Below are positions 1-64,000 of a stretch of DNA of 64,000 nt, piece after piece. Positions within the stretch are counted from its first letter, which is position 1; each line of letters starts with the position of its first letter. The DNA comes from Bacteroidaceae bacterium (lineage in GTDB: Bacteria > Bacteroidota > Bacteroidia > Bacteroidales > Bacteroidaceae), in assembly GCA_017557005.1 (NCBI GenBank), contig JAFZFZ010000020.1, positions 62,001 through 126,000 on the forward strand. The letters run 5' to 3'. A program made the position numbers and the translations under genes. A model generated the notes under the pieces. That model saw nothing but the letters and a program-made list of their open reading frames with translations. It searched no databases and was not told the origin of the DNA.

Positions 1-3
1 TAA

Positions 4-1197
4 TCACCCTTTTATTGAACTAAAAAAGTCCATGTAACGTTTTGCCTGCAACTCAGGTGAGAACATTGAATGTGCCCTCACGGAAATACCATCTCTATCA
101 AACTTTTGTATATTATCCAGAAACAAATGAATACCCTCTAACAAGCTATCTGAGTTCATTTGCTCGACCAATACACCATTCTCAAATGTCCGAATATGGT
201 CACGCATGCCACCATTAGAAAAAGAGATGACAGGAGTGCCACAACATAGAGACTCAACCATCGTATTCGGCAGATTATCTTCACGACTCGGTAATATAAA
301 AGCATCGGCAGCAGCATAAAGCATAGCCATACGCTGCTCGTCATTAATAGTACCTACAAATTGACAATTATCTATTGACTTAAGTACCTCATTTGCTTCC
401 CCTACGACCAATAAAACACAATCACGATGGAGATTCTTTAATGCATCTTGCAATAAATCAAATCCCTTTCTGCGATTCTCAACACTTTGACTAACAAACA
501 AAAGAATAGGTTTATCCAATGGAAGATTCAAGTCAATCCTTGCATCTTTCTTATCATAAGCCCTAAATACATTAGTGTCAATGCTATTAGGTATAATCGT
601 GTGTGTACGATTAGCAAATGCCTCAGATTCCTCAGAATAGGACTTCATCCATTGACAGAGATTTATCGCCGACAGGTTAGGGTGTTGACAAACATATTTG
701 CTTTTCAATTCTCTGATTTGCTCCTCAAGTTCAGCAAACTGAGTATTGACATCTCTATCACCGCAATAGTGAGCTATTCCCATAAATGGATTCATATCGT
801 GAAGCGTCCAAACGATAGGTTTACTCACATTCCTAAAGAAACGAGTATAATCCAATACACTACCAACCCAATGCAAATTAACTATATCAGTTTCTTGAAT
901 AAGTGGATGCTTAGAGATGTCATATATTGCCTCTGGGAAAGACACGCATTCGTAGCACTCAGACAGTGCTTTATAGTACTTCTTATAATTATTTTGTTTG
1001 TACGGGATAAAGGGGAGATGATCAATGACCTTAGTAAGAATAGGTTTCTTATACTCATACACCTTGGGAGTATTCGATTCCTTATGCAAACATAGCATAG
1101 AGGAGTCTACACCGTTAGACATCAAAGCCTTATGCAGACGCAGTGCGGCAATGCCTGCACCACCACTATCACTAGAACTAACAATAGCAATCTTCAT
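4..1197 (-). CDS. GT4-family glycosyltransferase
   Basis: A 397-residue GT-B fold glycosyltransferase, expected to add a sugar from a nucleotide donor to the lipid-linked repeat unit on the cytoplasmic side of the inner membrane. The N-terminus has the glycine-rich loop SSSDSGGAGIAALRL. The C-terminal half carries the donor-site EX7E motif in EDNLPNTMVESLCCGTPVI followed by SNGGMRDHI, typical of GT4. I start at the ATG at 1197 (MKIAIVSSS) rather than an upstream TTG. This overlaps the preceding pyruvyl transferase by 4 bases (ATGA), so the two are translationally coupled. Acceptor and linkage cannot be read from the sequence. Confidence 0.9.
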   Translation of the reverse strand: MKIAIVSSSDSGGAGIAALRLHKALMSNGVDSSMLCLHKESNTPKVYEYKKPILTKVIDHLPFIPYKQNNYKKYYKALSECYECVSFPEAIYDISKHPLIQETDIVNLHWVGSVLDYTRFFRNVSKPIVWTLHDMNPFMGIAHYCGDRDVNTQFAELEEQIRELKSKYVCQHPNLSAINLCQWMKSYSEESEAFANRTHTIIPNSIDTNVFRAYDKKDARIDLNLPLDKPILLFVSQSVENRRKGFDLLQDALKNLHRDCVLLVVGEANEVLKSIDNCQFVGTINDEQRMAMLYAAADAFILPSREDNLPNTMVESLCCGTPVISFSNGGMRDHIRTFENGVLVEQMNSDSLLEGIHLFLDNIQKFDRDGISVRAHSMFSPELQAKRYMDFFSSIKG

Positions 1198-2147
1198 ATT
1201 CGGAATTGTTGTTTCCAAAGTTCAATCCTCTCAAACGGAATATTTAGGTTTAAGTTGTATGGACAAGCAATCCAATCCTCCAACTCTTCTATACGATTCT
1301 CATCTAACACAGGAAGACCGAAATCTCGCGCCATCTCCTTTGCTCGATTGTCGATACCGATGATAAATGATCGGACAGACTTCTGAAGTGCTCTAATACC
1401 AGCATGAAGGCGAGTTCCGACATAATCAACATCTCCCGACTCTAAAATGGTATTATATGCAGCAATCTGTGGGCTTATAAATTGAAAACGATCCGCATAA
1501 CCCAGTTCCTCAATGTATGGGATATCACCCGTTCCTTGAGGAAACAAATATACGGTATCATAATTACGCAAACAGATATCAAGCAGTTTGATATCTCGCT
1601 CTTTATTTCGATTATAATCGGTCAATGTTACGACTACACTATTCTTCTTCTCTTTAGGTATTCGCTTCACAACATCATCTGTAATGCGCCATAATGTAGG
1701 GCAGCCTGTATTGATACTATCAATCCCTATTGTTGCCAACTTGTTTTTAGTGTACTCATCTCGTACAGAATGGATATATTGTTTCGACAATATCCTATCA
1801 AAAGCCCATCGAGTGTACCGGGTCACAGGCTGCTCCTCATATTGCCACCAACCACATCCCAACAAAACGATGTCAGATAACATAATAATGTTATGCAATG
1901 ATAAATCCCACTGACGATATTTACGAATATCACTATTCAAGATATTAGTCCCTCCCACAAACGAGATACTGCTCATCGCATTGTAATGTCGTGCATTTGT
2001 TTTTATATCCTCTATAGGAAGAGACAAAACAAAACTATCAGAGAATAGATCCATTACCTCCGTCCTCACCGCATCCATTATAATCTGGTTACCAATATTA
2101 TATGATGCAATGCTTGTATCAAATACTGATATTACACTATTTTTCAT
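1194..2147 (-). CDS. Polysaccharide pyruvyl transferase family protein
   Basis: 317 residues matching the polysaccharide pyruvyl transferase fold (CsaB/WcaK type), which transfers pyruvate from phosphoenolpyruvate to a sugar hydroxyl pair as a ketal. Visible marks are the N-terminal DTSIASYNIGNQIIMDA, the FVGGTNIL segment, and the C-terminal GTRLHAGIRALQ with the conserved histidine. It lies between an acyltransferase and a GT4 gene, so it probably decorates a surface polysaccharide with an acidic pyruvyl group. Some family members act as glycosyl-type enzymes, so the exact reaction is inferred. Its stop overlaps the next gene start. Confidence 0.85.
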   Translation of the reverse strand: MKNSVISVFDTSIASYNIGNQIIMDAVRTEVMDLFSDSFVLSLPIEDIKTNARHYNAMSSISFVGGTNILNSDIRKYRQWDLSLHNIIMLSDIVLLGCGWWQYEEQPVTRYTRWAFDRILSKQYIHSVRDEYTKNKLATIGIDSINTGCPTLWRITDDVVKRIPKEKKNSVVVTLTDYNRNKERDIKLLDICLRNYDTVYLFPQGTGDIPYIEELGYADRFQFISPQIAAYNTILESGDVDYVGTRLHAGIRALQKSVRSFIIGIDNRAKEMARDFGLPVLDENRIEELEDWIACPYNLNLNIPFERIELWKQQFRI

Positions 2148-2150
2148 AAA

Positions 2151-3140
2151 TTAATTCCCTACAATAAATTTCAATCGACTCTTACTAACAACTATTGTTA
2201 ACAGCCATGCTAATCCTCCCATAACAATAAAATTCAGGAAAAGTACGAGCCATGGGTTTGAATCTTTGAAATATGTATAAATAATATATATTAAAGGAGA
2301 ATGAAACAAATAGATACCATAACTATTATCGCTCAAACTCTTCATCAAACGATTGGTAGAAGCTGGCAATAACAAATATGAAGATACCACAAATACTAAG
2401 ATAAAAAACACTCTTATACTCTCAATACAAATTGCACCACCTAATGAGGCAAGCCAACACAACAATATGCCGACTTTAGGGGGGGGTAGCACAATTATCC
2501 GATTGATTAACAATACATTAAAAATAATTCCGCCATAAAAGTAGACCATATAATTTGCAATAGAAGACAGACAAAACCAAGATGGGGAATAAGGTGCCAC
2601 GTAATGCAAAATGAAAAATATAAACAAGAGAGCTACATGAAAACTCGTATGCCAAGAACTTCTAATATAATGCTTAAAAAACAACTCACACAAAAATGCT
2701 ACCGCAAAAACGCCAAATAATGTGGGTAGATACCAAAGGTGCCCTAAATGACCAGAGAATAATGTTTGATACAAAATAACAAACTTTAAGTCGGATATAT
2801 TTGCATATCCAGGAGCATGCACCAACCATTTTATAGGGTTCATCCACAGTAGTGCTATACAGAAATAGGGGACTATCAAACGGAAAAACTTTGAACGGAA
2901 GAATTTACTAAATGAAAGTTCCTTCTTGCTGTTGACGGAATGATAGAATAGGAAGCCTGAGATAAAAAAGAATATAGGCATCTGAACAGGATTAATCAGA
3001 TAGTGTTTGATTGATTCAAACAAGGGCATAGAGACCTCACTATAATACAGTCCCCAAGAAGGATCATATAATATTATGCTATGTCCTATTACAACGAGTA
3101 ATATAGCAATAGCCCTAAGATTTACAATGCGAATATCCAT
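2151..3140 (-). CDS. Acyltransferase 3 family membrane protein
   Basis: About 330 residues with some ten hydrophobic segments. The N-terminal RIVNLRAIAILLVVIGHSI matches the acyltransferase 3 (OafA/WecH-like) signature, in which the histidine of the first helix takes part in catalysis; a second mark is FFFISGFLFYHS. These enzymes O-acetylate (or succinylate) sugars of exported polysaccharides at the inner membrane. The start is the ATG at 3140; the longer reading frame begins at a TTG. It sits 7 bases after the flippase stop, in one operon. Confidence 0.88.
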   Translation of the reverse strand: MDIRIVNLRAIAILLVVIGHSIILYDPSWGLYYSEVSMPLFESIKHYLINPVQMPIFFFISGFLFYHSVNSKKELSFSKFFRSKFFRLIVPYFCIALLWMNPIKWLVHAPGYANISDLKFVILYQTLFSGHLGHLWYLPTLFGVFAVAFLCELFFKHYIRSSWHTSFHVALLFIFFILHYVAPYSPSWFCLSSIANYMVYFYGGIIFNVLLINRIIVLPPPKVGILLCWLASLGGAICIESIRVFFILVFVVSSYLLLPASTNRLMKSLSDNSYGIYLFHSPLIYIIYTYFKDSNPWLVLFLNFIVMGGLAWLLTIVVSKSRLKFIVGN

Positions 3141-3147
3141 AACCCCG

Positions 3148-4683
3148 TCATCTACAAACAATACTACGTACTTTAGAATAAACTAATTTACGTTCACCTA
3201 TATTCAAGCCCAAGATATATATTCCAATCACTATTAAAATTACAGATATCGAACATACTGAAAGGAATTCAATTACCTTGTTAGGGTATGTTATATTCAA
3301 CATCATCAGATTCACAAATACGGGAATTGCTACAATAGCTACAGAACGCAAGACAGTATCACATACCCATTTCCCAATAGAGAAAGACGAGATTTTCTGT
3401 TTGCATAAAATCAATCTTGCAACAATAAGCATTACACATACTATCATCCTTACAACAATTACGTTATAAGGTGGGAAGCCTAGATATAAAAGTATCCAGC
3501 TGCCGATGAAGTTTATACTAAATATAGAGGAAACTATTATCTGATAACGACGGATATTGGTATCGCTGCCAATCAACATCCATAAAGGTCCAGACAAAGC
3601 TTCAAAATAAATACATAATACTGTAAGGACACAGAATTGAACACTATACTCAGGATAATCACCTAACCATAGAGAAAGAAAAGTATCAGCTTGAAAAATA
3701 ATCGGGATAAGAAATATCAACACCAAGAAACTTGAATATCGAGATGCACGATATATCAACTGGTTTAGATTCTGAGTATCACCAGCAACATAATATTTAG
3801 TTATCTGAGGATTAAAAGCAACCTGAAAGTTTGAAACAAACTGACTGACAATATTTGTTATCGTATTACTAATACCCATAGCGGCATTAACAGCAACACC
3901 CACGAAAACATTTATGAGCATAGTTACGCCTTGATTCGTAAGCACAACCATTCCCTGTCCTGCAAGGCTCCATCCCATATAACCAAACATTCCTCTAAGG
4001 CCCGACCTTTCTTTGGGTGTCTTAAAACAATATTGCGGGAATACTCGACGGCAATAGATATAGTATATTACAAAGTTGGCAATACATACAAAAAACAGCA
4101 ACAGCCCATAAATAATTAGTTTGTCACCGACAATCCACTTTACCGCAAAAACAATCAATAGCTTAAATATGACATCAAAAATGGAGAAATAAGCATAAAC
4201 AGACATCTTCTCATGCGCAACAATAGCAGAGCCATAGGGTGACTGGATAATACCAACAACCGCAGAGAACACAGACAATTGGTATACTACATTTGCTGCG
4301 AACATCCGGTCTGTTGGAATCTTGAGCAACGAATTTACAGCCCATAGTCCTATCGTTTCAGCCAACACCAATACAATTAGAGCTATATAGATGTGGGCTA
4401 ACATCGCCAGGCTAAAGTTCTTGCCTTGTGATACTTCATCCCCATTTGCCAACTCTGCTGTTATATATCGTTTAGTTGCTAACGACAGTCCGTTGTTCAA
4501 GAATGAAAAGAACACGATAACACTGCCGACAACATTGTATATACCATAGTTATCTACACCAAGAGCATTAAAAATCACTCTTGAAGTAAACAAAGATATA
4601 AACAACATCACCAGCATACGCATATACATGTATATGGTATTCTTGGCTATGCGTTTGTTGTTCTCAGAAATAGAAGTGGGCAT
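3148..4683 (-). CDS. Lipopolysaccharide/O-unit flippase (Wzx/MATE-like)
   Basis: 511 residues with 12-14 predicted membrane helices, expected to move undecaprenyl-linked repeat units across the inner membrane. The start SENNKRIAKNTIYMYMRML and the later NAAMGISNTITNIV segment closely parallel the second flippase at 35760-37292, so these are paralogues. A hairpin repeat (GAAGCTAAGCTTC) ends about 10 nt before its ATG. Two flippases suggest two polysaccharide gene sets, one mostly outside the window, with the defence island between them. Confidence 0.9.
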   Translation of the reverse strand: MPTSISENNKRIAKNTIYMYMRMLVMLFISLFTSRVIFNALGVDNYGIYNVVGSVIVFFSFLNNGLSLATKRYITAELANGDEVSQGKNFSLAMLAHIYIALIVLVLAETIGLWAVNSLLKIPTDRMFAANVVYQLSVFSAVVGIIQSPYGSAIVAHEKMSVYAYFSIFDVIFKLLIVFAVKWIVGDKLIIYGLLLFFVCIANFVIYYIYCRRVFPQYCFKTPKERSGLRGMFGYMGWSLAGQGMVVLTNQGVTMLINVFVGVAVNAAMGISNTITNIVSQFVSNFQVAFNPQITKYYVAGDTQNLNQLIYRASRYSSFLVLIFLIPIIFQADTFLSLWLGDYPEYSVQFCVLTVLCIYFEALSGPLWMLIGSDTNIRRYQIIVSSIFSINFIGSWILLYLGFPPYNVIVVRMIVCVMLIVARLILCKQKISSFSIGKWVCDTVLRSVAIVAIPVFVNLMMLNITYPNKVIEFLSVCSISVILIVIGIYILGLNIGERKLVYSKVRSIVCR

Positions 4684-4770
4684 TATGGTTAAAGAAGCTT
4701 AGCTTCGGTTAAAGTCACAGCGTGACGATTAATGGTTAAGGGTTAACGGTTAAGGGATAATGGACATTAT
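4684..4770. repeat. Short hairpin-linker repeat block
   Basis: Between the flippase and the second acyltransferase. Two hairpins (GAAGCTTAGCTTC and GTCACAGCGTGAC) with GGTTAAA linkers are followed by a run of GGTTAA/GGGTTAA words. Same family as the array at 24341-24810. Confidence 0.8.
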
Positions 4771-5838
4771 TTACAAATTACTACTTTTAACACCAAATAG
4801 GTATTTCGCTAATATCGGACTGGTGCGTAGTATATTGCTTACAATTAGACAAATTCCGATAATCAATAACGAGATGCCGACACCAAAGGTCAACTCTAAA
4901 ATCGCATTATTGCCATTCTCCAACATACGTCCTACCTGTGGCAAGTTGGGCATAAAGAAGAAATGCAGGAGATAGATATCCAGAGTGCGCTTGCCGATAT
5001 ATTGCAAAGCACTACCGACTTTCGTCTCGGAACTAAAGGAGGCGGAATAGGTTCGGAAGGTGTTATACACAATAAGCAAGCCACAAGCACCTACCGCCAA
5101 CTGGGTGATAAGGCTTATCAAAAGCATGAACATGCCACCATCCAGATGGGGATGGATAAATGCTCTTCTCACATAGAAAAGCAGGGCAAACGAAATGATG
5201 GTGATAGCAGCAAAATACTTCTTCTCAAGGATGCGGTTAAATACCTCCTTATACATGGAGCAGATATATCCGAAGGCGAAGAAGGGGAAGTACAAGGACA
5301 CATAGTGTAGGCTCAACACATTGTATACACCTTGAAACGCTGGCACATATTGAGGGACATGTCTCAGCACATAGAGCATTGCATATATCAACACAAGGGC
5401 TACCACCTTACGCGGTCTTGACTCCTTCTTCCCGCCACATTGGTACAGCACGAAATTCGTGGTGTAGAGCAGAAGGAACATCTCGAGCAGGGCTATGGTA
5501 AACCAATAGCCCAACTTATTGGCACTGGTGACAAAGGCCGTGAAGTCAAGCTTCAGGTAGGCATAGGCACAGAGCAGTCCGAAGACGAAGGTGGGCACCA
5601 ACTGCACCATCAACTTCTTCCGGGTCATCGTCCACCATGTCCTTCCCGTCCACTCCACATCGGCCTTATAGCCTATAAAGCCACTGATGAAGAAGAACAG
5701 GGGCATGCGGAACGAGATGAAGATATCATTCACGAACGAGTTCTCGTACATGAAAGAGAACGATATCACATGGGAGAAAACCACCAGGATCATGGTGAAG
5801 CCACGGAGGGCGTCGATGAATTCAATCCTTTTTTTCAT
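4771..5838 (-). CDS. Acyltransferase 3 family membrane protein
   Basis: 355 residues from the ATG at 5838, reading MKKRIEFIDALRGFTMIL; the DALRGF...FSHV segment is the acyltransferase 3 signature. About ten hydrophobic helices follow. It is a second polysaccharide O-acyltransferase of this cluster, not a duplicate of the one at 2151 (different sequence). The open frame continues upstream to 5916, but those 26 codons translate hairpin repeats (GCAGC/GCTGC and GCAACC/GGTTGC units) and are not accepted as protein. A hairpin ends about 11 nt before the ATG. Confidence 0.88.
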   Translation of the reverse strand: MKKRIEFIDALRGFTMILVVFSHVISFSFMYENSFVNDIFISFRMPLFFFISGFIGYKADVEWTGRTWWTMTRKKLMVQLVPTFVFGLLCAYAYLKLDFTAFVTSANKLGYWFTIALLEMFLLLYTTNFVLYQCGGKKESRPRKVVALVLIYAMLYVLRHVPQYVPAFQGVYNVLSLHYVSLYFPFFAFGYICSMYKEVFNRILEKKYFAAITIISFALLFYVRRAFIHPHLDGGMFMLLISLITQLAVGACGLLIVYNTFRTYSASFSSETKVGSALQYIGKRTLDIYLLHFFFMPNLPQVGRMLENGNNAILELTFGVGISLLIIGICLIVSNILRTSPILAKYLFGVKSSNL

Positions 5839-5849
5839 GAGAAAAATAG

Positions 5850-6020
5850 GCAGCGGAGCTGCGGGGAAAGCAACCAATGGTTGCGGTGAAAGTTGCTTTG
5901 CAACGGTGAAAGCCACGGAGTGGCGGTGAAAGTCACTGCGTGACGGTTAAAGCACCTTTGGTGCGGTTAATCGCAATCGTAGATTGCTGGTTAAAGGTTA
6001 ACGTAGAACGGACAACGGGG
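5850..6020. repeat. Hairpin-linker array (about 7 units)
   Basis: Successive perfect hairpins GCAGCGGAGCTGC, GCAACCAATGGTTGC, GTTGCTTTGCAAC, GCCACGGAGTGGC, GTCACTGCGTGAC, GCACCTTTGGTGC and GCAATCGTAGATTGC are joined by GGTGAAA, GGTTAAA or GGTTAAT linkers, then by GGTTAACG words. It sits directly upstream of the acyltransferase start. The rest of the gap to 6075 shows nothing recognisable. Confidence 0.85.
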
Positions 6021-6075
6021 AACATTTAACAAAGACAGTTTCGTAAATCAGGGTTACACTATGAATATTTATTAA

Positions 6076-6843
6076 TTAAGCCGAATGGTCATTAGCCGCA
6101 TTTTCATGATATCCTAACAAAGGTATATGAACTTCCGAGGAGGGGCATTTACCAGATTTAAACTTAGCGACAAAATCTTCTAATGATAGTCCAAACTTGT
6201 CAGATATATAATGCATATGAGGTGTTGAATAATGCTCCTCTTTTGCTAATCCTTTTTTAGTAGCATAAAAGCAATGCCAACTATCACCTTTCACAAAGAC
6301 TCTTGCTATTAACCGATTAGACTGGTGTATTAATGTTTTCATTTCATTTTCGGTCCAGTCTGTTTCACCACAATACTCCACATCACCATCTGTATGCTCC
6401 TCTATTAAAATTGGATATCCTTCCTTTCCTTGATTAGCTATGAGTTCTTCATGATAAAGATTGAGTTTATATCCCATTCTTCCAGCATCAAGAAATAACA
6501 AGCCATACTGTTCGGGAGTTAGTGAGGTGCCTTTAAGCAGACGTACTTGTTCTTTTTTTGACAAATCTTTTGAAAGCAAATCCTTATAGACATGTGGTAG
6601 AGTAGTCTGGGCACATAAACCATCCACATAATGCAAAGACTCTACACGAGCAAATTCTTTAGCTTGCGCATCACATAGTAAATCATCATCAGGAAAACTA
6701 TGTTGTAAATATCTTTTAGACATGTCATATATGTACAAAAATGATGTACATCTGAGATAATCCAAAGGATTTAAACCAATCTCATCTGTTTCTTGAAAAA
6801 TAGTATAGGAAATATTCTCTTTTTTAATCTTTGCAATTTTCAT
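6076..6843 (-). CDS. Unknown protein in GHKL/DUF4145 operon
   Basis: 255 residues, no family recognised. It is soluble, with no signal or membrane segment. Visible marks are a central acidic/glycine segment EEHTDGDVEYCGETDW, a compact block GDSWHCFYATKKGLAKEEHY, and a histidine-rich STPHMHYISDKFG near residue 210. It is the last gene of a three-gene set (9967 to 6076) after the GHKL ATPase-nuclease, 91 bp downstream. The context suggests an accessory or effector subunit of a defence system; that is inference only. Confidence 0.7.
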   Translation of the reverse strand: MKIAKIKKENISYTIFQETDEIGLNPLDYLRCTSFLYIYDMSKRYLQHSFPDDDLLCDAQAKEFARVESLHYVDGLCAQTTLPHVYKDLLSKDLSKKEQVRLLKGTSLTPEQYGLLFLDAGRMGYKLNLYHEELIANQGKEGYPILIEEHTDGDVEYCGETDWTENEMKTLIHQSNRLIARVFVKGDSWHCFYATKKGLAKEEHYSTPHMHYISDKFGLSLEDFVAKFKSGKCPSSEVHIPLLGYHENAANDHSA

Positions 6844-6934
6844 AATCCAAGATGCTTCTTTGAATTCGAGCCTAAGTTAAAAATATTCTTCCTCAAACTA
6901 CTCCAAGAATGACATACCCATAAGTTCTTCTTAA

Positions 6935-8998
6935 TTATATCTTTTTAGATTCATATAATCTAGGAATTCTATTAGGAATCATCAATTCTGAATAATCCTT
7001 TTGGAATACATCATAAACGTCTTTATATCTCACATCTAAACTATTATTCAGATAGCTTAAATGCATTCTATTTGTATTTATCAACTCGGACCATTCCATT
7101 ACATAAATCTGAATATCAGAATTATTATCTGCTATCTTCTTATATAGAAATGGAACGGATTTATTAAGACCATTGCTGTTAATTAACGAACGGCCATAGT
7201 CTGTAATTTTAGATGAAATTAGAAGGATCTTATATGTCACCAAATGTTTAGGAAATTCGGACTTCGAGGCTATTTCAAATCCATATCTACCCACCTGGTT
7301 CAGTTCCTTCTCGTTGATAGCACAATTAGGAGCTTTCAATTCTACAATCATCACTTCTCTTCTTCCATTACCCAACTTCTTTTCATTATAGAAAAAGAGG
7401 TCTGTTATGCTTTTACTTTTTTTACCAAGACCTTCTATAGAGTTCCCATCTTTTTTTGTTGGCTTATAGTTAAGATATTTGTCACGCAACTGCTCTAGGT
7501 TATTAGAAAGATTCTTATCCGACCAAAGAACTGGAGTACCCAAATATTCCTCTCCAAATATCCATAAATTCTTTTCTACTATCTTGTGAAGTTGTTTACG
7601 TTCTAATATATACTGAGATATATCACCATAAGTGAGTTCATATAGAAAATTTATAAATTGTTCCCTTTCTGCCACATCAGAAGAGAATCGTACAATCTCC
7701 TCCATATCAGTCTGACGGAGTAACTCTATTAGTTTATCCTGACCTACTTTACTTAAATTCAAAACCTCACTAAAAAGATACGCTAAATCACCATTTTCTA
7801 TTGCTTTGCGCAATAAGAGATATATAATCTTCCTAGTTTTATTATCCGTTGAAAGCAACTTCAGTTCATCTTCAAACAAATACGCGCTTCTTTCAAATAT
7901 CTGCTCAGAATATAACTTCTTTTTACGTTCGTCAAGTGAATAAGGATAGTATTTATCTGCTCCTAACTTTTCAAGAAAGGTCTTATACTTGACATCTCCC
8001 TCCTTAAATTGCTCATCTATAGTATCCCTAATCAATTTAGAGAAGGCCCCCCATTCATTATGTCCAAAAGTTTCAATAGAAAAATCTGCATACAACTCAG
8101 GAGTTATTATATCGGACTCAACAACAACAAATTGAGCGCCCATCACCTCAGGTGCATACCATATAGAATTGTATACGAACTCTGCTATTATAGTTTTAAT
8201 TCCAATTGCAGGTTGCAAGAAAATGCGTACTCGTTTATCAGACAAGTTCAAAGGATAAAACAAGAAACTAACTTTGTGTTCTTCTCCCAAAGCATCAGTA
8301 TAGTTTACCTCTTTATATTTCTTCTTGCCATTCAAGAAGAAATTTTCCATTTTTAGCTCTTTACCGTTAATGAAAAAACGAACATTCTCATTAAACACAT
8401 AAAAAGGATAATGTTCAAAGATTGCTTGAGTGAAATATTCTTCTCTAAATTCCGAACTTAACTTGTTTTTCCGAGGGCATTCTTGCTCGTTATTATATAA
8501 GTCCGATAAAGTCACCTTATACTCCGATGAAGATTTATCATCCACCTCAGATGATGACACTTCAAGTTCTATATCATTGATGTTACCATGTGCAAAATCT
8601 TTTACATTAAAAGTGACGCTAGTTTTAATATTCTTTTTCTGTTCTGAATCAAATGCTGTTGTTTCAATATGCATTGTTCGACCAATCAAAAGCCCTGCAA
8701 ATCGCCCCGTTCCATTTCCACCTTCAGGAGACTCTGTAGCAATTTCCATTATACGATTAGCAAATTGAGACTCAGATACCCCCTCACCATCATCAGCAAT
8801 TATGATTTTATCAATCTTACGATAACTCAAAGATTCTTCCTCCCCAAAAGGAATAAAATCAATATATATACGCTTTGCCTTCGCTTTAATTGAATTATTT
8901 ATTAATTCCTTCAAAGCATAAAAGGTGTTTCGTTTACTTGGCAACACATCACCCACAAGACGGGCATTAGTTGTCATTTTCATTTTTCTTACTGCCAT
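6935..8998 (-). CDS. GHKL ATPase with C-terminal PD-(D/E)XK nuclease-like domain
   Basis: 687 residues. The N-terminal GHKL (Hsp90/MutL/MORC-type) ATPase fold shows the N-box ELINNSIKAKAK (E31, N35), the G1 motif ADDGEG (68-73) and the G2 loop GGNGTGRFAG (93-102). Near the C-terminus ITDLFF (D533), then IVELKAP (E553, K555), fits a PD-(D/E)XK nuclease core. This architecture resembles the prokaryotic MORC-like (paraMORC) ATPases associated with restriction systems. It is preceded by a DUF4145 gene (75-bp gap) and followed by an unknown gene. A role in foreign-DNA restriction is inferred. Codon 6 or 8 could also be the start. Confidence 0.8.
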   Translation of the reverse strand: MAVRKMKMTTNARLVGDVLPSKRNTFYALKELINNSIKAKAKRIYIDFIPFGEEESLSYRKIDKIIIADDGEGVSESQFANRIMEIATESPEGGNGTGRFAGLLIGRTMHIETTAFDSEQKKNIKTSVTFNVKDFAHGNINDIELEVSSSEVDDKSSSEYKVTLSDLYNNEQECPRKNKLSSEFREEYFTQAIFEHYPFYVFNENVRFFINGKELKMENFFLNGKKKYKEVNYTDALGEEHKVSFLFYPLNLSDKRVRIFLQPAIGIKTIIAEFVYNSIWYAPEVMGAQFVVVESDIITPELYADFSIETFGHNEWGAFSKLIRDTIDEQFKEGDVKYKTFLEKLGADKYYPYSLDERKKKLYSEQIFERSAYLFEDELKLLSTDNKTRKIIYLLLRKAIENGDLAYLFSEVLNLSKVGQDKLIELLRQTDMEEIVRFSSDVAEREQFINFLYELTYGDISQYILERKQLHKIVEKNLWIFGEEYLGTPVLWSDKNLSNNLEQLRDKYLNYKPTKKDGNSIEGLGKKSKSITDLFFYNEKKLGNGRREVMIVELKAPNCAINEKELNQVGRYGFEIASKSEFPKHLVTYKILLISSKITDYGRSLINSNGLNKSVPFLYKKIADNNSDIQIYVMEWSELINTNRMHLSYLNNSLDVRYKDVYDVFQKDYSELMIPNRIPRLYESKKI

Positions 8999-9073
8999 AA
9001 TAACATTATACTATATATTGCCTATAACAACTTGATAAATAGACTTCCTCTAAACGCCACGTACGAATCCATC

Positions 9074-9967
9074 CTATACATCCGCATTTATCTTCTCAAT
9101 CTTATATTGCTGACTCCGGCCTTCTGTAGGCGCCTTACATAAAGAGAGTTTTTCATATTTACCCTCAGAAATTAAAGTTTGTAACTCTTGTTCAAACTTC
9201 CTCATGTCGTCCTTTATCAAACGACGATTTTCAGGCAAAAGATTCTTCAAGATATCTATTTCCCCTACACTACGTTCTGAAAGTCCTGCATCAAGTAACG
9301 CAATAAATTCGGAAATGCTATTTATAGGACATTCCAATTTTTCCCTTACCTTCTTTTCCCAAATATAAAGATTTGTCAGTATACCATTGATTATATCCAA
9401 AACCAGAAGAACTGCATCTTTCTGGGGTTCTTTCATTTCATGAATAGAATCATTCCCTATAAAACGTATAGAATGAAGCCTATCACGATCGGATTTGGTA
9501 ATAATTCCAACCCTATTCAAACTATTGATTTTGGTTTCTAAATTCTTTGCGTTTATACTTTTATCAATACATATCGCCTCAATTATTGCCCTAAAGCCTG
9601 CTGCAGCAAGTCGATAACACTTATTATTAATTGCAGTAACTGTCTCTCGATATATATGGTATATATGAGTAGGAAAGTTCCAGGAAAATTCTATTGGATT
9701 TATCGTTGCTTCTTGTACAGGATAACTGACATGCTGCTCATACATTGTCAATTCGCCATTTTCATCGTAGTCAACATAAGACTCATCCCATTGCTCTAAA
9801 TCAAAAGAAAGATGATCACAACCACAACACTTAACTAAACGATAAATATTCCTCCACCAATAATCTTCTGAGTCTGAATGTTCTGCATCTTCTGCCAATA
9901 CTACATGCTTAGTCTTATGGTTACATATACTACAATAGCATTTGATATATTTTTTACTTTCAGCCAT
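9074..9967 (-). CDS. DUF4145 domain protein with N-terminal zinc-ribbon-like motif
   Basis: 297 residues. The N-terminus has a CYCSIC pair and a later KCCGC pair, looking like a zinc ribbon. The middle block YRLAAAGFRAIIEAICID, followed by GNDSIHEM, is the helical DUF4145 signature (HEPN-like in shape). DUF4145 proteins often occur in restriction and other defence loci. It is the first gene of the operon with the GHKL ATPase-nuclease, so a sensing or effector role is inferred. Confidence 0.78.
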   Translation of the reverse strand: MAESKKYIKCYCSICNHKTKHVVLAEDAEHSDSEDYWWRNIYRLVKCCGCDHLSFDLEQWDESYVDYDENGELTMYEQHVSYPVQEATINPIEFSWNFPTHIYHIYRETVTAINNKCYRLAAAGFRAIIEAICIDKSINAKNLETKINSLNRVGIITKSDRDRLHSIRFIGNDSIHEMKEPQKDAVLLVLDIINGILTNLYIWEKKVREKLECPINSISEFIALLDAGLSERSVGEIDILKNLLPENRRLIKDDMRKFEQELQTLISEGKYEKLSLCKAPTEGRSQQYKIEKINADV

Positions 9968-10376
9968 AAGAGTATGATAATATTCTGTTAACGATTAAGT
10001 GGTTTAAAAGTGTGAGTTGCCTCCGAACTCTAAGTCCTAAACAATGAACGATATAGATAACAGAAGGCTGTTCCTGTTTAGTGTTTAGAGAAACAACGAA
10101 GTTGTGGTTAATTGCGACGGAGTCGCTTGTTAATATGCCTTCGGCAAGGTTAATCGCGGCAAGGCCGCTGGTTAGGGGTTTTGGGTTAAGGGTTAAAGCA
10201 CCTTTGGTGCGGTGAAAGTTGCTGCGCAACGGGGAAAGCAACCAATGGTTGCGGTTAAAGAAGCTGCGCTTCGGTTAGAGGTTAAAGGTTAACGTAGAAC
10301 GAAAACGTTGACGTTGACGAAAAAACAGCTGCGCTGTAACGATAACGATAACGATGACGAAAACGATAACGCTTGA
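9968..10376. repeat. Intergenic repeat mosaic with hairpin-linker array
   Basis: Gene-free. About eight hairpins lie between 10092 and 10280: ACAACGAAGTTGT, GCGACGGAGTCGC, TGCCTTCGGCA, GCGGCAAGGCCGC, GCACCTTTGGTGC, GTTGCTGCGCAAC, GCAACCAATGGTTGC and GAAGCTGCGCTTC. They are followed by GGTTAAAGG words and an AACGATAACG-type run (10285-10370). An open frame of 93 codons here is a translation of the repeats and is not a gene. Confidence 0.82.
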
Positions 10377-10399
10377 CCTACTGCTTAGAAGGCAGTAGG
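10377..10399. repeat. Perfect 8-bp stem hairpin, also found near 31650
   Basis: Arms CCTACTGC (10377-10384) and GCAGTAGG (10392-10399) with loop TTAGAAG. About 22 bp of the same sequence (gacctactgc...) recurs at 31650-31671, where the right arm is imperfect. Function unknown; it lies at the downstream end of the AbiEii remnant. Confidence 0.7.
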
Positions 10400-10449
10400 T
10401 CTATCCTAACAGAGTTACGGTAAGAAACTGTGCAGTCTTCATGAGATAT

Positions 10450-10521
10450 TCTCACTTCAGCAAAAATAGTTTGCTTTATCTCATCCCAAGAAATGTCGCT
10501 AAACATACGTGGTGTGGGGTT
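10450..10521 (-). pseudogene. Remnant of an AbiEii-type nucleotidyltransferase C-terminus
   Basis: The minus-strand frame encodes NPTPRMFSDISWDEIKQTI, nearly identical to the tail of the intact nucleotidyltransferase at 42358-42966 (QPTPRMFAGISWDEIKQTI). The rest of that gene is absent here. The fragment lies just downstream of a different AbiEii-type gene, so a second toxin-like gene once stood here or the tail was carried in by recombination. Confidence 0.75.
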
Positions 10522-10547
10522 AGACTGCGCAGCTGCGATTAAAGCAC

Positions 10548-11192
10548 CTATGGTGCGGTTAAACATTCTTTTATATACATTTCTATTTCTTTTGTTGTCA
10601 CCTCATATACGGGAGACAATTGCTCAAAATGTGCATCGCGCATAAAACGAATACCATTGGTAAGCATTGCCAAAAGATTCTTGCTTTTCAAACGATGACC
10701 AGAATAATCTAATGCAAGAGAGATCATATCCTTAATAGGCACTCCTTCTCTCAATATCGAATAGATATCGTAATAGTCACGGAAATTACTGCGACGCATC
10801 ATCACTTCCATTTTCATCGCACCTATTGACTTTATATCGGCTAGATACAAATTATGCAAACATGGAATAGCTGTTTGTATTGGCGAATACTTGGGAGATG
10901 AATAGAATGAGAGTTTTACTCCTTCGAGAACAAACTCTACATGGTCTATGTCCAACAAGTTACGAGATTGTACCTTACCAATAGTAGCTAATGCCTTTTC
11001 TATATGATACCAATCGACCTCTGGACGTTCATCCTTCGTCGTACGCCATTTCATAAAATCCAAATCCTCGCTCTGACGTGTCCCAATCTGTAAGGACAAA
11101 GCTGTACCACCTACTAAGATATAGGGTTTGATGCATTCTAAAGCTGCTACAGCCTCAAAAATGCGTTGGGTATGGGGAGCTAAACCTTTCAT
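10548..11192 (-). CDS. Nucleotidyltransferase, AbiEii/AbiGii toxin family
   Basis: 214 residues. ILVGGTALSLQIGTRQSEDLDF shows the GG plus DxD metal-binding core of the DUF1814/AbiEii nucleotidyltransferases. Family members act as toxins in abortive-infection (type IV toxin-antitoxin) systems by modifying tRNA or other targets. The start overlaps the stop of the 108-residue partner gene (ATGA, 11189-11192), as in toxin-antitoxin operons. Its last four residues (LTAP) and stop are encoded by a hairpin repeat unit, GCACC-TAT-GGTGC, so the natural C-terminus has probably been replaced. Confidence 0.85.
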   Translation of the reverse strand: MKGLAPHTQRIFEAVAALECIKPYILVGGTALSLQIGTRQSEDLDFMKWRTTKDERPEVDWYHIEKALATIGKVQSRNLLDIDHVEFVLEGVKLSFYSSPKYSPIQTAIPCLHNLYLADIKSIGAMKMEVMMRRSNFRDYYDIYSILREGVPIKDMISLALDYSGHRLKSKNLLAMLTNGIRFMRDAHFEQLSPVYEVTTKEIEMYIKECLTAP

Positions 11193-11512
11193 ACTGCGAT
11201 ACGATTATAATAACGAGTAGCCATGGACTTGATATACTGATCTGGTGATTTCACTTTGAAATAGTACCATGCCAAAAAGCGATTGAGACTATACAAATAC
11301 TCTTCCTGAGGTACCAAATAGTCGAGCCATACACGCTTAATTTTCTTGTAAGAATATATCTTAAACAGTTGGTCTATCTCCTCCAAATCAAGATATTGCA
11401 AGGTCTTTTCTATCAATATATCATCGGGGATAACATTGACAGACTCGTCACTGAATGACCAGAAACAATGTTCCTGCTTCAGTTTGGATAGTAATTCTGA
11501 TTTAATTGACAT
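11189..11512 (-). CDS. Small partner of AbiEii-type gene (DUF6922-like)
   Basis: About 107 residues from the ATG at 11512 (MSIKSELL); the frame extends upstream only from a TTG. The layout EHCFWSF..., then a helical block ending in a hydrophobic tail, parallels the 101-residue protein at 42921-43226, which also precedes an AbiEii-type gene. I recall this type as DUF6922, family number from memory. It is likely the antitoxin or regulator of the pair; this rests on position. Confidence 0.7.
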   Translation of the reverse strand: MSIKSELLSKLKQEHCFWSFSDESVNVIPDDILIEKTLQYLDLEEIDQLFKIYSYKKIKRVWLDYLVPQEEYLYSLNRFLAWYYFKVKSPDQYIKSMATRYYNRIAV

Positions 11513-11891
11513 AGGTGAGAGCAACTTTGTTGCAACGATAACGTTGACGATAACCTTTTAAATTCAACAGAAACTAATTTATTCTTCAACGCGATTTAAC
11601 GAGAACTTAAACTCGTTTTTGCACGTCGCTGCGCTAGTGCTGCCATCCGGGGGGATTGGCTGTTAGCTTTTAGCTGTTAGCTATTGGCGGCCTCCGGGAT
11701 GGTTGCTTATTTTGACCACGGATTGCACGGAAATTACACAGATTTTTGTAAGTTGCTTCGCTCTTACAGCCTGCCGGATGTAATCAACGATGACGGTGAT
11801 CTACGCATTACGAATGCGTTGCCTTATACTATTTCTCAATATTCTTGGGGCTATCACACTTTGAGCGACAGAGCTGCAACGTAAACGTTGG
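11513..11891. repeat. Intergenic mosaic of dispersed repeat modules
   Basis: Gene-free. It contains an AACGTTGACGATAACC-type run, one copy of the 60-70 bp module (caacgcgatttaac... to gctgccatccgg, 11566-11655), a ttagctgttagctattgg run, and the module ttttgaccacggattgcacg... (11709-11773), which has a second copy at 39509-39567. An open frame of 66 codons on the plus strand translates these repeats. Confidence 0.8.
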
Positions 11892-12947
11892 TTATATCAA
11901 GTGATTCTTATCTAAATGCTCAAGAACAATTGGTATAAACTTGCTTCCCATAAATATACGTTGCTTACGAGAGTTCCACAATGATATATTCTCATTTATA
12001 TACTCAACAAGAGATTCTCTATCTACACTATTACAATGTTCTTCGTGCAGAATATAATCAATCGTAGACAATAACTCTAAAGAATAACTGGAATAATAAC
12101 CACGAAGGAACTTTTTGGTACAATCTGCAATATCACGATACTGCTTGTTCTCGGGACTTTCAAGATATGTTGCTACATACTTTGCTGTATCTTCGAGCAA
12201 CCATATCTCTTCAAAGGGTTTATTTTGCATTCCTACCATCCCTTTAAGATAACTTCCATTGAGATAGTATAAAACATGAGATATCTTACCACCAGAATAT
12301 GGGCCATAATACCCACGTACAAAATCTATCTTAAAAATATCTCTTGCTCCAAGACGTTGAAGGAAATAAACGATCTTCTCTGCTGCAAAAACTGAAGCAA
12401 ACTCTCCGAATGATATCATATCACACATAACATCAAGAAGCATAGCACGTGCTGGAGTAAGTTTGACACGCTCCTCCTTCATCCGCTCTAATATTACATC
12501 AGAAGGTTCGTATATGCGAATATCACAGTCAAGGTCACCAAGCGCCTCTATAATCATCATCTTCACTCGAGACCAATCAAGGCCCCCATTATGTGAACCA
12601 AGAGGAGGTATGGCTATGGAACGTATATTCAACTCCTGTATCTTACTTCTCAAAGCTACAAGTCCCGACTTTATATATGAATATTCTGAAGGTTTTCGCC
12701 AAGTAGTCTTAGTAGGAAAGTTGATAATCATCTTTTCTTCACCAAGACGTCTGCATTCTGTGATAAGAAGTTGTCCTGGAGTAAACGTTCCGCTTTTGCA
12801 TGCTTTACAATAGATATTATAATTTTCAGGATAACGCTCCTTAAATTGCAAAGCAATACCCTTTCCCATAACACCAACAGTATTCACGGTATTTACCAAT
12901 GCTTGAGCATCGTCTACGAGCAAATCACCCTTTATATAGGTTATCAT
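11892..12947 (-). CDS. darG: DarG-type macrodomain antitoxin (ADP-ribosyl glycohydrolase)
   Basis: 351 residues from the ATG at 12947. The N-terminal macrodomain (about 1-155) has ALVNTVNTVGVMGKGIALQF and PPLGSHNGGLDW, the ADP-ribose-binding loops of DarG. It removes ADP-ribose from thymidine in DNA, reversing DarT. The C-terminal half (KIVYFLQRLG, YYGPYSGGKISH) looks like the DarT-neutralising domain and recalls DUF4065/Panacea folds. It follows darT by 2 bp. The pair is a known anti-phage toxin-antitoxin system. Confidence 0.92.
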   Translation of the reverse strand: MITYIKGDLLVDDAQALVNTVNTVGVMGKGIALQFKERYPENYNIYCKACKSGTFTPGQLLITECRRLGEEKMIINFPTKTTWRKPSEYSYIKSGLVALRSKIQELNIRSIAIPPLGSHNGGLDWSRVKMMIIEALGDLDCDIRIYEPSDVILERMKEERVKLTPARAMLLDVMCDMISFGEFASVFAAEKIVYFLQRLGARDIFKIDFVRGYYGPYSGGKISHVLYYLNGSYLKGMVGMQNKPFEEIWLLEDTAKYVATYLESPENKQYRDIADCTKKFLRGYYSSYSLELLSTIDYILHEEHCNSVDRESLVEYINENISLWNSRKQRIFMGSKFIPIVLEHLDKNHLI

Positions 12948-12949
12948 AA

Positions 12950-13567
12950 TCAAAAATAATAACTTTTACTTACTATAATTCTGGCAGTATCAATACCCCA
13001 ATCAAGCAATCTTTGCTTTGCCTCTTCATTATAAACGACATAGCCACAGATATAATCTCGATGAAGAGATGTTTTTATCAGTAATTCTGCTTCTTTACGT
13101 CTTTTCAAATCTGTATCATTTTCACTTTTCCAATAACACTCATACACATCTTGACAAGACACATAACGATTAACTGCAGGCAAAGCTTGGGAATCATAAA
13201 AACGAGTAAATGCACTTAATGCATGACCATCCGTAAAAAGACATTCCACATTACCTGCTATCAAATCGGCAATCTTTATGACACAATAGACTATGTCTTC
13301 TGGTTTATGCTTTTCTACACCATTATACCCATGCTGTATAACATATAACATTACCGAACGTGGGCCAAAATAAAATGGAATATATTGCGTCAAATCAATA
13401 CCATCGATTATGGTTCGCCTCTTCGCTATAACAGATTGATCTCCTATAGATCTATACGTTGTACTAGCATATGGAGAGTCTGGAAGCACAAAACCGACTC
13501 TATCAATATAAGGAATATTATCGATATGTGTAATCCTGAATCCATATTTAATTTCTGTTACAGCCAT
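12950..13567 (-). CDS. darT: DarT-type DNA thymidine ADP-ribosyltransferase toxin
   Basis: 205 residues, the usual DarT length. It attaches ADP-ribose from NAD to thymidine in single-stranded DNA, blocking replication. Expected active-site features are an arginine near residue 51 (AKRRTI) and the glutamate in RRKEAELLI (E161), with YIPFYFGPRSVMLYV in the substrate region. It is followed immediately by darG, so toxin and antitoxin are co-transcribed with the toxin first, as in other DarTG loci. Confidence 0.92.
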   Translation of the reverse strand: MAVTEIKYGFRITHIDNIPYIDRVGFVLPDSPYASTTYRSIGDQSVIAKRRTIIDGIDLTQYIPFYFGPRSVMLYVIQHGYNGVEKHKPEDIVYCVIKIADLIAGNVECLFTDGHALSAFTRFYDSQALPAVNRYVSCQDVYECYWKSENDTDLKRRKEAELLIKTSLHRDYICGYVVYNEEAKQRLLDWGIDTARIIVSKSYYF

Positions 13568-13812
13568 ATTCTTGCGAGCTTTATGCTTTGATTGTTTTCA
13601 AAAGAAACATGGTTATGTAACACTCCAACATAATAGAGTTTATTATAACCAAATTCCAAAATGCTACGACTTTTTCAAAATTACAAGGAAGGGGCAATAA
13701 CTCCGTCCTAACAATAACGAAAACTTAGCAACTGAACTGCAGGTTAGAGCATACAGAGTGTGCGGTTAAATGACAGCTGCGCTGTACGAAAACCTTAACG
13801 AAAACGAAAACT
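13568..13812. other. Intergenic region with short repeat words
   Basis: An AT-rich stretch, then from about 13700 the AACGATAACGAAAACG-type run, two hairpin units (GCATACAGAGTGTGC-like and ACAGCTGCGCTGT) and a further AACG run. No gene is supported. Confidence 0.6.
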
Positions 13813-14276
13813 TTAAGTTCGTAATGTTTTTATTAGACCACTAAGTTGACGTTCTACAGAAAGTACAAGGGAGTTCAAGTTATCGTAAACTTCATCGTTG
13901 ATATAGCCTATATTTTTTGAAATCAACAATTGGGTTTCCACTTCATATGAAGAGCCCAATGCAATATCTAAGAAATGGGCAAATTCTGTATCGGATGGAC
14001 GTGCTAGTGCTTATGCACACTCCTTTGTAAACCTAAAGGTTCAGTCGTCGTCAAACGAAGTTCGCCGCCCGAAGGAGCCAAAGGCAACCAACGCTTTCAC
14101 ACCGCGTCGGCTGCAATGTTAGAAGCTATAGAAACTACTGCACGTTGCAACTGATCACATATGCCTTTCTTTTCAAACCAAGGCATATCGTTTGTTAATT
14201 TATATATCTGTGTTGAAAGAAGAACGGCATCTTTCCATACAGGATAATCTCTAAAGTTACGAGCTTTCTTCTCCAT
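13813..14276 (-). pseudogene. Four-helix-bundle (S23/IVP-type) gene broken by an insertion
   Basis: The N-terminal half starts at the ATG at 14276 and reads to ISNIA-type residues (MEKKARNFRDYPVWKDAV ... VVSIASNIA). The family would continue EGxGR. The reading resumes at 14002-13813 as RPSDTEFAHFLDIALGSSYEV ... LSGLIKTLRT and its stop. About 106 bp of unrelated palindrome-rich sequence (14003-14108) separates the halves and ends the first one early with ADAV-stop. An intact relative is at 37475-37864. Confident as a pseudogene; the insert is described separately. Confidence 0.85.
14003..14108. repeat. Small palindromic insertion element, copy A
   Basis: Shares actcctttg...aaagg, gtcgtcg and aacgctttcacaccgcgtcgg with copies at 14741-14830 (opposite orientation) and about 45790-45872. 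In the other copies CCGACGC and GCGTCGG form a 7-bp stem. This copy is the one that interrupts the four-helix-bundle gene. Confidence 0.7.
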
Positions 14277-14740
14277 ACGTAGAAGGTTAGAAAAGTCTTG
14301 GTTATCGTTTTCGTATTCGTTATGCTTTCGCAAGAAAGCATACTCTTGGGGCTTTGGATTACATATAAAAACAAGGAATCCAATTAGTTAGCGCAGAGAT
14401 TATCTGCAAAAACAACATAAACCTTAACATCTATTAAACGAAATTTGTTTAACGGTTAATGGTTAGCGTACTGCTTAATCGTACAAAAATACACGTTTTT
14501 AATTGGATATTCAAATTTTATAGCAACAAAGTTGCGGTTAAAGGTTAAAGGTTAGAGGTTAAGGGGGAAAGCAACCGGAGGTTGCGGTGAAAGAAGCTGC
14601 GCTTCGGTTAAAGTCACTGCGTGACGGTTAAAGCGCTAAAGCGCGGTTAAGGGTTAAAGGTTAAGGGGGAAAAGTCGCGGAGCGTATCAATTGAGAATTG
14701 AGAATTGAAAATTAGCCTGCCGGAGGAGATTGTCCCCTTA
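14277..14740. repeat. Intergenic mosaic with hairpin-linker units
   Basis: No gene. From 14450 there are GGTTAA words, hairpins GCAACAAAGTTGC, GCAACCGGAGGTTGC, GAAGCTGCGCTTC, GTCACTGCGTGAC and GCGCTAAAGCGC, tandem GGTTAAAGGTTA words, then a GAATTGAGAATTGAAAATT run near 14692. Confidence 0.78.
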
Positions 14741-14830
14741 GGTTAGGGGACGCCGACGCAGTATGAAAGCGTCGGTTGCGACGACGGAAAGTTTATCTTC
14801 CCAAAGGAGTCTCTTGCGGAGGGGGTATAC
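14741..14830. repeat. Small palindromic element, copy C (inverted)
   Basis: In reverse complement it reads actcctttggg...ccgtcgtcgcaaccgacg then ctttcatactgcgtcgg, matching the copy near 45790-45872 almost exactly over the last 35 bases. It lies free in the intergenic region, so its ends could be compared with the disrupting copy A. Confidence 0.7.
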
Positions 14831-15130
14831 ACTAAACTCTACACTATCAACAATAAACCGTCATCCATCAACCTTTAATTATCTTGTCAACGCGATCTAA
14901 CTCGAACTTAAACACGAAGTCGCTTGTTGCACTCGCGATGGTACTGCGCAAAGATTACTTAAACATAAATGGCCATAAATTACCCACAAATTGTCGTGAA
15001 TGCTTTTTATGGTATCCGTTAAACGTTAAACAGGCACCATAGGTGCTTTAACCAGGCGAATCCGATTAACCGCAGTTTCCGACTGCTTTCACCGCGCCGA
15101 AGGAACTATATTTTTGACAAGGTGTCGGTA
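14831..15130. repeat. Intergenic repeat mosaic upstream of the VapE module
   Basis: Holds the caacgcgatctaactcg module (14884-14945), hairpins GGCACCATAGGTGCT and GCAGTTTCCGACTGC with CTTTAACC/CTTTCACC linkers (15035-15100), and GGTGTCGG at 15121, the outermost copy of the palindrome that brackets the VapE-HU module. Confidence 0.7.
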
Positions 15131-15165
15131 ATCACATGTAAGTAACTAAGATTCTATCTGATAGC

Positions 15166-15197
15166 GACCGACACCCTGTATCTGCAGGGTGTCGGTC
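15166..15197. terminator. 13-bp stem hairpin after vapE
   Basis: Arms GACCGACACCCTG (15166-15178) and CAGGGTGTCGGTC (15185-15197) with a 6-nt loop, 5 bases downstream of the minus-strand VapE stop. There is no clear U-run on the minus strand, so it may be a terminal palindrome of the module rather than a classical terminator. The GACCGACAC core recurs after the HU gene. Confidence 0.6.
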
Positions 15198-15202
15198 ATG
15201 GT

Positions 15203-16525
15203 TTACTTCGCGTGCTCTATTTTACAGACTTTATACATTCTGCGATGATGGTGTTCTACGCGTTGAAAGCCCCATTCGCGGAGCAAGGCACCGAAGTTCT
15301 GGGCTCCGACACCACGCATAAGGTATGGGTTAAGCTTGCGTAGGTATTCGTGGATCTCAGCTGCCGAGAGCAGTTGGGGCTGCTCACCCTCCTCGGGGTG
15401 GCGGAAGTGAGCACGAAAATGTTGCTCTACGGGCGGCAAGAGACGATAGGCGCGGTTGTGCAGTTCTATGTTGGCTACTTCATCGGCTGAAAAGTGATGA
15501 CGTTCACCATTTCTTAGGAGATGCATACACTGGGCATAGAGTTGAGCATGGCAGATAGGGGTGTCCACATCGATCATGTGAGTCAGCTCCACACAGAGAA
15601 AGCGACGGCTCCCCGTGGGGTCGGTAAGTAGACGCGGCGTATTGCTGGTACCGATGAACGAGGCCACGCGAGGCAAAGTGGTGGCGTTACGGGCGTATGC
15701 TTTGCGACAGCGCAACGACGGCATCTGCATAAGGTTCTTCAAGGTGCTCTGCTTATGTGAGGAATATCGGTCAAATTCATCAAGATTGATGAGCAGGCAG
15801 TCGGTGAGACGCAGCTCACACTGACTCTCTGCAGCGAGATCAAAGCTGTCGGTATAGAACATGCGTAGCTCGGGAGGCAACAGCATGCGACAGAAGGTGC
15901 TCTTATGCCATCCCTGCTGCTCACTGATGAGGATGGGAGCCACGCTGTTGGCATACAGTGCCTCATCCCTACCCTGCGCCTGTGCCACGAGAGCGAGCAT
16001 CCAGCGGCAGAGGTAATCCACAAGAGCGTCGTCATCGGTAAGGCGTTGCATCAAGGGGCGCAGGCGGTCGGTGCCGTCCCACTGGGGCAATGAGGCGAAA
16101 TAATGCGTCACGGGATGATACGACGGTATGTGTAGCGACTCGGCGGCGATGCGCACTCCTTCGATCCAGGTGTAGTTGTAGCCATCGGCTTGTATGTCCA
16201 TCAGCCAGGTCATGTAGACACGCTTGGTGATGGGAGCGAAGTCATCACCCACGCTGCCCCGCTCACGGTACTCGCTCTGCTCGCTGAGCAAGTTATAGCG
16301 CAGCTCATACTTGCTACATAGCACCGCCTGTACCTCGGGCAAAGTAAGAGCGGCCCCCTTCTTATTCCCCCCGAGGGGGAAGGCCTCACCTGCAACGGAT
16401 ATAGGTTGTTTGCGAGATGTCTTTTTCTCCGTAACCTTTTCACTCTTCATTCTTCCCTTTTCACTCTTCATGGCTGTTACTTTGCTTCGCAACCATGCCT
16501 TTACTGTTTCAAACAATTTTTTCAT
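15203..16525 (-). CDS. VapE/VirE-family (BT4733-like) primase-helicase-type protein
   Basis: 440 residues. The core matches the virulence-associated E family: SEQQGWHKSTFCRMLL is a Walker A variant, NLDEFDRYS the acidic B motif, and FIGTSNTPRLLTDPTGSRRF the sensor region typical of phage- and island-borne superfamily 3-like ATPases. The C-terminal helical part resembles DUF3874. It is divergent from an HU-like gene, a pairing common in Bacteroidales islands. The N-terminus holds low-complexity repeat-like stretches (MKSEKGRMKSEK; FPLGGNKKG from a ccccccgaggggg block), probably repeat insertions. Confidence 0.82.
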   Translation of the reverse strand: MKKLFETVKAWLRSKVTAMKSEKGRMKSEKVTEKKTSRKQPISVAGEAFPLGGNKKGAALTLPEVQAVLCSKYELRYNLLSEQSEYRERGSVGDDFAPITKRVYMTWLMDIQADGYNYTWIEGVRIAAESLHIPSYHPVTHYFASLPQWDGTDRLRPLMQRLTDDDALVDYLCRWMLALVAQAQGRDEALYANSVAPILISEQQGWHKSTFCRMLLPPELRMFYTDSFDLAAESQCELRLTDCLLINLDEFDRYSSHKQSTLKNLMQMPSLRCRKAYARNATTLPRVASFIGTSNTPRLLTDPTGSRRFLCVELTHMIDVDTPICHAQLYAQCMHLLRNGERHHFSADEVANIELHNRAYRLLPPVEQHFRAHFRHPEEGEQPQLLSAAEIHEYLRKLNPYLMRGVGAQNFGALLREWGFQRVEHHHRRMYKVCKIEHAK

Positions 16526-16576
16526 AGTGTAGATGCATGTTAATATAATGTGTTTGTCTCACTCGGATTTTTTCCG

Positions 16577-16584
16577 CAAAGTTA
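16577..16584 (-). promoter_or_regulatory. Candidate -7 element upstream of vapE
   Basis: CAAAGTTA on the plus strand reads TAACTTTG on the minus strand (TAnnTTTG). No TTG stands at the usual 19-21 bp spacing, so the site at 16713-16743 is the better candidate. Confidence 0.35.
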
Positions 16585-16712
16585 CGATGCCGCCAACAGC
16601 GCCTGTTCTGCAATTGACATGCTACGTAAGGAAAAATAATAAACAAGTTATATTTTCCAACGTTAACGATGACAATAACGATAACATCAACCATACTGCC
16701 TCTATTCGGCCA

Positions 16713-16743
16713 CAAAGATACAATCCCACGGAAGCGGAATCAA
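16713..16743 (-). promoter_or_regulatory. Bacteroidota-type promoter for vapE
   Basis: On the minus strand: TTG (16743-16741), a 20-bp spacer, then TATCTTTG (16720-16713), an exact TAnnTTTG. It points toward vapE and is back-to-back with the HU promoter. Confidence 0.6.
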
Positions 16744-16767
16744 TAGAATAATTTCGCACCTTGGAAG

Positions 16768-16798
16768 TTGGAAAAACGCAAAGAGTTTTGTAATTTTG
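16768..16798 (+). promoter_or_regulatory. Bacteroidota-type promoter for the HU-like gene
   Basis: TTG (16768-16770), a 20-bp spacer and TAATTTTG (16791-16798), matching TAnnTTTG. It lies about 150 bp before the HU start, leaving a palindrome-rich leader. Confidence 0.65.
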
Positions 16799-16818
16799 TA
16801 TCAAACAAAGTTATTTAC

Positions 16819-16905
16819 CGCTGCGCAAGGGTAACATTGCCGTTGCGCAACAGCAAGGTTGCTGTTGGTCAAGGGCAACGTTGCCGTTGGGCAGCAGTAA
16901 ATAAA
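16819..16905. promoter_or_regulatory. Palindrome-rich leader upstream of the HU-like gene
   Basis: Repeated GTTGC/GCAAC words: CGCTGCGC, CCGTTGCGCAACAGC, GGTTGCTGTTGG and a 12-bp perfect palindrome GGCAACGTTGCC (16874-16885), then GCAGCAG. It sits between the promoter and the start codon, so it could fold in the mRNA or bind a protein such as the HU product. Function inferred only. Confidence 0.5.
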
Positions 16906-16949
16906 ATGATAAAATAGTAAATTGTAAATAGTTAAATAGTAAATATAAT

Positions 16950-17573
16950 ATGGCAACAACCAAGAAATCAGGCACTATTGCCTATCAGCTACGTAGGCAA
17001 AATGACCTCACGGGAACCGCTACAGAGAAGAATCCGCAGATGGCGGTGACCGTAGTGAACAGCAAGCTCACCACCACGAAGGAGCTGGCAGAGTATATCA
17101 ACTTCGCATGTAGCGTGACCGAGTCGGACATAGCGGCCGTGTTGCAGGCCCTCGGCAAGTGCGTGTGTGATGAACTGCTCGATGGCAACCGCGTGGAGAT
17201 AGACCACATTGGTACCTTCAGCCTGTCGCTCACCTGTGGCCGCAAGAAATTGGAAGACCGCGTGACGAAGAACGATATCCGTGTGAAGAACATCCTCTTC
17301 ACTCCCTGCGTGGAGATGAAGCAGGCCATGCGCGGTGCCGATATCGTGAGCGGAGGCCCTAACCCCAACAAGCGGCTGACCGATGAGGTGATACTGCGCC
17401 GCGTGGCAAAGTACCTCGATGAGCACGAGTATATGCAGCGCCGCGAGTTTGAGTCGGTATGTGAGTGCTCGCGCTTTACCGCCACGAAGAAGCTCAAGGA
17501 GCTGGTGCGGTCGGGCAAGCTACGTGCCATGGGCTCAAAGAACGTACGGTTTTATGTGAGGGGGAGTTTGTGA
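16950..17573 (+). CDS. HU-family DNA-binding protein with C-terminal winged-helix region
   Basis: 207 residues. The first 130 form an HU/IHF-like domain with KLTTTKELAEYIN at the start and VEIDHIGTFSLSL as the beta segment; the C-terminal 70 residues (RLTDEVILRRVAKYLDEHEYM... RFTATKKLKEL) look like a winged helix. HU proteins bend DNA. The divergent VapE gene suggests an island or prophage-derived replication/regulation module. Higher GC than its surroundings. Confidence 0.85.
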   Translation: MATTKKSGTIAYQLRRQNDLTGTATEKNPQMAVTVVNSKLTTTKELAEYINFACSVTESDIAAVLQALGKCVCDELLDGNRVEIDHIGTFSLSLTCGRKKLEDRVTKNDIRVKNILFTPCVEMKQAMRGADIVSGGPNPNKRLTDEVILRRVAKYLDEHEYMQRREFESVCECSRFTATKKLKELVRSGKLRAMGSKNVRFYVRGSL

Positions 17574-17635
17574 CGATGAACGATAAACGACGAACGATGA
17601 ACGAAAAAGAATAGACATTCGGCACGTAAACAGAT

Positions 17636-17662
17636 ACCGGCCGACACTAGGTGTCGGTCGGT
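17636..17662. repeat. GCCGACAC palindrome after the HU-like gene
   Basis: ACCGGCCGACAC (17636-17647) and GTGTCGGTCGGT (17651-17662) pair over 12 bp with one wobble and a 3-nt loop. It shares CCGACAC/GTGTCGG with the hairpin after vapE, so the VapE-HU module is bracketed by related palindromes. There is no U-run. Confidence 0.65.
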
Positions 17663-17789
17663 AAACCACTATATCACAAAAGGTTACTACAAGGAACCGA
17701 CGCCATAGAAAAATTACGGGACATGGTGCCTATCATTCTTTCAAAACAGCTTATGACAAACACATGCAAACTCACAATGGAGTACCGCA

Positions 17790-17974
17790 GATACTGTTTC
17801 AAAAAGTGTGTCTGAGTTAAGTAGTAAAAAAGGACCGGCCAAGTTTGACCAGTCCCGACAAGTTTGTAATTTTGGGTGTGCAAATCAAAAAATTACAACT
17901 TATGTTGCTTACTGAGGAAGAGATGTATAAATGATAATAATGCGTGAGTTACTATAGATTCAACGTTAATCGTT
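17790..17974 (+). repeat. 182-bp direct repeat, left copy (IS- or MITE-like remnant)
   Basis: From atactgtttcaaaaagtgtg to caacgttaatcgtt, repeated with few differences at 22891-23072. It contains an imperfect hairpin (ggaccggcc ... gaccagtcc) and a 10-codon plus-strand start MLLTEEEMYK-stop, which looks like the truncated 5-prime end of a transposase. The two copies enclose the cassette 18.0-22.8 kb. A minus-strand frame across the repeat is not a gene. Confidence 0.8.
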
Positions 17975-18012
17975 ACGCACTAACAGCTTAGCCACCTTTT
18001 CCTATTCGCTGA

Positions 18013-19302
18013 CTACCAATAAAAATCATCTTCGAAATATGGAATTGCACCGTACTTCCCTTCCAGATAATTCTTCTCGTAATTGCTGTCTGTACGAGGC
18101 TTCGCCCCGTTGTCAAGCGTAATACTCATCATCGGGGTCAGCTTCGTGGAATACTTTGTATTTACCGTTTTTTCCACGAAAACCACTTGGTCACGTCTCA
18201 ACAGCTTCTTAGACAGCATATTGGTATCGTGTGTAGTAAAAATCAACTGCGCTCCGCAAGGGTTCGTTTCTGTATTGTTAAAAAGTTGCACAATACGCCG
18301 CGACAACAGGGGATGCAACTGAGCATCCAGTTCGTCCACAAATAGCGACTTCCCATACCGCAGGGTATCAACTATCAAACCGGCAAGGTTAAACAATTTC
18401 CTCGTGCCATCCGACTCTCTCTCATCTATGTCGAAGTCCACCATCCCCACTACTTCACCATTAGCGTTTATTTTGTAATGCTTGGCATAGGCAACAATGG
18501 TCGGGTGTTCTTTCAGCGAGGCCACTATTTCCGCAGGCAGTCCTTTGGGCAACATCTTTTCATCAATTAGCTCTTGCTCTGTTGTGACTTCACGGAATCC
18601 TACATCCATACTGCTGATAAAGCCCAGAATATCATCCTTATAATCAGTCTTGGTATGCAGCATTTCCTTCGTTTTACGTGAAAAGCCATTGTCGCGTAGA
18701 CCAGAAATTACATTAAGTCTGGTTCTGAACCATTCTATCACTCTTTTTGAGATTTCCCCACCCAACTGCGCTGCTAGCGATATGAAGAGTCTGTTATTAT
18801 TCAAAGGAATAGTACCTTCTTTTATAGCTAAACCCTCCGAGTAGTTTTGAGCATCAATTTCAATCAAGTCGGAAGTTCTCCTCAACAGTATCTTTAGCGA
18901 TCGCTTGGGAAATTTAGCAAACAGCCACTCCTCTTCTATCCGTTGTGCAGTGTAGCTAAATCCGTATACAAATTTGTCGGTGCCATCCACAAACGACATT
19001 TCAAAGCGTGTTGGTCTCGCTTCATTATCCGAAAGGAGAAAGGCATCATAGGGCAATGTTTCATTATCGTTCAGTCTCACAGAATGGATAATGAGACCTT
19101 TCATCATTGCAACAGCCTTAAACACGTTTGACTTACCGCTGGAGTTGGCTCCATAGAAAGCCTTGGTGTTAAGTACACGAGTGTTTGCAACAGTGGAATA
19201 TCCCTTGTCGTTCATATCCTTAATGCCTGTATCTGCCTTAAACGACAATCTGATTTCCCCATCTATCGAACGGAAATTCTCTGCGGTAAAATTTATTATC
19301 AT
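18013..19302 (-). CDS. AAA-family (AAA_15/RloA-like) ATPase
   Basis: 429 residues of an SMC/OLD-like ABC ATPase: N-terminal FTAENFRSI, Walker A GANSSGKSN (51-59), Walker B SLFVDELDAQLHPLLSRRI and FTTHDTNML. Such RloA/AbiL-like ATPases are usually followed by an RloB-type effector. Here no partner gene follows; only the direct repeat does. It may be an orphan, a decayed system, or work with the other cassette genes. A -7-like TACTTTTG (19345-19338) lies upstream but without a well-spaced TTG. Confidence 0.85.
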   Translation of the reverse strand: MIINFTAENFRSIDGEIRLSFKADTGIKDMNDKGYSTVANTRVLNTKAFYGANSSGKSNVFKAVAMMKGLIIHSVRLNDNETLPYDAFLLSDNEARPTRFEMSFVDGTDKFVYGFSYTAQRIEEEWLFAKFPKRSLKILLRRTSDLIEIDAQNYSEGLAIKEGTIPLNNNRLFISLAAQLGGEISKRVIEWFRTRLNVISGLRDNGFSRKTKEMLHTKTDYKDDILGFISSMDVGFREVTTEQELIDEKMLPKGLPAEIVASLKEHPTIVAYAKHYKINANGEVVGMVDFDIDERESDGTRKLFNLAGLIVDTLRYGKSLFVDELDAQLHPLLSRRIVQLFNNTETNPCGAQLIFTTHDTNMLSKKLLRRDQVVFVEKTVNTKYSTKLTPMMSITLDNGAKPRTDSNYEKNYLEGKYGAIPYFEDDFYW

Positions 19303-19671
19303 AGCATAATTTTGTGATTTTCGCTCAAATTTATAAACAAAAGTACACGTTTTATTTTACACAAACGAAGAAATTTCTAATTTTCTTCAAAAATCTGACA
19401 AATTGACAGAAAAGCAAGCATCACTTAACAACAGAGATTTAAACTGACAGAACGACAAACAATTTGCAGATTTAGCAAAATTTAAACAGCAATAAACACT
19501 CTTTACGTAGTATTTTTTTTGCTTTTTTGAGATTTTTGCTCATATTTTAAAATTTTGGCATTCTTTTTGTCTGTAACTAGATGGTGGGCTCGTTCCTGAG
19601 CTTCGAAACCACCCGACGGAATAAAGCTCAGCTGTACTGTTCAGATTACAGGATATAAACCATAATGCCCT
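19303..19671. other. AT-rich intergenic region
   Basis: No gene and none of the hairpin repeats seen elsewhere. It separates the minus-strand ATPase from two plus-strand small genes. Confidence 0.5.
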
Positions 19672-19950
19672 ATGACATACGTCAAAAACGCAAGTGGTAC
19701 TTCCAGGTGGTCAAAGCCCTCAACGGGTGAGTCTTCATGGTTGGAGTATTGGGAAAAGCAGACAGGCAAAAAAGCAACACGTTGTGGTGCTATCGATTGT
19801 CACTCCACAGAAACTCTCGTTGGCGGACACGTCCAGAAGGCTTTCGGGGATAATGAAATCTACATAACCCCCTTGTGTAAAGCTTGCAACAATAGAACAG
19901 GCTACTTCTGGGTTGACACCGAATTGGTTAGAGTACCAAGCGGATTGTAA
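19672..19950 (+). CDS. Small zinc-finger (HNH/treble-clef-like) protein
   Basis: 92 residues. Four cysteines and a histidine are spaced like a treble clef: RCGAIDCHSTETLVGGHV then LCKACNNRT. The GGHV ... ITPLCKACNN layout resembles HNH-type small proteins, but no catalytic HNH triad is certain. It lies 89 bp before the DUF2188 gene on the same strand. Role unknown; DNA binding or nicking is possible. Confidence 0.65.
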   Translation: MTYVKNASGTSRWSKPSTGESSWLEYWEKQTGKKATRCGAIDCHSTETLVGGHVQKAFGDNEIYITPLCKACNNRTGYFWVDTELVRVPSGL

Positions 19951-20039
19951 AACACGGCATGGTATGCAACACCTCAAGTGCTCCGTAGCGGAATCGGAAG
20001 GACACCGCATAGTTAATCACAATCTAATCTCATTCTATT

Positions 20040-20276
20040 ATGATAAAAGAAATACACGTTGTTTCTAATCCTAACAGAGGGGGTTGGGATGCGAAGAGAC
20101 CACACGCCGACAGAGCATCAAAACACTTCGACACAAAGAATGAAGCTATGAACTGGAGTCGTAATCTAGCCAAAAGGGAAGGGCTCGAACTTATCCCTCA
20201 TGGCAGAGATGGTAAGATTCAAAATCCCAACAGCTATGGGAATGACCCATGTCCACATAAGGACACAAGGCATTAA
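20040..20276 (+). CDS. DUF2188 domain protein
   Basis: 78 residues matching DUF2188 end to end: an N-terminal HVVSNPNRGGWDAKR, then KHFDTKNEAMNWSRNLAKR and the hallmark IPHGRDGKIQNPNSYGNDP. The family is small and of unknown function, common on mobile elements. It ends 17 bp before a clear terminator and is probably co-transcribed with the zinc-finger gene. Confidence 0.85.
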   Translation: MIKEIHVVSNPNRGGWDAKRPHADRASKHFDTKNEAMNWSRNLAKREGLELIPHGRDGKIQNPNSYGNDPCPHKDTRH

Positions 20277-20293
20277 CCATTGCCATTCATGGA

Positions 20294-20330
20294 GATAGCA
20301 GGCGGCAGAACCAGCCTGCTATCTTATTTA
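20294..20330 (+). terminator. Intrinsic terminator after the DUF2188 gene
   Basis: A 10-bp perfect stem GATAGCAGGC / GCCTGCTATC with a 10-nt loop, followed by TTATTTA. Confidence 0.8.
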
Positions 20331-20554
20331 GGATAGGCCCATTCTTAACAAAAAGTTGCGTAACGATTACTCCGTCTTTACTATAAAAAGAATTTCACCC
20401 ACAAGACCCCCATATTACCAACCATGACATCGACCTGCAGTACGTGAAGTTCATATATCTCTCGGGCATCCGCTCCATAGTTCGAAAGAAGCGATACTAC
20501 GCCAGTTCTACACAATACCTCTTTTTAGGGGCGTGGAACTTACCAAACAAGCTT
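20331..20554. other. Spacer with possible decayed coding remnant
   Basis: A 64-codon plus-strand frame starts near 20444 (KFIYLSGIRSIVRKKRYY) with no recognised family and no clear start signal. It could be a fragment of a mobile-element gene. Not called as a gene. Confidence 0.35.
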
Positions 20555-21397
20555 TTAAGCATACTTTTCTTTCAGTATATCTGCTATCCTTTTTGTTTCT
20601 CGCAGACTCCTTCCTGTAGTCCTCACAGCAAGACCTAATCCTTCATCTGTATCTGTCAGAACTATTTCAATAATCCCGTTTTCTTTCACTCGATGTATGT
20701 AATCCTTCGCATGTGGGTTAAAAGGCAAAGAATTTACAATTTCAACAACATAAGGAGATTGTTTAAGTTTACCAGCATGCTTCTCTAATATATCTTTCCC
20801 ATGATCGTCTCTTAGTGACACTTTTTTCCACATCGGGTCAATCATACACTTTCCCAACGAAAGGGGAGCATTCTGACTATACCATAACTTATAGCACTCA
20901 GCATCAAAATGGTTAGTATCAGTGACACATATCCACGTTATCCTTTCTTCTTCACTAACGTCACTAACAACTTTTATTTCATACTCCGCTCCACACCATT
21001 CAGGAGCTACATATAATCCTACACATATTGTATTTTTAGCATATGCAGCCGTAAATCCTTCCGCTTTCAGTTCATCTACATTACGACAATAATATACATT
21101 AGCTGAGATATAGCGATTTTGAGTTTCAGCCTCATCTTTGTCCCCCACATAAGGGCGTTTTTGCGTGGAAAGCAGTAATTGCACCTTGGTATCACGAATG
21201 TTTTTATAGCAATAGCTCGCAATTGTTTCTTTTCCGCTTATAGCAATTTCATCCAGTGCAGTACTATAACAAATTTTCTTGAACCCTTCTTCACAAGCTT
21301 TCGCGACTACGTCCACATAGCGCGTGACACGTTCATGCACTTCTTCCTGCGTAGCACACAATGGGCTCAACGTAAGTTCATTAAAGCACGCCTCCAT
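20555..21397 (-). CDS. Unknown protein, third gene of Cas2-fold/ATPase operon
   Basis: 280 residues, no family recognised. It is soluble, cysteine-containing (VYYCRNV, PEWCGAE, ITWICVTDTNHF), and ends in a mixed beta/helix block IIEIVLTDTDEGLGLAV...RIADILKEKYA. It starts 3 bp after the stop of the DUF3696 ATPase, so it is translated from the same mRNA. By analogy with other ATPase-plus-effector defence pairs it may be the effector or specificity component; no catalytic motif is evident. Confidence 0.7.
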   Translation of the reverse strand: MEACFNELTLSPLCATQEEVHERVTRYVDVVAKACEEGFKKICYSTALDEIAISGKETIASYCYKNIRDTKVQLLLSTQKRPYVGDKDEAETQNRYISANVYYCRNVDELKAEGFTAAYAKNTICVGLYVAPEWCGAEYEIKVVSDVSEEERITWICVTDTNHFDAECYKLWYSQNAPLSLGKCMIDPMWKKVSLRDDHGKDILEKHAGKLKQSPYVVEIVNSLPFNPHAKDYIHRVKENGIIEIVLTDTDEGLGLAVRTTGRSLRETKRIADILKEKYA

Positions 21398-21400
21398 ATT

Positions 21401-22516
21401 TTATGATTTTATGAGTTCCATCAGTTGCCTCGTCCATTCATCCATAAAGTCATCAGGATAAGCGCTCAATTCACCATTTCCATCCACATATATCTGTTCT
21501 ATTTCAGTCATTTCGGTATCGAGATTCCTATCAAAATAATTAATCAACGCTTCATTCTCTTTCAATAGATTTGTTTTCACAGCCAACCGCAACCCATTTA
21601 CGACATGATCACTATGGCTCTCTATCAAAATTTGTATCCCCCGCTGTTTGGCTGTTCTTATCAAAAACTCCATCAACCGAGACTGAGCGCCAGGATGCAA
21701 ATGAGCCTCAGGATTCTCTATTATTATAGTACTTCCTTCATTGGCCAACAAAGCAAGCACTATTACCGGCAGCACGTAACTATATCCAAACCCCACATTA
21801 ACGGGACGATACACCTTCTTTCCATCTATAGAGTTCAAGTATAACTCTACACGCTCAGAGTCCCTATTATTAATTTTAATCGCTGCCCCTGACAGCACTT
21901 TTGACAGAGTGTCCTCTACATCCGTTAAGAGTTCTGCATTATTCTGTGCTAAGACATTGATCAGGTATTCTCCTTTCGTCCCTAACCAATTCTCAGACAA
22001 AGCATCTTTTCTTTCCACGGCATTTACCGGCCCACGACGGTCGGCTGCAATATAAGCGAGATCTTTCAAAGACTGTAGTTCTTTAATATCAGAAATCGCA
22101 CCCGCAACTTTTAGTTCAGATGTCACTTGGCCATCCTCCGAAGCATTGACATCCAAACGTTCAACACCATCCACCAATAGTCCTATCAACTGTGCCAACT
22201 GAGGTTTATCTTCAATCGAAGTATATGCGAGTTTTACATGTTCTGTATCAGAGACTATTCCTATTTCAAATTCTTTTTCATTCGCTTCAGAGTTTAACAC
22301 ATCATCAAAAGTACCTAAAGTTATGAGTCCTCCCATTAATTGTAGAGTTCGCACGTCATTGCTGTCCTTCATTGTTTGCGACAACAACAATAAACTCTGT
22401 ACAACTGTTGATTTTCCTCGACCATTCTTACCATAGAGCACAGTAACTTGTGCCAAGGGAATGGAGCTGGTCTCATTAAAACACTTAAAATTTCTCAGCG
22501 AGATTTCAGTCAACAT
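21401..22516 (-). CDS. DUF3696-type AAA ATPase
   Basis: 371 residues of an SMC/OLD-like ABC ATPase. ISLRNFKCF starts the fold, Walker A is GKNGRGKST (29-37), and the signature/Walker B region STIIIENPEAHLHPGAQSRL is followed by LIESHSDHVVNGLR. The C-terminal IEQIYVDGNGELSAYPDDFMDE is the DUF3696 tail. It is sandwiched with 1-bp and 3-bp gaps between a Cas2-fold gene and an unknown gene. ATPases of this type drive many defence systems; here the partners are unusual. Confidence 0.85.
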   Translation of the reverse strand: MLTEISLRNFKCFNETSSIPLAQVTVLYGKNGRGKSTVVQSLLLLSQTMKDSNDVRTLQLMGGLITLGTFDDVLNSEANEKEFEIGIVSDTEHVKLAYTSIEDKPQLAQLIGLLVDGVERLDVNASEDGQVTSELKVAGAISDIKELQSLKDLAYIAADRRGPVNAVERKDALSENWLGTKGEYLINVLAQNNAELLTDVEDTLSKVLSGAAIKINNRDSERVELYLNSIDGKKVYRPVNVGFGYSYVLPVIVLALLANEGSTIIIENPEAHLHPGAQSRLMEFLIRTAKQRGIQILIESHSDHVVNGLRLAVKTNLLKENEALINYFDRNLDTEMTEIEQIYVDGNGELSAYPDDFMDEWTRQLMELIKS

Positions 22517-22517
22517 A

Positions 22518-22802
22518 CTATTTCCTTTCTTTTTCTTTTAACCAACTCCACAAAGATTTAGGAGCCCATCCTTGCCTATCTTGTGATGTCACATCATATA
22601 CAATGATATTGTCATTATCATCAATGACCGGATGAAGTTTTTCATATATTTCATTGGCAGTAACAAACATTTCATCTATAGCGACAAACCACACTGATTC
22701 CAACGGATGATGCCAATCACCCAATGATTTTATCTCGCTATATAGTTCGTTATAATTCCTACCAACCTTTTTAAGGTCATATGCAATCAAAAAAATCTTC
22801 AT
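22518..22802 (-). CDS. Cas2-fold small protein (SinR/VapD-like)
   Basis: 94 residues from the ATG at 22802 (MKIFLIAYDL); the longer frame upstream is not used. The first strand ends in YDL with the aspartate at 9, then NYNELYSEIKSLGDWHHPLESVWFV, the pattern of the Cas2-like/SinR-family ferredoxin-fold proteins. No CRISPR array or cas1 is nearby, so this is a stand-alone family member. It opens a three-gene operon with a DUF3696 ATPase and an unknown protein, and has its own promoter. Confidence 0.8.
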   Translation of the reverse strand: MKIFLIAYDLKKVGRNYNELYSEIKSLGDWHHPLESVWFVAIDEMFVTANEIYEKLHPVIDDNDNIIVYDVTSQDRQGWAPKSLWSWLKEKERK

Positions 22803-22828
22803 ATATCCAATATATCCAAAATTTCTTA

Positions 22829-22859
22829 CAAAAGTAACACAAGTTCGACGAAATACCAA
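22829..22859 (-). promoter_or_regulatory. Bacteroidota-type promoter of the Cas2-fold operon
   Basis: On the minus strand: TTG (22859-22857), a 20-bp spacer, TACTTTTG (22836-22829), an exact TAnnTTTG. It lies 26 bp before the ATG at 22802, giving a short leader. Confidence 0.65.
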
Positions 22860-22890
22860 ATATCAACATGCTAAAGCATAAAAAAGTTGG

Positions 22891-23072
22891 ATACTGTTTC
22901 AAAAAGTGTGTCTCGATTAAGTAGTAAAAAAGGACCAGCCATGTTTGGCCAGTCCTGACAAGTTTGTAATTTTGGGTGTCCAAATCAAAAATTACAACTT
23001 ATGTTGCTTACTGAGGAAGAAATGTATAAATGATAATAATGCCGAGTTTCTATAGATTCAACGTTAAACGTT
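22891..23072 (+). repeat. 182-bp direct repeat, right copy
   Basis: Same orientation and nearly the same sequence as 17790-17974, from atactgtttcaaaaagtgtg to caacgttaaacgtt. It has the better-preserved hairpin ggaccagcc ... ggccagtcc and the same MLLTEEEMYK start. It marks the right edge of the 5-kb cassette and lies just downstream of the oxidoreductase end. Confidence 0.8.
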
Positions 23073-23099
23073 CACCGCAACCTCTGGTTGCTTTAACCA

Positions 23100-23125
<26 letters not shown>
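23073..23125. repeat. Hairpin units at the 3-prime end of the oxidoreductase gene
   Basis: GCAACCTCTGGTTGC then CTACAGCTTTGCTGTAG with CTTTAACC between. The second hairpin encodes the last codons and stop of the minus-strand gene ending at 23100. Confidence 0.75.
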
Positions 23126-24326
<1,201 letters not shown>

Positions 24327-24340
24327 TTTTTTTGAAGGTT

Positions 24341-24810
24341 AATCGCCGCAAAGCGGCTGGTTAAAGCAGTCAGAGACTGCGGTGAAAGTTGCTGCGCAAC
24401 GGTGAAAGCAGCGGAGCTGCGGTGAAAGCCACAGAGTGGCGGTTAATCGTGGCAGAGCCACTGGTTAAAGATGAAAGGTTAGAGGGCAGCGGAGCTGCGG
24501 GGAAAGTCGCAGAGCGACGGGGAAAGCAGTCGAAGACTGCGGTTAAAGTGCCTTTGGCACGGGGAAAGTTGCTGCGCAACGGTGAAAGCAGCGGAGCTGC
24601 GGTTAAAGTGCCTTTGGCACGGGGAAAGCACGCGAGGCGTGCGGTTAATCGTGGCAGAGCCACTGGTTAAGGGTTAAAGGTTAGAGGGCAGCGAAGCTGC
24701 GGGGAAAGCACGCGGGGCGTGCGGTGAAAGTGCCTACGGCACGGTGAAAGCGCTAAAGCGCGGTTAAAGTCGCGAGGCGACGGTGAAAGTGCCTTTGGCA
24801 CGGTTAAAGG
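24341..24810. repeat. Largest hairpin-linker array (about 22 units)
   Basis: By eye 22 hairpins, all with matching arms, including GCCGCAAAGCGGC, GCAGTCAGAGACTGC, GTTGCTGCGCAAC, GCAGCGGAGCTGC, GCCACAGAGTGGC, GTGGCAGAGCCAC, GTCGCAGAGCGAC, GTGCCTTTGGCAC, GCACGCGAGGCGTGC and GCGCTAAAGCGC. Linkers are GGTTAAA, GGTGAAA, GGGGAAA or GGTTAAT. The period is 20-23 bp, close to two helical turns. The arms differ between units but remain complementary, so structure rather than sequence is kept. Frames across it are not genes. Confidence 0.9.
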
Positions 24811-24961
24811 ACAGCCATTGGCTGTTTTGTTTAGTGTGTAGAGTTTAGTGAGCCCTCCGGATGGAATAGCCAACAACCAATGGTTAAAGGTTAAGGGTTA
24901 ATGGTTAATGTTGAATGAGCTAAAAGCCAACAACTAATAGCTAACCGCCAACAGCTAACCG
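24811..24961. repeat. Non-hairpin repeat words after the large array
   Basis: tttagtgtgtagagtttagtg, the CCCTCCGGATGG junction (24853-24864), a ggttaaaggttaagggttaatgg run and a gccaacaactaatagctaacc run, ending exactly at the stop codon of the next gene. Confidence 0.8.
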
Positions 24962-26761
24962 CTAACGGCTCTTAAAATATAGTTCTTTATTCCAGCTTGC
25001 GGCTTTGAGGAAGGGTTCGGGGAGTACCCCACTCCATGGCTTGCCACATGGTGCGGCGGGAAGTACATATTGATTGATGGCTTCCAGCTTACGTCGATGC
25101 ATGGCATGCGACATACGGAGGATGTATGCATTCTTATAACCGAGTCTCCACACATTGTAGTACCACATCCAGACGCAGTATTCATAGATGGTGGGCTGCT
25201 TATCTGCCAGCAGTGACTTGACGATAGCCGCGGCTTGCACATGGTCGTTCCAGCCCTCTCCCCAATGGGGAACAAAGAGGGCGTCGGGTGACAGTTGATT
25301 GAGAAGAGCACGTAGCTGCTCCGTCGCTGAATGTTCGAAAGATATAGCTTCATCTGGATACCTCAGCGTATGAATATGCGACTCGGGTAAGCCCAACGTA
25401 GCAGCAGCCTCCAAGGTCAGCTTATGACGCATCTCGATAAGTGTTTCTTCTGGAATATCGCAGCATCCACGATGCGACCCTTCACCACCGGAAAGAATTA
25501 TTACATGGGGAGGTGTGCCACGCTCTACCAAGGCCTGTATAAGCCCTGCGCAACCAATCACCTCGTCGTCGGGATGCGGAGCGATGATAACAGTGTTATC
25601 AGACAGAGGAAGGTTGGGTCTGTTCCGATAAAGCAAATGTAGTATAATGAGGCGGATGTGGCGAAGTGTTTTCTTTATTCCTTCAACCCCTAATAAGGAC
25701 TCTTTATTAGAACAAGATTGTTTAACACGAGTGTGTTTTGTATCATTTCCGCTCGCCACGGCGAAACTGCTACAACCGCGTAACTTAAAGAGATTGATAT
25801 TAAAGAGTCGCCAAATAAGTACATAAGGTACCCCTTTATTGGTAATCTTTGCTGCCTCCCAATACAAATCCGAAGAGGTATCTTTTATATACTTATTGTA
25901 ATCGGCCAACATCTCTTCACTCTCAGCCATTCCACCACAATACTCCTTTGACATCAATAGCTTATAGGCAAAGGCCATTGGCACTCCTATATTCTCCTTG
26001 ATGATTTTCCTCTTTATGGGAGAGAACTGACTATTGGCATAAAAAGCAATGATTGTCTTTACTACCGACAAGTAGTTCCTGCAATTGCGTTTATAGCTCT
26101 CGATACTCGTACTCTGCCCCTCCACATCCTTACGGTACTGATATAGATTGATATTGGTAATATACACCGTTTCAGCACAGGCGATAGCATACAGATAGTA
26201 ACAGATATCACCATAGTAGCGCGGAGGTAGTTGTATGTGGTTATCTGTAAGTATCTGCTTACGGATGGTGATATTGGTCATAGGAAGATACAAACTACCC
26301 TTGGTATGGGAAGCATATTCCCCAATGGTCAGTATTTGCCCGCATAGGCTTTCAGCATATTGCTTACCTTTTTGCTTACTTTCCCCATTTATAGCCGTAT
26401 AATTGCTTGCAAAGATATCGGCCTCACATATTTTCAGCGCAGCCATAAACTCGGCGAAGGCAGCCTTGTCGAACCAGTCATCGGAGTCGAGGATCTTGAA
26501 GTAGCGACCTCGGGCCTCAGCTATGGCGAGATTGATGACGGTGCCCCACCCTCCGTTGGGTTTATCGATGACACGAAGAATCTCGGGGAATCGTGCCTCG
26601 TACTCGCGAGCAAGGGCAAGAGTGCCATCCTTGCTGCCATCGTTGATGGCAAGGACTTCCAACACATCGTTGTACTCGAGCGCGAGGATGCTATCCAGGC
26701 ACTCGGCCAGATATTGCTCTACGTTGTAGCAGGGGATAACTATGGTTAGGAGTTTATTCAT
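24962..26761 (-). CDS. GT2 glycosyltransferase fused to PIG-L/LmbE deacetylase
   Basis: About 599 residues. The N-terminal GT-A domain begins LTIVIPCYNVEQYLAECLDS, with INDGSKDGT and the metal-binding ILDSDDWF. The C-terminal domain (from about 395) is PIG-L-like: VIIAPHPDDEVIGCAGL, SGGEGSHRG and HWGEGWNDHVQAA, the zinc-dependent N-deacetylase pattern. A single protein may transfer an N-acetyl sugar and deacetylate it, giving a free amino group in the polysaccharide; the coupling is inferred. I chose the ATG at 26761 (MNKLLTIV); 26782 is possible. Confidence 0.85.
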   Translation of the reverse strand: MNKLLTIVIPCYNVEQYLAECLDSILALEYNDVLEVLAINDGSKDGTLALAREYEARFPEILRVIDKPNGGWGTVINLAIAEARGRYFKILDSDDWFDKAAFAEFMAALKICEADIFASNYTAINGESKQKGKQYAESLCGQILTIGEYASHTKGSLYLPMTNITIRKQILTDNHIQLPPRYYGDICYYLYAIACAETVYITNINLYQYRKDVEGQSTSIESYKRNCRNYLSVVKTIIAFYANSQFSPIKRKIIKENIGVPMAFAYKLLMSKEYCGGMAESEEMLADYNKYIKDTSSDLYWEAAKITNKGVPYVLIWRLFNINLFKLRGCSSFAVASGNDTKHTRVKQSCSNKESLLGVEGIKKTLRHIRLIILHLLYRNRPNLPLSDNTVIIAPHPDDEVIGCAGLIQALVERGTPPHVIILSGGEGSHRGCCDIPEETLIEMRHKLTLEAAATLGLPESHIHTLRYPDEAISFEHSATEQLRALLNQLSPDALFVPHWGEGWNDHVQAAAIVKSLLADKQPTIYEYCVWMWYYNVWRLGYKNAYILRMSHAMHRRKLEAINQYVLPAAPCGKPWSGVLPEPFLKAASWNKELYFKSR

Positions 26762-26781
26762 TTCAATTTTTCTTATTTTCA

Positions 26782-26941
26782 TCAACAGAATTTAGACACG
26801 AACTTAAACACGTTTACGCACACGCAGGCTTGTGCTGGCCTCCGGGGTGTTATCTATAATCTCACGCAGACGCCGCAGAAGACGCAGAACTTAGTTTCTC
26901 CACATGGTGAACATGATGATTTAAATTCGCAGAAGCACGCG
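26782..26941. repeat. Dispersed repeat module
   Basis: Contains a copy of the tcaacagaatttagacacg ... cgcaggcttgtgctggcctccgg module (26784-26847), then tctcacgcagacgccgcag words. No gene. Confidence 0.75.
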
Positions 26942-27910
26942 TTACTTCGCTCGCGTGTGTGTCAAGCGATGGATAAGGCGTAATGACCAGCGGGACAATA
27001 GGCCTAGTCGGTTGCTTTGTATAATCAAGAAATTAAGTAGGCGATCTTTTAGGCTATGCGTTTTATCTAATGCTTTTACCATACGGCCATACAGCGATAT
27101 GTGATATGACGACAGCGAATGGCCCTCAACAAGTTGCATAACGGTATAGTTTTTGAAAAGGCCATAATACTTCTGATATATTATCTTGGGGATATCGCCG
27201 TCAAATATGGCATTCATAGAGGAGAGGATTGGCCATGAGGTGTAATTCACATTGGGTCCATATATCTTCTTCTGACTGGGCAAAATGTAATAATAGCCCA
27301 TAGAATCTATACACTTGAACGATACGGCATATTCCAAATACTTGGAGATAAACTGGGTGTCTTCGCCCAAGACGCTCCGCTCATCGAAACGTATATGATG
27401 TGTCTCAAGAATATTCCTACGGAACAATTTAATCCATAGGTAGTAGTAGGTATCTTGAACGAACTGCGATTCTATTAATTTGCGTTTTGCATCTATGGTA
27501 TTCCCTTGACATAGAAACAAGTTCTTCTCTATAGCATTATCTCCATCTATAGCATAGTAGCCCTGTATAGCTAAATCAACATTGCTTGCGATGGCTTCAC
27601 TATAGGCAGCTAACCAGTCTTCACAGACATAATCATCGGCATCGCAGAAGGTGACGTATTCTCCTTGCGCATTGTCCAACCCGAGGTTGCGTGCTGATGA
27701 CACTCCCCCATTCTCCTTATGGAAAACGCGCACGCGGCTATCCTTGGCTGCATAGGCATCGCAGATAGCACCACTATCGTCCTTGCTACCATCATCAATA
27801 AGCAGCAACTCAAAGTCGGTATAACTCTGAGCCAGAATGCTGTCGATGCAGCGGTGTAGGTACTGCTCGGCGTTGTAGATGGGGACTATTATTGAAATCA
27901 TAGATTCCAT
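26942..27910 (-). CDS. GT2-family glycosyltransferase
   Basis: 322 residues with the GT-A start ISIIVPIYNAEQYLHRC, LLIDDGSKDDSG for the nucleotide and FCDADDYVCEDW as the metal-binding DxD region. It adds a sugar to the lipid-linked unit of the surface polysaccharide. It is closely related at the N-terminus to the GT2 at 30238. The ATG at 27901 (MISIIVP) is as good a start as 27910; a hairpin GCGGTAAAACCGC ends 2 nt before the ATG at 27910. Confidence 0.88.
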   Translation of the reverse strand: MESMISIIVPIYNAEQYLHRCIDSILAQSYTDFELLLIDDGSKDDSGAICDAYAAKDSRVRVFHKENGGVSSARNLGLDNAQGEYVTFCDADDYVCEDWLAAYSEAIASNVDLAIQGYYAIDGDNAIEKNLFLCQGNTIDAKRKLIESQFVQDTYYYLWIKLFRRNILETHHIRFDERSVLGEDTQFISKYLEYAVSFKCIDSMGYYYILPSQKKIYGPNVNYTSWPILSSMNAIFDGDIPKIIYQKYYGLFKNYTVMQLVEGHSLSSYHISLYGRMVKALDKTHSLKDRLLNFLIIQSNRLGLLSRWSLRLIHRLTHTRAK

Positions 27911-28209
27911 TTGCGGTTTTACCGCTGGTTAAAGCCACTGTGTGGCGGTTAAAGTGCCATAGGCACGGTGAAAGCTGCAGGGCAGCGGTTAAAGCAACTG
28001 GAGGTTGCGGTTAAAGTCGCGAGGCGACGATTAAAGGACACGCGGAGCGTGTACGATGACGTTAACGAAAACGAAAACAATCAGAAATCAACTGTATTAT
28101 CTTTTTATCAACGCGGATTTAACTCGAACTTAAACACGTTTTTTGCACGTCGCTCGCTCGTGCCGCCTCCAAGATGAGGACACGTAGAGTGTGTATAATA
28201 ACGAAGCAG
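27911..28209. repeat. Hairpin-linker array plus mosaic modules
   Basis: Hairpins GCCACTGTGTGGC, GTGCCATAGGCAC, GCTGCAGGGCAGC, GCAACTGGAGGTTGC, GTCGCGAGGCGAC and ACACGCGGAGCGTGT (27930-28052), then an AACGAAAACG run and a copy of the caacgcggatttaactcg module (28105-28175). No gene. Confidence 0.82.
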
Positions 28210-29175
28210 TTATTTATACTTAGGGGTTGACTTCTTCAAGAACTTACGTTTAAAGACCTCACGGCAGATGATTCTGCGTTCGGAAAGACTTAATGTCTTT
28301 ATCTTTTTCAGAATATTCCAACATGAGAAGATGGCCTTCTTATGAGAACTGCAGATAAGCCACATCATCCAACTCAATTTCTCGGTGTGATAGGTTGAAC
28401 AGATATCGGTCAACTGATGCTTTTCTTGTTCCGTGCTGGGGATGAGCTTGCTCATCAACTCAGCAAACATGCAATAAAACGATTCCGTTGCCTGCAGCTT
28501 ATTTAACAATAGCGCAGGTGTGTTCCAGGTGGAGGTGATGTTGATTCCGGAATTTCGGAACGAGAACAGGATTTCGTTATGTGCGACTATTCCTTTGCCA
28601 CCAAGTTGCATGACGGTAGCATCATCGCTATACCATGCGGATGGATAGTTGACGAATCCGCCTAAGTCGGCCAATGCTTGGCGACTGAAGATATAGAAAG
28701 GAATACCCTTCAACAACTGGCGGTGTATCCACAAATGTGAGAATGCAATGAGCGACATATACTCATCCAACTCTATATCTTGCTTCAGGATATCTCCGCG
28801 AGAGTTGATATACTGTACGCGGGGACGGAATACGTTCACCTCGGGATATCGATCAACCAACGTATCCATCTTCTCCAAATACTTGGGATGATAGACATCG
28901 TCATCGGAGGCCAAAATCAAATAATCACCAGTAGCATAGGTGATGCAATGGTTCCACTGCGCAACCAAGTCGTGACCTCCAACATTCTTCTTATTAATAT
29001 AATATTGGATGCGGTCATCATGGTAGTCGTTGACAATGGAGCACAAATCCTCGGGAGAGGCATCGTTGACAATAATCAGTTCAAAATCAGTATAACTCTG
29101 ATCGAGAATGCTATCAATAGCCTCGCGAAGGTATGTAGCTTTATATGCGGGTAAGACAAATGAATATTTCATCAT
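28210..29175 (-). CDS. GT2-family glycosyltransferase
   Basis: About 321 residues from the ATG at 29175 (the frame begins at a GTG two codons earlier). GT-A marks are YSFVLPAYKATYLREAID, IVNDASPEDL and ILASDDDVYHP. It sits in the AT-rich run of four GT2 genes. The acceptor cannot be inferred. It follows the next upstream GT2 by about 10 bp, so they share an mRNA. Confidence 0.88.
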   Translation of the reverse strand: MMKYSFVLPAYKATYLREAIDSILDQSYTDFELIIVNDASPEDLCSIVNDYHDDRIQYYINKKNVGGHDLVAQWNHCITYATGDYLILASDDDVYHPKYLEKMDTLVDRYPEVNVFRPRVQYINSRGDILKQDIELDEYMSLIAFSHLWIHRQLLKGIPFYIFSRQALADLGGFVNYPSAWYSDDATVMQLGGKGIVAHNEILFSFRNSGINITSTWNTPALLLNKLQATESFYCMFAELMSKLIPSTEQEKHQLTDICSTYHTEKLSWMMWLICSSHKKAIFSCWNILKKIKTLSLSERRIICREVFKRKFLKKSTPKYK

Positions 29176-29184
29176 ATTCACAAT

Positions 29185-30171
29185 TTATGGAAGGACTTTA
29201 TAAATCAGTCTCTTAATTTTCCCTAGAATGGTTATACAATTCCAGCCCAATAGTCCAAGATTTGCAACAAAGATTCTTCCTATAGCGAACTTTGCTCCAT
29301 AAAAATCTCTAAAGTTCCAAATATAGCGATGAGATTCGGGAAACAAAGAAAGCCATCTCTTCAACGTATCTTTTTTATATAGAGCAGATTTCGATTTGAA
29401 CTTCAGAAACATAATACTCCGCTTAAGTCTCTCATCAATCTCCATCCCTGCAAAATAATCTGATATCATTTTTGCGCATAGAATTTGACTTTCCGTTCTT
29501 TTTAAGATGCCCTCATGCGTTATAGAATTCGGATGCATTATATAATGATAATACGGCTTATCTATAACACACATCCTACTTGCAAAGAAACGATATCGCA
29601 TCGTAACAAATAAATCATCCCACATGACGACTCCATCAGCAAATAAGATGGAATGCTTCAAAAGAAAGTCGCGCCTTACCAACTTATTACATGATGAAGA
29701 GTGTATGCCTCCCTCCAAACGTTTCAAATCATATAATGACTCCTTGGTTATTTCATTTGTATGATATAACTCTGAAAATAAGCACTCATCATTCTCATCG
29801 TAATACCCTATGCCACATGCTACTACATCTGCATCTTTCTGCTTGGCTAGAAGATACATATTTTCGTATGCGTCACACTCAACGAAATCATCTGAATCAC
29901 AAAAGATGATATACTCTCCTTTAGCGGCCTGCATACCTGCATTTCGTGATGGACCAGGACCTTTATTGATGTAATTATTTATTATCGTCACTACCCTATC
30001 AGGATAACGTGACTCAACCTCCTCAAGAACCTCAACGCTATTATCTTTAGTGCAATCATTGACAAAAATATATTCTATATCATCCAATGTTTGCTCAAAA
30101 AGCGAACGTGCACACTTTGCTATATACTGTTCGCAATTATAAACTGGTACAATTACAGAAACCTTGGGCAT
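29185..30171 (-). CDS. GT2-family glycosyltransferase
   Basis: 328 residues. VSVIVPVYNCEQYIAKC, FVNDCTKDNS and IIFCDSDDFVECD are the nucleotide- and metal-binding parts of a GT-A fold; IHSSSCNKLVRRDFL is typical of the downstream acceptor region. Part of the polysaccharide operon, AT-rich, starting 66 bp after the previous gene stop. Confidence 0.88.
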   Translation of the reverse strand: MPKVSVIVPVYNCEQYIAKCARSLFEQTLDDIEYIFVNDCTKDNSVEVLEEVESRYPDRVVTIINNYINKGPGPSRNAGMQAAKGEYIIFCDSDDFVECDAYENMYLLAKQKDADVVACGIGYYDENDECLFSELYHTNEITKESLYDLKRLEGGIHSSSCNKLVRRDFLLKHSILFADGVVMWDDLFVTMRYRFFASRMCVIDKPYYHYIMHPNSITHEGILKRTESQILCAKMISDYFAGMEIDERLKRSIMFLKFKSKSALYKKDTLKRWLSLFPESHRYIWNFRDFYGAKFAIGRIFVANLGLLGWNCITILGKIKRLIYKVLP

Positions 30172-30237
30172 GATTAGGTTTTTAAAGGAGAACTAAACAC
30201 TTGTTTAGGATATTATTATACATCATGTATATAAGTC

Positions 30238-31221
30238 TCAACAATAAATACGGCCTCTGAGTAAATATATATATATCAATGAGAGGAAGCTAAGTCTATG
30301 CGCCATAAAGAAATGAAAAAATCGAATCTTCTTTCTAAATTTTGTTTTTCTATCTGAATACAAACATTTTAAGTGCTTATTTTCACACATTAGATTCATA
30401 CAACTAAGCTTATGCATTAAGCTATTCCTATTATGATATATATAATCTATCTGCTTTGATAAATAAATGATTGCATTTTCTCTTTGAAGACGTTGTACAT
30501 TTACATCGAATATACTCTGCAATCGATTCAACTTTTCGTCAAAGGCCTCTATCGCAAAAAAATGATGTTCCAATGAATAGAGACTTTGCGAAAGGCTGTT
30601 GGTATTCCCTCGCTCATAGTAGTAAAAAGGTTTACTACTGAGTCGTATAGAGGTAGTATATAATAAATAGGTAAGAACAAATAAAGAATCCTCACCGATG
30701 TGAATCCTTTTATCAAATGTTATACGATTCTCACGAATAATATTAGTACGAAACAATTTACTCCATGGAGTGCGAAAATTTATCAACGAATACAAACTTA
30801 CGATATTCTCCTTCAAAGCACTAGCATCATAATTATTTTCTTCAAGAATCCCATTCCAAGTTTCATCACTACCTACAGATTGAAAAGAACCGACAATCAA
30901 ATCTACACTATGCTGGGCATAAAGCGATGACAAGAAATCGGGATGCACATAATCATCTGCATCGATAAAAGTAACCCATTCTCCTTGCGCTTGATCAATA
31001 CCGAGATTTCGCGCCGTACTCACGCCACCGTTCTCTTTATGTAATACACGTACACGACTGTCCTTAGCAGCATACTCATCGCAAATAGCACCGCAGTTAT
31101 CAGGACTGCCATCGTCGATGAGCAGCAACTCAAAGTCGGTAAAGCTTTGGACCAAGATGCTATCGACGCAGCGGTGGATGTACTGCTCGGCATTATAGAC
31201 GGGGACGATGATGGAAATCAT
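30238..31221 (-). CDS. GT2-family glycosyltransferase
   Basis: 327 residues. The N-terminal MISIIVPVYNAEQYIHRC through DDGSPDNCG and TFIDADDYVHPD is nearly the same as in the GT2 at 26942, while the C-terminal half differs. This suggests a shared donor with different acceptors, or recombination of domains. A basic hydrophobic C-terminus may hold it at the membrane. Confidence 0.88.
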   Translation of the reverse strand: MISIIVPVYNAEQYIHRCVDSILVQSFTDFELLLIDDGSPDNCGAICDEYAAKDSRVRVLHKENGGVSTARNLGIDQAQGEWVTFIDADDYVHPDFLSSLYAQHSVDLIVGSFQSVGSDETWNGILEENNYDASALKENIVSLYSLINFRTPWSKLFRTNIIRENRITFDKRIHIGEDSLFVLTYLLYTTSIRLSSKPFYYYERGNTNSLSQSLYSLEHHFFAIEAFDEKLNRLQSIFDVNVQRLQRENAIIYLSKQIDYIYHNRNSLMHKLSCMNLMCENKHLKCLYSDRKTKFRKKIRFFHFFMAHRLSFLSLIYIYLLRGRIYC

Positions 31222-31731
31222 TTGCTAGTTTAGAGTGTATAAATGTTTCACATTTAAGACCACTTGCTTGCTCGGCATAGTTCAAATAAATTAGACTCTG
31301 CTCTCGCTATGCTGCGTGGTTAGTGTGTAGTGTTTAGAGTAGGCACCTGTGGTGCGAGAAACGTGGAACGAGGAACGGTGAAAAGCAGTCGGGGGACTGC
31401 GGTTAAAGCGTTTTCAGCGCGGTGAAAGCAACTGATGGTTGCGGTGAAAGAAGCGAAGCTTCGGTTAAAGTCGCGAGGCGACGGTGAAAGGACACGCGAA
31501 GCGTGTACGATAACGTTCTCGGACTAGCCGAGGGCTGCGCTATTGACGAAGACTAAAACCTTCGTTGAATTAGAAATTAATAGTTAAAAATTAAAACGGT
31601 TTAATCGTATGGCAACGGGGTGATTTTATTTGTCAACTTTCTAACGCTCGACCTACTGCTTAGAAGGCAGTTGCTCTATGAAGCCTAACAATGATTCTTA
31701 GTAAAAAACTAAAAACAATTACTATCGTAAA
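31222..31731. repeat. Intergenic mosaic with hairpin-linker units
   Basis: No gene. A tttagtgtttagagt run, then hairpins GCACCTGTGGTGC, GCAGTCGGGGGACTGC, GCAACTGATGGTTGC, GAAGCGAAGCTTC, GTCGCGAGGCGAC and ACACGCGAAGCGTGT (31340-31510), AACG words, and the gacctactgcttag sequence at 31650-31671 shared with 10375. Confidence 0.8.
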
Positions 31732-32826
31732 TTAGTCTGCCAAAGCATTAATCAAAAAATCTTGTGATTCTTGACGTAATCTTTCTAGTTTGGGATTGAC
31801 TTTCGAATAATCTATTTCGGTAAATTCAGGTATAGACGTAACATCAAGTAATCTGTCTTGTAGACCTATCTGGTTCAATAAAGAAGTTGAACGCGTGTCC
31901 CAACCAAAATTCAACCTTACCGTATAAAATGGTTTGTTGAATATGAGAGAAAATGCGGTCCCATGAAAAGAAGTAGTCACCACACAGGCTGCATTTCGAA
32001 ACATATTGACAAAGTCTTCGGGTGTATCTTCCTTACGTCCCCAACGAGTTTCATATTTGACATCTGCCAATATAGTTACAACTTTTGCAGATATTTGTTT
32101 TGCTATATGATGCGCAATACGTAAAGTCTTTTCATCATATTGCACTTGATATACAAGCACATATTTATCTTGGACTATCGGTTGAGAGACAAACTTATCC
32201 CAAATACCTGTAGGCACCATCAATGTAGGATCAAGCACTTGCCGTATTGGTCTATTCGTAAACGAGGACAATAAGGACTTCATATATTCCTCACGTACAC
32301 CTATTGCATCAAAACTGTTCAATTTTCCATTAAAGAATAGCCGAGTTTCGCTATCTAACGATGTAATCTCCATGCTAGCAGCATATGACAAATATTTCTT
32401 ACCGCCTTTCTCAAAAGAAAAATCGCAGAAGTATACACCATCAAGCCCTTCGGTTATAATAGGATTCCAAACCTGATCGCTACCCACAAGATAAACATCG
32501 TAATCGGAAGGAATGGAAGAAACATCGTATATAGGTTTGGACAAGCAAAGACGATTATTTATGAAAGATTGGAAGCCTCTCCAACGACGACACCGCGCAG
32601 GAAAAACAATCAACTCCTTTATCAGATTCTTTATATAAGACAATACGACACCATGGTACTTAACTCTTTTACGAAATATTCGATAAGGACGTAAAAGATA
32701 TTCCGGGCGATAATTGATAACTTCGACATCATGTCCTTTACTCCGCAAAAATTCCTGCGTAGCATAACACTGCAAAACAGCCCCATAATTATGGGCGCAA
32801 TGAAAGGTTAGGATACCGATTTTCAT
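31732..32826 (-). CDS. Polysaccharide pyruvyl transferase family protein
   Basis: 364 residues. KIGILTFHCAHNYGAVLQCYA at the start and LVGSDQVWNP are the hallmarks of the larger pyruvyl transferase group; TTSFHGTAFSLIFNKPF carries the conserved histidine near the C-terminus. It is probably a pyruvyl (or related) transferase decorating the repeat unit, a second one in the window but of a different subgroup from 1194-2147. A hairpin GCACCGAAGGTGC ends 7 nt before its ATG. Confidence 0.85.
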   Translation of the reverse strand: MKIGILTFHCAHNYGAVLQCYATQEFLRSKGHDVEVINYRPEYLLRPYRIFRKRVKYHGVVLSYIKNLIKELIVFPARCRRWRGFQSFINNRLCLSKPIYDVSSIPSDYDVYLVGSDQVWNPIITEGLDGVYFCDFSFEKGGKKYLSYAASMEITSLDSETRLFFNGKLNSFDAIGVREEYMKSLLSSFTNRPIRQVLDPTLMVPTGIWDKFVSQPIVQDKYVLVYQVQYDEKTLRIAHHIAKQISAKVVTILADVKYETRWGRKEDTPEDFVNMFRNAACVVTTSFHGTAFSLIFNKPFYTVRLNFGWDTRSTSLLNQIGLQDRLLDVTSIPEFTEIDYSKVNPKLERLRQESQDFLINALAD

Positions 32827-32869
32827 GATTAAGGCACCTTCGGTGCGGTTAATAGCTGCAAAGCTGATT
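32827..32869. repeat. Hairpin between pyruvyl transferase and TPP-enzyme genes
   Basis: GGCACCTTCGGTGCGGTTAA plus an AGCTGCAAAGCT unit; only about 40 bp long, abutting both genes. Confidence 0.7.
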
Positions 32870-34630
32870 CTATTTCTTGCCTATAATACTCTTTATGGTA
32901 TTCACACCTGAATCACCTACAACGGAACGCAGTGCTCCGGCAACCTTGCTCTTCATACTGGGAGCTGCAGGAGGGGCAACAAAGATGGATGACATCAGCT
33001 GCAGGGCCTCACTCTCGTTCTCATGGGTGGTAAAAGCCTCAAGGACTATAGGCTTATCACCGATGGTGGGATTAGCAAAATCGTCGAGTGCAGCAAGGAA
33101 CTCTTCCTTATTGGTGGCAGATAGGTACTGGATACCCAAACCTTCACAATAGAGTTTAACGAGATGAGGAGCCTTAGCAGCAAAATGACCGCCAGCGGCC
33201 ATATACTTGTTTGCATCATCACCGAAAGCATAGCAAGGGTGACTGCGCATCTTAAACTCTGCACCGATGGCATTGTTGATAAGCAGGATGCGTATATTAT
33301 TGCCTACGTGACGATTGCCCAATGAGTTGAGGTCGTAGAAGAAGGCTAAGTCACCCGTAACCAAGAAACATAGGCGGTGAGGACTGGCCAGCGAGGAGCC
33401 TATCATAGCACTGGTGCAGCCATCGATACCACAACAGCCTACATTGCTGGTGCACTGTACGCCATCGGGGAGAGGGAACATATTCCAGCAGCGGCGGCTA
33501 TTGGAGGCGCTGATATGGAAGAGTGAGCCCTCGGGCAAGCGACGAGAGAGCTGCGAGGCGGTCCAGATATTGCTGAAGGGCAGCTCGGGGATGTGGTTGT
33601 ATATCTCAGCAAAAGCGGCACGGTAGTGATCGATAGAATCGTGCTTGTCGGAACCCTCTACGGCATAATGGTCGAAGAAGAAGGTCTCGGACATCTGGAA
33701 CACGGTGGTGAGCTTCTTGAAGGGGTCGCGTAACTCGCCGTCTTCGCTGACACGCCAGATAGCCTTAACGGGAACGGTGCCCGCAAAGGTGGCTGCAGAG
33801 ACCTCACCGATATGAATCATGAGGTCGAAGGTCTCAAACAAGGTGGACACGGACTGCAGCTGCGACAAGGTAGGGAGCAGGCGGTAACGGCCATAATAGC
33901 CACTGGTATGGTCGCAGATGACAATGGCATCGTGGGTGGCACAGAAACGCTCCAAGGCCTCGACCTGCGACGGAGTGAACTGCACATGGGAGCCTACATA
34001 AACGCAGATGCTGCCCTGGGGCATATCGGGCATGGGATCCCAAGCCTGCACACGGCGGAAGGCACGTACCTGAGGCAACTCCTTGACGGAGAAGTCTGGG
34101 CTATAGGTAGTCAGCAGATTGATATGTGCAGGACCTCCCCCATTGCGACGCAGCTCGAGGATGGCTTTGTTGGCCTCCATATTGACATAGTCTGCATCGC
34201 GTTCGTCCTTTACCACAGGTAGCTCTACCGATATCTTAGCGATATCGTAGGGAATTTTGTGACGGTCGATGTTCTGGAATATCAACTGACCGATGCGGTC
34301 GTTGCCCGAATGTGCAGTAATGGCAAGCACAGGTAGCTTACGATAGAAGGCCTCGGTAAGGCCGGGGTAGTAGTTGCGTGAGGCGGTAGAACCTGTGCAG
34401 GAGAGTACGACGGGCTCGCCACTCTCGGCTGCAAGGCCACAAGCGATATAGGCTGCAGAGCGCTCATCGACGGAGGAGTATATCTCAAACCAGGGGTCGC
34501 TTTGTAAACTGCCTACTAAAGCGTAGTTTGTTGTACCTGGAGATGCTATCACCTTCTTGATGCCATGGGCTTTCAAGAGTGCAACAACAATCTGTACGTT
34601 GCGTTCCGAAGAGTAAAACTTGTCGGACAT
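32870..34630 (-). CDS. Thiamine-diphosphate-dependent enzyme (MenD/decarboxylase-like)
   Basis: 586 residues. The pyrimidine-binding domain has YSSVDERSAAYIACGLA with the conserved glutamate and SCTGSTASRNYYPGL. The diphosphate domain has VTGDLAFFYDLNSLGNRHV through LLINN, the GDG-N27-N type motif. Such TPP enzymes in sugar loci attach or remove two-carbon/keto units to build branched or unusual acyl sugars. Together with the adjacent NAD-dependent epimerase it probably makes a special precursor; the reaction is not identifiable. Relatively GC-rich. Confidence 0.82.
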   Translation of the reverse strand: MSDKFYSSERNVQIVVALLKAHGIKKVIASPGTTNYALVGSLQSDPWFEIYSSVDERSAAYIACGLAAESGEPVVLSCTGSTASRNYYPGLTEAFYRKLPVLAITAHSGNDRIGQLIFQNIDRHKIPYDIAKISVELPVVKDERDADYVNMEANKAILELRRNGGGPAHINLLTTYSPDFSVKELPQVRAFRRVQAWDPMPDMPQGSICVYVGSHVQFTPSQVEALERFCATHDAIVICDHTSGYYGRYRLLPTLSQLQSVSTLFETFDLMIHIGEVSAATFAGTVPVKAIWRVSEDGELRDPFKKLTTVFQMSETFFFDHYAVEGSDKHDSIDHYRAAFAEIYNHIPELPFSNIWTASQLSRRLPEGSLFHISASNSRRCWNMFPLPDGVQCTSNVGCCGIDGCTSAMIGSSLASPHRLCFLVTGDLAFFYDLNSLGNRHVGNNIRILLINNAIGAEFKMRSHPCYAFGDDANKYMAAGGHFAAKAPHLVKLYCEGLGIQYLSATNKEEFLAALDDFANPTIGDKPIVLEAFTTHENESEALQLMSSIFVAPPAAPSMKSKVAGALRSVVGDSGVNTIKSIIGKK

Positions 34631-34641
34631 AATGCTGTATA

Positions 34642-35763
34642 TTATCTAATTTTGTTCTTAATCTTTCGTGCTATACTCAATAGGCGAAAGGTGGGTTTGA
34701 GGAGGAACGTCAGACTATTCCTATAACAGAAATAGGTAATCTTATTCCCCATATGAGGTATCTCACGAAGGGGTGTGCGCTCTCCGGCCACCTTATCGTT
34801 GACAGCCTCAAGATCCCATTGTATATTGCTAAACTTGGGGGCTGCTAAAAACGCTTCCAAGCATCTTGCCAAGCCCTCTTGAGGTAGTGTGAATGAATTG
34901 ACATCACAGAACTGAGCAATCTTACTATTATCAAATGTGCGATTGAAATATCTGGAATAAATCAACTGGTATACTCGTCCTGGGAACTTCAGATTGGTGG
35001 ATTGCTTGGTCATCACCACGGGGATGTCTCGACCAAGGTGTTTCTTCAACACTGCTATATAGGTAGCAAGCACCTCATGCCAAGGTAAAGAAACGGGGCA
35101 GGTAATGTGAAAAGCCTCACCTAAGGCTTTATCGCTACCGATAACGGATGCTATACCTTCAGAAACATCGTCGCCCAGGGTCATCGTGGTGAGTTTGTCA
35201 TTGATATCCTCTGAGAACACGATGCTGCGCCCGTGAAGTGCTCGATAGAGCCAACTTTCCTTTTCTAACACACCCAGTTGCAAACGATAGGTGTTGTAGG
35301 TGATGGTGGGGCGTATGATGGTAAAATTGTTCTTTCCTGACTTGAAGAGTATATCTTCTTCACGAGCCTTGGCAAGTGCATATTCGTTGGTCTTCAGATA
35401 TTCAGTATCGGTTGACACATCCAATAAGCGAGGAGTGTCTTCGGTAATCTTTGCTTCGGATTGGGAATATACCCTTGCCGAACTGATGAATACATATTGC
35501 TTCGTGTTCTCCAAAAATAAAGAGGATAATTCAGTCAAACTATCCGCAGTATGAACCATAAAATCAATTATGGCATCCCACTTGCGCATAGAAAGAAGTG
35601 TTACTACAAAATCCTTCTCTCGAGCATTGCCTTGGATATACTCGATATTTCCTTGGGGTTCCCGACTACTACGACTGGTAACATACACTTTGTGCTGCTT
35701 TGATAGCTTAGCTACCAAAGGAACTCCCATCGACCCAGTTCCACCCAACACTAAAATATTCAT
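34642..35763 (-). CDS. NAD-dependent epimerase/dehydratase family protein
   Basis: 373 residues, extended short-chain dehydrogenase fold: NAD loop MNILVLGGTGSMG, FISSARVYS, and the YxxxK pair in NEYALAKAREE. It is expected to act on a nucleotide sugar (epimerisation, reduction or dehydration). Its start overlaps the flippase stop by 4 bp, and it precedes the TPP enzyme by 11 bp, a tight operon. Confidence 0.88.
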   Translation of the reverse strand: MNILVLGGTGSMGVPLVAKLSKQHKVYVTSRSSREPQGNIEYIQGNAREKDFVVTLLSMRKWDAIIDFMVHTADSLTELSSLFLENTKQYVFISSARVYSQSEAKITEDTPRLLDVSTDTEYLKTNEYALAKAREEDILFKSGKNNFTIIRPTITYNTYRLQLGVLEKESWLYRALHGRSIVFSEDINDKLTTMTLGDDVSEGIASVIGSDKALGEAFHITCPVSLPWHEVLATYIAVLKKHLGRDIPVVMTKQSTNLKFPGRVYQLIYSRYFNRTFDNSKIAQFCDVNSFTLPQEGLARCLEAFLAAPKFSNIQWDLEAVNDKVAGERTPLREIPHMGNKITYFCYRNSLTFLLKPTFRLLSIARKIKNKIR

Positions 35764-37292
35764 AGTCCTATTCGCTTTATTACTTTTTTGCCAATATTCA
35801 ATATAGTCGTACGCTCACTTGTAGTCATGCCTAAAAACAATGCACACAAAGAAACTGAGGCTACTGACGACATCGTTATTAAAACAATGCGCAGAACACT
35901 CGGTAACATTACATAACTAAGTAATACTGGAATAACTAAAGCGACCAAGGACGTCAATATTATCGGTAGAAAAACCTGCTTTACATACATCGCAACTTTC
36001 AATTTAACCATCTCCTCCATTAAAAACATGCGAGCTATAAGAACAGCAATCTTTACAAAAATATAAATGTAATAGGCATATTGTGGAGTAGCACCCATCA
36101 AGAAAGCACACCATACTAAGAAAAACTCTAAAGAGCCTATACTGGTAATTATTAGAGAATATTTTCTCAACCTACCTGTTGCCATACAAGCGGTATAACC
36201 AGTACGCCCGATACAGTCACATAAGTTGACAACCAATATCAATTGAACAAACGATACAGCAAACTCAGGGACATCGACCAGCCATATATTTAGAATCTGC
36301 TGAGCCTCAAGAATGATGGGCAAAGCCAATAGCAACATGCAATAGTAAGAGAACTTGGCACCTCGGCACACGAGTTTGTGCATACCCTCTAAATCGCCAC
36401 TGGCATAGCTCTTGGTAATCTGAGGATTTACAGCGGTCATAAAGTTACCGACAAACTGATTGACAATATTATTGACCGATACGGCAATGCCTCGGGCGGC
36501 ATTGACGGCAACTCCGAAGAACATATTCAGTAGCATATTAACACCCTGCGTATTGAGAATATAGGTGGTGCTATTGAAAAAATTCCATCCAGCGAATCCT
36601 CCCATCTGTTTGAAGGCGCTTTTGTCGAATGTTAACGTATAAGTGCACTCGGGGAAATGGCGTTTACAGTAGCTACCATAGATAATGCGCACAATGAGAC
36701 CTATAAGACATAGAAGACCGGCAAAGAATATCAGTTTATCGATGGGTGAGAAGGGGATTAAGAGTGCTATAGCCAACTTACCCAAAGCCTCGAAAATACT
36801 GATGTAGGCAAAAGCAGACATCTTCTCATGCGCAATGATAGCAGCATTATAGGGTACACTGACAAGACCTATCACAAAGGAGAGAACAGAGAACTGAAAC
36901 ACCCACTGAGCAGCGACCTCACGACCGGCAGGTATCTTCAGTTGGGATTCAATAAACCATGGACCGAGCAGTTCTGCAACTACAACGACCACCAATGACA
37001 ATACAATCATGATATTGACGGAGGTGGAGAAAACTGTTTTGAGTTTTGAAGCATCGTTGCGGCCAAGTTCATAGGTAATGAAGCGACTAATCGCATCCGA
37101 CAAGGAGGTGGACAGGATGCTAAACATAGCCACGAAACCACCGACCACATTGTAGGTTCCGAAATTGTCGACGCCGAGAGCTGCCAGGTTGACACGAGAG
37201 GTGTATAACCCGACCAGCATCATTAAGAACATGCGAGCATAGAGCAACAGCGTGTTCTTGGCTATGCGTTTGTTACTTTCGGAAATTTCCAT
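35760..37292 (-). CDS. Lipopolysaccharide/O-unit flippase (Wzx/MATE-like)
   Basis: 510 residues with 12-14 helices. SESNKRIAKNTLLLYARMF and NAARGIAVSVNNIV match the flippase at 3148-4683 in the same positions, so they are paralogues with different substrates or from two loci. It exports the lipid-linked repeat unit. A hairpin GCACCGAAGGTGC ends about 7 nt before the ATG at 37292. Confidence 0.9.
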   Translation of the reverse strand: MEISESNKRIAKNTLLLYARMFLMMLVGLYTSRVNLAALGVDNFGTYNVVGGFVAMFSILSTSLSDAISRFITYELGRNDASKLKTVFSTSVNIMIVLSLVVVVVAELLGPWFIESQLKIPAGREVAAQWVFQFSVLSFVIGLVSVPYNAAIIAHEKMSAFAYISIFEALGKLAIALLIPFSPIDKLIFFAGLLCLIGLIVRIIYGSYCKRHFPECTYTLTFDKSAFKQMGGFAGWNFFNSTTYILNTQGVNMLLNMFFGVAVNAARGIAVSVNNIVNQFVGNFMTAVNPQITKSYASGDLEGMHKLVCRGAKFSYYCMLLLALPIILEAQQILNIWLVDVPEFAVSFVQLILVVNLCDCIGRTGYTACMATGRLRKYSLIITSIGSLEFFLVWCAFLMGATPQYAYYIYIFVKIAVLIARMFLMEEMVKLKVAMYVKQVFLPIILTSLVALVIPVLLSYVMLPSVLRIVLITMSSVASVSLCALFLGMTTSERTTILNIGKKVIKRIGL

Positions 37293-37474
37293 TTTATAGC
37301 ACCTTCGGTGCGGTTAAAGCGTCTTTGACGCGGTGAAAGGTTAAAGGTTAAAGGTTAAAGGTTAGAGGTGAGGGGGTGAGAGGTGAGAGGGTTAGGGAGG
37401 CTTTGTTTAGTGTGTAGTGTTTAGTGTGCCATCCGGACGGCCCTATAACCCATAACCTTTAACCCTTATAGAGG
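37293..37474. repeat. Hairpins and tandem GGTTAAAGG words
   Basis: GCACCTTCGGTGC and GCGTCTTTGACGC, four tandem GGTTAAA words, GGTGAGAGG words, a tttagtgtgtagtgtttag run, CCATCCGGACGG (37429-37440) and ccataacctttaaccc. They directly follow the four-helix-bundle gene. Confidence 0.8.
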
Positions 37475-37864
37475 TTAGGGGTTAGAGGTGAGGGCTTTAA
37501 TTCGTTTTGCGCGAAGGCCTGATAACATTTTTGCAATACTAGTTACTGAACGCTCTATTTCTACAAACTTCAAGTCGGTTATATACCCTAAGTCTTTGGC
37601 TATCTCTACCTGACACATAACCTCATATAATGATCCAAAGGCTATTTCGATAAAATGTATTTGTTCTTTTAGAGAAACACGGCCCATACCTTCCGCGATA
37701 TTAGATGGTATGGAAACTACAGCTCGGCGCAACTGGTCACATAATGAATATGTTTCCTCTTTAGGAAAATGCTTCAACAAACTATAGATATCTGTCACTA
37801 ACTGCTTAGAACTTTGATATGCCTGCAAATTCCTATATGAAAACAATTCATCTCTCTCATCCAT
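37475..37864 (-). CDS. Four-helix-bundle protein (23S rRNA IVP / S23 type)
   Basis: About 129 residues from the ATG at 37864. LFSYRNLQAYQSSKQLVTDIY, SLCDQLRRAVVSIPSNIAEGMGR and ALGSLYEV-like FGSLYEVMCQVEIAK are the S23-type four-helix bundle. The family is common in Bacteroidota; its function is unsettled. Its last residues LTSNP and stop derive from the intergenic GGGTTAGAGGTGAGGG repeat. The broken relative is at 13813-14276. Confidence 0.8.
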   Translation of the reverse strand: MDERDELFSYRNLQAYQSSKQLVTDIYSLLKHFPKEETYSLCDQLRRAVVSIPSNIAEGMGRVSLKEQIHFIEIAFGSLYEVMCQVEIAKDLGYITDLKFVEIERSVTSIAKMLSGLRAKRIKALTSNP

Positions 37865-37947
37865 ATCTATAACCATTAACCTCTAACCCTTTAACCCTAT
37901 AATCCTCTAACCCATAACCTTTAACCCATAACCTTTAACCCTTTACA

Positions 37948-39288
37948 TTATTCCCTTCTAATATGAAGTTCAAATGCCTCTGAATGTTGCTCTACAAACT
38001 GCTTGGCATCGTTGACGACGAGGGCGAGGTAGCCACCACCGCCTGCACCGGGCATCTTCCAAGCAAGGACATCGTCCATAGCGCTGTAGTGAGATATGGC
38101 TTCGGCGATGTAGCTATTAGCTGTTTCGATATTACAGTCTACGGTCAACGGTCTACGGTCAACAGTCAGGCCATCCGGATGGAGGTTTTCGTTTTCGTTA
38201 GCGTTAGCGTCAACGTTAGCGTTATCGTTATCGTTTATATGATAGGTCGGGGTAATCATGCCGGGGAACATGGCGACCTGGGCATCAAAAGAGGCTTTGT
38301 AGGCGGATGCAAAGGCGGCAAGGTCTTTCTTCATGATGGCTTCCCAGCAGGCATCGGCGGCATCGACAAGAGCCTGCACCTTGGTGGGGGTGATATCCTT
38401 GTTTTCAACGACTGAGCAGCCGGGCTTGCGGGGCTCCATGGGTACCATCACGAGGTGCTCCTCAAGGAAACGGAGGGTCATCTCATCAACGGTGTTCTCA
38501 ATCTTCTTGGGCCAGAAATTATTGTCGTAGTAGTGACGGCAGAGGCCGGGGAAGCAGATGCCGATGGAGTCCTGAGCACCGGAGATATGGCCCTCCTGAC
38601 GCTCGGGGTTGTTCTCGAAGCAGAAGACGAGGCGAGCGAGCATCTCGGGATCCATCTTGGGGAGCTTCATGGGCCAGATCTTCTGTATCATATTGCGGGT
38701 GCTGGTGCTGAGACCGCAGCGGTCGCGCACATCGAAGGTAGGCTCCAACGAGATGGTGATGGCCCAGCCGGGACGATGCATGCTGACATAGGGCTGGTCG
38801 ATCCAGGTGCCGGCGAGGTCGAGGCGGGTGGGGATACCCACATTGGCTGTTGGCTGTTGGCTATTGGCTTCTTGGGTGCTGAGGGATGCCTTGAGGGAGC
38901 TGGAGCTGCGGGCCTCTAACCCTGCGTGGGGGGTGCGCTGCAACTCGATATACTGGATGCCGCGCTCCTCGCAGAGCTGACGCTTGGTGTCGCTGCCGCC
39001 ATCGGCATTGACAACGAAGATGTCGGGCTTAACGAGGTCGAGGGTGGGCAGGAAGTCGATGACGCCGCTGCCCTCGTTGATGTAGGCTTCCTTGACGGCC
39101 TTGATATTGCGTACCATAAACAGGCGTTCCTCCTGAGGGAACATGGGCTTACGGTGCTTGTACTCGAGGTAGGTGGCATCGGAGCCGATGCCGACATAGA
39201 GTTCGCCAAACTGGGATGCCTGCTGGAAGAACTCTACATGGCCGCTATGGAGTAGGTCATAACAACCTGATACAAAAACTTTTTTCAT
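37948..39288 (-). CDS. Cytidylyltransferase-GHMP sugar kinase fusion carrying in-frame repeat insertions
   Basis: 446 residues. The N-terminal nucleotidyltransferase has GCYDLLHSGHVEFF (HxGH) and GSDATYLEYKH. The C-terminal GHMP kinase has PTRLDLAGTWID, SGAQDSIG and a terminal GAGGGGYLALV. It likely makes an activated sugar (heptose or fucose-like) for the polysaccharide. Two stretches are repeat-derived: residues about 134-148 (EANSQQPTAN) and 350-387 (NDNDNANVDANANENEN, then HPDGLTVDRRPLTVD). The second reproduces the intergenic composite at 47477-47545. Whether the enzyme still works is unknown; the frame is intact. Confidence 0.82.
   Translation of the reverse strand: MKKVFVSGCYDLLHSGHVEFFQQASQFGELYVGIGSDATYLEYKHRKPMFPQEERLFMVRNIKAVKEAYINEGSGVIDFLPTLDLVKPDIFVVNADGGSDTKRQLCEERGIQYIELQRTPHAGLEARSSSSLKASLSTQEANSQQPTANVGIPTRLDLAGTWIDQPYVSMHRPGWAITISLEPTFDVRDRCGLSTSTRNMIQKIWPMKLPKMDPEMLARLVFCFENNPERQEGHISGAQDSIGICFPGLCRHYYDNNFWPKKIENTVDEMTLRFLEEHLVMVPMEPRKPGCSVVENKDITPTKVQALVDAADACWEAIMKKDLAAFASAYKASFDAQVAMFPGMITPTYHINDNDNANVDANANENENLHPDGLTVDRRPLTVDCNIETANSYIAEAISHYSAMDDVLAWKMPGAGGGGYLALVVNDAKQFVEQHSEAFELHIRRE
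38140..38240. repeat. Repeat insertion inside the GHMP kinase gene
   Basis: Read on the minus strand: AACGATAACG-type words, aacgaaaacgaaaacc, CCATCCGGATGG (38171-38182) and gttgaccgtagaccg words, in the same order as the intergenic stretch at 47477-47545 upstream of sprA. No stop codon in the coding frame. Confidence 0.85.
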
Positions 39289-39666
39289 TTTTAATTTGCA
39301 ACTTTGTTGCGACTTAATTTATTGTCAATAATCAACTGACAATGCTGAATTTATTTTGTCAACAGAACTTAAACGGAATTTAGACGCGTTTACGCACGTG
39401 CAAGCTTGTGCTGGGCCTCCGGGATGCTATCATTTAATCTCACACAGAAAACACGGAAAGCACAGAAAGGCACGACGCTACGCCCGTGCGGCCTCCGGGA
39501 TGTTTGCTTGTTTTGACCACAGATTGCACGGATTACACAGATTTTTGTAAGTTGCTGCGCTCTTACAGCCTCCTGATGGTACACGCGAGTTTACGATGCG
39601 ACAAATTTCAGTGATTTCTGTGATTTCCGTGTGACCTACCTATAGAAAGAACAGAAAGCACAGAAT
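39289..39666. repeat. Intergenic mosaic of dispersed modules
   Basis: Copies of the tcaacagaacttaaacgg ... ggcctccggg module (39357-39424), ctcacacagaaaacacgg ... gcccgtgcggcctccggg (39437-39503), ttttgaccacagattgcacg ... ctcttacagcc (39509-39567) and gatgcgacaaatttcagtg ... gtgtgacc (39594-39638). Open frames here are not genes. Confidence 0.82.
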
Positions 39667-40038
39667 CTAATTCGCTATGCGAGTTATCGCTGTAAGGATG
39701 TTATCTGTATTGAAGTTCACAAGAAGTCCTACCTTCTTATTCATCAGCCGTAAGTAAGTAAGAAGTTGTTTCGAAAACACCTTCTTCATTTCTTCAACTG
39801 ATTTCAACTCGACTATGACTTCATCTTCAACAAGAAGATCCAATCGTAGTTCAGTCTTCAACACATTTCCTTTGTAGTTAATGGGAACCTGTTTCTGTCT
39901 TTCTATTGTAAGTCCTCTCCTCTCTAATTCAAAACACAATGCCTCTTCATACACGGACTCTAACATACCAGGACCAAGTTCCTTATAAACATCGTATATG
40001 GCGCCTCGTATTTCGAATGTAATATCGTTTACCGTCAT
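39667..40038 (-). CDS. GxxExxY protein
   Basis: 123 residues. GPGMLESVYEEAL carries the name-giving GxxExxY motif, and RLDLLVEDEVIVELKS is the PD-(D/E)XK-like core of this family. Function unknown; common near repeat-rich Bacteroidota regions and polysaccharide loci. Free-standing between two blocks of repeats, hence a possible passenger of the repeat system (inference). Confidence 0.85.
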   Translation of the reverse strand: MTVNDITFEIRGAIYDVYKELGPGMLESVYEEALCFELERRGLTIERQKQVPINYKGNVLKTELRLDLLVEDEVIVELKSVEEMKKVFSKQLLTYLRLMNKKVGLLVNFNTDNILTAITRIAN

Positions 40039-40316
40039 AGGATATTTTTTATCTCACACAGAAAGCACAGAAAAGCACAGAAAAGCAAGTGGTTGCACCC
40101 TTGCTGGACGGCTAATGCCGAGTGTATATCTTTAAATTGTTGAATCTTGAATAAAATACTTCACCATTAGCCGGCGCAAAGCCAAAAGCTAATCCCAACG
40201 GAAGAGGTCGCGAGCAATAGTGATGCGACAAATTTCCGTGATTTCTGTGATTTCCGTGTGAGATTATACGATTCATCCGGATGGAGGCCAACAGCCAAAG
40301 GCCAACGGCCCCCCCA
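40039..40316. repeat. Intergenic repeat mosaic
   Basis: ctcacacagaaagcacag words, a gatgcgacaaatttccgtg ... gtgtgag module (40220-40262), CATCCGGATGG (40274-40284) and gccaacagccaaagg. Ends at the stop of the dehydrogenase gene. Confidence 0.8.
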
Positions 40317-41831
40317 TCAATCCCGACGGAAGAGGTCGCGGGTATATACCTTTTCGTGGACGTCGTCGAGGACGGAGTCGTAACGGTTGGCGATGATGGC
40401 TCGCGAGAGGCGCTTGAACTCGGTGAGGTCGTTGACGACACGGCTACCGAAGAACAGGGTGCCATCGGGCAACGAGGGCTCGTAGATGATGACCTCGGCT
40501 CCCTTGGCCTTGATGCGCTTCATGACGCCCTGGATGGAGCTGTGACGGAAATTGTCGGAGTTGGCTTTCATCGTTAGGCGGTACACTCCGACAACCGGGG
40601 GGGTCGGAGTGTTGTCAACGGTCAACGGACAACGGTCAACGGACTGATTAAATGATGAATTATATTGGTTATTTTCGCTATAGGCATACCAGCCGGCGAG
40701 GCGGAGCACCTGGTCGGCAATGAAGTCCTTGCGGGTGCGGTTGCTCTCGACGATGGCGGTCATCATATTCTGGGGTACATCCTGGTAGTTGGCAAGGAGC
40801 TGCTTGGTGTCCTTGGGGAGGCAGTAGCCACCGTAGCCAAACGAGGGGTTGTTGTAGTGGGTGCCAATGCGGGGATCGAGTCCGATGCCCTGAATGATGG
40901 CGGCGGAATCCAAGCCCTTGACCTCGGCATAGGTGTCGAGTTCGTTGAAGTAGCTCACACGCAAGGCAAGGTAGGTATTGGCAAAGAGCTTCACGGCCTC
41001 GGCTTCCTTGAGTTCCATGAACAACAGGGGGATGCCCTTTGCAAATTGAGAATTGAAAATTGAAAATTGAAAATTATCCTCCGGATGGTTGGCGGTTTGT
41101 TGAACGGTTAATGTTGAAGGTTGAACGAAGTTAACGTCAACGTTTTTGTTTTTGTTTTCGTTATCGTTAGCGTTAGCGTTAGCGTTAGCGTTACCAATGG
41201 CGCCTTGAACGAGGAGGCGAGCAAAGGTGTGGGCAGCCTCTTCGAGGTGGTTGCCGGCAATCTGCTTGATGGCGGCACGCTCCTCGTCGGTGCAGCTACT
41301 GAGCTTGGGATAGCTCACGATGATGCGTGAGGGGTACAGGTTGTCGTAGAGGGCTTTGCTCTCGCGCAGGAACTCGGGGGAGAACAGCAGGCGGAACTTA
41401 CGGGTGGTGTCGTAGCCGCGCTCCTTGAAGAGGCGGGCGTACTTGACATACAGGCTGCGGCAGTAGCCCACGGGGATGGTGCTCTTGATGACCATGGTGC
41501 CCTCGGAACCTGACTCGATGACCTGATCGATGACGCTCTCCACGGCAGAGGTGTCGAAGAAGTTCTTCTGACTGTCATAGTTGGTGGGAGCGGCGATGAT
41601 GACGAAGTCGGCATCGCGGTAGGCGCTCGCAGCGTCGAGCGTGGCGACGAGGTTTAGTTCGCGCTCAGCGAAATACTTCTCTATATAGTCGTCCTGGATG
41701 GGCGACACGCGGCGGTTGATCATATCGACCTTTTCGGGGATGATGTCAACGGCGATCACTTCATTATGTTGGGCAAGCAGGGTGGCCATGCTTAGGCCTA
41801 CGTATCCTGTGCCGGCGACGGCGATTTTCAT
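40317..41831 (-). CDS. ugd: UDP-glucose 6-dehydrogenase with two in-frame repeat insertions
   Basis: 504 residues, against about 390 for the short Ugd type. NAD loop [29 protein letters not shown], the [13 protein letters not shown] helix and the catalytic-cysteine motif [18 protein letters not shown] are all present. It oxidises UDP-glucose to UDP-glucuronate with two NAD. Insertion A (residues about 213-263) reads [17 protein letters not shown], then repeat words and [11 protein letters not shown], splitting QGAI from KGIPLLF. Insertion B (about 381-412, [17 protein letters not shown]...) precedes [17 protein letters not shown]. Both sites are expected loops or linkers. GDP-mannose dehydrogenase activity is less likely. 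Confidence 0.88.
40597..40690. repeat. Repeat insertion B inside ugd
   Basis: gtcaacggtcaacggacaacgg words followed by an AT-rich stretch, in frame between the NAD-binding part and PVVGVYR. Equivalent words occur between genes (for example 47455-47475 and 47640-47665). Confidence 0.75.
41043..41196. repeat. Repeat insertion A inside ugd
   Basis: Three families joined: gaattgaaaattgaaaatt (41050-41075), CCTCCGGATGG (41078-41088), gttgaacggttaatgttg words and a gttagcgttagcg run (41160-41195). All read through without a stop on the minus strand. Confidence 0.88.
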
Positions 41832-42357
41832 TTTTATATTAGTTTTTTCTCACAGAAAATATGTTTCATTTCACGCGTAATCTCACGCAGAATTTTTTAT
41901 CTCACACAGAATTTTGTATCTACACAAAACAATCAACGCTAACTGGTTTTGAATTCACAGAATACGCACACGCAGGCTTGTGCTGCCATCCGGATGGGAC
42001 ACGCGAGTTTACGATGCGACAAATTTCAGTGATTTCTGTGATTTCTGTGTGAACTATCTAATGAAAGTCAGAATTTTTCTATCAACAGAACTAAGACTCG
42101 AATTTAGACACGTTTACGCAAATCGCTGCGCTCTTGCTAACCTCCGGGATGCTATCATTTAATCTCACACAGAAAGCACGGAAAGCACAGAAAGGCACGA
42201 CGCTACGCCCGTGCGGGCCTCCGGAGTGGTATCAATTGTCTCACGCAGACTTCACAGAATACGCACACGCTTCGCTTGTGCTGGCCAAGACAGCCAAGGC
42301 TGAACGAAAACGATGACGTTGACGAAGACGAAGACTTTCTTTAGTGGAGCTAGTTCT
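41832..42357. repeat. Intergenic mosaic of dispersed modules
   Basis: ctcacacagaattttg words, an acgcacacgcaggcttgtgc module with CCATCCGGATGG (41986-41997), the gatgcgacaaatttcagtg ... gtgtgaac module (42010-42055), tcaacagaactaagactcg ... cctccggg (42082-42148), a cagaaagcacgg ... gcccgtgcggg module (42162-42230) and an AACGATGACG run. No gene. Confidence 0.85.
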
Positions 42358-42966
42358 TTATGAATATTGTTTTAAGTTCTCCAAAATTGTTTGCTTTATC
42401 TCATCCCATGAGATGCCTGCAAACATACGAGGAGTGGGTTGCATATCGGCATCCTCAAAATAGGACATTGAAATCAATGCTCTGAACACCGAATGCTCGG
42501 GATACTTTTTCTTGTAGAAACCAAGTATCTCTTCCAATGTATAATGCTTCAATAAATAGTACAGATCTATAAAATCTTTTTTACTTCCACGTCCCTCAAT
42601 TGCATTTATTTTCATGGCTGCTATATCGGGAGGAGTCGCCAACTGAAGACCGTCTACCTGCAATGGTTCCTCTATCCAAGAGTAATCGTAATATACGAAA
42701 TCCACCTTGATACCATCTAACTGATAGACTTTTATACGAGAACTTTCTTTTATAATGGACAATTGTCCATAACGACGTAGAATCTCAGAAAACAGAATAT
42801 CAGAATCGAAAGTTCCAAAAAAATCCAAATCAATAGATGTGCGATGGCCATATTGAAGGGCAAGAGAAGTACCCCCTACAAGGCGCATATCAGAGAACTC
42901 TGGAACATCAGATAGTTTCTTTAGGAGTTCCAAAGTGTGGGGTTCGACTGTCTGGTATGATAGCAT
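42358..42966 (-). CDS. Nucleotidyltransferase, AbiEii/AbiGii toxin family
   Basis: 202 residues. RLVGGTSLALQYGHRTSIDLDFFG is the GG plus DxD catalytic core; the C-terminal QPTPRMFAGISWDEIKQTI is the piece found as a remnant at 10450-10521. It is probably the toxin of a two-gene system with the overlapping upstream gene (46-bp overlap). It sits inside the polysaccharide locus between the dehydrogenase and the initiating transferase. Confidence 0.85.
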   Translation of the reverse strand: MLSYQTVEPHTLELLKKLSDVPEFSDMRLVGGTSLALQYGHRTSIDLDFFGTFDSDILFSEILRRYGQLSIIKESSRIKVYQLDGIKVDFVYYDYSWIEEPLQVDGLQLATPPDIAAMKINAIEGRGSKKDFIDLYYLLKHYTLEEILGFYKKKYPEHSVFRALISMSYFEDADMQPTPRMFAGISWDEIKQTILENLKQYS

Positions 42967-43226
42967 CTGAATGATTCTTTAGGAGTATTGGATATAGCAC
43001 TGATAAAAGACAAGCAAACGGGATCAAGGGAACGCATCGCCTTACATAAAGAGACTATATGGTCAAGACCATAATAGCTGCGAAGCAATCTCCAATCTTC
43101 AATTGTACCATATTCAAGGACGCGCTGCACTATAAAAGATGCATGAGCATCCATATCAATCTCTTCGCGGTAAACATCCCAAAAAAGATGTTCCGAGAAT
43201 TTTTGTCTACAAGCTTGTGCTGTCAT
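42921..43226 (-). CDS. Small partner of AbiEii-type gene (DUF6922-like)
   Basis: 101 residues. HLFWDVYREEIDMDAHASFI, VQRVLEYGTIEDWRLLRSYYG and a C-terminal helical part match the layout I recall as DUF6922 (number from memory). It is encoded just upstream of, and overlapping, the nucleotidyltransferase, like the pair at 10548-11512. Antitoxin or regulator by position. Confidence 0.75.
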   Translation of the reverse strand: MTAQACRQKFSEHLFWDVYREEIDMDAHASFIVQRVLEYGTIEDWRLLRSYYGLDHIVSLCKAMRSLDPVCLSFISAISNTPKESFRCYHTRQSNPTLWNS

Positions 43227-43239
43227 AAGTATTGTAGCA

Positions 43240-43511
43240 TTTTGGTTCTGCTTTCACCGAAGCAAAGCTTCTTTAACCGTCGCTCTGCGACTTTAACCGC
43301 GTCAAAGACGCTTTCACCATGCCGAAGGCATTTTCACCGTTGCGGAGCAACTTTAACCGAAGCGAAGCTTCTTTAACCGCAACCCTCGGTTGCTTTCACC
43401 GTGCCGAAGGCACTTTCACCGAAGCGAAGCTTCTTTCACCGTTGCGAAGCAACTTTAACCGCGCTTTAGCGCTTTCACCGCGTCAGCGCTTTCACCAACA
43501 ACCCAAGGCTG
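43240..43511. repeat. Hairpin-linker array in inverse orientation (about 12 units)
   Basis: With CTTTAACC/CTTTCACC linkers on the plus strand: GAAGCAAAGCTTC, GTCGCTCTGCGAC, GCGTCAAAGACGC, ATGCCGAAGGCAT, GTTGCGGAGCAAC, GAAGCGAAGCTTC, GCAACCCTCGGTTGC, GTGCCGAAGGCAC, GTTGCGAAGCAAC, GCGCTTTAGCGC; the last units (GCGTCAGCGC and ACAACCCAAGGCTGT) are imperfect. It ends at the stop of the transferase gene. Confidence 0.88.
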
Positions 43512-44696
43512 TCACTCCTGCAGCGGAGGATTTTTTCCATCCATCAGGCGTTGGAGCCAGAGGAAGATGCCTTTGCGCTCGACATGGGAGATCTTACCGA
43601 GGGTGCACATGATATCCCAAAGGGCGTAGCGGCGTCTCTGGCACAGGCGCATGAGGCCGTAGAAACCGAAGGTGACGAGGAGCGACATGGCGACGCAGAC
43701 GTAGAACTGCACGTTGATGGTGCAGCCTGCCTTGTAGACGCCATACCATGAGAAGAACACCAGGAGGTTGAGCAGGAGGATGCTGACCGTGGTGCCTATA
43801 TGGGAGAAGCCCATCGAGATGAACAGATGGTGCAAATGGGTCTTGTCGGGATGGAAGGGGGAGGTACCACGCAGGATGCGCATGCTCATGACACGGATGG
43901 TGTCGAACACGGGGATGGACATGACGGACAGGGTGAAGGGTACCAAGCCGAGGCCCCACGAGTCGTAGTAGACGCAGTAGGTCTCGCTCTTGAGGATGTT
44001 GAGCACGAAGATGCTCATGACAATGCCGATGACGAGGGTGCCGCCATCGCCGATGAACATCTTACTGGTGCGACCAAAGACATTGTGGAAGAAGAAGGGC
44101 AGCAACGAGGCCACACATACGGAGGCGAGCATGACCATGTTGACATCGCCAGCCAAGTAGAAGAAGAAACCGAAGATGCTGCAGGCCATGATACTATAAC
44201 CACTGCTATAGCCGTCGACACCGTCGATGAGGTTGATGGCATTGATGATGCCAACCACGGAGAGGACGGTGAGGGGTATGCTGAGGCAGGCGGGCAGGTT
44301 GTTGATGCCCCACAGGCCATGGAAGTCATTGATGCTATAGCCACAGGTGGAGATGAGCATGAGCACCAGGAGGATCTCGATAAGGAAACGAGAGCCGGCG
44401 GAGAGCTCGATGACATCATCGATGGTGCCCACATACAGCATCACCAGCATGGCGAGCATAATGGTGAACAGTCCGCTGCAGTCGTAAAACATGCGGCAAA
44501 CGCTCAGGGATACCAGGATGCCAAACATGACTGCGACACCGCCCAATACAGGGACGGGAATGCGCTGCAGCTTGCGGGCATTGGGATTGTCAACTATGTC
44601 TTTCAACAGGGCTATGCGCAGCACCTTGGGGTAGATCCAAATGGCGGCAAGCAACGATACCACAAAGGGTATGAGGATGTGAAGAATAATGGACAT
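43512..44696 (-). CDS. WecA/MraY-type undecaprenyl-phosphate sugar-1-phosphate transferase
   Basis: 394 residues, 10-11 membrane helices. GTIDDVIEL, NLIDGVDGYSSG, MFIGDGGTLVIG and HPDKTHLHHLF are the cytoplasmic loops of the polyprenyl-phosphate HexNAc-1-P transferase family. It transfers a sugar phosphate, probably GlcNAc-1-P, to undecaprenyl phosphate and so starts each repeat unit. It is the first gene of the minus-strand polysaccharide operon, reached from a promoter at about 45003-45033 through a 300-nt leader. Confidence 0.9.
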   Translation of the reverse strand: MSIILHILIPFVVSLLAAIWIYPKVLRIALLKDIVDNPNARKLQRIPVPVLGGVAVMFGILVSLSVCRMFYDCSGLFTIMLAMLVMLYVGTIDDVIELSAGSRFLIEILLVLMLISTCGYSINDFHGLWGINNLPACLSIPLTVLSVVGIINAINLIDGVDGYSSGYSIMACSIFGFFFYLAGDVNMVMLASVCVASLLPFFFHNVFGRTSKMFIGDGGTLVIGIVMSIFVLNILKSETYCVYYDSWGLGLVPFTLSVMSIPVFDTIRVMSMRILRGTSPFHPDKTHLHHLFISMGFSHIGTTVSILLLNLLVFFSWYGVYKAGCTINVQFYVCVAMSLLVTFGFYGLMRLCQRRRYALWDIMCTLGKISHVERKGIFLWLQRLMDGKNPPLQE

Positions 44697-44870
44697 ATTT
44701 TATTGATGGTTAAAGTCGCGGAGCGACGGTTAAAGCAGCGGAGCTGCGGTTAAAGCTACTTCGTAGCGGTTAAAATGCCTGCGGCATGGTTAAAGCTGCC
44801 AAAGGCAGCGGGGAAAGCAACCAATAGGTTGCGGGGAAAGTGGCGGAGCTGCGGGGTAGCAGCATTGTAG
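44697..44870. repeat. Hairpin-linker array in the leader of the polysaccharide operon
   Basis: GTCGCGGAGCGAC, GCAGCGGAGCTGC, GCTACTTCGTAGC, ATGCCTGCGGCAT, GCTGCCAAAGGCAGC and GCAACCAATAGGTTGC with GGTTAAA or GGGGAAA linkers. It lies between the putative promoter and the ATG at 44696, so it would be in the 5-prime leader of the operon mRNA. Confidence 0.85.
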
Positions 44871-45002
44871 CTAAAAGAGCATTCCTTTGGTTCCTGAAAT
44901 TTAGCAAAAGATGCTAAGTATCAGTAAATTACAACAAAACAAGGATTTTATACCTGTTTGTTGGTATGTCAAATCCGTATGAATAATCCCGTTATTTTTT
45001 TG

Positions 45003-45033
45003 CAAAAATACGAATTTATAATCATTACAACAA
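45003..45033 (-). promoter_or_regulatory. Candidate promoter of the polysaccharide operon
   Basis: On the minus strand: TTG (45033-45031), a 20-bp spacer and TATTTTTG (45010-45003), an exact TAnnTTTG. It is about 305 bp upstream of the first gene, giving a long leader. A second weaker -7-like TAAGTTTG lies at about 45086-45093. Confidence 0.5.
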
Positions 45034-45174
45034 TTTATTTCACTTTTTTCTCATTTTTAATGAGTTCCTTGACTGGGTATTTTTTTGCAAACTTAACAAG
45101 TTTTCATTTTTTTTGTTTGTCGAGTTGCCATATCTGCATTCTTAGTTGCGTGACGCTATGGAAGTTTGCGTGAG

Positions 45175-45877
45175 ACAAAAGACGCACACGCAGGCTTGTG
45201 CTAGCCATCCGGGGGGGGGGGGATTGGCTGTTGGCTCTTGGCTATTAGCTTTTGGCTGCCATCCGGATGAATCGTATAATCTCACACAGAAACGAAGTTC
45301 GCTGGCCGAAGGGAAAAGCAAAGCACGGAAAGCACAGAAATTTATTCGTGAGATTCGTGAGATTCGTGGTCAAGAAAATTAAACGCAGATGATATGTTTA
45401 TTTGAACACGAATCACACAAATTGCACGAATCTGGCACGACGCTGCGCCCGTGCGGCCTCCGGGATGATTGCTTTTAATCTCACGCAGACTTCGCAGAAG
45501 ACGCAGACTATAAGAACTTTAATAGACAATCAACGTGCGCTGGATACAAATACGCAGAATACGCACACGCAGGCTTGTGCTAGCCATCCGGATGGGACAC
45601 GCGAGTTTACGATGCGACCAATTTCCGTGATTTCTGTGATTTCTGTGTGAACTACCTAAATAACCGTGTGTTCGTGTGGAATCGTGTTGATGATATAACT
45701 TTGTCAACGCGAACTTAGACGGAACTTAGACACGTTAACGCACACGCAGGCTTGTGCTGACCTCCGGATGGGACACGCGAGCGATGTGTCGTGGGACTCG
45801 CCAAAGGCTTCGTACTCCTTTGGGACCCTAAAGGCTCCGTCGTCGCAACCGACGCTTTCATACCGCGTCGGTCTGTG
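45175..45877. repeat. Intergenic mosaic upstream of the IS110 element
   Basis: Copies of most families: cgcacacgcaggcttgtgc with ccatccggggg (45183-45225), CCATCCGGATGA, aacgaagttcgctggccg (45291-45318; also in clpB), attcgtgagattcgtgag, ggcacgacgctgcgcccg, CCATCCGGATGG (45584-45595), gatgcgaccaatttccgtg ... gtgtgaactacc (45607-45655), tcaacgcgaacttagacgg ... acctccggatgg (45702-45775), and the small palindromic element copy B (about 45790-45872). Open frames here are not genes. Confidence 0.82.
45790..45872. repeat. Small palindromic element, copy B
   Basis: actcctttgggaccctaaagg ... ccgtcgtcgcaaccgacg, then ctttcataccgcgtcgg; CCGACGC/GCGTCGG form a 7-bp stem. It directly abuts the left end of the IS110 element. 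Confidence 0.7.
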
Positions 45878-45894
45878 ATTTCCTTTAGATTTGT

Positions 45895-46115
45895 AGAGTA
45901 AAAACAAAGGTAGAAAAAAATCCCTACCTTTGTAAGAGTTAACCAAAGGAGAGAGGTGAACTAGTGTGTTTTCTAGCCTCATGAGCTATGCACGGAAACA
46001 GTCCTCTTCTCCTTTCCGTTGAACGGAAGAGCCAACTATATTTGTAGGTTCAAAGACCTAATAAAGGATTCAGTTAGTTCAACTCCCGGTTAACAAAAAC
46101 TTATAACAATGCAAA
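45895..46115 (+). ncRNA. Candidate IS110 bridge RNA
   Basis: The 220-nt non-coding left end before the recombinase, where IS110-group bridge RNAs are encoded. It has a 10-bp perfect hairpin ACAAAGGTAG/CTACCTTTGT (45904-45933), CTAG-tgtgtttt-CTAG (45961-45976), a CTCTT...CCGTTGAACGG...AAGAG stem (46004-46030) and TAGGT/ACCTA (46035-46050). The segment CACGGAAA (45991-45998) is complementary, with at most one G-T wobble, to TTTCTGTG or TTTCCGTG of the target repeat, making it a possible target guide. Expression and loop assignment are inferred. Confidence 0.6.
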
Positions 46116-46118
46116 GAT

Positions 46119-47123
46119 ATGGAAAAAGATCATTACATCGGAGTGGACATCTCAAAAAGAACGATTGATGTGGCAATTTATGTCAAGAACCAGGTAAAGA
46201 AGGGTGCCTTCCCTCATGAAACCTTCTCGAATTCTGAAGATGGATTCAAGGATATGAAGAGATGGTTGCGCAAGCAAAATACTGTTCTCTCCAAGTCTCT
46301 ATTCTGCATGGAGGCCACAGGAAACTACACATACGAACTCTGTCTTTTCCTTGAGCAGCAGAGTGTGGATTACTCGATACAAAGTCCCCTCCACCTGAAA
46401 CGATCTTTCGGTTTGACGCACGGAAAGAATGACAAGATTGACGCCTCTCGTATTGCTTATTATGCCTATCTTCACCGTGAAGACATCAAACTTACCAAGC
46501 TGGCATCTGAAAGCGTTCGCAAGCTAAAATCCTTAATTGCAGAGAGAAAGAGCTTTGTTGTAGAGATTGCACGCTGCAAGGCACAACTCAAAGAAGCTGG
46601 AGAGAATGCCCCAAGCCCAGGTACTGTCAAGCGCACAGAAGCCCTGCAACTATTCCTCGAGAGTCAGGTTGAAGCTATCGAAGATGAAATGGCCCAGACC
46701 ATAGAGACCGATGAGCAGATGAGGACCAATTACAATCTGCTGCTATCTGTTGACGGCATAGGTGTTGTCAATGCCATCAATACGATAATAGCTACCCATA
46801 ACTTTGAAATGTTTGATAACGCTAGACAGTATGCAAGCTATATCGGAGTGGCTCCATTTGAGCACACATCAGGAACCAGTGTAAGAGGTCGGACACATGT
46901 CGAGCCTGGAGCCAAGATGCTAAAAGCAGACTTGACTGGTGCCGTAAGATCATGTATAAATCACGACAAGGAAATCAGAAAATACTATGAACGAAAGATT
47001 GCAGAAGGAAAAGCTTATGGGGTTGTAGCAAATGCCATTAAGTTCAAGCTCTTGCTACGAATGTTTGCCGTAATAAAGCGCGGGACGCCTTTTGTAAGGA
47101 AACCTGACTTCATTTATTCATAA
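46119..47123 (+). CDS. IS110-family recombinase/transposase
   Basis: 334 residues. The N-terminal RuvC-like DEDD domain has YIGVDISKRTIDVAI (D10), CMEATGNYTYEL (E) and GKNDKIDASRIAYYA (D, D). The C-terminal Transposase_20 domain has LLSVDGIGVVNAINTI and YIGVAPFEHTSGTSVRGRTHV with the conserved serine. It uses a bridge RNA to recombine DNA without target duplication. The gene is intact, so the element may be active. Confidence 0.93.
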   Translation: MEKDHYIGVDISKRTIDVAIYVKNQVKKGAFPHETFSNSEDGFKDMKRWLRKQNTVLSKSLFCMEATGNYTYELCLFLEQQSVDYSIQSPLHLKRSFGLTHGKNDKIDASRIAYYAYLHREDIKLTKLASESVRKLKSLIAERKSFVVEIARCKAQLKEAGENAPSPGTVKRTEALQLFLESQVEAIEDEMAQTIETDEQMRTNYNLLLSVDGIGVVNAINTIIATHNFEMFDNARQYASYIGVAPFEHTSGTSVRGRTHVEPGAKMLKADLTGAVRSCINHDKEIRKYYERKIAEGKAYGVVANAIKFKLLLRMFAVIKRGTPFVRKPDFIYS

Positions 47124-47168
47124 ATAGTAAAAATAATAGCAAATTTATTTGGAGATATCCTATATTTC

Positions 47169-47680
47169 TGTGTGAACTACCTAAATAACCGTGTTTTCGT
47201 GTGGAATCGGGTTGATAGTTAAATTCGTGAGATTCGTGAGATTCGTGGTCAAACAGAAACAGCTGTTAGTTATTATGACTAAACAAAATTACTAAGTTTT
47301 TTAACTTACCTACACAATAATCTATTTTATCCCGCGTTTATGAATAACGTATGCGCGTGGATAGCCGCTGGCGGTGAAAGCACGCGGGGCGTGCGGTGAA
47401 AGCCACGGAGTGGCGGTTAAAGTGCCTTTGGCACGGTTAAGGGTTAAGGGTTAGAGACCGTAGACCGTTGACGATAACGTTGACGATAACGAAAACGAAA
47501 ACCTCCATCCGGATGGCCTGACCGTTGACCGTAGACTGTTGACGATAACGATGACGAAGACGAAGAAAAATACCACCTCCCCCTTACAGGGTACTCCTCC
47601 TAATTTAGGAGGAGAAATTAACCTGCTGGATGGAGACCGTTGACCGTAGACCGTTGACCATTGACAGTTGACAAAATGAA
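47169..47680. repeat. Intergenic mosaic upstream of sprA
   Basis: The remainder of the target module, attcgtgagattcgtg (47222-47255), hairpins GCACGCGGGGCGTGC, GCCACGGAGTGGC and GTGCCTTTGGCAC (47372-47436), an aacgataacgttgacg run, CCATCCGGATGG (47502-47513) with gttgaccgtagac words, and a ccacctcccccttacagg ... taggaggag module (47570-47619). No gene; the start of sprA follows. Confidence 0.82.
47570..47619 (+). repeat. CTCCTCC palindrome module, left copy
   Basis: ataccacctcccccttacag through a perfect CTCCTCCTAATTTAGGAGGAG palindrome with one asymmetry. An inverted copy is at 63438-63484, so the pair brackets the sprA-clpB block. Confidence 0.75.
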
Positions 47681-50600
47681 ATGGAAGAAAGAGTGAGACA
47701 CAAGATATTGACAATACTGCTAACGATGATGGCTTTTGCGATGAACGCAAAGGCTCAAGGTGTTGTGCAGTTTGCCGACTCACTCAACAAGGAGACGCGC
47801 TATGAAGTGGCGAAGACCGCACCCGACAACGAGAAGGACCTGGAGCGCAAGGCGGTGGACCTGCGCAACCCGGAGAACCTGACGACGGAGACGACCTACG
47901 ACGAGAAGACACATACGTACATCGTGGGTAACAAGATAGGCGACTCGTACCTGTCGGTGCCCCTACTGATGACTCCCGAGGAGTATGCAGCATGGAGCAT
48001 GAAGCGCTCGCTGGACGCTTACTTCCGCAACAAGAACCAGGAGGAGTTTGAGAAGGAGGGCAAGAAGGAGAAGTTTGACTTCACAGATATGAAGTTTGAC
48101 CTGGGCCCCGCGGAGAAGATCTTCGGCCCTGGTGGCGTACAGATCAAGACGCAGGGATCGGCCGAACTGAAGTTTGGCTTCAACCAGAAGAGCATCGACA
48201 ACCCCTCGCTGCCGACACGTAGCCGCAACACCTTCGGGTTTGACTTCGACGAGAAGATCAACCTGAGCATCAATGGTAAGGTGGGCGACAAGGTGAACCT
48301 CAACATGAACTACAACACGGAGGCGACCTTCGACATAGACTCGAAGAAGATGAAGCTCAAGTACGACGGCAAGGAGGATGAGATCATCAAACTGCTTGAA
48401 GCGGGTAACGTGAGCTTCCCCACCAACTCGTCACTCATATCGGGTGCCACCTCGCTCTTCGGTATACGTGCCGACCTGCAGTTTGGCAAGCTGTCGCTAC
48501 AGACAGTGGTGTCGCAGAAGACCTCGGAGAGCAGTTCGGTAAGCTCAAAGGGCGGCAGCCAGCTGACGGAGTTTGAAATCGATGTGGCGGACTACGACGA
48601 GAACCGACACTTCTTCCTGGCACACTACTTCCGCGAGACCTATGACCGCAACATGGCGCAGCTGCCTACCATCCTGTCGGGGGTAGTGATCACGCGCATC
48701 GAGCTGTGGGTGACCAACAAGACAAGCAACTACGACAACCCGCGCAACGTGATTGCCTTCACCGACCTGGGTGAACCATCGCGCATCAGCAACCCGCAGT
48801 GGACAGCCACGGGCGAGCGCATGCCTAACAACACGGCCAACAGCCTCTACTACCAGATGGCAAACAACTACAGTGCCATCCGCGACATCGACCAGGTGGG
48901 GGCGGTGCTGGGCGACATGCTCTCGGGTAGCACCGACTATGAGAAGGTGGCCAACGCCCGCCTGCTGAGCCAGAGCGAATACACACTGAACAAGTCGTTG
49001 GGTTATGTGTCGATGAAGTCGACGCTGAAGTCGGACGAGGTACTGGCGGTAGCCTTCGAGTATACCTATGCGGGCAAGACCTACCAAGTGGGTGAGTTCT
49101 CGACCGACAAGAAGGAGCGAAGCGACGCCTTGTATGTGAAGTTACTGAAGTCGAACAGTTCATCGCCCGCCAATGCGACCTGGGACCTGATGATGAAGAA
49201 CATCTACTACCTGGGGGCAAACAGCATCACCTCGAAGGATTTCCGACTCGACATCGAATATGAGAGCGATAGCACGGGTACTAACCTACCCTACCTGCCC
49301 GAGGGCAACCTGAAGAGCAAGACGCTGCTGCAGCTGATGAACCTGGACCGCCTGGATGCGAAGCAGAATGCCAACCCGAACGGATTCTACGATTATGTGG
49401 AGGGATACACGGTGCAGTCATCAACGGGACGCATCATCTTCCCCGTGATCGAGCCTTTCGGTGCTCACCTGCGCAAGGTGATTGGCAACGATGCGGTGGC
49501 GGACAAGTATGTGTTCGAGGAGCTGTACGACTCGACCAAGACCACGGCCAAGCAGATTGCCGAGAAGAATAAGTTTATCCTCACGGGTGAATATGCGGGA
49601 TCGGGAGGCAACGTGATACAGCTGGGTGCCTACAACATTCCGCGCGGATCGGTGAAGGTGACGGCAGGTGGCGTGACGCTGACCGAGAACAGCGACTATA
49701 CGGTGGACTACACCATGGGTACGGTGACCATCATCAACCAGAGCATCCTGGATGCGGGCACACCGGTGAACGTATCGATGGAGAGCAACACGGTGTTTAA
49801 CATGCAGCGCAAGACGATGCTGGGCATGAACTGGGCATACGACTTCAACAAGGACTTCAAGCTGGGTGGTACGCTGATGTACCTGAACGAGAAGCCGCTC
49901 ACAAGTAAGGTGAGCATGGGCGACGAACCGCTGAAGAACACGCTGTGGGGCCTCAACATGGCATGGAAGCATGAGAGCCAGCTGCTCACCAACATGCTGG
50001 ACCTGCTGCCGGGACTGCACGTGACACAGCCCTCGCGCATCAACTTCACCGCGGAGTTTGCGCAACTCGTGGCGGGGGTGTCGAACCAGGTACAGGGTAG
50101 CGCCTCGTATATCGACGACTTTGAGAGCAGCGAGAGTGGCATCGACATCAAGTCGCCCAGCGCATGGATGCTATCGGGCATACCGGCATCGCAACCCTAC
50201 GCGAACCTTGTAGATGACACGCGCACGGGCATGAACCGCGCACTGATCAACTGGTTTACCATAGACCCGCTCTTCACACGACGCAACTCATCGCTGACAC
50301 CGGCACATATCAAGAGTGACCTGGAGCAGCTGTCGAACCACTACGTGCGCGAGGTGTACGAGCGCGAGCTATATCCTAATAAGGAGAGCACCTACGGCGA
50401 GTCGTCGACACTATCGGTGCTGAACCTGGCCTACTACCCCGACGAGCGTGGTCCCTACAACCTGGATACGAACCTGACACCCGAGGGTAAGCTCCTCAAC
50501 CCGGAACAACGCTGGGGCGGTATCATGCGACAGCTGACGACGACCGACTTTGAGAGCTCGAACATCGAGTACATCGAGTTCTGGATGCTGGATCCCTTCA

Positions 50601-53600
50601 TCTATAACCCCGAGGCACGGGGTGGTGACTTCTACATCAACCTGGGTGAGGTGTCGGAGGATGTGCTGAAGGATGGTAAGAAATTCTACGAGAATGGTAT
50701 GCCCGTGACGGAGGCTGCCGGCTCCTATACCGAGACGCAGTGGGGACGTGTGCCCACGGCGGCAAGCCTGGTGTATGCCTTCGACAATACAAGTGCCAAC
50801 CGTCCGAAGCAGGATGTGGGCCTCAACGGACTGAGCAGCGAGGAGGAGCGACTCTTCCCCACCTACATGAACTACCTGGCCGACGTGCGCGGCAAGGTGA
50901 GCGAGGAGGTGTATCGCCAGCTGGAGGATGACCCTGCAGGTGACACGTATCACTTCTACCGTGGCGACGACTACGACGAGCAGCAGCTCTCGATACTGGA
51001 GCGTTACAAGCGATTCAACAACACGGAGGGTAACTCGCCCTCATCGGAGGGTAGCACACGCTACGACAAGAGTGCGAAGACGACTCCCGACGTGGAGGAT
51101 ATCAACCAGGACTACACGCTGGATGAGTATGAGAAGTACTTTGAGTATCGTATATCATTGCGTCCGCAGGACATGGCCGTGGGACGCAACCACATCACGG
51201 ACATGCGTACCTACCGCACGAAGCTGCGCAATGGCAATACGGAGGCGGTAAACTGGTATAAGTTCCGCGTGCCCATCGATGGCTACGAGAAGGTGGTGGG
51301 AAGCATACGCGACTTTACCTCACTGCGCTTCATGCGTATCTACATGACGGGATTCAGCGAACCGGTGATCGTGCGTCTGGCTACGATGGAGCTCATCCGC
51401 GGCACATGGCGCAGCTACGACCAGCCCATCTACTCGGCTACCAACAAGGCGCCCAAGGTGAGCGGTAGCATGGTGGTGGCATCGGTCAACATCGAGGAGA
51501 ACGGCGACCGCATGCCGGTGAACTACACCATGCCGCCGGGCATCTCACGTGTGCTCGACCCCTCGCAGCCTCAGCTACGACAGGACAATGAGCAGGCGAT
51601 GAGTCTGCAGATCACGGGACTGGAGCCGAACGAGGCACGTGCCGTATACAACAAGACGAACCTCGACCTGCGCAGGTATGAGCATGTGCAGATGTATGTG
51701 CATGCCGAAAACCTCGTGGATATGGCCAACGAGGTGAAGGATGGGGAGATGACCGTATTCGTGCGACTGGGATCGGACTACAAGAGCAACTACTATGAGT
51801 ATGAGATTCCGCTCACCATCACACCCGAGGGTTACTATGATGGTAACACGACGAACGGATGCAAGGCGGTGTGGCCCGAAGAGAACATGCTGGACATCGA
51901 CTTCACCAAGCTGACGGAGCTGAAGCGCCGACGCAACCTGGCAGCCAACAGCAACCCGGAGGTGACGAAGACGAAGATATACTCGGAGTTTGACGAGGAC
52001 AACCCCAAGAACCGCATCAGCGTGGTGGGTAACCCGACCATCGGAAAGGTGAAGACGGTGATGGTGGGCGTGCGCAACAACTCGCGCTCGACCAAAGCCA
52101 TCGAGGTATGGGTCAACGAGCTGCGCCTCACGGGATTCAACAACCAGGGTGGCTGGGCGGCACAGAGCGCACTGAACGTGCAGCTGTCGGATGCGGGTAG
52201 CGTGAACATGAGCGGACGTGCCGAGACGGCTGGCTTCGGCGGATTGGAGCAGGGGGTGAGCCAGCGACGCATCGACGACTACTACCAGTATGCCGTGACC
52301 ACGAGCTTTGACCTGGGACGCTTCTTCCCCGAGAAGATGAAGCTGAACCTGCCGCTCTACTACTCGTACCAGCAGGAGAAGACATCACCACTGTATAGTC
52401 CGTTCGACACGGACCTCTACCTGGATGATATGCTGGAGACATTGCCCACGATGGAGCGCGACTCGCTGGCATCGATTGCCAACCTGGTGACGACATCGAA
52501 GAACCTGAGCTTGAGCAACGTGAAGATAAACATCGCAAGCAAGAAGCCGATGCCTTATGACCCGGCCAACTTCAACTTCGGTTTCTCGCACAGCGTAAAG
52601 GACAACTCGGGCAACACGACACAGTATCAGCACCAGCTCACCTGGCGTGCCGTGGCGGGCTATACCTATGCGCCGGCCATGAAGCCGTGGCAGCCCTTCA
52701 ACAGCATCAAGGCGAAGTCAAAGTGGCTGGATATGTTCAAGGAGGTGGGCATCAGTCCGCTCCCGCAGAGCTTTGCCTTCAACACGGAGATGAACCGTAC
52801 CTATTTCGAGCTGCAGACACGTGACCTGCAGAGCTCGTTCGGTGGCATGGGCATACCGGTGACCTTCTCACAGGAGTTTATGTGGAACCGCAACATGGAT
52901 ATACGCTGGGATCTGCTGAAGGCGCTCAAGATGAACCTCAACACGCGCACGAATGCCGAGATCGAGGAGCCCTATGTACCGGTAAACAAGGCGCTATACC
53001 CGGATGAGTATGCCTTCTGGAAGGATTCTATACAGCATAGCCTCGCCCGCATGGGACGTCCGCTCGACTATCAGCAGTCGTTCAGCGCATCGTACCAGCT
53101 GCCGCTGAGCAAGTTGCCGATACTGGACTGGACATCGATGGATGCCAACTTCTCGTCATCGTATAGCTGGGACCGCGGTGCTACACTGGCGGGAGGCACG
53201 ACCTATGGTAACACGGTGGCCAACCAGCGCTCGCTCACCGTGAACGGTAAGCTGAACCTGGAGAACCTATATAATAAGGTGGACTTCCTGAAGGAGACGA
53301 ACAAGAAGTTTGCCTCTACGAAGGGACGCACCACAACAAAGAAGACAACTACGACGAAGAAGCCGAAGAAGTTTACGCAGGAACTGAAGATATTGCCCGA
53401 CAGCACCTATACCATCAAGCATGGACAGAAGAGCAAGCGTCCGGAGGTGGCCTCGCGCACCAAGGAGGGACGACCCTACAAGGTGAAGTACAAGGTGATA
53501 GATGAGAACACCATCGCACTGACGGGCCCTGACACGGCCAACGTGAAGCTGACCATCGGACCGGGACCGGACATCTCGGAACTGCCGTGGTACAAGGCGG

Positions 53601-55021
53601 CACAGTATACGGCACGCGGACTGATGCTGGTGCGCAACGTGTCGGCCACCTACAAGAACGTGAACTCGATGGCTCTGCCGGGATTCATGCCTCAGGCTGG
53701 CGGCTTGCTCGGACAGAGCAATGCGGGCGGACTCTATGCGCCGGGATGGGACTTTGCCTTCGGACTCACGGGTGACGACTACCTGCAGCGTGCCTTCGAC
53801 AATGGCTGGCTGCTCGACAATGATAGCATCGCCTATGCGTCGACCTCGAACGCTACCGAGGATCTGCAGATAAAGGCTACCCTGGAGCCGGCACGCGACT
53901 TCAAGATCGACCTCAACGCGTCGTGGGTGAAGAGCAACGCACGTAACGTACAGTTTATGTATGCAGGTATGCCCGAGACACGTACGGGTACGTTCAACAT
54001 GACAACCATCACCATCGGATCGGCCTTCGAACGCCGCATGGCAAGCAATGGCTATCACTCGGAACGCTTCAGCGACTTCGTGCAGAGCCTGGAGACGGTG
54101 CAGCGACGTGTGCAGGGCCAATATGCAGGAGCTACCTATCCTGAGGGTACGGCACTGGCCGGCATGCCCTTCAATGCGGCTAATGGCGGCGTGGGCAAGT
54201 ACTCACCCGACGTGATGATACCGGCCTTCCTGGCTACCTATGCTGGGGGCGACGCCACCTCGTCGAGCCTGAGCCTGTTCCCCTCGATGCTGTCGATGCT
54301 CCCCAACTGGCGACTCACCTACAGCGGACTGGGCAAACTGCCGATGTTTAAGAAGCACTTCAAGAGCGTGAACATCAACCACTCGTATAAGAGTGTGTAC
54401 TCGGTGGGATCGTTCAACACGTACAGCACCTATCAGGAGTATATGAACGGACTGGGATTCATACAGGATGTGACCACGGGAAGTCCTGTGCCCTCGTCGA
54501 TGTTTGACATCTCGGCCGTGAGCATCAACGAACAGTTCTCACCGCTCATCGGTGTGGATGTGACACTGCTCAACAACATGACTGCGAAACTGGAATATAA
54601 GAAGAGCCGCGTGATGAACCTGAGCATGTCGGCCGTGCAGCTGGTAGAGACCAACTCGGACGATATCGTGCTGGGCGTGGGCTATAAGATGACGAACGTG
54701 AAACTGTTTGGTGTGGGCAAGCGACCCACCAACACGGGAGGCGGACGCGGACGCGTGAACAACGACCTGAACCTACGTGCGGACTTCTCTTGGCGCGACC
54801 AGAGTGCGCTGTGCCGCAACATACAGGATATCACCACGCAGGCGACCAGTGGCAACAAGGCGCTGAAGATGTCGCTCTCGGCGGACTATACCTTCTCGCG
54901 CATGCTGACGCTGAATGCTTACTTTGACCATCAGACCAATATCCCCGTGGTATCGGCCAATGCCTACCCCACCTCAACGAACGACTTCGGCATATCTATG
55001 AAGTTTGCGTTGACGAGGTAA
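47681..55021 (+). CDS. sprA: SprA, T9SS outer-membrane translocon
   Basis: 2446 residues, the usual giant size of SprA. A signal sequence (KILTILLTMMAFAMNAKA, then Q) is followed by a periplasmic/N-terminal part and a long barrel region of repeated aromatic-ended strands; the C-terminus ends in a strand FGISMKFALTR. SprA is the outer-membrane pore of the type IX secretion system, exporting proteins with C-terminal sorting domains. GC-rich and highly expressed-like in codon use. No repeat insertion seen inside. The stop is followed at once by repeat words. Confidence 0.93.
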   Translation: MEERVRHKILTILLTMMAFAMNAKAQGVVQFADSLNKETRYEVAKTAPDNEKDLERKAVDLRNPENLTTETTYDEKTHTYIVGNKIGDSYLSVPLLMTPEEYAAWSMKRSLDAYFRNKNQEEFEKEGKKEKFDFTDMKFDLGPAEKIFGPGGVQIKTQGSAELKFGFNQKSIDNPSLPTRSRNTFGFDFDEKINLSINGKVGDKVNLNMNYNTEATFDIDSKKMKLKYDGKEDEIIKLLEAGNVSFPTNSSLISGATSLFGIRADLQFGKLSLQTVVSQKTSESSSVSSKGGSQLTEFEIDVADYDENRHFFLAHYFRETYDRNMAQLPTILSGVVITRIELWVTNKTSNYDNPRNVIAFTDLGEPSRISNPQWTATGERMPNNTANSLYYQMANNYSAIRDIDQVGAVLGDMLSGSTDYEKVANARLLSQSEYTLNKSLGYVSMKSTLKSDEVLAVAFEYTYAGKTYQVGEFSTDKKERSDALYVKLLKSNSSSPANATWDLMMKNIYYLGANSITSKDFRLDIEYESDSTGTNLPYLPEGNLKSKTLLQLMNLDRLDAKQNANPNGFYDYVEGYTVQSSTGRIIFPVIEPFGAHLRKVIGNDAVADKYVFEELYDSTKTTAKQIAEKNKFILTGEYAGSGGNVIQLGAYNIPRGSVKVTAGGVTLTENSDYTVDYTMGTVTIINQSILDAGTPVNVSMESNTVFNMQRKTMLGMNWAYDFNKDFKLGGTLMYLNEKPLTSKVSMGDEPLKNTLWGLNMAWKHESQLLTNMLDLLPGLHVTQPSRINFTAEFAQLVAGVSNQVQGSASYIDDFESSESGIDIKSPSAWMLSGIPASQPYANLVDDTRTGMNRALINWFTIDPLFTRRNSSLTPAHIKSDLEQLSNHYVREVYERELYPNKESTYGESSTLSVLNLAYYPDERGPYNLDTNLTPEGKLLNPEQRWGGIMRQLTTTDFESSNIEYIEFWMLDPFIYNPEARGGDFYINLGEVSEDVLKDGKKFYENGMPVTEAAGSYTETQWGRVPTAASLVYAFDNTSANRPKQDVGLNGLSSEEERLFPTYMNYLADVRGKVSEEVYRQLEDDPAGDTYHFYRGDDYDEQQLSILERYKRFNNTEGNSPSSEGSTRYDKSAKTTPDVEDINQDYTLDEYEKYFEYRISLRPQDMAVGRNHITDMRTYRTKLRNGNTEAVNWYKFRVPIDGYEKVVGSIRDFTSLRFMRIYMTGFSEPVIVRLATMELIRGTWRSYDQPIYSATNKAPKVSGSMVVASVNIEENGDRMPVNYTMPPGISRVLDPSQPQLRQDNEQAMSLQITGLEPNEARAVYNKTNLDLRRYEHVQMYVHAENLVDMANEVKDGEMTVFVRLGSDYKSNYYEYEIPLTITPEGYYDGNTTNGCKAVWPEENMLDIDFTKLTELKRRRNLAANSNPEVTKTKIYSEFDEDNPKNRISVVGNPTIGKVKTVMVGVRNNSRSTKAIEVWVNELRLTGFNNQGGWAAQSALNVQLSDAGSVNMSGRAETAGFGGLEQGVSQRRIDDYYQYAVTTSFDLGRFFPEKMKLNLPLYYSYQQEKTSPLYSPFDTDLYLDDMLETLPTMERDSLASIANLVTTSKNLSLSNVKINIASKKPMPYDPANFNFGFSHSVKDNSGNTTQYQHQLTWRAVAGYTYAPAMKPWQPFNSIKAKSKWLDMFKEVGISPLPQSFAFNTEMNRTYFELQTRDLQSSFGGMGIPVTFSQEFMWNRNMDIRWDLLKALKMNLNTRTNAEIEEPYVPVNKALYPDEYAFWKDSIQHSLARMGRPLDYQQSFSASYQLPLSKLPILDWTSMDANFSSSYSWDRGATLAGGTTYGNTVANQRSLTVNGKLNLENLYNKVDFLKETNKKFASTKGRTTTKKTTTTKKPKKFTQELKILPDSTYTIKHGQKSKRPEVASRTKEGRPYKVKYKVIDENTIALTGPDTANVKLTIGPGPDISELPWYKAAQYTARGLMLVRNVSATYKNVNSMALPGFMPQAGGLLGQSNAGGLYAPGWDFAFGLTGDDYLQRAFDNGWLLDNDSIAYASTSNATEDLQIKATLEPARDFKIDLNASWVKSNARNVQFMYAGMPETRTGTFNMTTITIGSAFERRMASNGYHSERFSDFVQSLETVQRRVQGQYAGATYPEGTALAGMPFNAANGGVGKYSPDVMIPAFLATYAGGDATSSSLSLFPSMLSMLPNWRLTYSGLGKLPMFKKHFKSVNINHSYKSVYSVGSFNTYSTYQEYMNGLGFIQDVTTGSPVPSSMFDISAVSINEQFSPLIGVDVTLLNNMTAKLEYKKSRVMNLSMSAVQLVETNSDDIVLGVGYKMTNVKLFGVGKRPTNTGGGRGRVNNDLNLRADFSWRDQSALCRNIQDITTQATSGNKALKMSLSADYTFSRMLTLNAYFDHQTNIPVVSANAYPTSTNDFGISMKFALTR

Positions 55022-55228
55022 AGCGCCTTGGTTAAGGGTTGAGGGTTGAGGGGTTAGGGTTTAGAGTTTAGAGTTTAGAGTTTAGGGTGCAGGGGTTAGG
55101 GGTGAGGGTTGAGGGTTTAGAGGTGAGGGTTGAGGGTTTAGAGGTGAGGGGGCCATCCGGATAGTTAACTTTCATTTTTTTATTCTCAATTTAAAAAGTC
55201 GGTTTGAGAGTGGGGAATCAAAAGGAAA
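55022..55228. repeat. Tandem GGTTGAGGG / TTTAGAG words
   Basis: ggttaagggttgagggttgagg, four tttagag units, more gaggtgagggttgagg words and CCATCCGGATAG (55151-55162). The repeats begin at the sprA stop codon itself. Confidence 0.8.
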
Positions 55229-55232
55229 GTGT

Positions 55233-55240
55233 TAACTTCG
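55233..55240 (+). promoter_or_regulatory. Possible -7 element of radA
   Basis: TAACTTCG, one base off TAnnTTTG, 19 bp before the radA ATG. A TTG upstream is too far (26 bp), so this is weak. The same TTCGCA pattern precedes the EF-hand gene. Confidence 0.35.
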
Positions 55241-55258
55241 CACCATAATTATATATAT

Positions 55259-56626
55259 ATGGCAAAGGAGAAGATTGCATACGTATGTACCGAGTGTGGA
55301 TACGACTCGCCCAAGTGGGCGGGACGATGCCCCTCGTGCGGTACATGGAACTCGATGAAGGAGCAGGTGATACGCCCGGCAGCAACAGATAAGCGGGCTG
55401 CACCGGGATTCACCTTCGAGAAGGCACGCCCCCTCACACTGAACGAGATAGCGACAGGCGACGACCCGCGCATCGACATGCACGACGAGGAGCTGAACCG
55501 TGTGTTGGGCGGCGGACTGGTACCGGGATCGCTGGTGCTACTGGGTGGCGAACCGGGCATAGGTAAGAGTACGCTGGTGCTGCAGACGGTGCTGCGCATG
55601 CCGGAACGACGGGTGCTATACATCTCAGGCGAGGAGAGCGCACGACAGTTGAAGCTGCGTGCCGACCGCATCAGCCACCCTGACACGGACTGCCTGATCG
55701 TGTGTGAGACATCGCTGGAGAAGATCTATGCACACATCAAGGAGACGCAGCCGGACATCATCATCATTGACTCGATACAGACAATCTCGACCGAGACGGC
55801 GGAGTCGTCACCGGGCAGCATCGTACAGATACGTGAGTGTGCTGCCTCGCTGCTGAAGTTCACCAAGGAGAGTAACATACCGGCCATCCTCATAGGACAT
55901 ATCAACAAGGAGGGTAGCATAGCCGGACCGAAGATATTGGAGCATATCGTGGACTGTGTACTGCAGTTTGAGGGCGACCAGCACTATATGTACCGCATCT
56001 TGCGCGGCATCAAGAACCGCTTTGGAAGTACGGCCGAACTGGGTATCTACGAGATGCGTGGCGATGGTCTGCGTCAGGTGAGCAACCCCTCGGAGCTGCT
56101 CCTCACGGATCGTCACGAGGGAATGAGTGGCATCGCCATCGCCTCGGCCATCGAGGGTATACGTCCGTTCCTCATCGAGACGCAGGCGCTCGTGAGCACG
56201 GCTGCCTACGGTACGCCGCAGCGCTCGGCCACGGGATTTGACCTGCGACGCATGAACATGCTGCTGGCGGTGCTGGAGAAGCGTGTGGGATTCAAACTGG
56301 CACAGAAGGATGTGTTTCTCAACATCGCGGGCGGACTGCGTGTGAACGACCCGGCCATAGACCTGAGTGTCATCAGTGCCATCCTCTCAAGCAACATGGA
56401 TACCGAGATAGAGCCTACGGTGTGCATGGCGGGCGAGGTGGGTCTGTCGGGCGAGATACGTCCCGTGAGCCGCATCGAGCAGCGCATCGCCGAAGCCGAA
56501 AAATTAGGATTCAAGCAGATCATCATACCCAAACATAACATGCAGGGCCTGGACGCCACCCGATTCAACATCGAGATATGCCCCGTGCGTAAGGTGGAGG
56601 AGGCGTTCCGTTTGCTTTTTGGGTAA
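55259..56626 (+). CDS. radA: DNA repair protein RadA
   Basis: 455 residues from the ATG at 55259 (the frame opens earlier). C4 zinc finger C10-C13-C24-C27 (CTECGYDSPKWAGRCPSC), Walker A GGEPGIGKST (96-105), the RadA motif KNRFGST, and a C-terminal Lon-protease-like domain. RadA is a RecA-related branch-migration helicase in recombination and repair. The stop TAA is followed directly by GGGTTAAAG words. Confidence 0.95.
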   Translation: MAKEKIAYVCTECGYDSPKWAGRCPSCGTWNSMKEQVIRPAATDKRAAPGFTFEKARPLTLNEIATGDDPRIDMHDEELNRVLGGGLVPGSLVLLGGEPGIGKSTLVLQTVLRMPERRVLYISGEESARQLKLRADRISHPDTDCLIVCETSLEKIYAHIKETQPDIIIIDSIQTISTETAESSPGSIVQIRECAASLLKFTKESNIPAILIGHINKEGSIAGPKILEHIVDCVLQFEGDQHYMYRILRGIKNRFGSTAELGIYEMRGDGLRQVSNPSELLLTDRHEGMSGIAIASAIEGIRPFLIETQALVSTAAYGTPQRSATGFDLRRMNMLLAVLEKRVGFKLAQKDVFLNIAGGLRVNDPAIDLSVISAILSSNMDTEIEPTVCMAGEVGLSGEIRPVSRIEQRIAEAEKLGFKQIIIPKHNMQGLDATRFNIEICPVRKVEEAFRLLFG

Positions 56627-56773
56627 AGGGTTAAAGGGTGAAGGGTTAAAGGTTAGAGGGCCATCCGGATGACCGCAGGAAATTAAAAATTGAAAATTGA
56701 GAATTAAAAGTTAGCCATCCGGCAGGCACACTAAACTCTAAACATTAAACATTCAACGTTCAACATATAATAA
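56627..56773. repeat. Repeat words between radA and the oxidoreductase gene
   Basis: gggttaaagggtgaaggg, CCATCCGGATG (56661-56671), aaattaaaaattgaaaattg, gccatccggcagg and cactaaactctaaac words. Confidence 0.8.
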
Positions 56774-58417
56774 ATGACCCAAGAACTACAAATCAGGATT
56801 CTGCCCGAACAGGCAGCGAGCGAGCAAAGCATCAAGCAGTATGTGGCTCGCGAGAAGGGACTGGACGCACGTACCATCAAGGCGGTGCGCACCCTGAAGC
56901 GCAGCATCGACGCGCGACAACGCACCATCTACGTGAACCTGACGGTGCGACTATATATCAACGAACTACCTACCGATGATGAGTACGTGGAGACCTACTA
57001 CCCGATGGTGGATGAGGGTCCCGAGGTGATCGTGGTGGGTGCTGGTCCGGGCGGACTCTTTGCTGCGCTGCGTCTCATCGAACTGGGATGCCGCCCCATC
57101 GTGGTGGAGCGCGGAAAGGATGTACATACACGCAAACGCGACATCGCACGCATCTCGCGCGAACATACGGTGGACCCCGAGAGCAACTATAGCTTTGGTG
57201 AGGGTGGCGCCGGTGCCTACTCGGATGGTAAGCTATATACGCGCAGCAAAAAGCGTGGTAGCGTGGAGAAGATACTGAACGTATTCTGCCAGCACGGTGC
57301 GTCGACCACCATCCTGAGCGATGCACACCCCCACATCGGTACGGACAAGCTGCCGCGCGTGATTGAGAACATGCGCGAGACCATCCGTCGCTGTGGCGGT
57401 GAGGTGCACTTTGAGACACGCATGGACAGCCTCATCATCGAGAAGGGGCAGATCGTAGGCATCGAGACGAGTACAGGACGCACCTTCCGTGGACCCGTCA
57501 TCCTGGCTACAGGACACTCGGCACGTGATGTATACCAACACCTGTATGCCTCGGGCGTGGACATCGAGGCGAAGGGTATCGCCGTGGGTGTACGCCTGGA
57601 GCATCCGTCGGAACTGATTGACCAGATACAATATCACAACAAGAATGGACGCGGCAAGTACCTGCCTGCAGCGGAGTATAGCTTCGTGACTCAGGTGGAG
57701 GGACGTGGCGTATATAGCTTCTGCATGTGTCCCGGTGGCGCTGTGGTGCCTGCTGCCAGCGGTCCCGAACAGATCGTAGTGAACGGCATGTCGGCCTCGC
57801 ACCGCGGCTCGCGCTGGAGCAACTCGGGCATGGTGGTGGAGATACGACCGGAGGATATCGAGAGCCCCCTCCTACCCTCCCCCAAGGGGGAGGAAATGGG
57901 ACTTCCTCCTTACCTGTCATCCCCCCTTGGGGGGAACGAGGGGGGCCACCCCCACCCGCTTGCCATGCTACACTTACAGGAGGAACTGGAGCGTCAGTGC
58001 TGGATGCAGGGTAACCGCAGACAGACGGCACCAGCACAGCGAATGGTGGACTTCACTCGTAAGAAGCTGTCGTATGACCTGCCAGCATCGTCGTACTCGC
58101 CCGGACTGATATCATCGCCGCTGCATTTCTGGATGCCGGAGTTCATCTGTTCGCGCCTGCAGCGCGGATTCGAACACTTCGGCCGTACCTCGCGCGGATT
58201 CCTCACCAACGAAGCCACGGTGATAGGTATGGAGACTCGTACCTCGGCACCCGTGCGCATCCTGCGTGACCGAGACACACTGCAGCACATCTCCGTAGGG
58301 GGACTATTCCCTTGCGGTGAGGGAGCTGGCTATGCTGGCGGTATCGTATCGGCCGGTATCGATGGCGAACGATGCGCAGAGATGGCGGCGGAGTATGTGA
58401 AGAGAATTGAGAATTGA
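56774..58417 (+). CDS. FAD-dependent oxidoreductase with an in-frame repeat insertion
   Basis: 547 residues. VIVVGAGPGGLFAALRLIELG is the FAD-binding loop, SFGEGGAGAYSDGKLYTR and ATGHSARDVYQ follow, and the C-terminus GLFPCGEGAGYAGGIVSAGIDG closes the FAD site. The family (Bacteroidota FAD-dependent dehydrogenase, BFD-like) is of unknown substrate. Residues about 363-397 (ESPLLPSPKGEEMGLPP, then SSPLGGNEGGHPHPL) come from a ccccaagggggagg-type repeat not expected in the family. The last codons RIEN and stop lie in a gagaattgagaattg repeat. Confidence 0.82.
   Translation: MTQELQIRILPEQAASEQSIKQYVAREKGLDARTIKAVRTLKRSIDARQRTIYVNLTVRLYINELPTDDEYVETYYPMVDEGPEVIVVGAGPGGLFAALRLIELGCRPIVVERGKDVHTRKRDIARISREHTVDPESNYSFGEGGAGAYSDGKLYTRSKKRGSVEKILNVFCQHGASTTILSDAHPHIGTDKLPRVIENMRETIRRCGGEVHFETRMDSLIIEKGQIVGIETSTGRTFRGPVILATGHSARDVYQHLYASGVDIEAKGIAVGVRLEHPSELIDQIQYHNKNGRGKYLPAAEYSFVTQVEGRGVYSFCMCPGGAVVPAASGPEQIVVNGMSASHRGSRWSNSGMVVEIRPEDIESPLLPSPKGEEMGLPPYLSSPLGGNEGGHPHPLAMLHLQEELERQCWMQGNRRQTAPAQRMVDFTRKKLSYDLPASSYSPGLISSPLHFWMPEFICSRLQRGFEHFGRTSRGFLTNEATVIGMETRTSAPVRILRDRDTLQHISVGGLFPCGEGAGYAGGIVSAGIDGERCAEMAAEYVKRIEN
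57861..57962. repeat. Repeat insertion inside the FAD oxidoreductase
   Basis: ccccctcctaccctcccccaag and ccccccttggggggaacgag words, in frame. Composition matches the ccacctcccccttac module found between genes. Confidence 0.7.
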
Positions 58418-58470
58418 AAATTGAGAATTGAAAATTAAAAAATTAGAATTAAGAATTCATAATTCAGAAT
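58418..58470. repeat. GAATTGAAAATT words at the oxidoreductase end
   Basis: gaattgaaaattgagaattg, then aattcataattcagaattt, reaching the promoter-like region of the next gene. Confidence 0.7.
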
Positions 58471-58477
58471 TTAGAAG

Positions 58478-58485
58478 TATCTTCG
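58478..58485 (+). promoter_or_regulatory. Possible -7 element of the EF-hand gene
   Basis: TATCTTCG followed by CAG, near the TAnnTTTG consensus, 50 bp before the ATG. Confidence 0.35.
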
Positions 58486-58534
58486 CAGAAATTTTCACAA
58501 ACAGGACAATCAACTAACAAAACATAAAAACAAC

Positions 58535-60757
58535 ATGGCAAAAACAAAGAAACACGCATGGAGCTTCGAGAACATCGGTGGCTCTACCCGCGTAAAAATC
58601 ACTACTGGGGCCGACATCGCAAACCTCGACCAGTTGGACCCTAAAATGTGGACCGTACTCTCATGTCCCTCAACCGGTCTCGAGATCGACGAAAAGAGCC
58701 TTAAGTACATTGACACCGACAACGACGGACGCATCCGCGTGAACGACATCGTATCTACCGCCAAGTGGATGACAGCGGCACTGAACGATGCCGACCTGCT
58801 GCTCAAAGGCGATGACAAGATCAGCCTGAACGCTCTCAACCAAGAGGATGCTACCGGCAAGAAACTTTACAACTCGGCCAAGCAGATCCTTGCCAACTTA
58901 GGTAAGGAGGGCGACACCATCAGCATCGCCGACACTGCAGACACGGCTGCTATCTTCGCCAAGACTGCCTTCAACGGCGACGGCATCATCACCGAACTGA
59001 GCACAGCTGACCTCGACGAGAAGGCAGCTATCGCAGCGGCTATCGCCAGCGTAGGTAGCGTGACCGACCGCAGCGGTGACAAGGGTCTCAACGCTGAGCT
59101 CGTGGAGAAGTTTTACCAGGCATTGGCCGACTATACTGCATGGAAGGCTGCCGAAGTGGAGGCTCCCTATGGTGCCGACACCGACAAGGCCATCGAGGCA
59201 TACAACGCACTCGATGCCAAGGTAAAGGATTACTTCGTACGTGCTCGCCTTGCCTCATTTGCTCCTGAGAGCGCTGCCAAGCTCGACGTGCAGAGCGCAC
59301 TCATCGAGACCATCAGCGCCGATAACCTCACCGGCAAGACCGAAGAGATTGCTGCATATCCCATCGCTCGCGTGACCGATAAGGCTGAGCTCCCGCTCGA
59401 TGCCTCTATCAACCCCGCATGGGCAGATAAGTTCAAGACGCTCATCGCTATCATCCAGCCCAAGGAGAAGGCCTTCACAGCCGAGTCATGGGCAGCCATC
59501 GGTGCAGCCTTCGCTGCCTACAGCGGATGGAAGGGTGCCAAGAAGGGTGCTGAGGTAGAGGCCTTGGGCTTGGAAGCTATCAATAAGTTCATCGCCGACG
59601 ACAAGAAGCAGGCTTTGCTCAACCTCATCGCACAGGACAACACCCTCAAAGAGGAGGCTGAAAGCATCGAGATGGTGGGTAAGTTCCTCTACATCTACCG
59701 CGACTTCTATCGCTTGCTGCGCAACTTCGTGACCTTCCACGACTTCTACAACAAGGATAAGAAGGTAGGCGCTATCTTCCAAAGCGGACGTCTCATCATT
59801 GACCAGCGTGAATGCCGCCTCTGTATGAAGGTGGCCGATATGGGCAAACACAACACCATGGCTGCTGCCAGTGGCATGTACCTGGTATACTGCGACTGCA
59901 CATCGCCCCTCAAGGCTGCGAAGCAGACCATCGTAGCTACCGTGACCGTAGGTGACATAGGCGACCTGTTTGTAGGTAAGAACGCCATCTACTACGACAA
60001 CGAGGGAGGCGTATGGGATGCTGTCATCACCAAGATTATCGACAACCCCATCAGCATCGGTCAGGCCTTCTGGTCACCCTACCGCCGCATGTCGACCGTA
60101 GTGGAGAACCTCATCAACAAGAGCGCTGCAGATAAGGATGCTGCCATGATGAAGGATATGACGGCCAAGATCAACGAGGCGCCCAAGGCGGCTCCTACTG
60201 CAGAAGGAAAGCCGGCCTCTTCGGCATTCGATATTGCTAAGTTTGCCGGTATCTTTGCTGCCTTAGGTATGGCATTAGGCATGATTGGTTCTGCGATTGC
60301 GGGTATCTTTGATAGTCTCATCAAGCTCTCATTATTGCAGCTCGTTGGAGTATTCGTGGGCATCATGCTCATCATCTCGGGTCCCGCAATGGTATTGGCT
60401 TGGATGAAGCTGCGTCGTCGTAACATCGCTCCGCTGCTCAACGCCAACGGTTGGGCTATCAACGCGGCATCGAAGATCAGCATTCCCTTCGGTGAGACGC
60501 TTACTGACATTGCCAAGTACCCCAAGCTCAAGCTCAAGGATCCTTACGCTAAGAAGGGACTCCCCACATGGAAGAAAGGACTTATCACATTGGCTGCACT
60601 GATTGTGGTAGTCGGCGCGCTGTGGTTGGGTAACCTGCTTGCATGGGCCAAGTTGCCCTCTCCCCTGCCCCGCTTCCATAAGACTGAAGCGGTAGAGGTG
60701 GTAGAAACAGTGGAGGCCACTTCCGAAACAGTAGAGGTGACTGATTCGATTCTGTAA
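58535..60757 (+). CDS. EF-hand-containing membrane protein of unknown function
   Basis: 740 residues. Residues 60-71 (DTDNDGRIRVND) fit the EF-hand calcium loop; FNGDGIITELSTADLDE is a second, incomplete one. The middle is helical and alanine-rich. Several hydrophobic segments occur around residues 575-640 and near 690-710, so the C-terminal third is in the membrane, with an acidic tail. It may sense or store calcium or form an envelope complex; unknown. It ends at a strong terminator. Confidence 0.75.
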   Translation: MAKTKKHAWSFENIGGSTRVKITTGADIANLDQLDPKMWTVLSCPSTGLEIDEKSLKYIDTDNDGRIRVNDIVSTAKWMTAALNDADLLLKGDDKISLNALNQEDATGKKLYNSAKQILANLGKEGDTISIADTADTAAIFAKTAFNGDGIITELSTADLDEKAAIAAAIASVGSVTDRSGDKGLNAELVEKFYQALADYTAWKAAEVEAPYGADTDKAIEAYNALDAKVKDYFVRARLASFAPESAAKLDVQSALIETISADNLTGKTEEIAAYPIARVTDKAELPLDASINPAWADKFKTLIAIIQPKEKAFTAESWAAIGAAFAAYSGWKGAKKGAEVEALGLEAINKFIADDKKQALLNLIAQDNTLKEEAESIEMVGKFLYIYRDFYRLLRNFVTFHDFYNKDKKVGAIFQSGRLIIDQRECRLCMKVADMGKHNTMAAASGMYLVYCDCTSPLKAAKQTIVATVTVGDIGDLFVGKNAIYYDNEGGVWDAVITKIIDNPISIGQAFWSPYRRMSTVVENLINKSAADKDAAMMKDMTAKINEAPKAAPTAEGKPASSAFDIAKFAGIFAALGMALGMIGSAIAGIFDSLIKLSLLQLVGVFVGIMLIISGPAMVLAWMKLRRRNIAPLLNANGWAINAASKISIPFGETLTDIAKYPKLKLKDPYAKKGLPTWKKGLITLAALIVVVGALWLGNLLAWAKLPSPLPRFHKTEAVEVVETVEATSETVEVTDSIL

Positions 60758-60760
60758 ACC

Positions 60761-60798
60761 AAAAAAACTGGGACCTGCGATGCGGGTCCCAGTTTTTT
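60761..60798. terminator. Strong bidirectional intrinsic terminator
   Basis: CTGGGACC (60768-60775) and GGTCCCAG (60785-60792) flanked by seven A and six T. It ends the EF-hand gene and could also end minus-strand transcripts, such as read-through from clpB. Confidence 0.9.
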
Positions 60799-60804
60799 AT
60801 AATC

Positions 60805-61021
60805 AACGGTTAAAGCCAGCAACCTAAAGGTTAGTGGTGGTTAAAAACAGCCTTGGCTGTCGGTTAAAGAAGCTACGCTTCGGTTAAAGTTGCTTCGCAA
60901 CGGTAACGAAAGCATAAACTCGAGGCCAATTTTCATTTTTTCAAGGTTCGTGCCAGCGAGCGAAATGCAAGTTTACTTGTGATTTCTCTGCGAGCACAGC
61001 CGAAGCTCAACAACGCAGTTG
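60805..61021. repeat. Hairpin-linker units between the EF-hand gene and clpB
   Basis: ACAGCCTTGGCTGT, GAAGCTACGCTTC and GTTGCTTCGCAAC with GGTTAAA linkers (60845-60902), then spacer without clear features. Confidence 0.75.
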
Positions 61022-63271
61022 TTAATTCTCAATTTTCAATTCTCCCCCCTCAGCATCCACGACAATCTCGCGCGTGCGGTCAATCTCCATAGCCAAGATC
61101 TTTGTGGAGAGGACGTTGAGCAGGAGATTCTGTATGGCTCGCTTCACAGGACGTGCGCCAAACTCGGGGTCGTAGCCAGCATCGGCAATATAGTCGATAG
61201 CCTTCTCTGTGAGTCGCAGACGAATATCGTTAGCGGCCAGCATGCGGCACACGTTATGGATCTGCAGGCGCACCACCTGGGCAATCTCCTCCCGATTGAG
61301 AGGAAGGAACATGATGGTCTCGTCGATACGGTTGAGGAACTCGGGCTTGATGGTCTGCTTGAGCATCTCTAGAAGCTCGCTGCGCAGCTTTTCTAATTGA
61401 GAATTGAAAATTGAAAATTGAGAATTAACCTCCGGGTGGTCAGACTGTTGACCGTTGCTTTTCCCTTCGGCCAGCGAACTTCGTTTGACTGTTGACTGTT
61501 GGCTGAGGGCGCTTCCCAAGCGTTCACGAATGAGCGAGCTACCGAGGTTAGAGGTCATGATGATGATGGTATTCTTGAAGTTGACCGTACGTCCTTTGTT
61601 ATCGGTGAGGCGGCCATCGTCGAGTACCTGCAGGAGGATGTTGAACACGTCGGGGTGGGCCTTCTCAATCTCATCGAAGAGAACCACGGAGTAGGGTTTG
61701 CGACGTACGGCCTCGGTAAGCTGTCCGCCCTCATCATAGCCGATGTAGCCAGGAGGCGCACCGATGAGTCGGGTGACGGAGAACTTCTCCTGATACTCGC
61801 TCATGTCGATACGGGTCATCAGGCGTTCGTCGTTGAAGAGGTAGTCGGCCAGGGCTCGTGCCAGCTCCGTCTTACCCACACCGGTGGTGCCAAGGAAGAT
61901 GAATGAGCCGATGGGACGCTTGGGATCTTGCATGCCGGCACGACTGCGGCGAACGGCATTGGCTACGGCAGCAATCGCCTCATCCTGTCCGATGACACGG
62001 CGGTGCAGCTCCTCCTCGAGATGGAGCAGCTTGTGACGCTCACTCTCAAGCATCTTGTTCACGGGAATGCCCGTCCAACGGCTTACGACATCGGCGATGT
62101 CATCGGCGGTGACCTCCTCTTTGATGAGGGCTCCACTGCCCTGCTTGCTGTGTAGCTGCTGTTCGGTGGCGGTGATCTGTGCCTCGACCTCCTTGAGGCG
62201 GCCATAGCGTATCTCGGCCACACGGCCATAGTTACCCTCACGCTCGGCACGGTCGGCCTCTACCTTGAGCTGTTCGACGAGCTGCTTCTTCTGCTGAATC
62301 TCGTCGATGAGTCGCTTCTCGGCCTGCCACTTCTCTGATAGTTCGCGCTCCTGACTGCGCAAAGCGTCAATCTCCTCGGTGAGCAGTGCCAGCTTGGGCT
62401 CATCCTTCTCGCGCTTGATGGCCTCACGCTCAATCTCGAGCTGCTTCAGGTGACGAGTGATCTCATCGAGTTCCTCGGGCACTGAGTCGCGTTCCATACG
62501 CAGTTTGGCTGCAGCCTCATCCATGAGGTCGATGGCCTTGTCGGGAAGGAAGCGCTCGGTGATGTAGCGGGACGATAGTTCTACCGCTGCGACGATGGCT
62601 TCATCCTTGATGCGTACCTTGTGGTGACTCTCGTAACGTTCCTTAATACCACGCAGGATGGATATGCTGCTGGCTTCGTCGGGCTCATCGACGATGACAG
62701 TCTGGAAGCGGCGCTCGAGCGCCTTGTCCTTCTCAAAGTATTTCTGATACTCATCGAGGGTGGTAGCACCAATGGAGCGGAGTTCGCCACGCGCAAGGGC
62801 TGGCTTGAGGATATTGGCTGCATCCATGGCACCTGAGCCGTCGGCACCTGCACCTACGAGCGTATGTATCTCATCGATGAAGAGGATGCACTCGCCAGCC
62901 GACTGGATGACATCGTTGACAACACCCTTGAGACGCTCCTCGAACTCACCCTTATACTTGGCTCCTGCCACCAGGGCACCCATATCGAGGGAGTACACCT
63001 GCTTGCGCTTGAGGTTTTCGGGCACATCGCCACGCAGGATACGGTGGGCAAGTCCCTCGACAATGGCGGTCTTACCCGTACCGGGCTCACCGATGAGAAT
63101 GGGGTTGTTTTTCGTACGGCGGCTGAGAATCTGCAGTATGCGTCGGATCTCCTCGTCGCGACCTATCACGGGATCGAGTTTACCGCTCTTGGCAGCCTCA
63201 TTGAGGTTGATAGCAAAGCGGTTGAGAAAGCTATTCTTCTCGTTCGGATTATTTGCAAAGTTATTGTTCAT
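61022..63271 (-). CDS. clpB: ClpB-type disaggregase, no N-domain, with an in-frame repeat insertion
   Basis: 749 residues against about 860 usual: the Clp N-domain is absent and the protein starts just before [14 protein letters not shown]. Two AAA modules: GEPGTGKTA with ILFIDEIHT, and GTTGVGKTE with [11 protein letters not shown]; a long coiled middle domain lies between. Hexamers extract proteins from aggregates with DnaK. Residues about 590-626 ([17 protein letters not shown], then [11 protein letters not shown]) are repeat-derived and sit between [12 protein letters not shown] and [17 protein letters not shown]. The last residues ELKIEN and stop come from a gaattgaaaattgag repeat. Confidence 0.9.
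61393..61505. repeat. Repeat insertion inside clpB
   Basis: gaattgaaaattgaaaattg (61400-61425), CCTCCGGGTGG (61431-61441), gttgaccgttg, then the reverse complement of the aacgaagttcgctggccg module (61457-61485), identical over 29 bp to 45291-45319, then gactgttgactgttggc. Confidence 0.88.
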
Positions 63272-63600
63272 GGTTGTTTTGGTTTTTAATTATTAAAAAA
63301 GTCTACGAACAACGGATGTTTTAATGGTGAACCGACGCCAAACCGAGAGCAATCAAACTTGCTTGAATTGCCGAGGTGCGAAGGAGGAAAGCCTGCGTAA
63401 GCAGGATTAATGTTGAACGAACCATCCGGATGGCTAACTTCTCCTCCTAACGTAGGAGGAGTACCCTGTAAGGGGGAGGTGGTATAATTCGTTTTCGTCA
63501 TCGTCTTCGTTTTAGTTTCCGTTTTATCGTCGGGATGCAAATCAAGCGCCAAAGTGAAATACGCTCAAATCGCACGACATTTTGTCATTACACAACAGAT
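63272..63600. repeat. Intergenic mosaic upstream of clpB
   Basis: Includes CCATCCGGATGG (63422-63433), the inverted ctcctcc module (63438-63484) and a gttttcgtcatcgtc run. No gene. Confidence 0.75.
63438..63484 (-). repeat. CTCCTCC palindrome module, right (inverted) copy
   Basis: Reverse complement of the module at 47570-47619, with a two-base change in the palindrome centre (taacgta for taattta). Confidence 0.75.
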
Positions 63601-63615
63601 TAAACACGACAAAAG

Positions 63616-63646
63616 TTGTCAGTTACAACCAAATGGTCTATATTTG
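63616..63646 (+). promoter_or_regulatory. Bacteroidota-type promoter of the esterase gene
   Basis: TTG (63616-63618), a 20-bp spacer and TATATTTG (63639-63646), an exact TAnnTTTG, 38 bp before the ATG at 63685. Confidence 0.75.
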
Positions 63647-63684
63647 CAAAAGAATATACGATAAATCACACACAGTTAAATACT

Positions 63685-64000
63685 ATGAAAAGACTGAGTT
63701 TTGCCATCGTAGCTATGGCATTGTGCCTGAATACAATGGCACAGAACTGGAGACAACAAGGTAGCCGAGTAGAGGAACACACCGTGAAAAGTGAGGTACT
63801 GAAAGCTGAACGTAGCTACACGATATATCTGCCCGCAGGATATGACCAACAAACAGATCGTACCTACCCCGTGCTGTATCTGCTACATGGCATGAACGAC
63901 ACCAACAAGGGATGGTATGAGCGCGGACATGTGAAGGATGTAATAGATCAGCTCACAGCTTCGGGAGAGGCATGCGAGATGATTATCGTGACACCCGACG
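63685..64000 (+). CDS. Secreted esterase (feruloyl/acetyl esterase, alpha/beta hydrolase), partial
   Basis: 105 codons, cut by the window end. Signal peptide KRLSFAIVAMALCLNTMA, then AQNWRQQG; SEVLKAERSYTIYLPAGYD, then YPVLYLLHGMNDTNKGW with the HG oxyanion motif, is the start of the esterase D/feruloyl-esterase-like fold. The catalytic serine lies beyond the window. A polysaccharide- or xylan-deacetylating role is typical but unproven here. Confidence 0.85.
   Translation, partial: MKRLSFAIVAMALCLNTMAQNWRQQGSRVEEHTVKSEVLKAERSYTIYLPAGYDQQTDRTYPVLYLLHGMNDTNKGWYERGHVKDVIDQLTASGEACEMIIVTPD

Follow-up and report, generated by a model that had tools for sequence, protein, structure and literature searches.

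Inspection of the window, the whole 64-kb stretch of DNA analysed here, which comes from a draft genome of an uncultured Bacteroidaceae bacterium (G000; 2.58 Mb in 106 contigs, about 83% complete), showed the intergenic gap between the start of an ORF at 23100–24326 (minus strand) and the end of an ORF at 24962–26785 (minus strand) to contain an array of very short hairpins. Its parts, read directly from the letters, and the satellite that lies beyond it are the following:

24337–24826, plus strand: main array, 22 perfect mini-hairpins on GG[TG][TG]AA[AT] linkers
24337–24469, plus strand: sub-array 1, six hairpins, the last unit being AATC-GTGGC-AGA-GCCAC-T plus linker
24463–24487, plus strand: linker-only heptamer stretch GGTTAAAGATGAAAGGTTAGAGG, separating sub-arrays 1 and 2
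24487–24664, plus strand: sub-array 2, nine hairpins, the first GCAGC-GGA-GCTGC and the last AATC-GTGGC-AGA-GCCAC-T
24664–24687, plus strand: linker-only heptamer stretch GGTTAAGGGTTAAAGGTTAGAGG, separating sub-arrays 2 and 3
24688–24826, plus strand: sub-array 3, six hairpins and the terminal hairpin
24880–24912, plus strand: linker-only GGTTAAN heptamer satellite without hairpins (24880–24908 closely matched in array-free genomes of the genus)

The 21 linker-separated hairpins (24345 to 24801) and the terminal hairpin, ACAGCC-ATT-GGCTGT (24811–24825), add up to the 22 announced by the original prediction; they are not strictly consecutive, as it had supposed, since the two linker-only stretches divide them into three sub-arrays. 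The linker was 7 nt long, mostly GGTTAAA, GGTGAAA or GGGGAAA. The spacing, earlier put at 20–23 bp, was measured as 18, 20 or 22 bp, unit length changing in steps of two because both arms (4, 5 or 6 bp) lengthen or shorten together. A GCAGC hairpin opens blocks 2 and 3, and AATC-GTGGC-AGA-GCCAC-T closes blocks 1 and 2; these shared starts and ends indicate that the main array has an internal order.

Further arrays were found on both strands of the window, in both orientations as anticipated, and they fall between predicted genes:

4687–4732, plus strand: two hairpins
5850–5988, plus strand: seven hairpins, including a head hairpin GCAGC-GGA-GCTGC
10093–10276, plus strand: about eight hairpins, with heptamers inside
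14523–14648, plus strand: head hairpin, then linker-only heptamers, then four hairpins
15036–15113, minus strand: about four hairpins
27914–28056, plus strand: six hairpins and a terminal module GGACACGC-GGA-GCGTGTACGA
31377–31510, plus strand: five hairpins and a terminal module GGACACGC-GAA-GCGTGTACGA
37299–37360, plus strand: two hairpins, then linker-only heptamers
43270–43505, minus strand: 12 hairpins
44708–44850, plus strand: six to seven hairpins
47373–47445, plus strand: three hairpins, upstream of an sprA-like gene (47681–55021)
60839–60905, plus strand: three hairpins

Strict criteria give about 13 clusters in the window, fewer than the 17 or so first estimated. Linker-plus-hairpin units numbered 75 on both strands, against 0–4 per single-strand Markov shuffle; the earlier figure of 90–100 hairpins becomes plausible once those at the start and end of arrays, which have a linker on one side only, are counted in.

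Other repeats were noticed in and around the window. A 185-bp direct repeat (17790–17974 and 22890–23072, 92% identical) is related to 134-bp copies located at contig ends (C77, C72 and C48) and in the related genomes G014 and G001; it may be the end of a mobile element. The palindrome CCATCCGGATGG, with five intergenic copies, forms another dispersed family (window positions 38171, 41986, 45584, 47505 and 63422). A further intergenic hairpin, recognized by eye, combines covarying arms with a conserved loop (CCGACGC-RGTATGAAA-GCGTCGG, CCGATGC-GGTATGAAA-GCATCGG, then TTGCGACG); it was seen at loci L069 and L078 and on the 3′ side of the array at 14564 in the window.

The unit of the arrays consists of a perfect mini-hairpin (outer G-C pair, closing C-G pair, arms of 4–6 bp and usually a 3-nt loop) and the 7-nt GGTKAAA, about 20 nt in all. 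Among 217 perfect hairpins from the window and the other fetched loci, the first arm base was G in 205, the closing pair was C-G in 208 and the loop was 3 nt long in 198, several such counts having been taken on loci picked because arrays were present. The stem foot was GGTKAAA or AATC in nearly all units, and the GTAG/GTGG tetranucleotide foot was absent. When the 3′ halves of window inserts of equal length were exchanged in 2000 permutations, a mean of 13.1 and a maximum of 21 of the 74 linker-flanked inserts formed perfect hairpins, compared with 66 in the real sequence; for unique units only, 45 of 53 were perfect, compared with a permuted mean of 8.6. The perfectly complementary arms and the fixed linker were thus both confirmed, the complementarity lying far above that of shuffled sequence. 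Neighbouring units stand head-to-tail, and inverted neighbours are rare. In 35 of 61 arrays the first linker was immediately preceded by a hairpin, which begins with GCA in 20 cases, compared with roughly a fifth of all units; the arrays are likely to have a polarity and a preferred head hairpin, with the count inflated by copied arrays.

The 133 perfect hairpins counted in the host genome use 24 arm words, 15 of which were found again in other species. The arms thus belong to a shared, genus-wide stock of about 24 words and do not drift freely, and the recurrence of 15 words in other species indicates that what looks like covariation comes mostly from existing hairpins being shuffled and copied. 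The original prediction, that the arms remain complementary while their sequence drifts, is therefore right in that complementarity is kept while the letters vary, but free drift does not take place. Chimeric hairpins, in which the left and right halves come from different words (e.g. GCTGC-TGC-GCAAC), show recombination inside units. Same-word neighbours occurred in 2 of 110 cases in the host genome, against 6.9 expected (p 0.027, optimistic like the other p-values given here, since many units are related by copying), and neither pair was identical; at lags 2 to 4 there was no same-word excess, the values lying at expectation. No identical adjacent perfect hairpins were found in any genome examined, so that neighbours are not fresh tandem duplicates. 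A recurrent imperfect hairpin occurs in a shorter form, GCTCC-TTT-GTCGC, and a longer one, ACTCCC-TTC-GGTCGT, with an identical TC/TC double mismatch in both (L096, L088–L098); this is the only hairpin type seen in identical adjacent copies, in genomes other than the host.

These features bear on an explanation that calls for no dedicated enzyme and no function, the hairpins arising as by-products of replication. Template switching by the polymerase at imperfect palindromes (quasipalindrome correction) would perfect the arms, slippage would add or remove units, and ectopic recombination via the heptamers would copy blocks. In E. coli, template switching is an established route to perfected inverted repeats (PMC7202029), the chimeric hairpins would be products of recombination, and single units could be lost by slippage between flanking TGGTTAATC repeats. 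Slippage, however, predicts identical neighbours, which are under-represented, and the limited word list is left unexplained.

Single mismatches in the arms amounted to about five G-T and eight A-C in 252 units, counted after removal of three innermost T-G in 5-nt loops, with no excess of G-T over A-C. Two loop classes were over-represented among the 198 triloops: TNC (83, against 15.2 expected from loop composition) and GNA (20, against 6.4). GNA loops on G-C pairs give extraordinarily stable DNA mini-hairpins (PMC4686876); as TNC is the complement of GNA, the majority of the stable loops are on the strand reading CTTTAACC. RNA and DNA nearest-neighbour energies gave no ranking of the triloops, which the parameter sets hardly tell apart. 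This loop preference and the fixed outer G...C boundaries are not accounted for by template switching and slippage. The mismatches also weaken a second explanation, according to which the hairpins are selected RNA or regulatory elements, located in 3′ or 5′ UTRs, that stabilize or regulate transcripts. The strong conservation of complementarity would agree with such a role, but G-T pairs (A-C on the other strand) are nearly absent, and drift through G-U pairs does not fit. Nor did the Rfam search give a match at gathering thresholds; a tRNA search found nothing.

The position of the arrays relative to genes showed no orientation bias: 24, 6 and 8 of 38 arrays lay in tandem, convergent and divergent gaps, respectively, the background gaps numbering 112, 26 and 45, and the proportions were those of other intergenic gaps. 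There was likewise no strand bias relative to GC skew (28 versus 24). Read in their own orientation, arrays usually lie closer to the 5′ gene than to the 3′ gene; on the 3′ side they often run on as heptamers or other repeats. Several window arrays start within 25 bp of a start codon, as might be expected of regulatory RNA elements; their gene context, however, is that of the intergenic background, and they occur in both orientations relative to genes. A chromosome-architecture or protein-binding role has been proposed for the BIMEs of E. coli, and by analogy the arrays might be kept as sites for a nucleoid or topoisomerase protein. Their intergenic, clustered and orientation-independent placement would suit that role, and a protein could recognize a linker that is fixed while the stems vary.

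Comparison of related genomes revealed frequent changes at these sites. Between G002 and G004, where the flanks can be aligned, a single 18-bp unit and a ∼220-bp block were precisely gained or lost, being present in one genome only, and the array part of this block was also found at a second G004 locus. In a gap with flanks 97.8% identical, G012 and G013 contain different arrays, that of G013 being a 97.9% copy of another array on the same contig. Upstream of sprA, the host genome has three hairpins and the orthologous region of G012 and G001 has none; a comparison of orthologues via the gene at 43512–44696 was uninformative, synteny not being shared. Copied blocks end in heptamers or other repeats. 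Units and multi-unit blocks have thus been shown to be gained, lost and copied between intergenic regions. Such differences in array content at one site between close relatives count against regulatory RNA elements and, together with the observations above, make an RNA function unlikely; high turnover also speaks against an architectural role. For the enzyme-free explanation, the evidence is divided. The termination of array copies inside heptamers or other repeats, and the lack of bias by gene orientation or GC skew, agree with it, but one-sided arm mutations persist in near-identical copies (GAAAC/GCTTC in G012; TACAGTC/GACTGCA in G010), indicating that arm correction is not instantaneous.

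The distribution of the arrays was determined by pattern searches, on which the genome-wide counts are based, in the whole host genome and its relatives, as had been proposed. The tandem-unit pattern had 96 strict matches in the host genome and the reversed control pattern none. A single 145-kb contig, C3, which contains the window, holds 44 of the 96 matches, a very uneven density for a protein-binding or architectural element. Among 200 related genomes, real arrays, as judged by inspection of the matched letters, were confined to the host genus; the few matches outside it were isolated or did not form hairpins. Within the genus (19 genomes of uncultured ruminant-gut Bacteroidaceae), an rpoB tree placed the arrays in one subclade, the exception being a single match in G015, outside it. 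No arrays were found in G018 (sister to the host), G008 or G007, though they lie inside the array-bearing subclade; every array-bearing genome is a draft MAG, and the counts for the genus depend on completeness. That the arrays are missing from these three genomes, one of them the sister species, is a further point against an architectural role, which is improbable. A scan of 84,980 species genomes returned 12 stretches, all from Bacteroidaceae/Bacteroidales MAGs, the named sources of which were gut samples of cattle, sheep, goat, roe deer and water deer. Viral contigs, plasmids and phages were also searched, with no array match.

Several arrays lie at contig ends of draft MAGs, which could point to an assembly or sequencing artefact. 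The same design and the same words recur, however, in MAGs assembled independently by different studies from different hosts, including several ruminants, so that an artefact is hardly credible. Of the two outcomes named as refuting the original prediction (arms no more complementary than shuffled controls, clusters missing from independent assemblies), neither was observed. Array-free genomes of the genus closely match the linker-only heptamer stretch near 24880, and the heptamer satellite, judged from this comparison, appears to be older or wider than the hairpins. With the linker heptamers apparently wider, the confinement of the arrays to one subclade is not explained by enzyme-free processes.

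A gene co-occurring with the arrays, which the original prediction had proposed to look for, was found in the form of a divergent Y1 HUH protein with the motif PDHIH and the Tyr motif YIxDNP. It matched the NCBIfam model NF047646 (REP-associated tyrosine transposases, RAYT) with an E of 1.9e-10, which is under the cut-off, and the family is extended at the C-terminus by roughly 170 aa. When solved structures were searched with a profile of the RAYT alignment, all matches were weak (IS200-type transposases, TatA) and the C-terminal region had none. One clade of this family, clade A, was present in six of the eight array-bearing genomes (G000, G001, G010, G012, G013 and G014) and in none of the 11 genomes without clear arrays. 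The hypergeometric p is about 0.001 for the genus and 0.03–0.06 inside the subclade, where the association is weak, related genomes not being independent. Clade A was not found in two array-bearing genomes, G004 (74% complete) and G002 (81%), both of them incomplete MAGs, and G018, G008 and G007 have neither arrays nor clade A. The paralogous clade B showed no association with arrays (three array-bearing and three array-free genomes). The hairpin that flanks clade A, CTCNGCG-GGACAA-CGCNGAG (CTCTGCG-GGACAA-CGCAGAG), is a different one from the array hairpin, which makes the link between clade A and the arrays correlative; copies of it dispersed elsewhere were looked for and it is not dispersed, and no array lies beside the clade A gene.

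The clade A gene and its adjoining DNA are about 97–98% identical among G012, G014 and G001 (L132, L133 and L134), which rpoB puts on separate branches; the sequences suggest that the gene was recently transferred horizontally. Relatives of this RAYT in other genera have short hairpins with variable 3-nt loops in and around the gene, and one of them has three tandem hairpins with a spacer containing GGTTRA. In-frame hairpins, TATGCTGCRAC-NNN-GTYGCAGC, the arms of which vary by species, were seen in the RAYT-like coding sequences at L158 (G116), L157 (G101), L153 (G079), L151 (G097) and L160 (G099). A hairpin in G008 was considered as the scar of a lost RAYT gene and was rejected, there being no homology.

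The closest likeness is to the REP and REPIN elements with their RAYT proteins (TnpA_REP, including the GTAG families), which are short intergenic palindromes present in many copies, clustered, and accompanied by a Y1 HUH protein. The arrays are likewise a high-copy intergenic palindrome (96 strict matches in the host genome) in a genome with a divergent RAYT-like gene. Unlike REPs, they have no GTAG/GTGG stem foot, their 4–6 bp arms are drawn from many words per genome instead of one REP consensus, they are strictly head-to-tail tandem with a fixed 7-nt linker, and the hairpin flanking the co-occurring clade A gene is not that of the arrays. They are not filed as REPs because two defining features, the GTAG foot and a RAYT gene flanked by the same repeat, are missing. 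REPINs consist of two inverted REPs in one long hairpin, whereas the units here stand head-to-tail. Conserved arms, which the original prediction had given as the mark of REP/REPIN elements, are not general, as some REP sub-families have 'alternative complementary stem residues' (PMC3733652). In subclass 2.4 of TnpA_REP (RAYT group 4), from Bacteroidetes and Cyanobacteria, REPs are inserted inside the gene (PMC6006769), and the family described here also has in-frame hairpins between the HuH and Tyr motifs. That subclass, however, is described without a C-terminal core extension (PMC6006769), while the present family adds its roughly 170 aa, scores under the NCBIfam RAYT cut-off and is tied to the arrays by co-occurrence only.

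The RHE/DHE elements of sponge and fungal mitochondria are intergenic hairpins, sometimes tandem and lineage-specific, that spread within the genome and show some complementary substitutions (PMC2800124); as described there, they are like the arrays in spread and structure, but they belong to organelle genomes, their stems are mostly conserved while the loop varies, and they have no fixed heptamer linker. Heptamer satellites of the GGTTAAN type resemble the arrays in that the array linker is itself a heptamer repeat in the same genomes; ordinary ones have no hairpins between units. CRISPR arrays share the regular tandem order of fixed and variable parts, but here the palindrome varies and the short linker is fixed, the units are of ∼20 bp and the loci are many. 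No description of the mini-hairpin/heptamer-linker design was found in the open-access literature, a search with most subscription journals outside its coverage.

The arrays are probably a small parasitic or mobile DNA element that keeps its folded shape while its letters vary. We tentatively favour viewing them as lineage-specific, REP-like structured interspersed DNA that spreads via single-stranded hairpins, possibly with the involvement of the RAYT-like protein. This view is based on arms that are perfect far above permutation, the enrichment of TNC/GNA loops, the rarity of G-T and A-C pairs, the sharing of words, the chimeras, the scarcity of same-word neighbours, the turnover of units and blocks, the co-occurrence of clade A in contrast to clade B, and the hairpins in and around the genes of RAYT relatives. 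The propagating entity would be the folded single-stranded hairpin; units that fold would be copied and those that do not would be lost, which would leave the arms complementary though their letters differ. Copying might be done or helped by the divergent HUH nuclease of the array-bearing genomes, the least certain step. Its putative target would be the TTAA(A/T) with which each linker ends, and each insertion would re-create this target, so that the array could grow in tandem. The units sit within a GGTTAAN heptamer satellite, which also exists free of hairpins. Some HUH elements target the lagging strand; the absence of a GC-skew strand bias (28 versus 24) is unlike them and counts against a HUH role. 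So do the different, undispersed hairpin flanking clade A, the lack of arrays beside its gene and the failure to find it in the incomplete G004 and G002. Block copies that end in heptamers or other repeats fit homologous exchange too. The enzyme-free explanation, itself quite possible, ranks just below the RAYT-like one and is nearly as likely.

A more specific form of the enzymatic reading, which we consider doubtful, is a hairpin-cassette system. Its HUH nuclease would read shape and linker, not the stem, and would insert single 18–22-nt hairpin-plus-linker cassettes from a pool at TTAA(A/T); the site would be re-created each time, and the stems in an array would be interchangeable and unlike their neighbours.

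Sequence conservation is what usually defines REP-like repeats. What is conserved in the arrays is the shape, the loop class and a short linker, and the letters of the stem are interchangeable. If it is the folded shape that is copied, the arrays would be an example from nature of DNA elements that replicate through their structure. For the hairpin repeats of bacteria and mitochondria it has long been ambiguous whether structure is selected or palindromes are generated by mutation; if true, this reading would allow the two to be told apart directly.

Follow-up and report, generated by a model that had tools for sequence, protein, structure and literature searches.

Modular hexamer and heptamer repeats shared between intergenic DNA and enzyme loops in a gut Bacteroidales genome

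Introduction

The best analogue of the repeats described here, compared by description, is the group of Rickettsia palindromic elements (RPE). These are dispersed repeats of ~100-150 bp that lie between genes and in frame within unrelated protein genes, and different groups of them may occupy the same or a near site in orthologs (PMC3767692, PMC10969869). The TAACTGA heptamer repeats occur in Beggiatoaceae, Cyanobacteria and a few Bacteroidetes, where they are mostly intergenic, with some copies within ORFs and those mostly at protein ends (PMC4679880). The BrickBuilt MITE of Porphyromonas gingivalis is presented as a tandem-repeat element with 19 copies in one genome, built of a 23-nt unit with a leader and a tail that carry inverted ends, and always intergenic (PMC4596501). 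Cyanobacterial small dispersed repeats are very small and thought to be mobile (PMC2884548).

We analysed a stretch of 64,000 nucleotides (the window) from the draft assembly (2.58 Mb, 82.9% completeness) of an uncultured gut bacterium. Like the RPE, the composite repeats found in it are present both between genes and in frame in unrelated genes; unlike the RPE, they do not form a single palindromic family of ~100-150 bp, only a 12-bp joint being palindromic, but a modular patchwork of hexamers and heptamers in gut Bacteroidales hosts, and the modules that occupy a given site differ between nearly all close species. With the TAACTGA repeats they share heptamer direct repeats that are mostly intergenic and sometimes lie in ORFs; here, however, many heptamers are combined with hexamers and a palindromic joint, and the genic copies occupy internal loops of conserved enzymes for which empty-site orthologs exist. 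Porphyromonas gingivalis also belongs to the order Bacteroidales, and BrickBuilt is likewise a tandem-repeat element, but the 23-nt unit, the inverted ends and the strictly intergenic position are features of BrickBuilt. The cyanobacterial repeats are similar in being very small. MITEs have terminal inverted repeats at fixed ends, which were not seen at the joint sites read here, and the cognate Y1 transposase of REPs has a distribution that the composite does not follow in the 13 genomes compared.

That dispersed repeats can lie in frame within unrelated genes, even with different groups at a single site, is already known from Rickettsia. What sets the present repeats apart is their modular construction, the joint, the lineage of the hosts and the regularity with which loop content changes between species; a search of the open-licence PMC literature, which is not proof of absence, turned up no account of modular repeats lying in frame in loops of Bacteroidales enzymes. 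Non-coding repeats would feed new in-frame segments into core enzymes beyond the intracellular bacteria in which this was first described, and intergenic repeats seem, unusually, to supply new protein sequence.

The composite shared by a gene and the region upstream of sprA

The first-pass annotation had proposed that a composite repeat of the intergenic region upstream of sprA (whose identity we checked by Pfam, PF14349) was copied into the gene at 37948-39288, the same repeats following each other in nearly identical form at both places. The order and the near-identity were borne out: both copies consist of a hexamer array, CCATCCGGATGG and a heptamer array, read on the minus strand in the gene and on the plus strand in the intergenic region (Table 1). 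A BLAST search inside the genome matched the two over 73 nt at 90% identity (101 bits, E 1.1e-22), and local alignment of both composites, the comparison that had been suggested as a check, gave a score of 113 with gaps totalling 6 nt in the hexamer part; the shared block is corrected to 38144-38216. The identity exceeds what low-complexity sequence would give, since the next matches of the genic query in its own genome were simple arrays of at most 61.7 bits, the best of them a lone hexamer array. The core CCATCCGGATGGCCTGAC, searched with at most one mismatch, occurs at two places in the 2.58-Mb assembly, namely the genic and the sprA-upstream copies. The intergenic copy is preceded, a short way upstream, by a gene for an IS110-family transposase (46119-47123).

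A common origin of the two composites is supported because the 73 nt are 90% identical, the non-repetitive core is found nowhere else in the genome, and four orthologs do not have the block. Copying into the gene is the natural direction, given a family found chiefly between genes and relatives in which the genic site is empty, and 47471-47543 is a possible donor. In those other genomes for which the DNA preceding sprA was inspected, however, this composite is missing there, and the two copies may therefore both be specific to the lineage.

These matches also bear on the idea that the arrays arose in place, independently, by replication slippage, their likeness to intergenic DNA being compositional. 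Period 7 dominates the tested periods, slippage very likely changes copy number, and slippage alone could explain simple loops such as the second loop of the host gene, but a 73-nt composite with a unique core can hardly arise twice in this way and therefore needs copying, and it exceeds the array background by about 39 bits. We regard this explanation as quite improbable, and as largely refuted for the composite.

Searches of plasmid, phage and viral-contig sequences with the composite gave no match, the BLAST low-complexity filter possibly hiding simple parts in the first two, and no link of the composite to a replicon was found. An Rfam search of 36000-48500 returned no family.

Table 1. 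Positions, in the window, of the repeat-encoded stretches and of the genes that contain them.
Feature	Position	Strand	Remarks
Host gene, cytidylyltransferase-like domain and C-terminal fucokinase/GHMP-like domain, 446 aa	37948..39288	-	ORF, PF01467
Lineage-specific in-frame block, residues 349-387, HINDNDNANVDANANENENLHPDGLTVDRRPLTVDCNI	about 38128..38241	-	not in four orthologs of the genus
Heptamer array module GTTGACC/GTAGACC, read as LTVDRRPLTVD	38133..38168	-	
Shared stretch	38144..38216	-	90% over 73 nt to intergenic copy
Palindromic joint CCATCCGGATGG, 12 bp, read as HPDG	38171..38182	.	
Hexamer array module AACGNN	38184..38235	-	within genic block
Second repeat-encoded loop of host gene (site A), heptamer array AGCCAAC, EANSQQPTAN, between two domains	38841..38872	-	
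UDP-glucose/GDP-mannose dehydrogenase family gene (UGD), two repeat-encoded loops	40317..41831	-	
UGD loop 2, heptamer array	40613..40644	-	
UGD loop 1, hexamer array, heptamer array and joint-like HPE-coding stretch	41039..41198	-	
Composite, intergenic copy, upstream of sprA	47471..47543	+	alignment and BLAST
Joint palindrome, intergenic copy	47505..47516	.	
ClpB-like AAA+ protein gene, 749 aa	61022..63271	-	
ClpB-like repeat-encoded loop, joint-like HPE-coding stretch and heptamer array CAATTTT (array 61393-61429)	61393..61516	-	

The host gene and its two loops

The host gene had been labelled a cytidylyltransferase-GHMP kinase. Its N-terminal cytidylyltransferase-like domain is recognised by Pfam (PF01467, the only domain that Pfam recognised) and NCBIfam, and the GHMP part of the label rests on a weak similarity of the C-terminal part to fucokinases. 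As had been noted, the reading frame stays open across the insert, the ORF being intact. Of 61 genomes searched for orthologs, 38 gave a match, many of them to the N-terminal domain only, and 16 loci with usable orthologs, including our own, entered the alignment. Measured between the flanks TY and (N/G)(S/T)YI, the loop has 41 residues in the window gene and 7, such as IGHPEED, in four orthologs of the same genus that are 84-88% identical; by this comparison the genic block is lineage-specific. These four orthologs have IGHP or IEHP plus the flank at this place, and the block replaced about seven residues rather than being a clean insertion. The insert first placed at 38140-38240 is real, and the whole non-homologous block extends from about 38128 to 38241. 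A more distant ortholog of the same genus (L007, genome G005) carries a different heptamer array at the block site, two others of the genus (L010 and the partial L018) have neither block nor array, and one more (L006) breaks off at a contig end.

At 60 of 90 positions, the 14-mers of the block recur elsewhere in the sample of its own genome, against 14 of 90 in the comparison genome G001; at site A the figures are 14/24 and 0/24. The dN/dS of the host gene against six relatives is 0.07-0.15, saturation making the largest distances rough, which indicates that the gene works and is under purifying selection; the added residues probably form a disordered, near-neutral loop in the protein.

The smaller insertion EANSQQPTAN, also pointed out at first pass, is real as the heptamer array of site A (Table 1), which has no joint, but it is not special to this genome, for close relatives have a linker there too. 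The window gene and its five closest orthologs of the same genus share a linker of similar length at this site; four of the five orthologs encode it by a different heptamer array and one (L005) by a hairpin-like stretch, such that five different heptamer arrays and one hairpin-like stretch occupy the same place. The linker is short in L007 and L010 of the same genus and in the orthologs of other genera.

An artefact of assembly or binning that joined intergenic repeat DNA into the gene is scarcely credible: the genome is a draft and repeats do cause misassembly, but the frame is kept across the blocks, and like loops occur in other assemblies, one of which is from the isolate Leyella stercorea An906.

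Repeat-encoded loops in other enzymes

Arrays were also found in genes for a UDP-N-acetylglucosamine 2-epimerase, a nucleotidyltransferase, a glycosyltransferase, two UDP-glucose dehydrogenases, a ClpB-like ATPase, a sodium:solute symporter-type protein, a methionine synthase (MetH) and a TIR protein. Blocks of this kind sit in inter-domain or variable loops of several unrelated enzymes, and the same loops hold different modules in different species.

The UGD gene was read in 95 loci, with loop 1 measurable in 87. This loop has 63 aa in the window copy and 12 aa in 65 of the 87 measurable relatives; its sequence differs in the window copy, in its paralog of the same genome and in each of the closer orthologs of the genus, and it is short in more distant members of the genus (L037, L039, L040 and L041). 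After removal of a duplicate contig and of identical loops, 36 distinct long loops remained; 15 of them have a period of 6 or 7, against 50 of 1197 control segments from the same genes (p 3e-11), and outside the genus 8 of 24 long loops are periodic (p 6e-6). The same kind of UGD loop is present in other assemblies, including the named isolate Leyella stercorea An906, and because related loops exist in this isolate the origin of protein insertions, a question of long standing, can be tested in the laboratory. The predicted structure of the UGD protein has a mean pLDDT of 68, with low confidence in the loops and elsewhere, so that disorder of the loops is not proven by it. In a Prevotella UGD gene (L141, 3001-4521) both variable loops encode the same peptide, PSLNREGWGGSP, which suggests that one repeat entered that gene twice.

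Comparable pictures came from the ClpB-like and MetH genes, each compared over 30 loci, some of them truncated. The closer same-genus orthologs of the ClpB-like gene each differ in the loop, which is mostly repeat-encoded; in more distant members of the genus and in other families this loop is short and hardly varies in length. The length of the MetH linker is variable in every group, and several of its versions in the closer orthologs of the genus are recognisable repeat peptides. Proteins of two further genomes, which we take to be RuvA-like, have heptamer-encoded linkers, and a repeat-encoded linker is carried by a class-I glutamine amidotransferase of G001, presumably HisH-like; the identification of this last gene as RuvA was rejected. 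TIR-Sel1 and VapE-like proteins of relatives contain hexamer-heptamer or hexamer-joint stretches. Two TIR proteins near the ClpB-like gene (L083, 577-2064; L073, 593-1417) have hexamer-encoded acidic linkers, and the one of genome G004 also has four tandem ETVDRRPLTVD units followed by Sel1 repeats.

One could see in these loops functionally selected hypervariable regions for which the repeats are raw material, given that the same loops of several proteins have been diversified repeatedly across species. The host families are, however, mostly cytoplasmic enzymes without a common theme, and any change by a single heptamer unit would bring a frameshift, costly for an enzyme; we consider this account very unlikely.

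How much such repeats contribute was estimated from 84 reciprocal-best ortholog pairs between 614 kb of the source genome and 834 kb of G001, a survey that replaced an earlier comparison of 34 pairs (27 own genes) on stretches chosen around the finding. Indels of at least 6 aa were present at 17 sites, five of which have a period of 6 or 7 (12/726 controls, p 1.7e-5) and five of which contain repeated 16-mers (38/726 controls); one or the other applies to 6 of the 17 (40/726 controls, p 3e-4) and neither to the remaining 11. We used 16-mers because 13-mers were too loose, 287 of the 726 controls being positive. In this small survey the repeats account for about a third of the sizeable indels between related species (6/17), in a sample that is not random, the contig of the window (C3) being over-represented and holding four of the six repeat-positive indels.

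By k-mers, an excess of potential donor sequence in the own genome was shown only for the host gene at 37948-39288. For UGD loop 1 and the ClpB-like loop it was small, and for UGD loop 2, MetH, and the HisH-like gene and UGD loop 1 of G001 the other species holds as many matches or more. The evidence for donors, as read from these matches, is good for the host gene and poor for the other genes. Annotators should be warned that such stretches are not conserved domains.

Arrays and joint across the genome

The window contains 14 period-7 arrays, against a mean of 0 in 20 Markov controls. Over a sample of 284 kb from this genome, period 7 was the commonest among periods 4-15, and period 14, its harmonic, came next; with tandem units in the range of 5-11 nt and lengths beyond chance, these arrays agree with long simple sequence repeats of the heptamer class. 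Period-7 arrays in the sample number 18 in ORFs, which make up 87% of the bases, and 21 outside, so that their density is about 8-fold higher outside ORFs and still 18 of 39 lie within them. At a slightly looser threshold the count rose to 59 arrays, of which 36 lie outside ORFs, 20 within them and 3 on their edges. The 12 arrays that are closed in all six frames lie without exception outside ORFs or on ORF edges, as the way in which ORFs are defined would in part lead one to expect. The heptamer modules are many (GTTGACC, AGCCAAC and CAATTTT are examples) and are accompanied by AACGNN hexamers.

The exact joint CCATCCGGATGG is present at 13 places in the genome and its reversed control at none; with one mismatch, 26 sites were counted in the 284 kb, against 0-3 in five shuffles. 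Seven of these 26 lie in ORFs, including two without nearby arrays that may be due to chance. Of 19 genomes of the genus, 13 contain the joint, as do 12 of 42 others, mostly in a single copy. The modules on its two sides are often unlike, several times hexamers on one side and heptamers on the other, and HPDG or HPE precedes the heptamer peptide in five genes of the source genome. When 19 syntenic intergenic regions were compared between species, arrays or the joint were present in one species only in four regions and in both species in none; to go by these regions, intergenic modules turn over between species as well.

Origin of the blocks

We consider it probable, at about 0.6, that the block is a copy of a member of a modular repeat system of this Bacteroidales genus, the modules of which spread by repeat-templated copying. 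Such modules would be short tandem arrays, often butted together at the 12-bp palindromic joint CCATCCGGATGG, that change fast in intergenic DNA and now and then enter genes. The copying would take the form of ectopic gene conversion or of a template switch in repair or replication, with microhomology in the arrays or at the joint as the primer, and the arrays would then lengthen or shorten by slippage. A genic copy would persist only if its loop can accommodate it and if its array is open in the frame concerned, and an element-encoded enzyme would not be needed. We infer this mechanism, no copying event having been observed.

Three results guide this preference. Neither constant ends nor terminal inverted repeats were seen among the 13 exact joint sites, whose 110-nt flanks were read by eye. 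Comparison with the four empty-site orthologs gave no clear target-site duplication, the boundaries being not exactly placeable. A Y1 transposase (PF01797) was detected in 5 of 13 genomes of the genus, in the source genome only at the cut-off, and the composite in 10 of the same 13. Since constant ends, a target duplication and a matching Y1 distribution were not seen, and since the arrays and the joint supply microhomology, repeat-templated copying is favoured.

The same results weigh on the view that the composite is a tiny mobile element, non-autonomous and mobilised in trans by a transposase that recognises the joint, a view one could also take of Rickettsia palindromic elements, MITEs or REPs. 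In its favour, the joint shows a strong over-representation, is flanked by the same neighbours in both copies, genic and intergenic, and recurs beside arrays in several genes, and the IS110-family transposase gene at 46119-47123 is close to the intergenic copy. Against this, the flanks of the joint vary in module type and length without fixed ends, many genic arrays, such as that of site A, have no joint, and a target duplication was not resolved. The Y1 (REP-type) transposases, with 5 of 13 genomes against 10 of 13 for the composite, are not supported as a general mover, although their absence from draft genomes is not conclusive, and a transposase other than Y1 is possible as mover. Taken together, we deem a mobile element of this kind unlikely.

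A more novel reading would be that the joint and pre-existing relics of arrays in the loops act as landing pads for host-driven exchange of cassettes, a dedicated recombination activity swapping intergenic modules into loops of core enzymes marked in this way. The ortholog L002, which is without the block, has CCATCCCGAAG at the block site, matching CCATCCGGATG at 9 of 11 positions; this resemblance to the joint is a single case, and it is suggestive of a landing site. If it were true, cassette exchange would be a standing source of new protein segments in Bacteroidales; we see it as rather improbable.

Other repeats in the window

Further repeats occur in the window. Arrays of a 20-nt unit at 43230-43482, 44700-44860 and 47392-47442 consist of GGTTAAAG (or its complement) and a 12-nt hairpin, the stem of which differs from unit to unit with the pairing kept. 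Longer intergenic repeats of the TCTCACACAGA type lie at 39414-39643, 41985-42225 and 45455-45659, and some of this type also contain CCATCCGGATGG or a related CTCCGG motif. Between repeat blocks, among genes of sugar metabolism, the stretches 37475-37876 and 39667-40038 encode a 23S rRNA intervening-sequence-type protein and a PDDEXK_3 protein, respectively.

Follow-up and report, generated by a model that had tools for sequence, protein, structure and literature searches.

Does the insertion sequence (IS) at positions 45881 to 47168 of the window (the whole 64,000-nt stretch of Bacteroidaceae DNA analysed here) carry an RNA that guides it to its target? A first-pass annotation had proposed that it does, reading the left end as an IS110 bridge RNA with four hairpins and a guide, CACGGAAA, complementary to TTTCTGTG at the insertion site. 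The bridge RNA reading is supported by covariation of guides and targets, both among close copies and in distant relatives. We put the probability at roughly 95% that the locus is an IS110-group IS with a left-end bridge RNA whose predicted target guides track its own insertion sites.

An IS110-group element with a TC core

The ends of the element were defined by aligning 29 junctions (13 left and 16 right) from seven Bacteroidaceae MAGs. The left junction reads xTC/CTTTAGATTTG and the right junction CCTATATTTC/variable, the slash marking the junction; since both x and the right flank vary across junctions, the core is TC. A CT core was dropped because it predicts the left junction GATTTCTTTAG, whereas GATTTCCTTTAG is seen. 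The element is thus about 1.29 kb long on the + strand and is flanked by TC core copies at 45881-45882 and 47167-47168. This core is shared by target and donor without other target duplication, as judged from the 29 junctions and from one insertion (left end L058, right end L035) compared with its empty copies. By the junction alignment, 236 nt of non-coding sequence precede the gene and about 45 nt (<50 nt) follow it, the long-left, short-right layout of the IS110 group.

The recombinase combines a DEDD RuvC-like domain (PF01548) with a C-terminal PF02371 domain that has a conserved serine. In end-to-end alignments with proteins of the PDB it matched ISCro4 (3e-22) and IS621 (9e-21), and the alignment, which spans D, E, DxxD and SGxS, retains the equivalents of IS621 D11, E60, D102, D105 and S241, residues with described catalytic roles (PMC11208158). 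Neighbouring genes encode a family 4 glycosyltransferase (PF00953; 43512-44696, - strand) and a SprA-type secretion/motility protein (PF14349; 47681-55021, + strand).

In its own genome, a MAG (about 83% complete) of an uncultured gut bacterium, the window element is the sole copy. DNA and pattern searches of Bacteroidaceae found the same element in G002, G012, G261, G431 (= G505), G433 and G438, and most copies sit at contig ends because assemblies break at multi-copy elements. No relatives were found in the plasmid collection or, by pattern scan, in IMG/VR. A weak left-end-like covariance-model match in G012 (L048, E 0.04) was put aside as a diverged relic, and L055 and L061 as chance matches to the left-end motif. 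At L029 (G002:C36) two element right ends face each other, lying within some 40 bases, each beside CTGCGTGAG, with no element between them.

A conserved structured RNA with two internal loops

The left end folds at -63.5 kcal/mol (z = -4.8), and 0/200 shuffled sequences were as stable. It contains at least four hairpins, in agreement with the earlier count, and forms a conserved structure with two internal loops (Table 1). The true 5' end of the predicted bridge RNA probably lies some bases inside 45883. An Rfam scan of the window returned no matching family. RNAalifold on eight left ends lost the donor stem (two of the sequences are truncated) and misaligned the window copy in its 5' stem-loop; helices were therefore counted by hand. 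Covariation inside the RNA itself is slight among copies that are 92% identical; one pair of the donor-stem cap is altered on both sides (G-C in three copies, A-U in four). The target-binding stem holds a large internal loop and is capped by pairing of TAGC (45974-45977) with GCTA (45985-45988). The relative L100 carries an equal closing stem, GTTAACC...GGTTAACC.

Table 1. Features of the element, its predicted bridge RNA and its targets (all + strand).
Feature	Position	Basis or remark
Predicted bridge RNA region, ~212 nt	45883..46094	fold z -4.8; covariance model R1 matches 4 untrained relatives
5' stem-loop ACAAAGGTAG...CTACCTTTGT	45904..45933	fold and hand helix count
Closing stem GTTAACC/GGTTAAC	45938..45944 with 46088-46094	7/7 pairs intact in six copies reaching the 3' arm
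Target-binding stem	45947..46013	lower helix 45947-45956 with 46003-46013
Predicted left target guide GTGTGTTTTC, 10 nt	45964..45973	5' side of first loop; permutation and relatives matrix
Predicted right target guide TGCACG+GA (6 nt + core-pairing GA)	45989..45996	3' side of first loop
Middle hairpin TTCCGT-TGA-ACGGAA	46014..46028	hand helix count
Predicted left donor guide CTATATTT	46036..46043	same sequence as element right end CCTATATTTC
Donor-binding stem cap TAGGT...ACCTA	46045..46060	hand helix count
Predicted right donor guide TAAAGGA	46062..46068	complementary to TCCTTTA at left end
Left target, half of host repeat	45873..45880	junction alignment, guide permutation
Right target TGTGTG, other repeat half	47169..47174	repeat runs on to ~47216
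IS110 recombinase, 334 aa	46119..47123	PF01548 3e-23, PF02371 2e-16 (Pfam)
Predicted -7 box TAGATTTG	45886..45893	formed when ends join in circle
Predicted -33 box TTTG	47148..47151	element right end
Unoccupied target CTGTGATTTCTGTGTG, identical to occupied site	45634..45649	others 42036; 39618 and 40245 (T to C)

In the first loop of the window copy, the left guide agrees with the left target TGTGATTTC at 8 of its last 9 bases; at the right junction, the right guide pairs with TC-TGTGTG. This pairing is imperfect, with one left mismatch in 9 and two or three G.U pairs at the right target. The match on which the first-pass annotation had rested, CACGGAAA at 45991-45998 with one G.U to TTTCTGTG, is present as described, and most of it falls within the right guide; the annotation had thus located the right target guide, whereas the left guide and both donor guides had escaped it. 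Its proposed extent also holds in part: it overlaps the predicted functional guide, but it includes two A's beyond the core that pair with left-target bases. Homology places the guide loop where the annotation had put it, although just the 3' half had been seen. By itself the 8-mer is at chance level. An equally good match to the 25-nt target arose in 37.5% of dinucleotide-shuffled left ends, and 33% of random 24-mers from the window found one in the real left end. The 8-mer therefore says little alone, and its meaning comes only from relatives. A strongly structured RNA, together with an 8-nt match seen in 37% of shuffled left ends, would also fit an RNA that only regulates the recombinase, as a leader or an antisense, with a coincidental resemblance to the target.

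Guides and targets change together among close copies

We compared guides and targets among the close copies, using for the left side the 12 left ends with guide and left target on the same contig. Own pairs scored 67.5 against a shuffled mean of 53.8 (permutation, P = 3e-5), and with one copy per distinct guide the difference persisted (n = 7, P = 0.0014). Four left guides are identical to their own left targets: TGTGTCATC (L059), TGTGGAATC (L052), TTTTGTCATC (L053) and AGTGTCATC (L046). On the right side, P was 1.6e-4 over 14 copies and 0.022 over 9 distinct pairs; right guides AAAACA, TACGCA and AACACA accompany right targets TGTTTC, TGCGTG and TGTGTG, respectively. Both permutations count copies as independent though the copies are related. 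Because assemblies break inside the element, right ends were assigned to guides mostly by genome membership, a weaker basis than the same contig; the ends in G433 and G431 could be paired since a left end (L058/L053) and a right end (L035/L039) are common to both genomes. Thus both the left and the right guide of the first loop covary with the target. The earlier annotation would have been contradicted by copies lying in unrelated sequence, and the flanks of the other copies instead match their own guides, with two exceptions (L042 and L047).

The donor guides, in the second loop, match the element ends and are invariant among close copies, and hence provide no covariation evidence there. Reading of the donor by the second loop is accordingly less strongly shown, by complementarity, and stays a prediction.

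The same correspondence in distant relatives

A covariance model (R1) built from eight left ends detected an RNA upstream of four recombinases that are 42-47% identical to that of the window (L102, L005, L100 and L101; rough E 1e-15 to 7e-8), none of which was in the training set. The left guide equals the outside flank exactly in L005 (CCCCATTGC) and L101 (TACTGATTC); guide and flank are AGGTGCTGC and GGGTGCTGC in L100, and AGCGAAGTA and AGCGAAGCC in L102. The four relatives match their own flanks at 8, 9, 9 and 7 of 9 positions, and in a five-by-five table of guides and targets own pairs scored 8, 8, 9, 9 and 7 of 9 and cross pairs at most 4. In L100, right guide TTCCGC lies opposite GCGGAA and donor guide TAAAAGC opposite GCTTTTA, with GC as the core; the change from TC to GC in this relative is tracked by its predicted guides, and the core change in L100 and L005 by the right donor guide. 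Right targets of L005, L101 and L102 were sought and none was placed with confidence. The left end of L101 (L101:1010-1500) is about 490 nt long, and a 65-aa reading frame with no Pfam match separates the element start from the bridge RNA.

Comparison across copies and species shows both predicted target guides tracking their own insertion sites. A purely regulatory RNA does not account for guides and targets that change together, in close copies and distant relatives alike, at exactly those positions of the loop in which near-identical copies differ, and we regard it as highly improbable.

The host repeat offers further predicted targets

The target of the window copy belongs to a host repeat. 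The repeat unit GTGATTTCTGTGTG occurs 12 times in the window with at most two mismatches (0.42 expected), which bears out the earlier remark that the target recurs. Unoccupied copies are exact at 42038 and 45636, carry one T>C change at 39620 and 40247, and include three one-mismatch copies on the other strand. Over 53 nt, the right flank of the occupied site shares 96% identity with 45639-45691. When all 125,396 positions of the element-free window were scored for guide pairing, the occupied site ranked 17; thus 16 unoccupied positions equal or exceed it in pairing, and further copies of the repeat account for many of them. Besides the occupied site, the genome holds 8 exact TGTGATTTCYGTG sites, 7 of them on the element's own 145-kb contig, and the reversed pattern of this target does not occur in the genome. 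The suggestion that further insertion sites are available therefore holds as a prediction. Between 39400 and 45700, both strands carry a dense cluster of related repeats in intergenic DNA, made up of GTGNTTTCYGTGTG and longer modules (53-85 nt).

A recoded copy in an inverted-repeat element

One insertion could be compared with empty sites. The flanks of L058 and L035, when joined, match continuously a repeat of about 172 bp with inverted-repeat ends, and they meet without gap or gain relative to empty copies. The repeat occurs in many genomes of genus g11, where empty copies mostly read TTTTTGTCATCTGTTTCGTC; the two target guides of L058, TTTTGTCATC and AAAACAGA, match the consensus TTTTGTCATC/TGTTT of contiguous empty copies. 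This dispersed repeat (L072-L088, around locus position 1501), the target of one IS copy, is MITE-like, with inverted ends CCCAAATCGGTCATTAG...CTAATGACCGATTTGGG.

In the same genome, L052 is identical to L058 at 131/134 positions outside the loop, and its guide is TTGTGGAATC at site CTGTGGAATC. As the loop differs and the remainder is near-identical, the loop was recoded while the rest stayed. This pair also bears on the idea that the protein alone reads the target and that the loop resembles it through past capture of flanking DNA. All close targets do share a T/C-rich core region and the recombinases are conserved, yet same-genome copies with a 131/134 identical backbone use different targets that match their own loops. 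Furthermore, the right guide is complementary to its target, not identical, which capture would not yield. We consider protein-only reading with capture even less probable than a regulator-only RNA.

Two copies with donor-like left targets

The exceptional copies L042 and L047 match their own left guides at only 2/10 left-target positions each. Their left targets, CCTATATTTC (L042) and CCTACACTTC (L047), instead resemble the element right end, with 8/8 and 6/8 non-core matches; only 0.012% and 0.53%, respectively, of random TC-ending 10-mers match as well. Donor-like sites were also among the off-target insertions of IS621 in E. coli (PMC11208160), and insertion of these two copies under guidance of the donor-binding loop is therefore a reasonable reading, although we hold it tentatively, for two cases judged from the left halves of their sites. 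It would add to bridge-RNA targeting by the first loop and not compete with it. A search for empty sites of L042 and L047 found none. L042 lies at a contig end with left flank ...GTACCTATATTTC, and L047, with left flank ...GTTCCTACACTTC, lies within a reading frame.

Two features are less ordinary than the rest of the system: the guide was recoded between near-identical copies of a single genome, and two copies have a donor-like left target. It is possible, though we would not bet on it, that fast recoding of the target loop gives near-identical copies in a genome different repeat families as targets, including a MITE-like one, and that the donor loop sometimes inserts at donor-like sites. If so, selection for host repeats that are abundant and harmless would drive natural retargeting.

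A predicted promoter at the joined ends and a model for insertion

TTTG-N20-TAGATTTG was present in 15/15 reconstructed right-left junctions. Bacteroidota promoters have TTTG near -33 and TAnnTTTG at -7 (PMC7366714), and the joined ends would therefore form a predicted promoter of this type, split by insertion as in IS621. From IS621 we infer circle formation and transcription of this promoter: the element would leave as a circle, its joined ends would make the promoter, and the transcribed RNA would be bound by the recombinase. The left guide (10 nt) in the first loop would then read the left half of the target while the right guide (6 nt plus core) complements the right half, and the second loop, with CTATATTT and TAAAGGA, would read the element's own joined ends. 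Recombination at the TC core would insert the element into a dispersed intergenic repeat, which in the window is GTGNTTTCYGTGTG.

On evolutionary evidence alone, these findings point to uncultured Bacteroidota as hosts of bridge-RNA targeting. The core is TC or GC, the predicted promoter is of the Bacteroidota type, and the comparison supplies a series of natural guide-target pairs. Near-identical copies with recoded loops amount to natural reprogramming experiments. They could help to explain how a guide changes and what leads the elements to settle in intergenic repeats.

Comparison with known systems

The closest parallel is IS621 of E. coli, also of the IS110 group (PMC11208160, PMC11208158). 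Both elements share the recombinase domains and catalytic residues, the order of 5' stem-loop, target loop and donor loop in a left-end RNA, a left guide in the same sense as the top strand and a right guide complementary to it, a promoter at the joined ends (predicted here), and a dispersed host repeat as target (REP in E. coli). However, sequence similarity to IS621 is only remote (E 9e-21), the core is TC here (GC in relatives) and CT in IS621, the closing stem GTTAACC/GGTTAAC and the middle hairpin are extra here, the promoter is of Bacteroidota type and not sigma-70-type, and the host repeat differs. The ISCro4 transposase (PDB 9t56; 3e-22) is the best match by sequence among solved structures, a comparison made at the protein level. 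The IS1111 group has the same recombinase family but carries its RNA in the right end (PMC11208160), whereas here it lies in the left end. Taken together, these comparisons place the element among the bridge-RNA recombinases, a recently described kind to which it adds one new and ordinary member.
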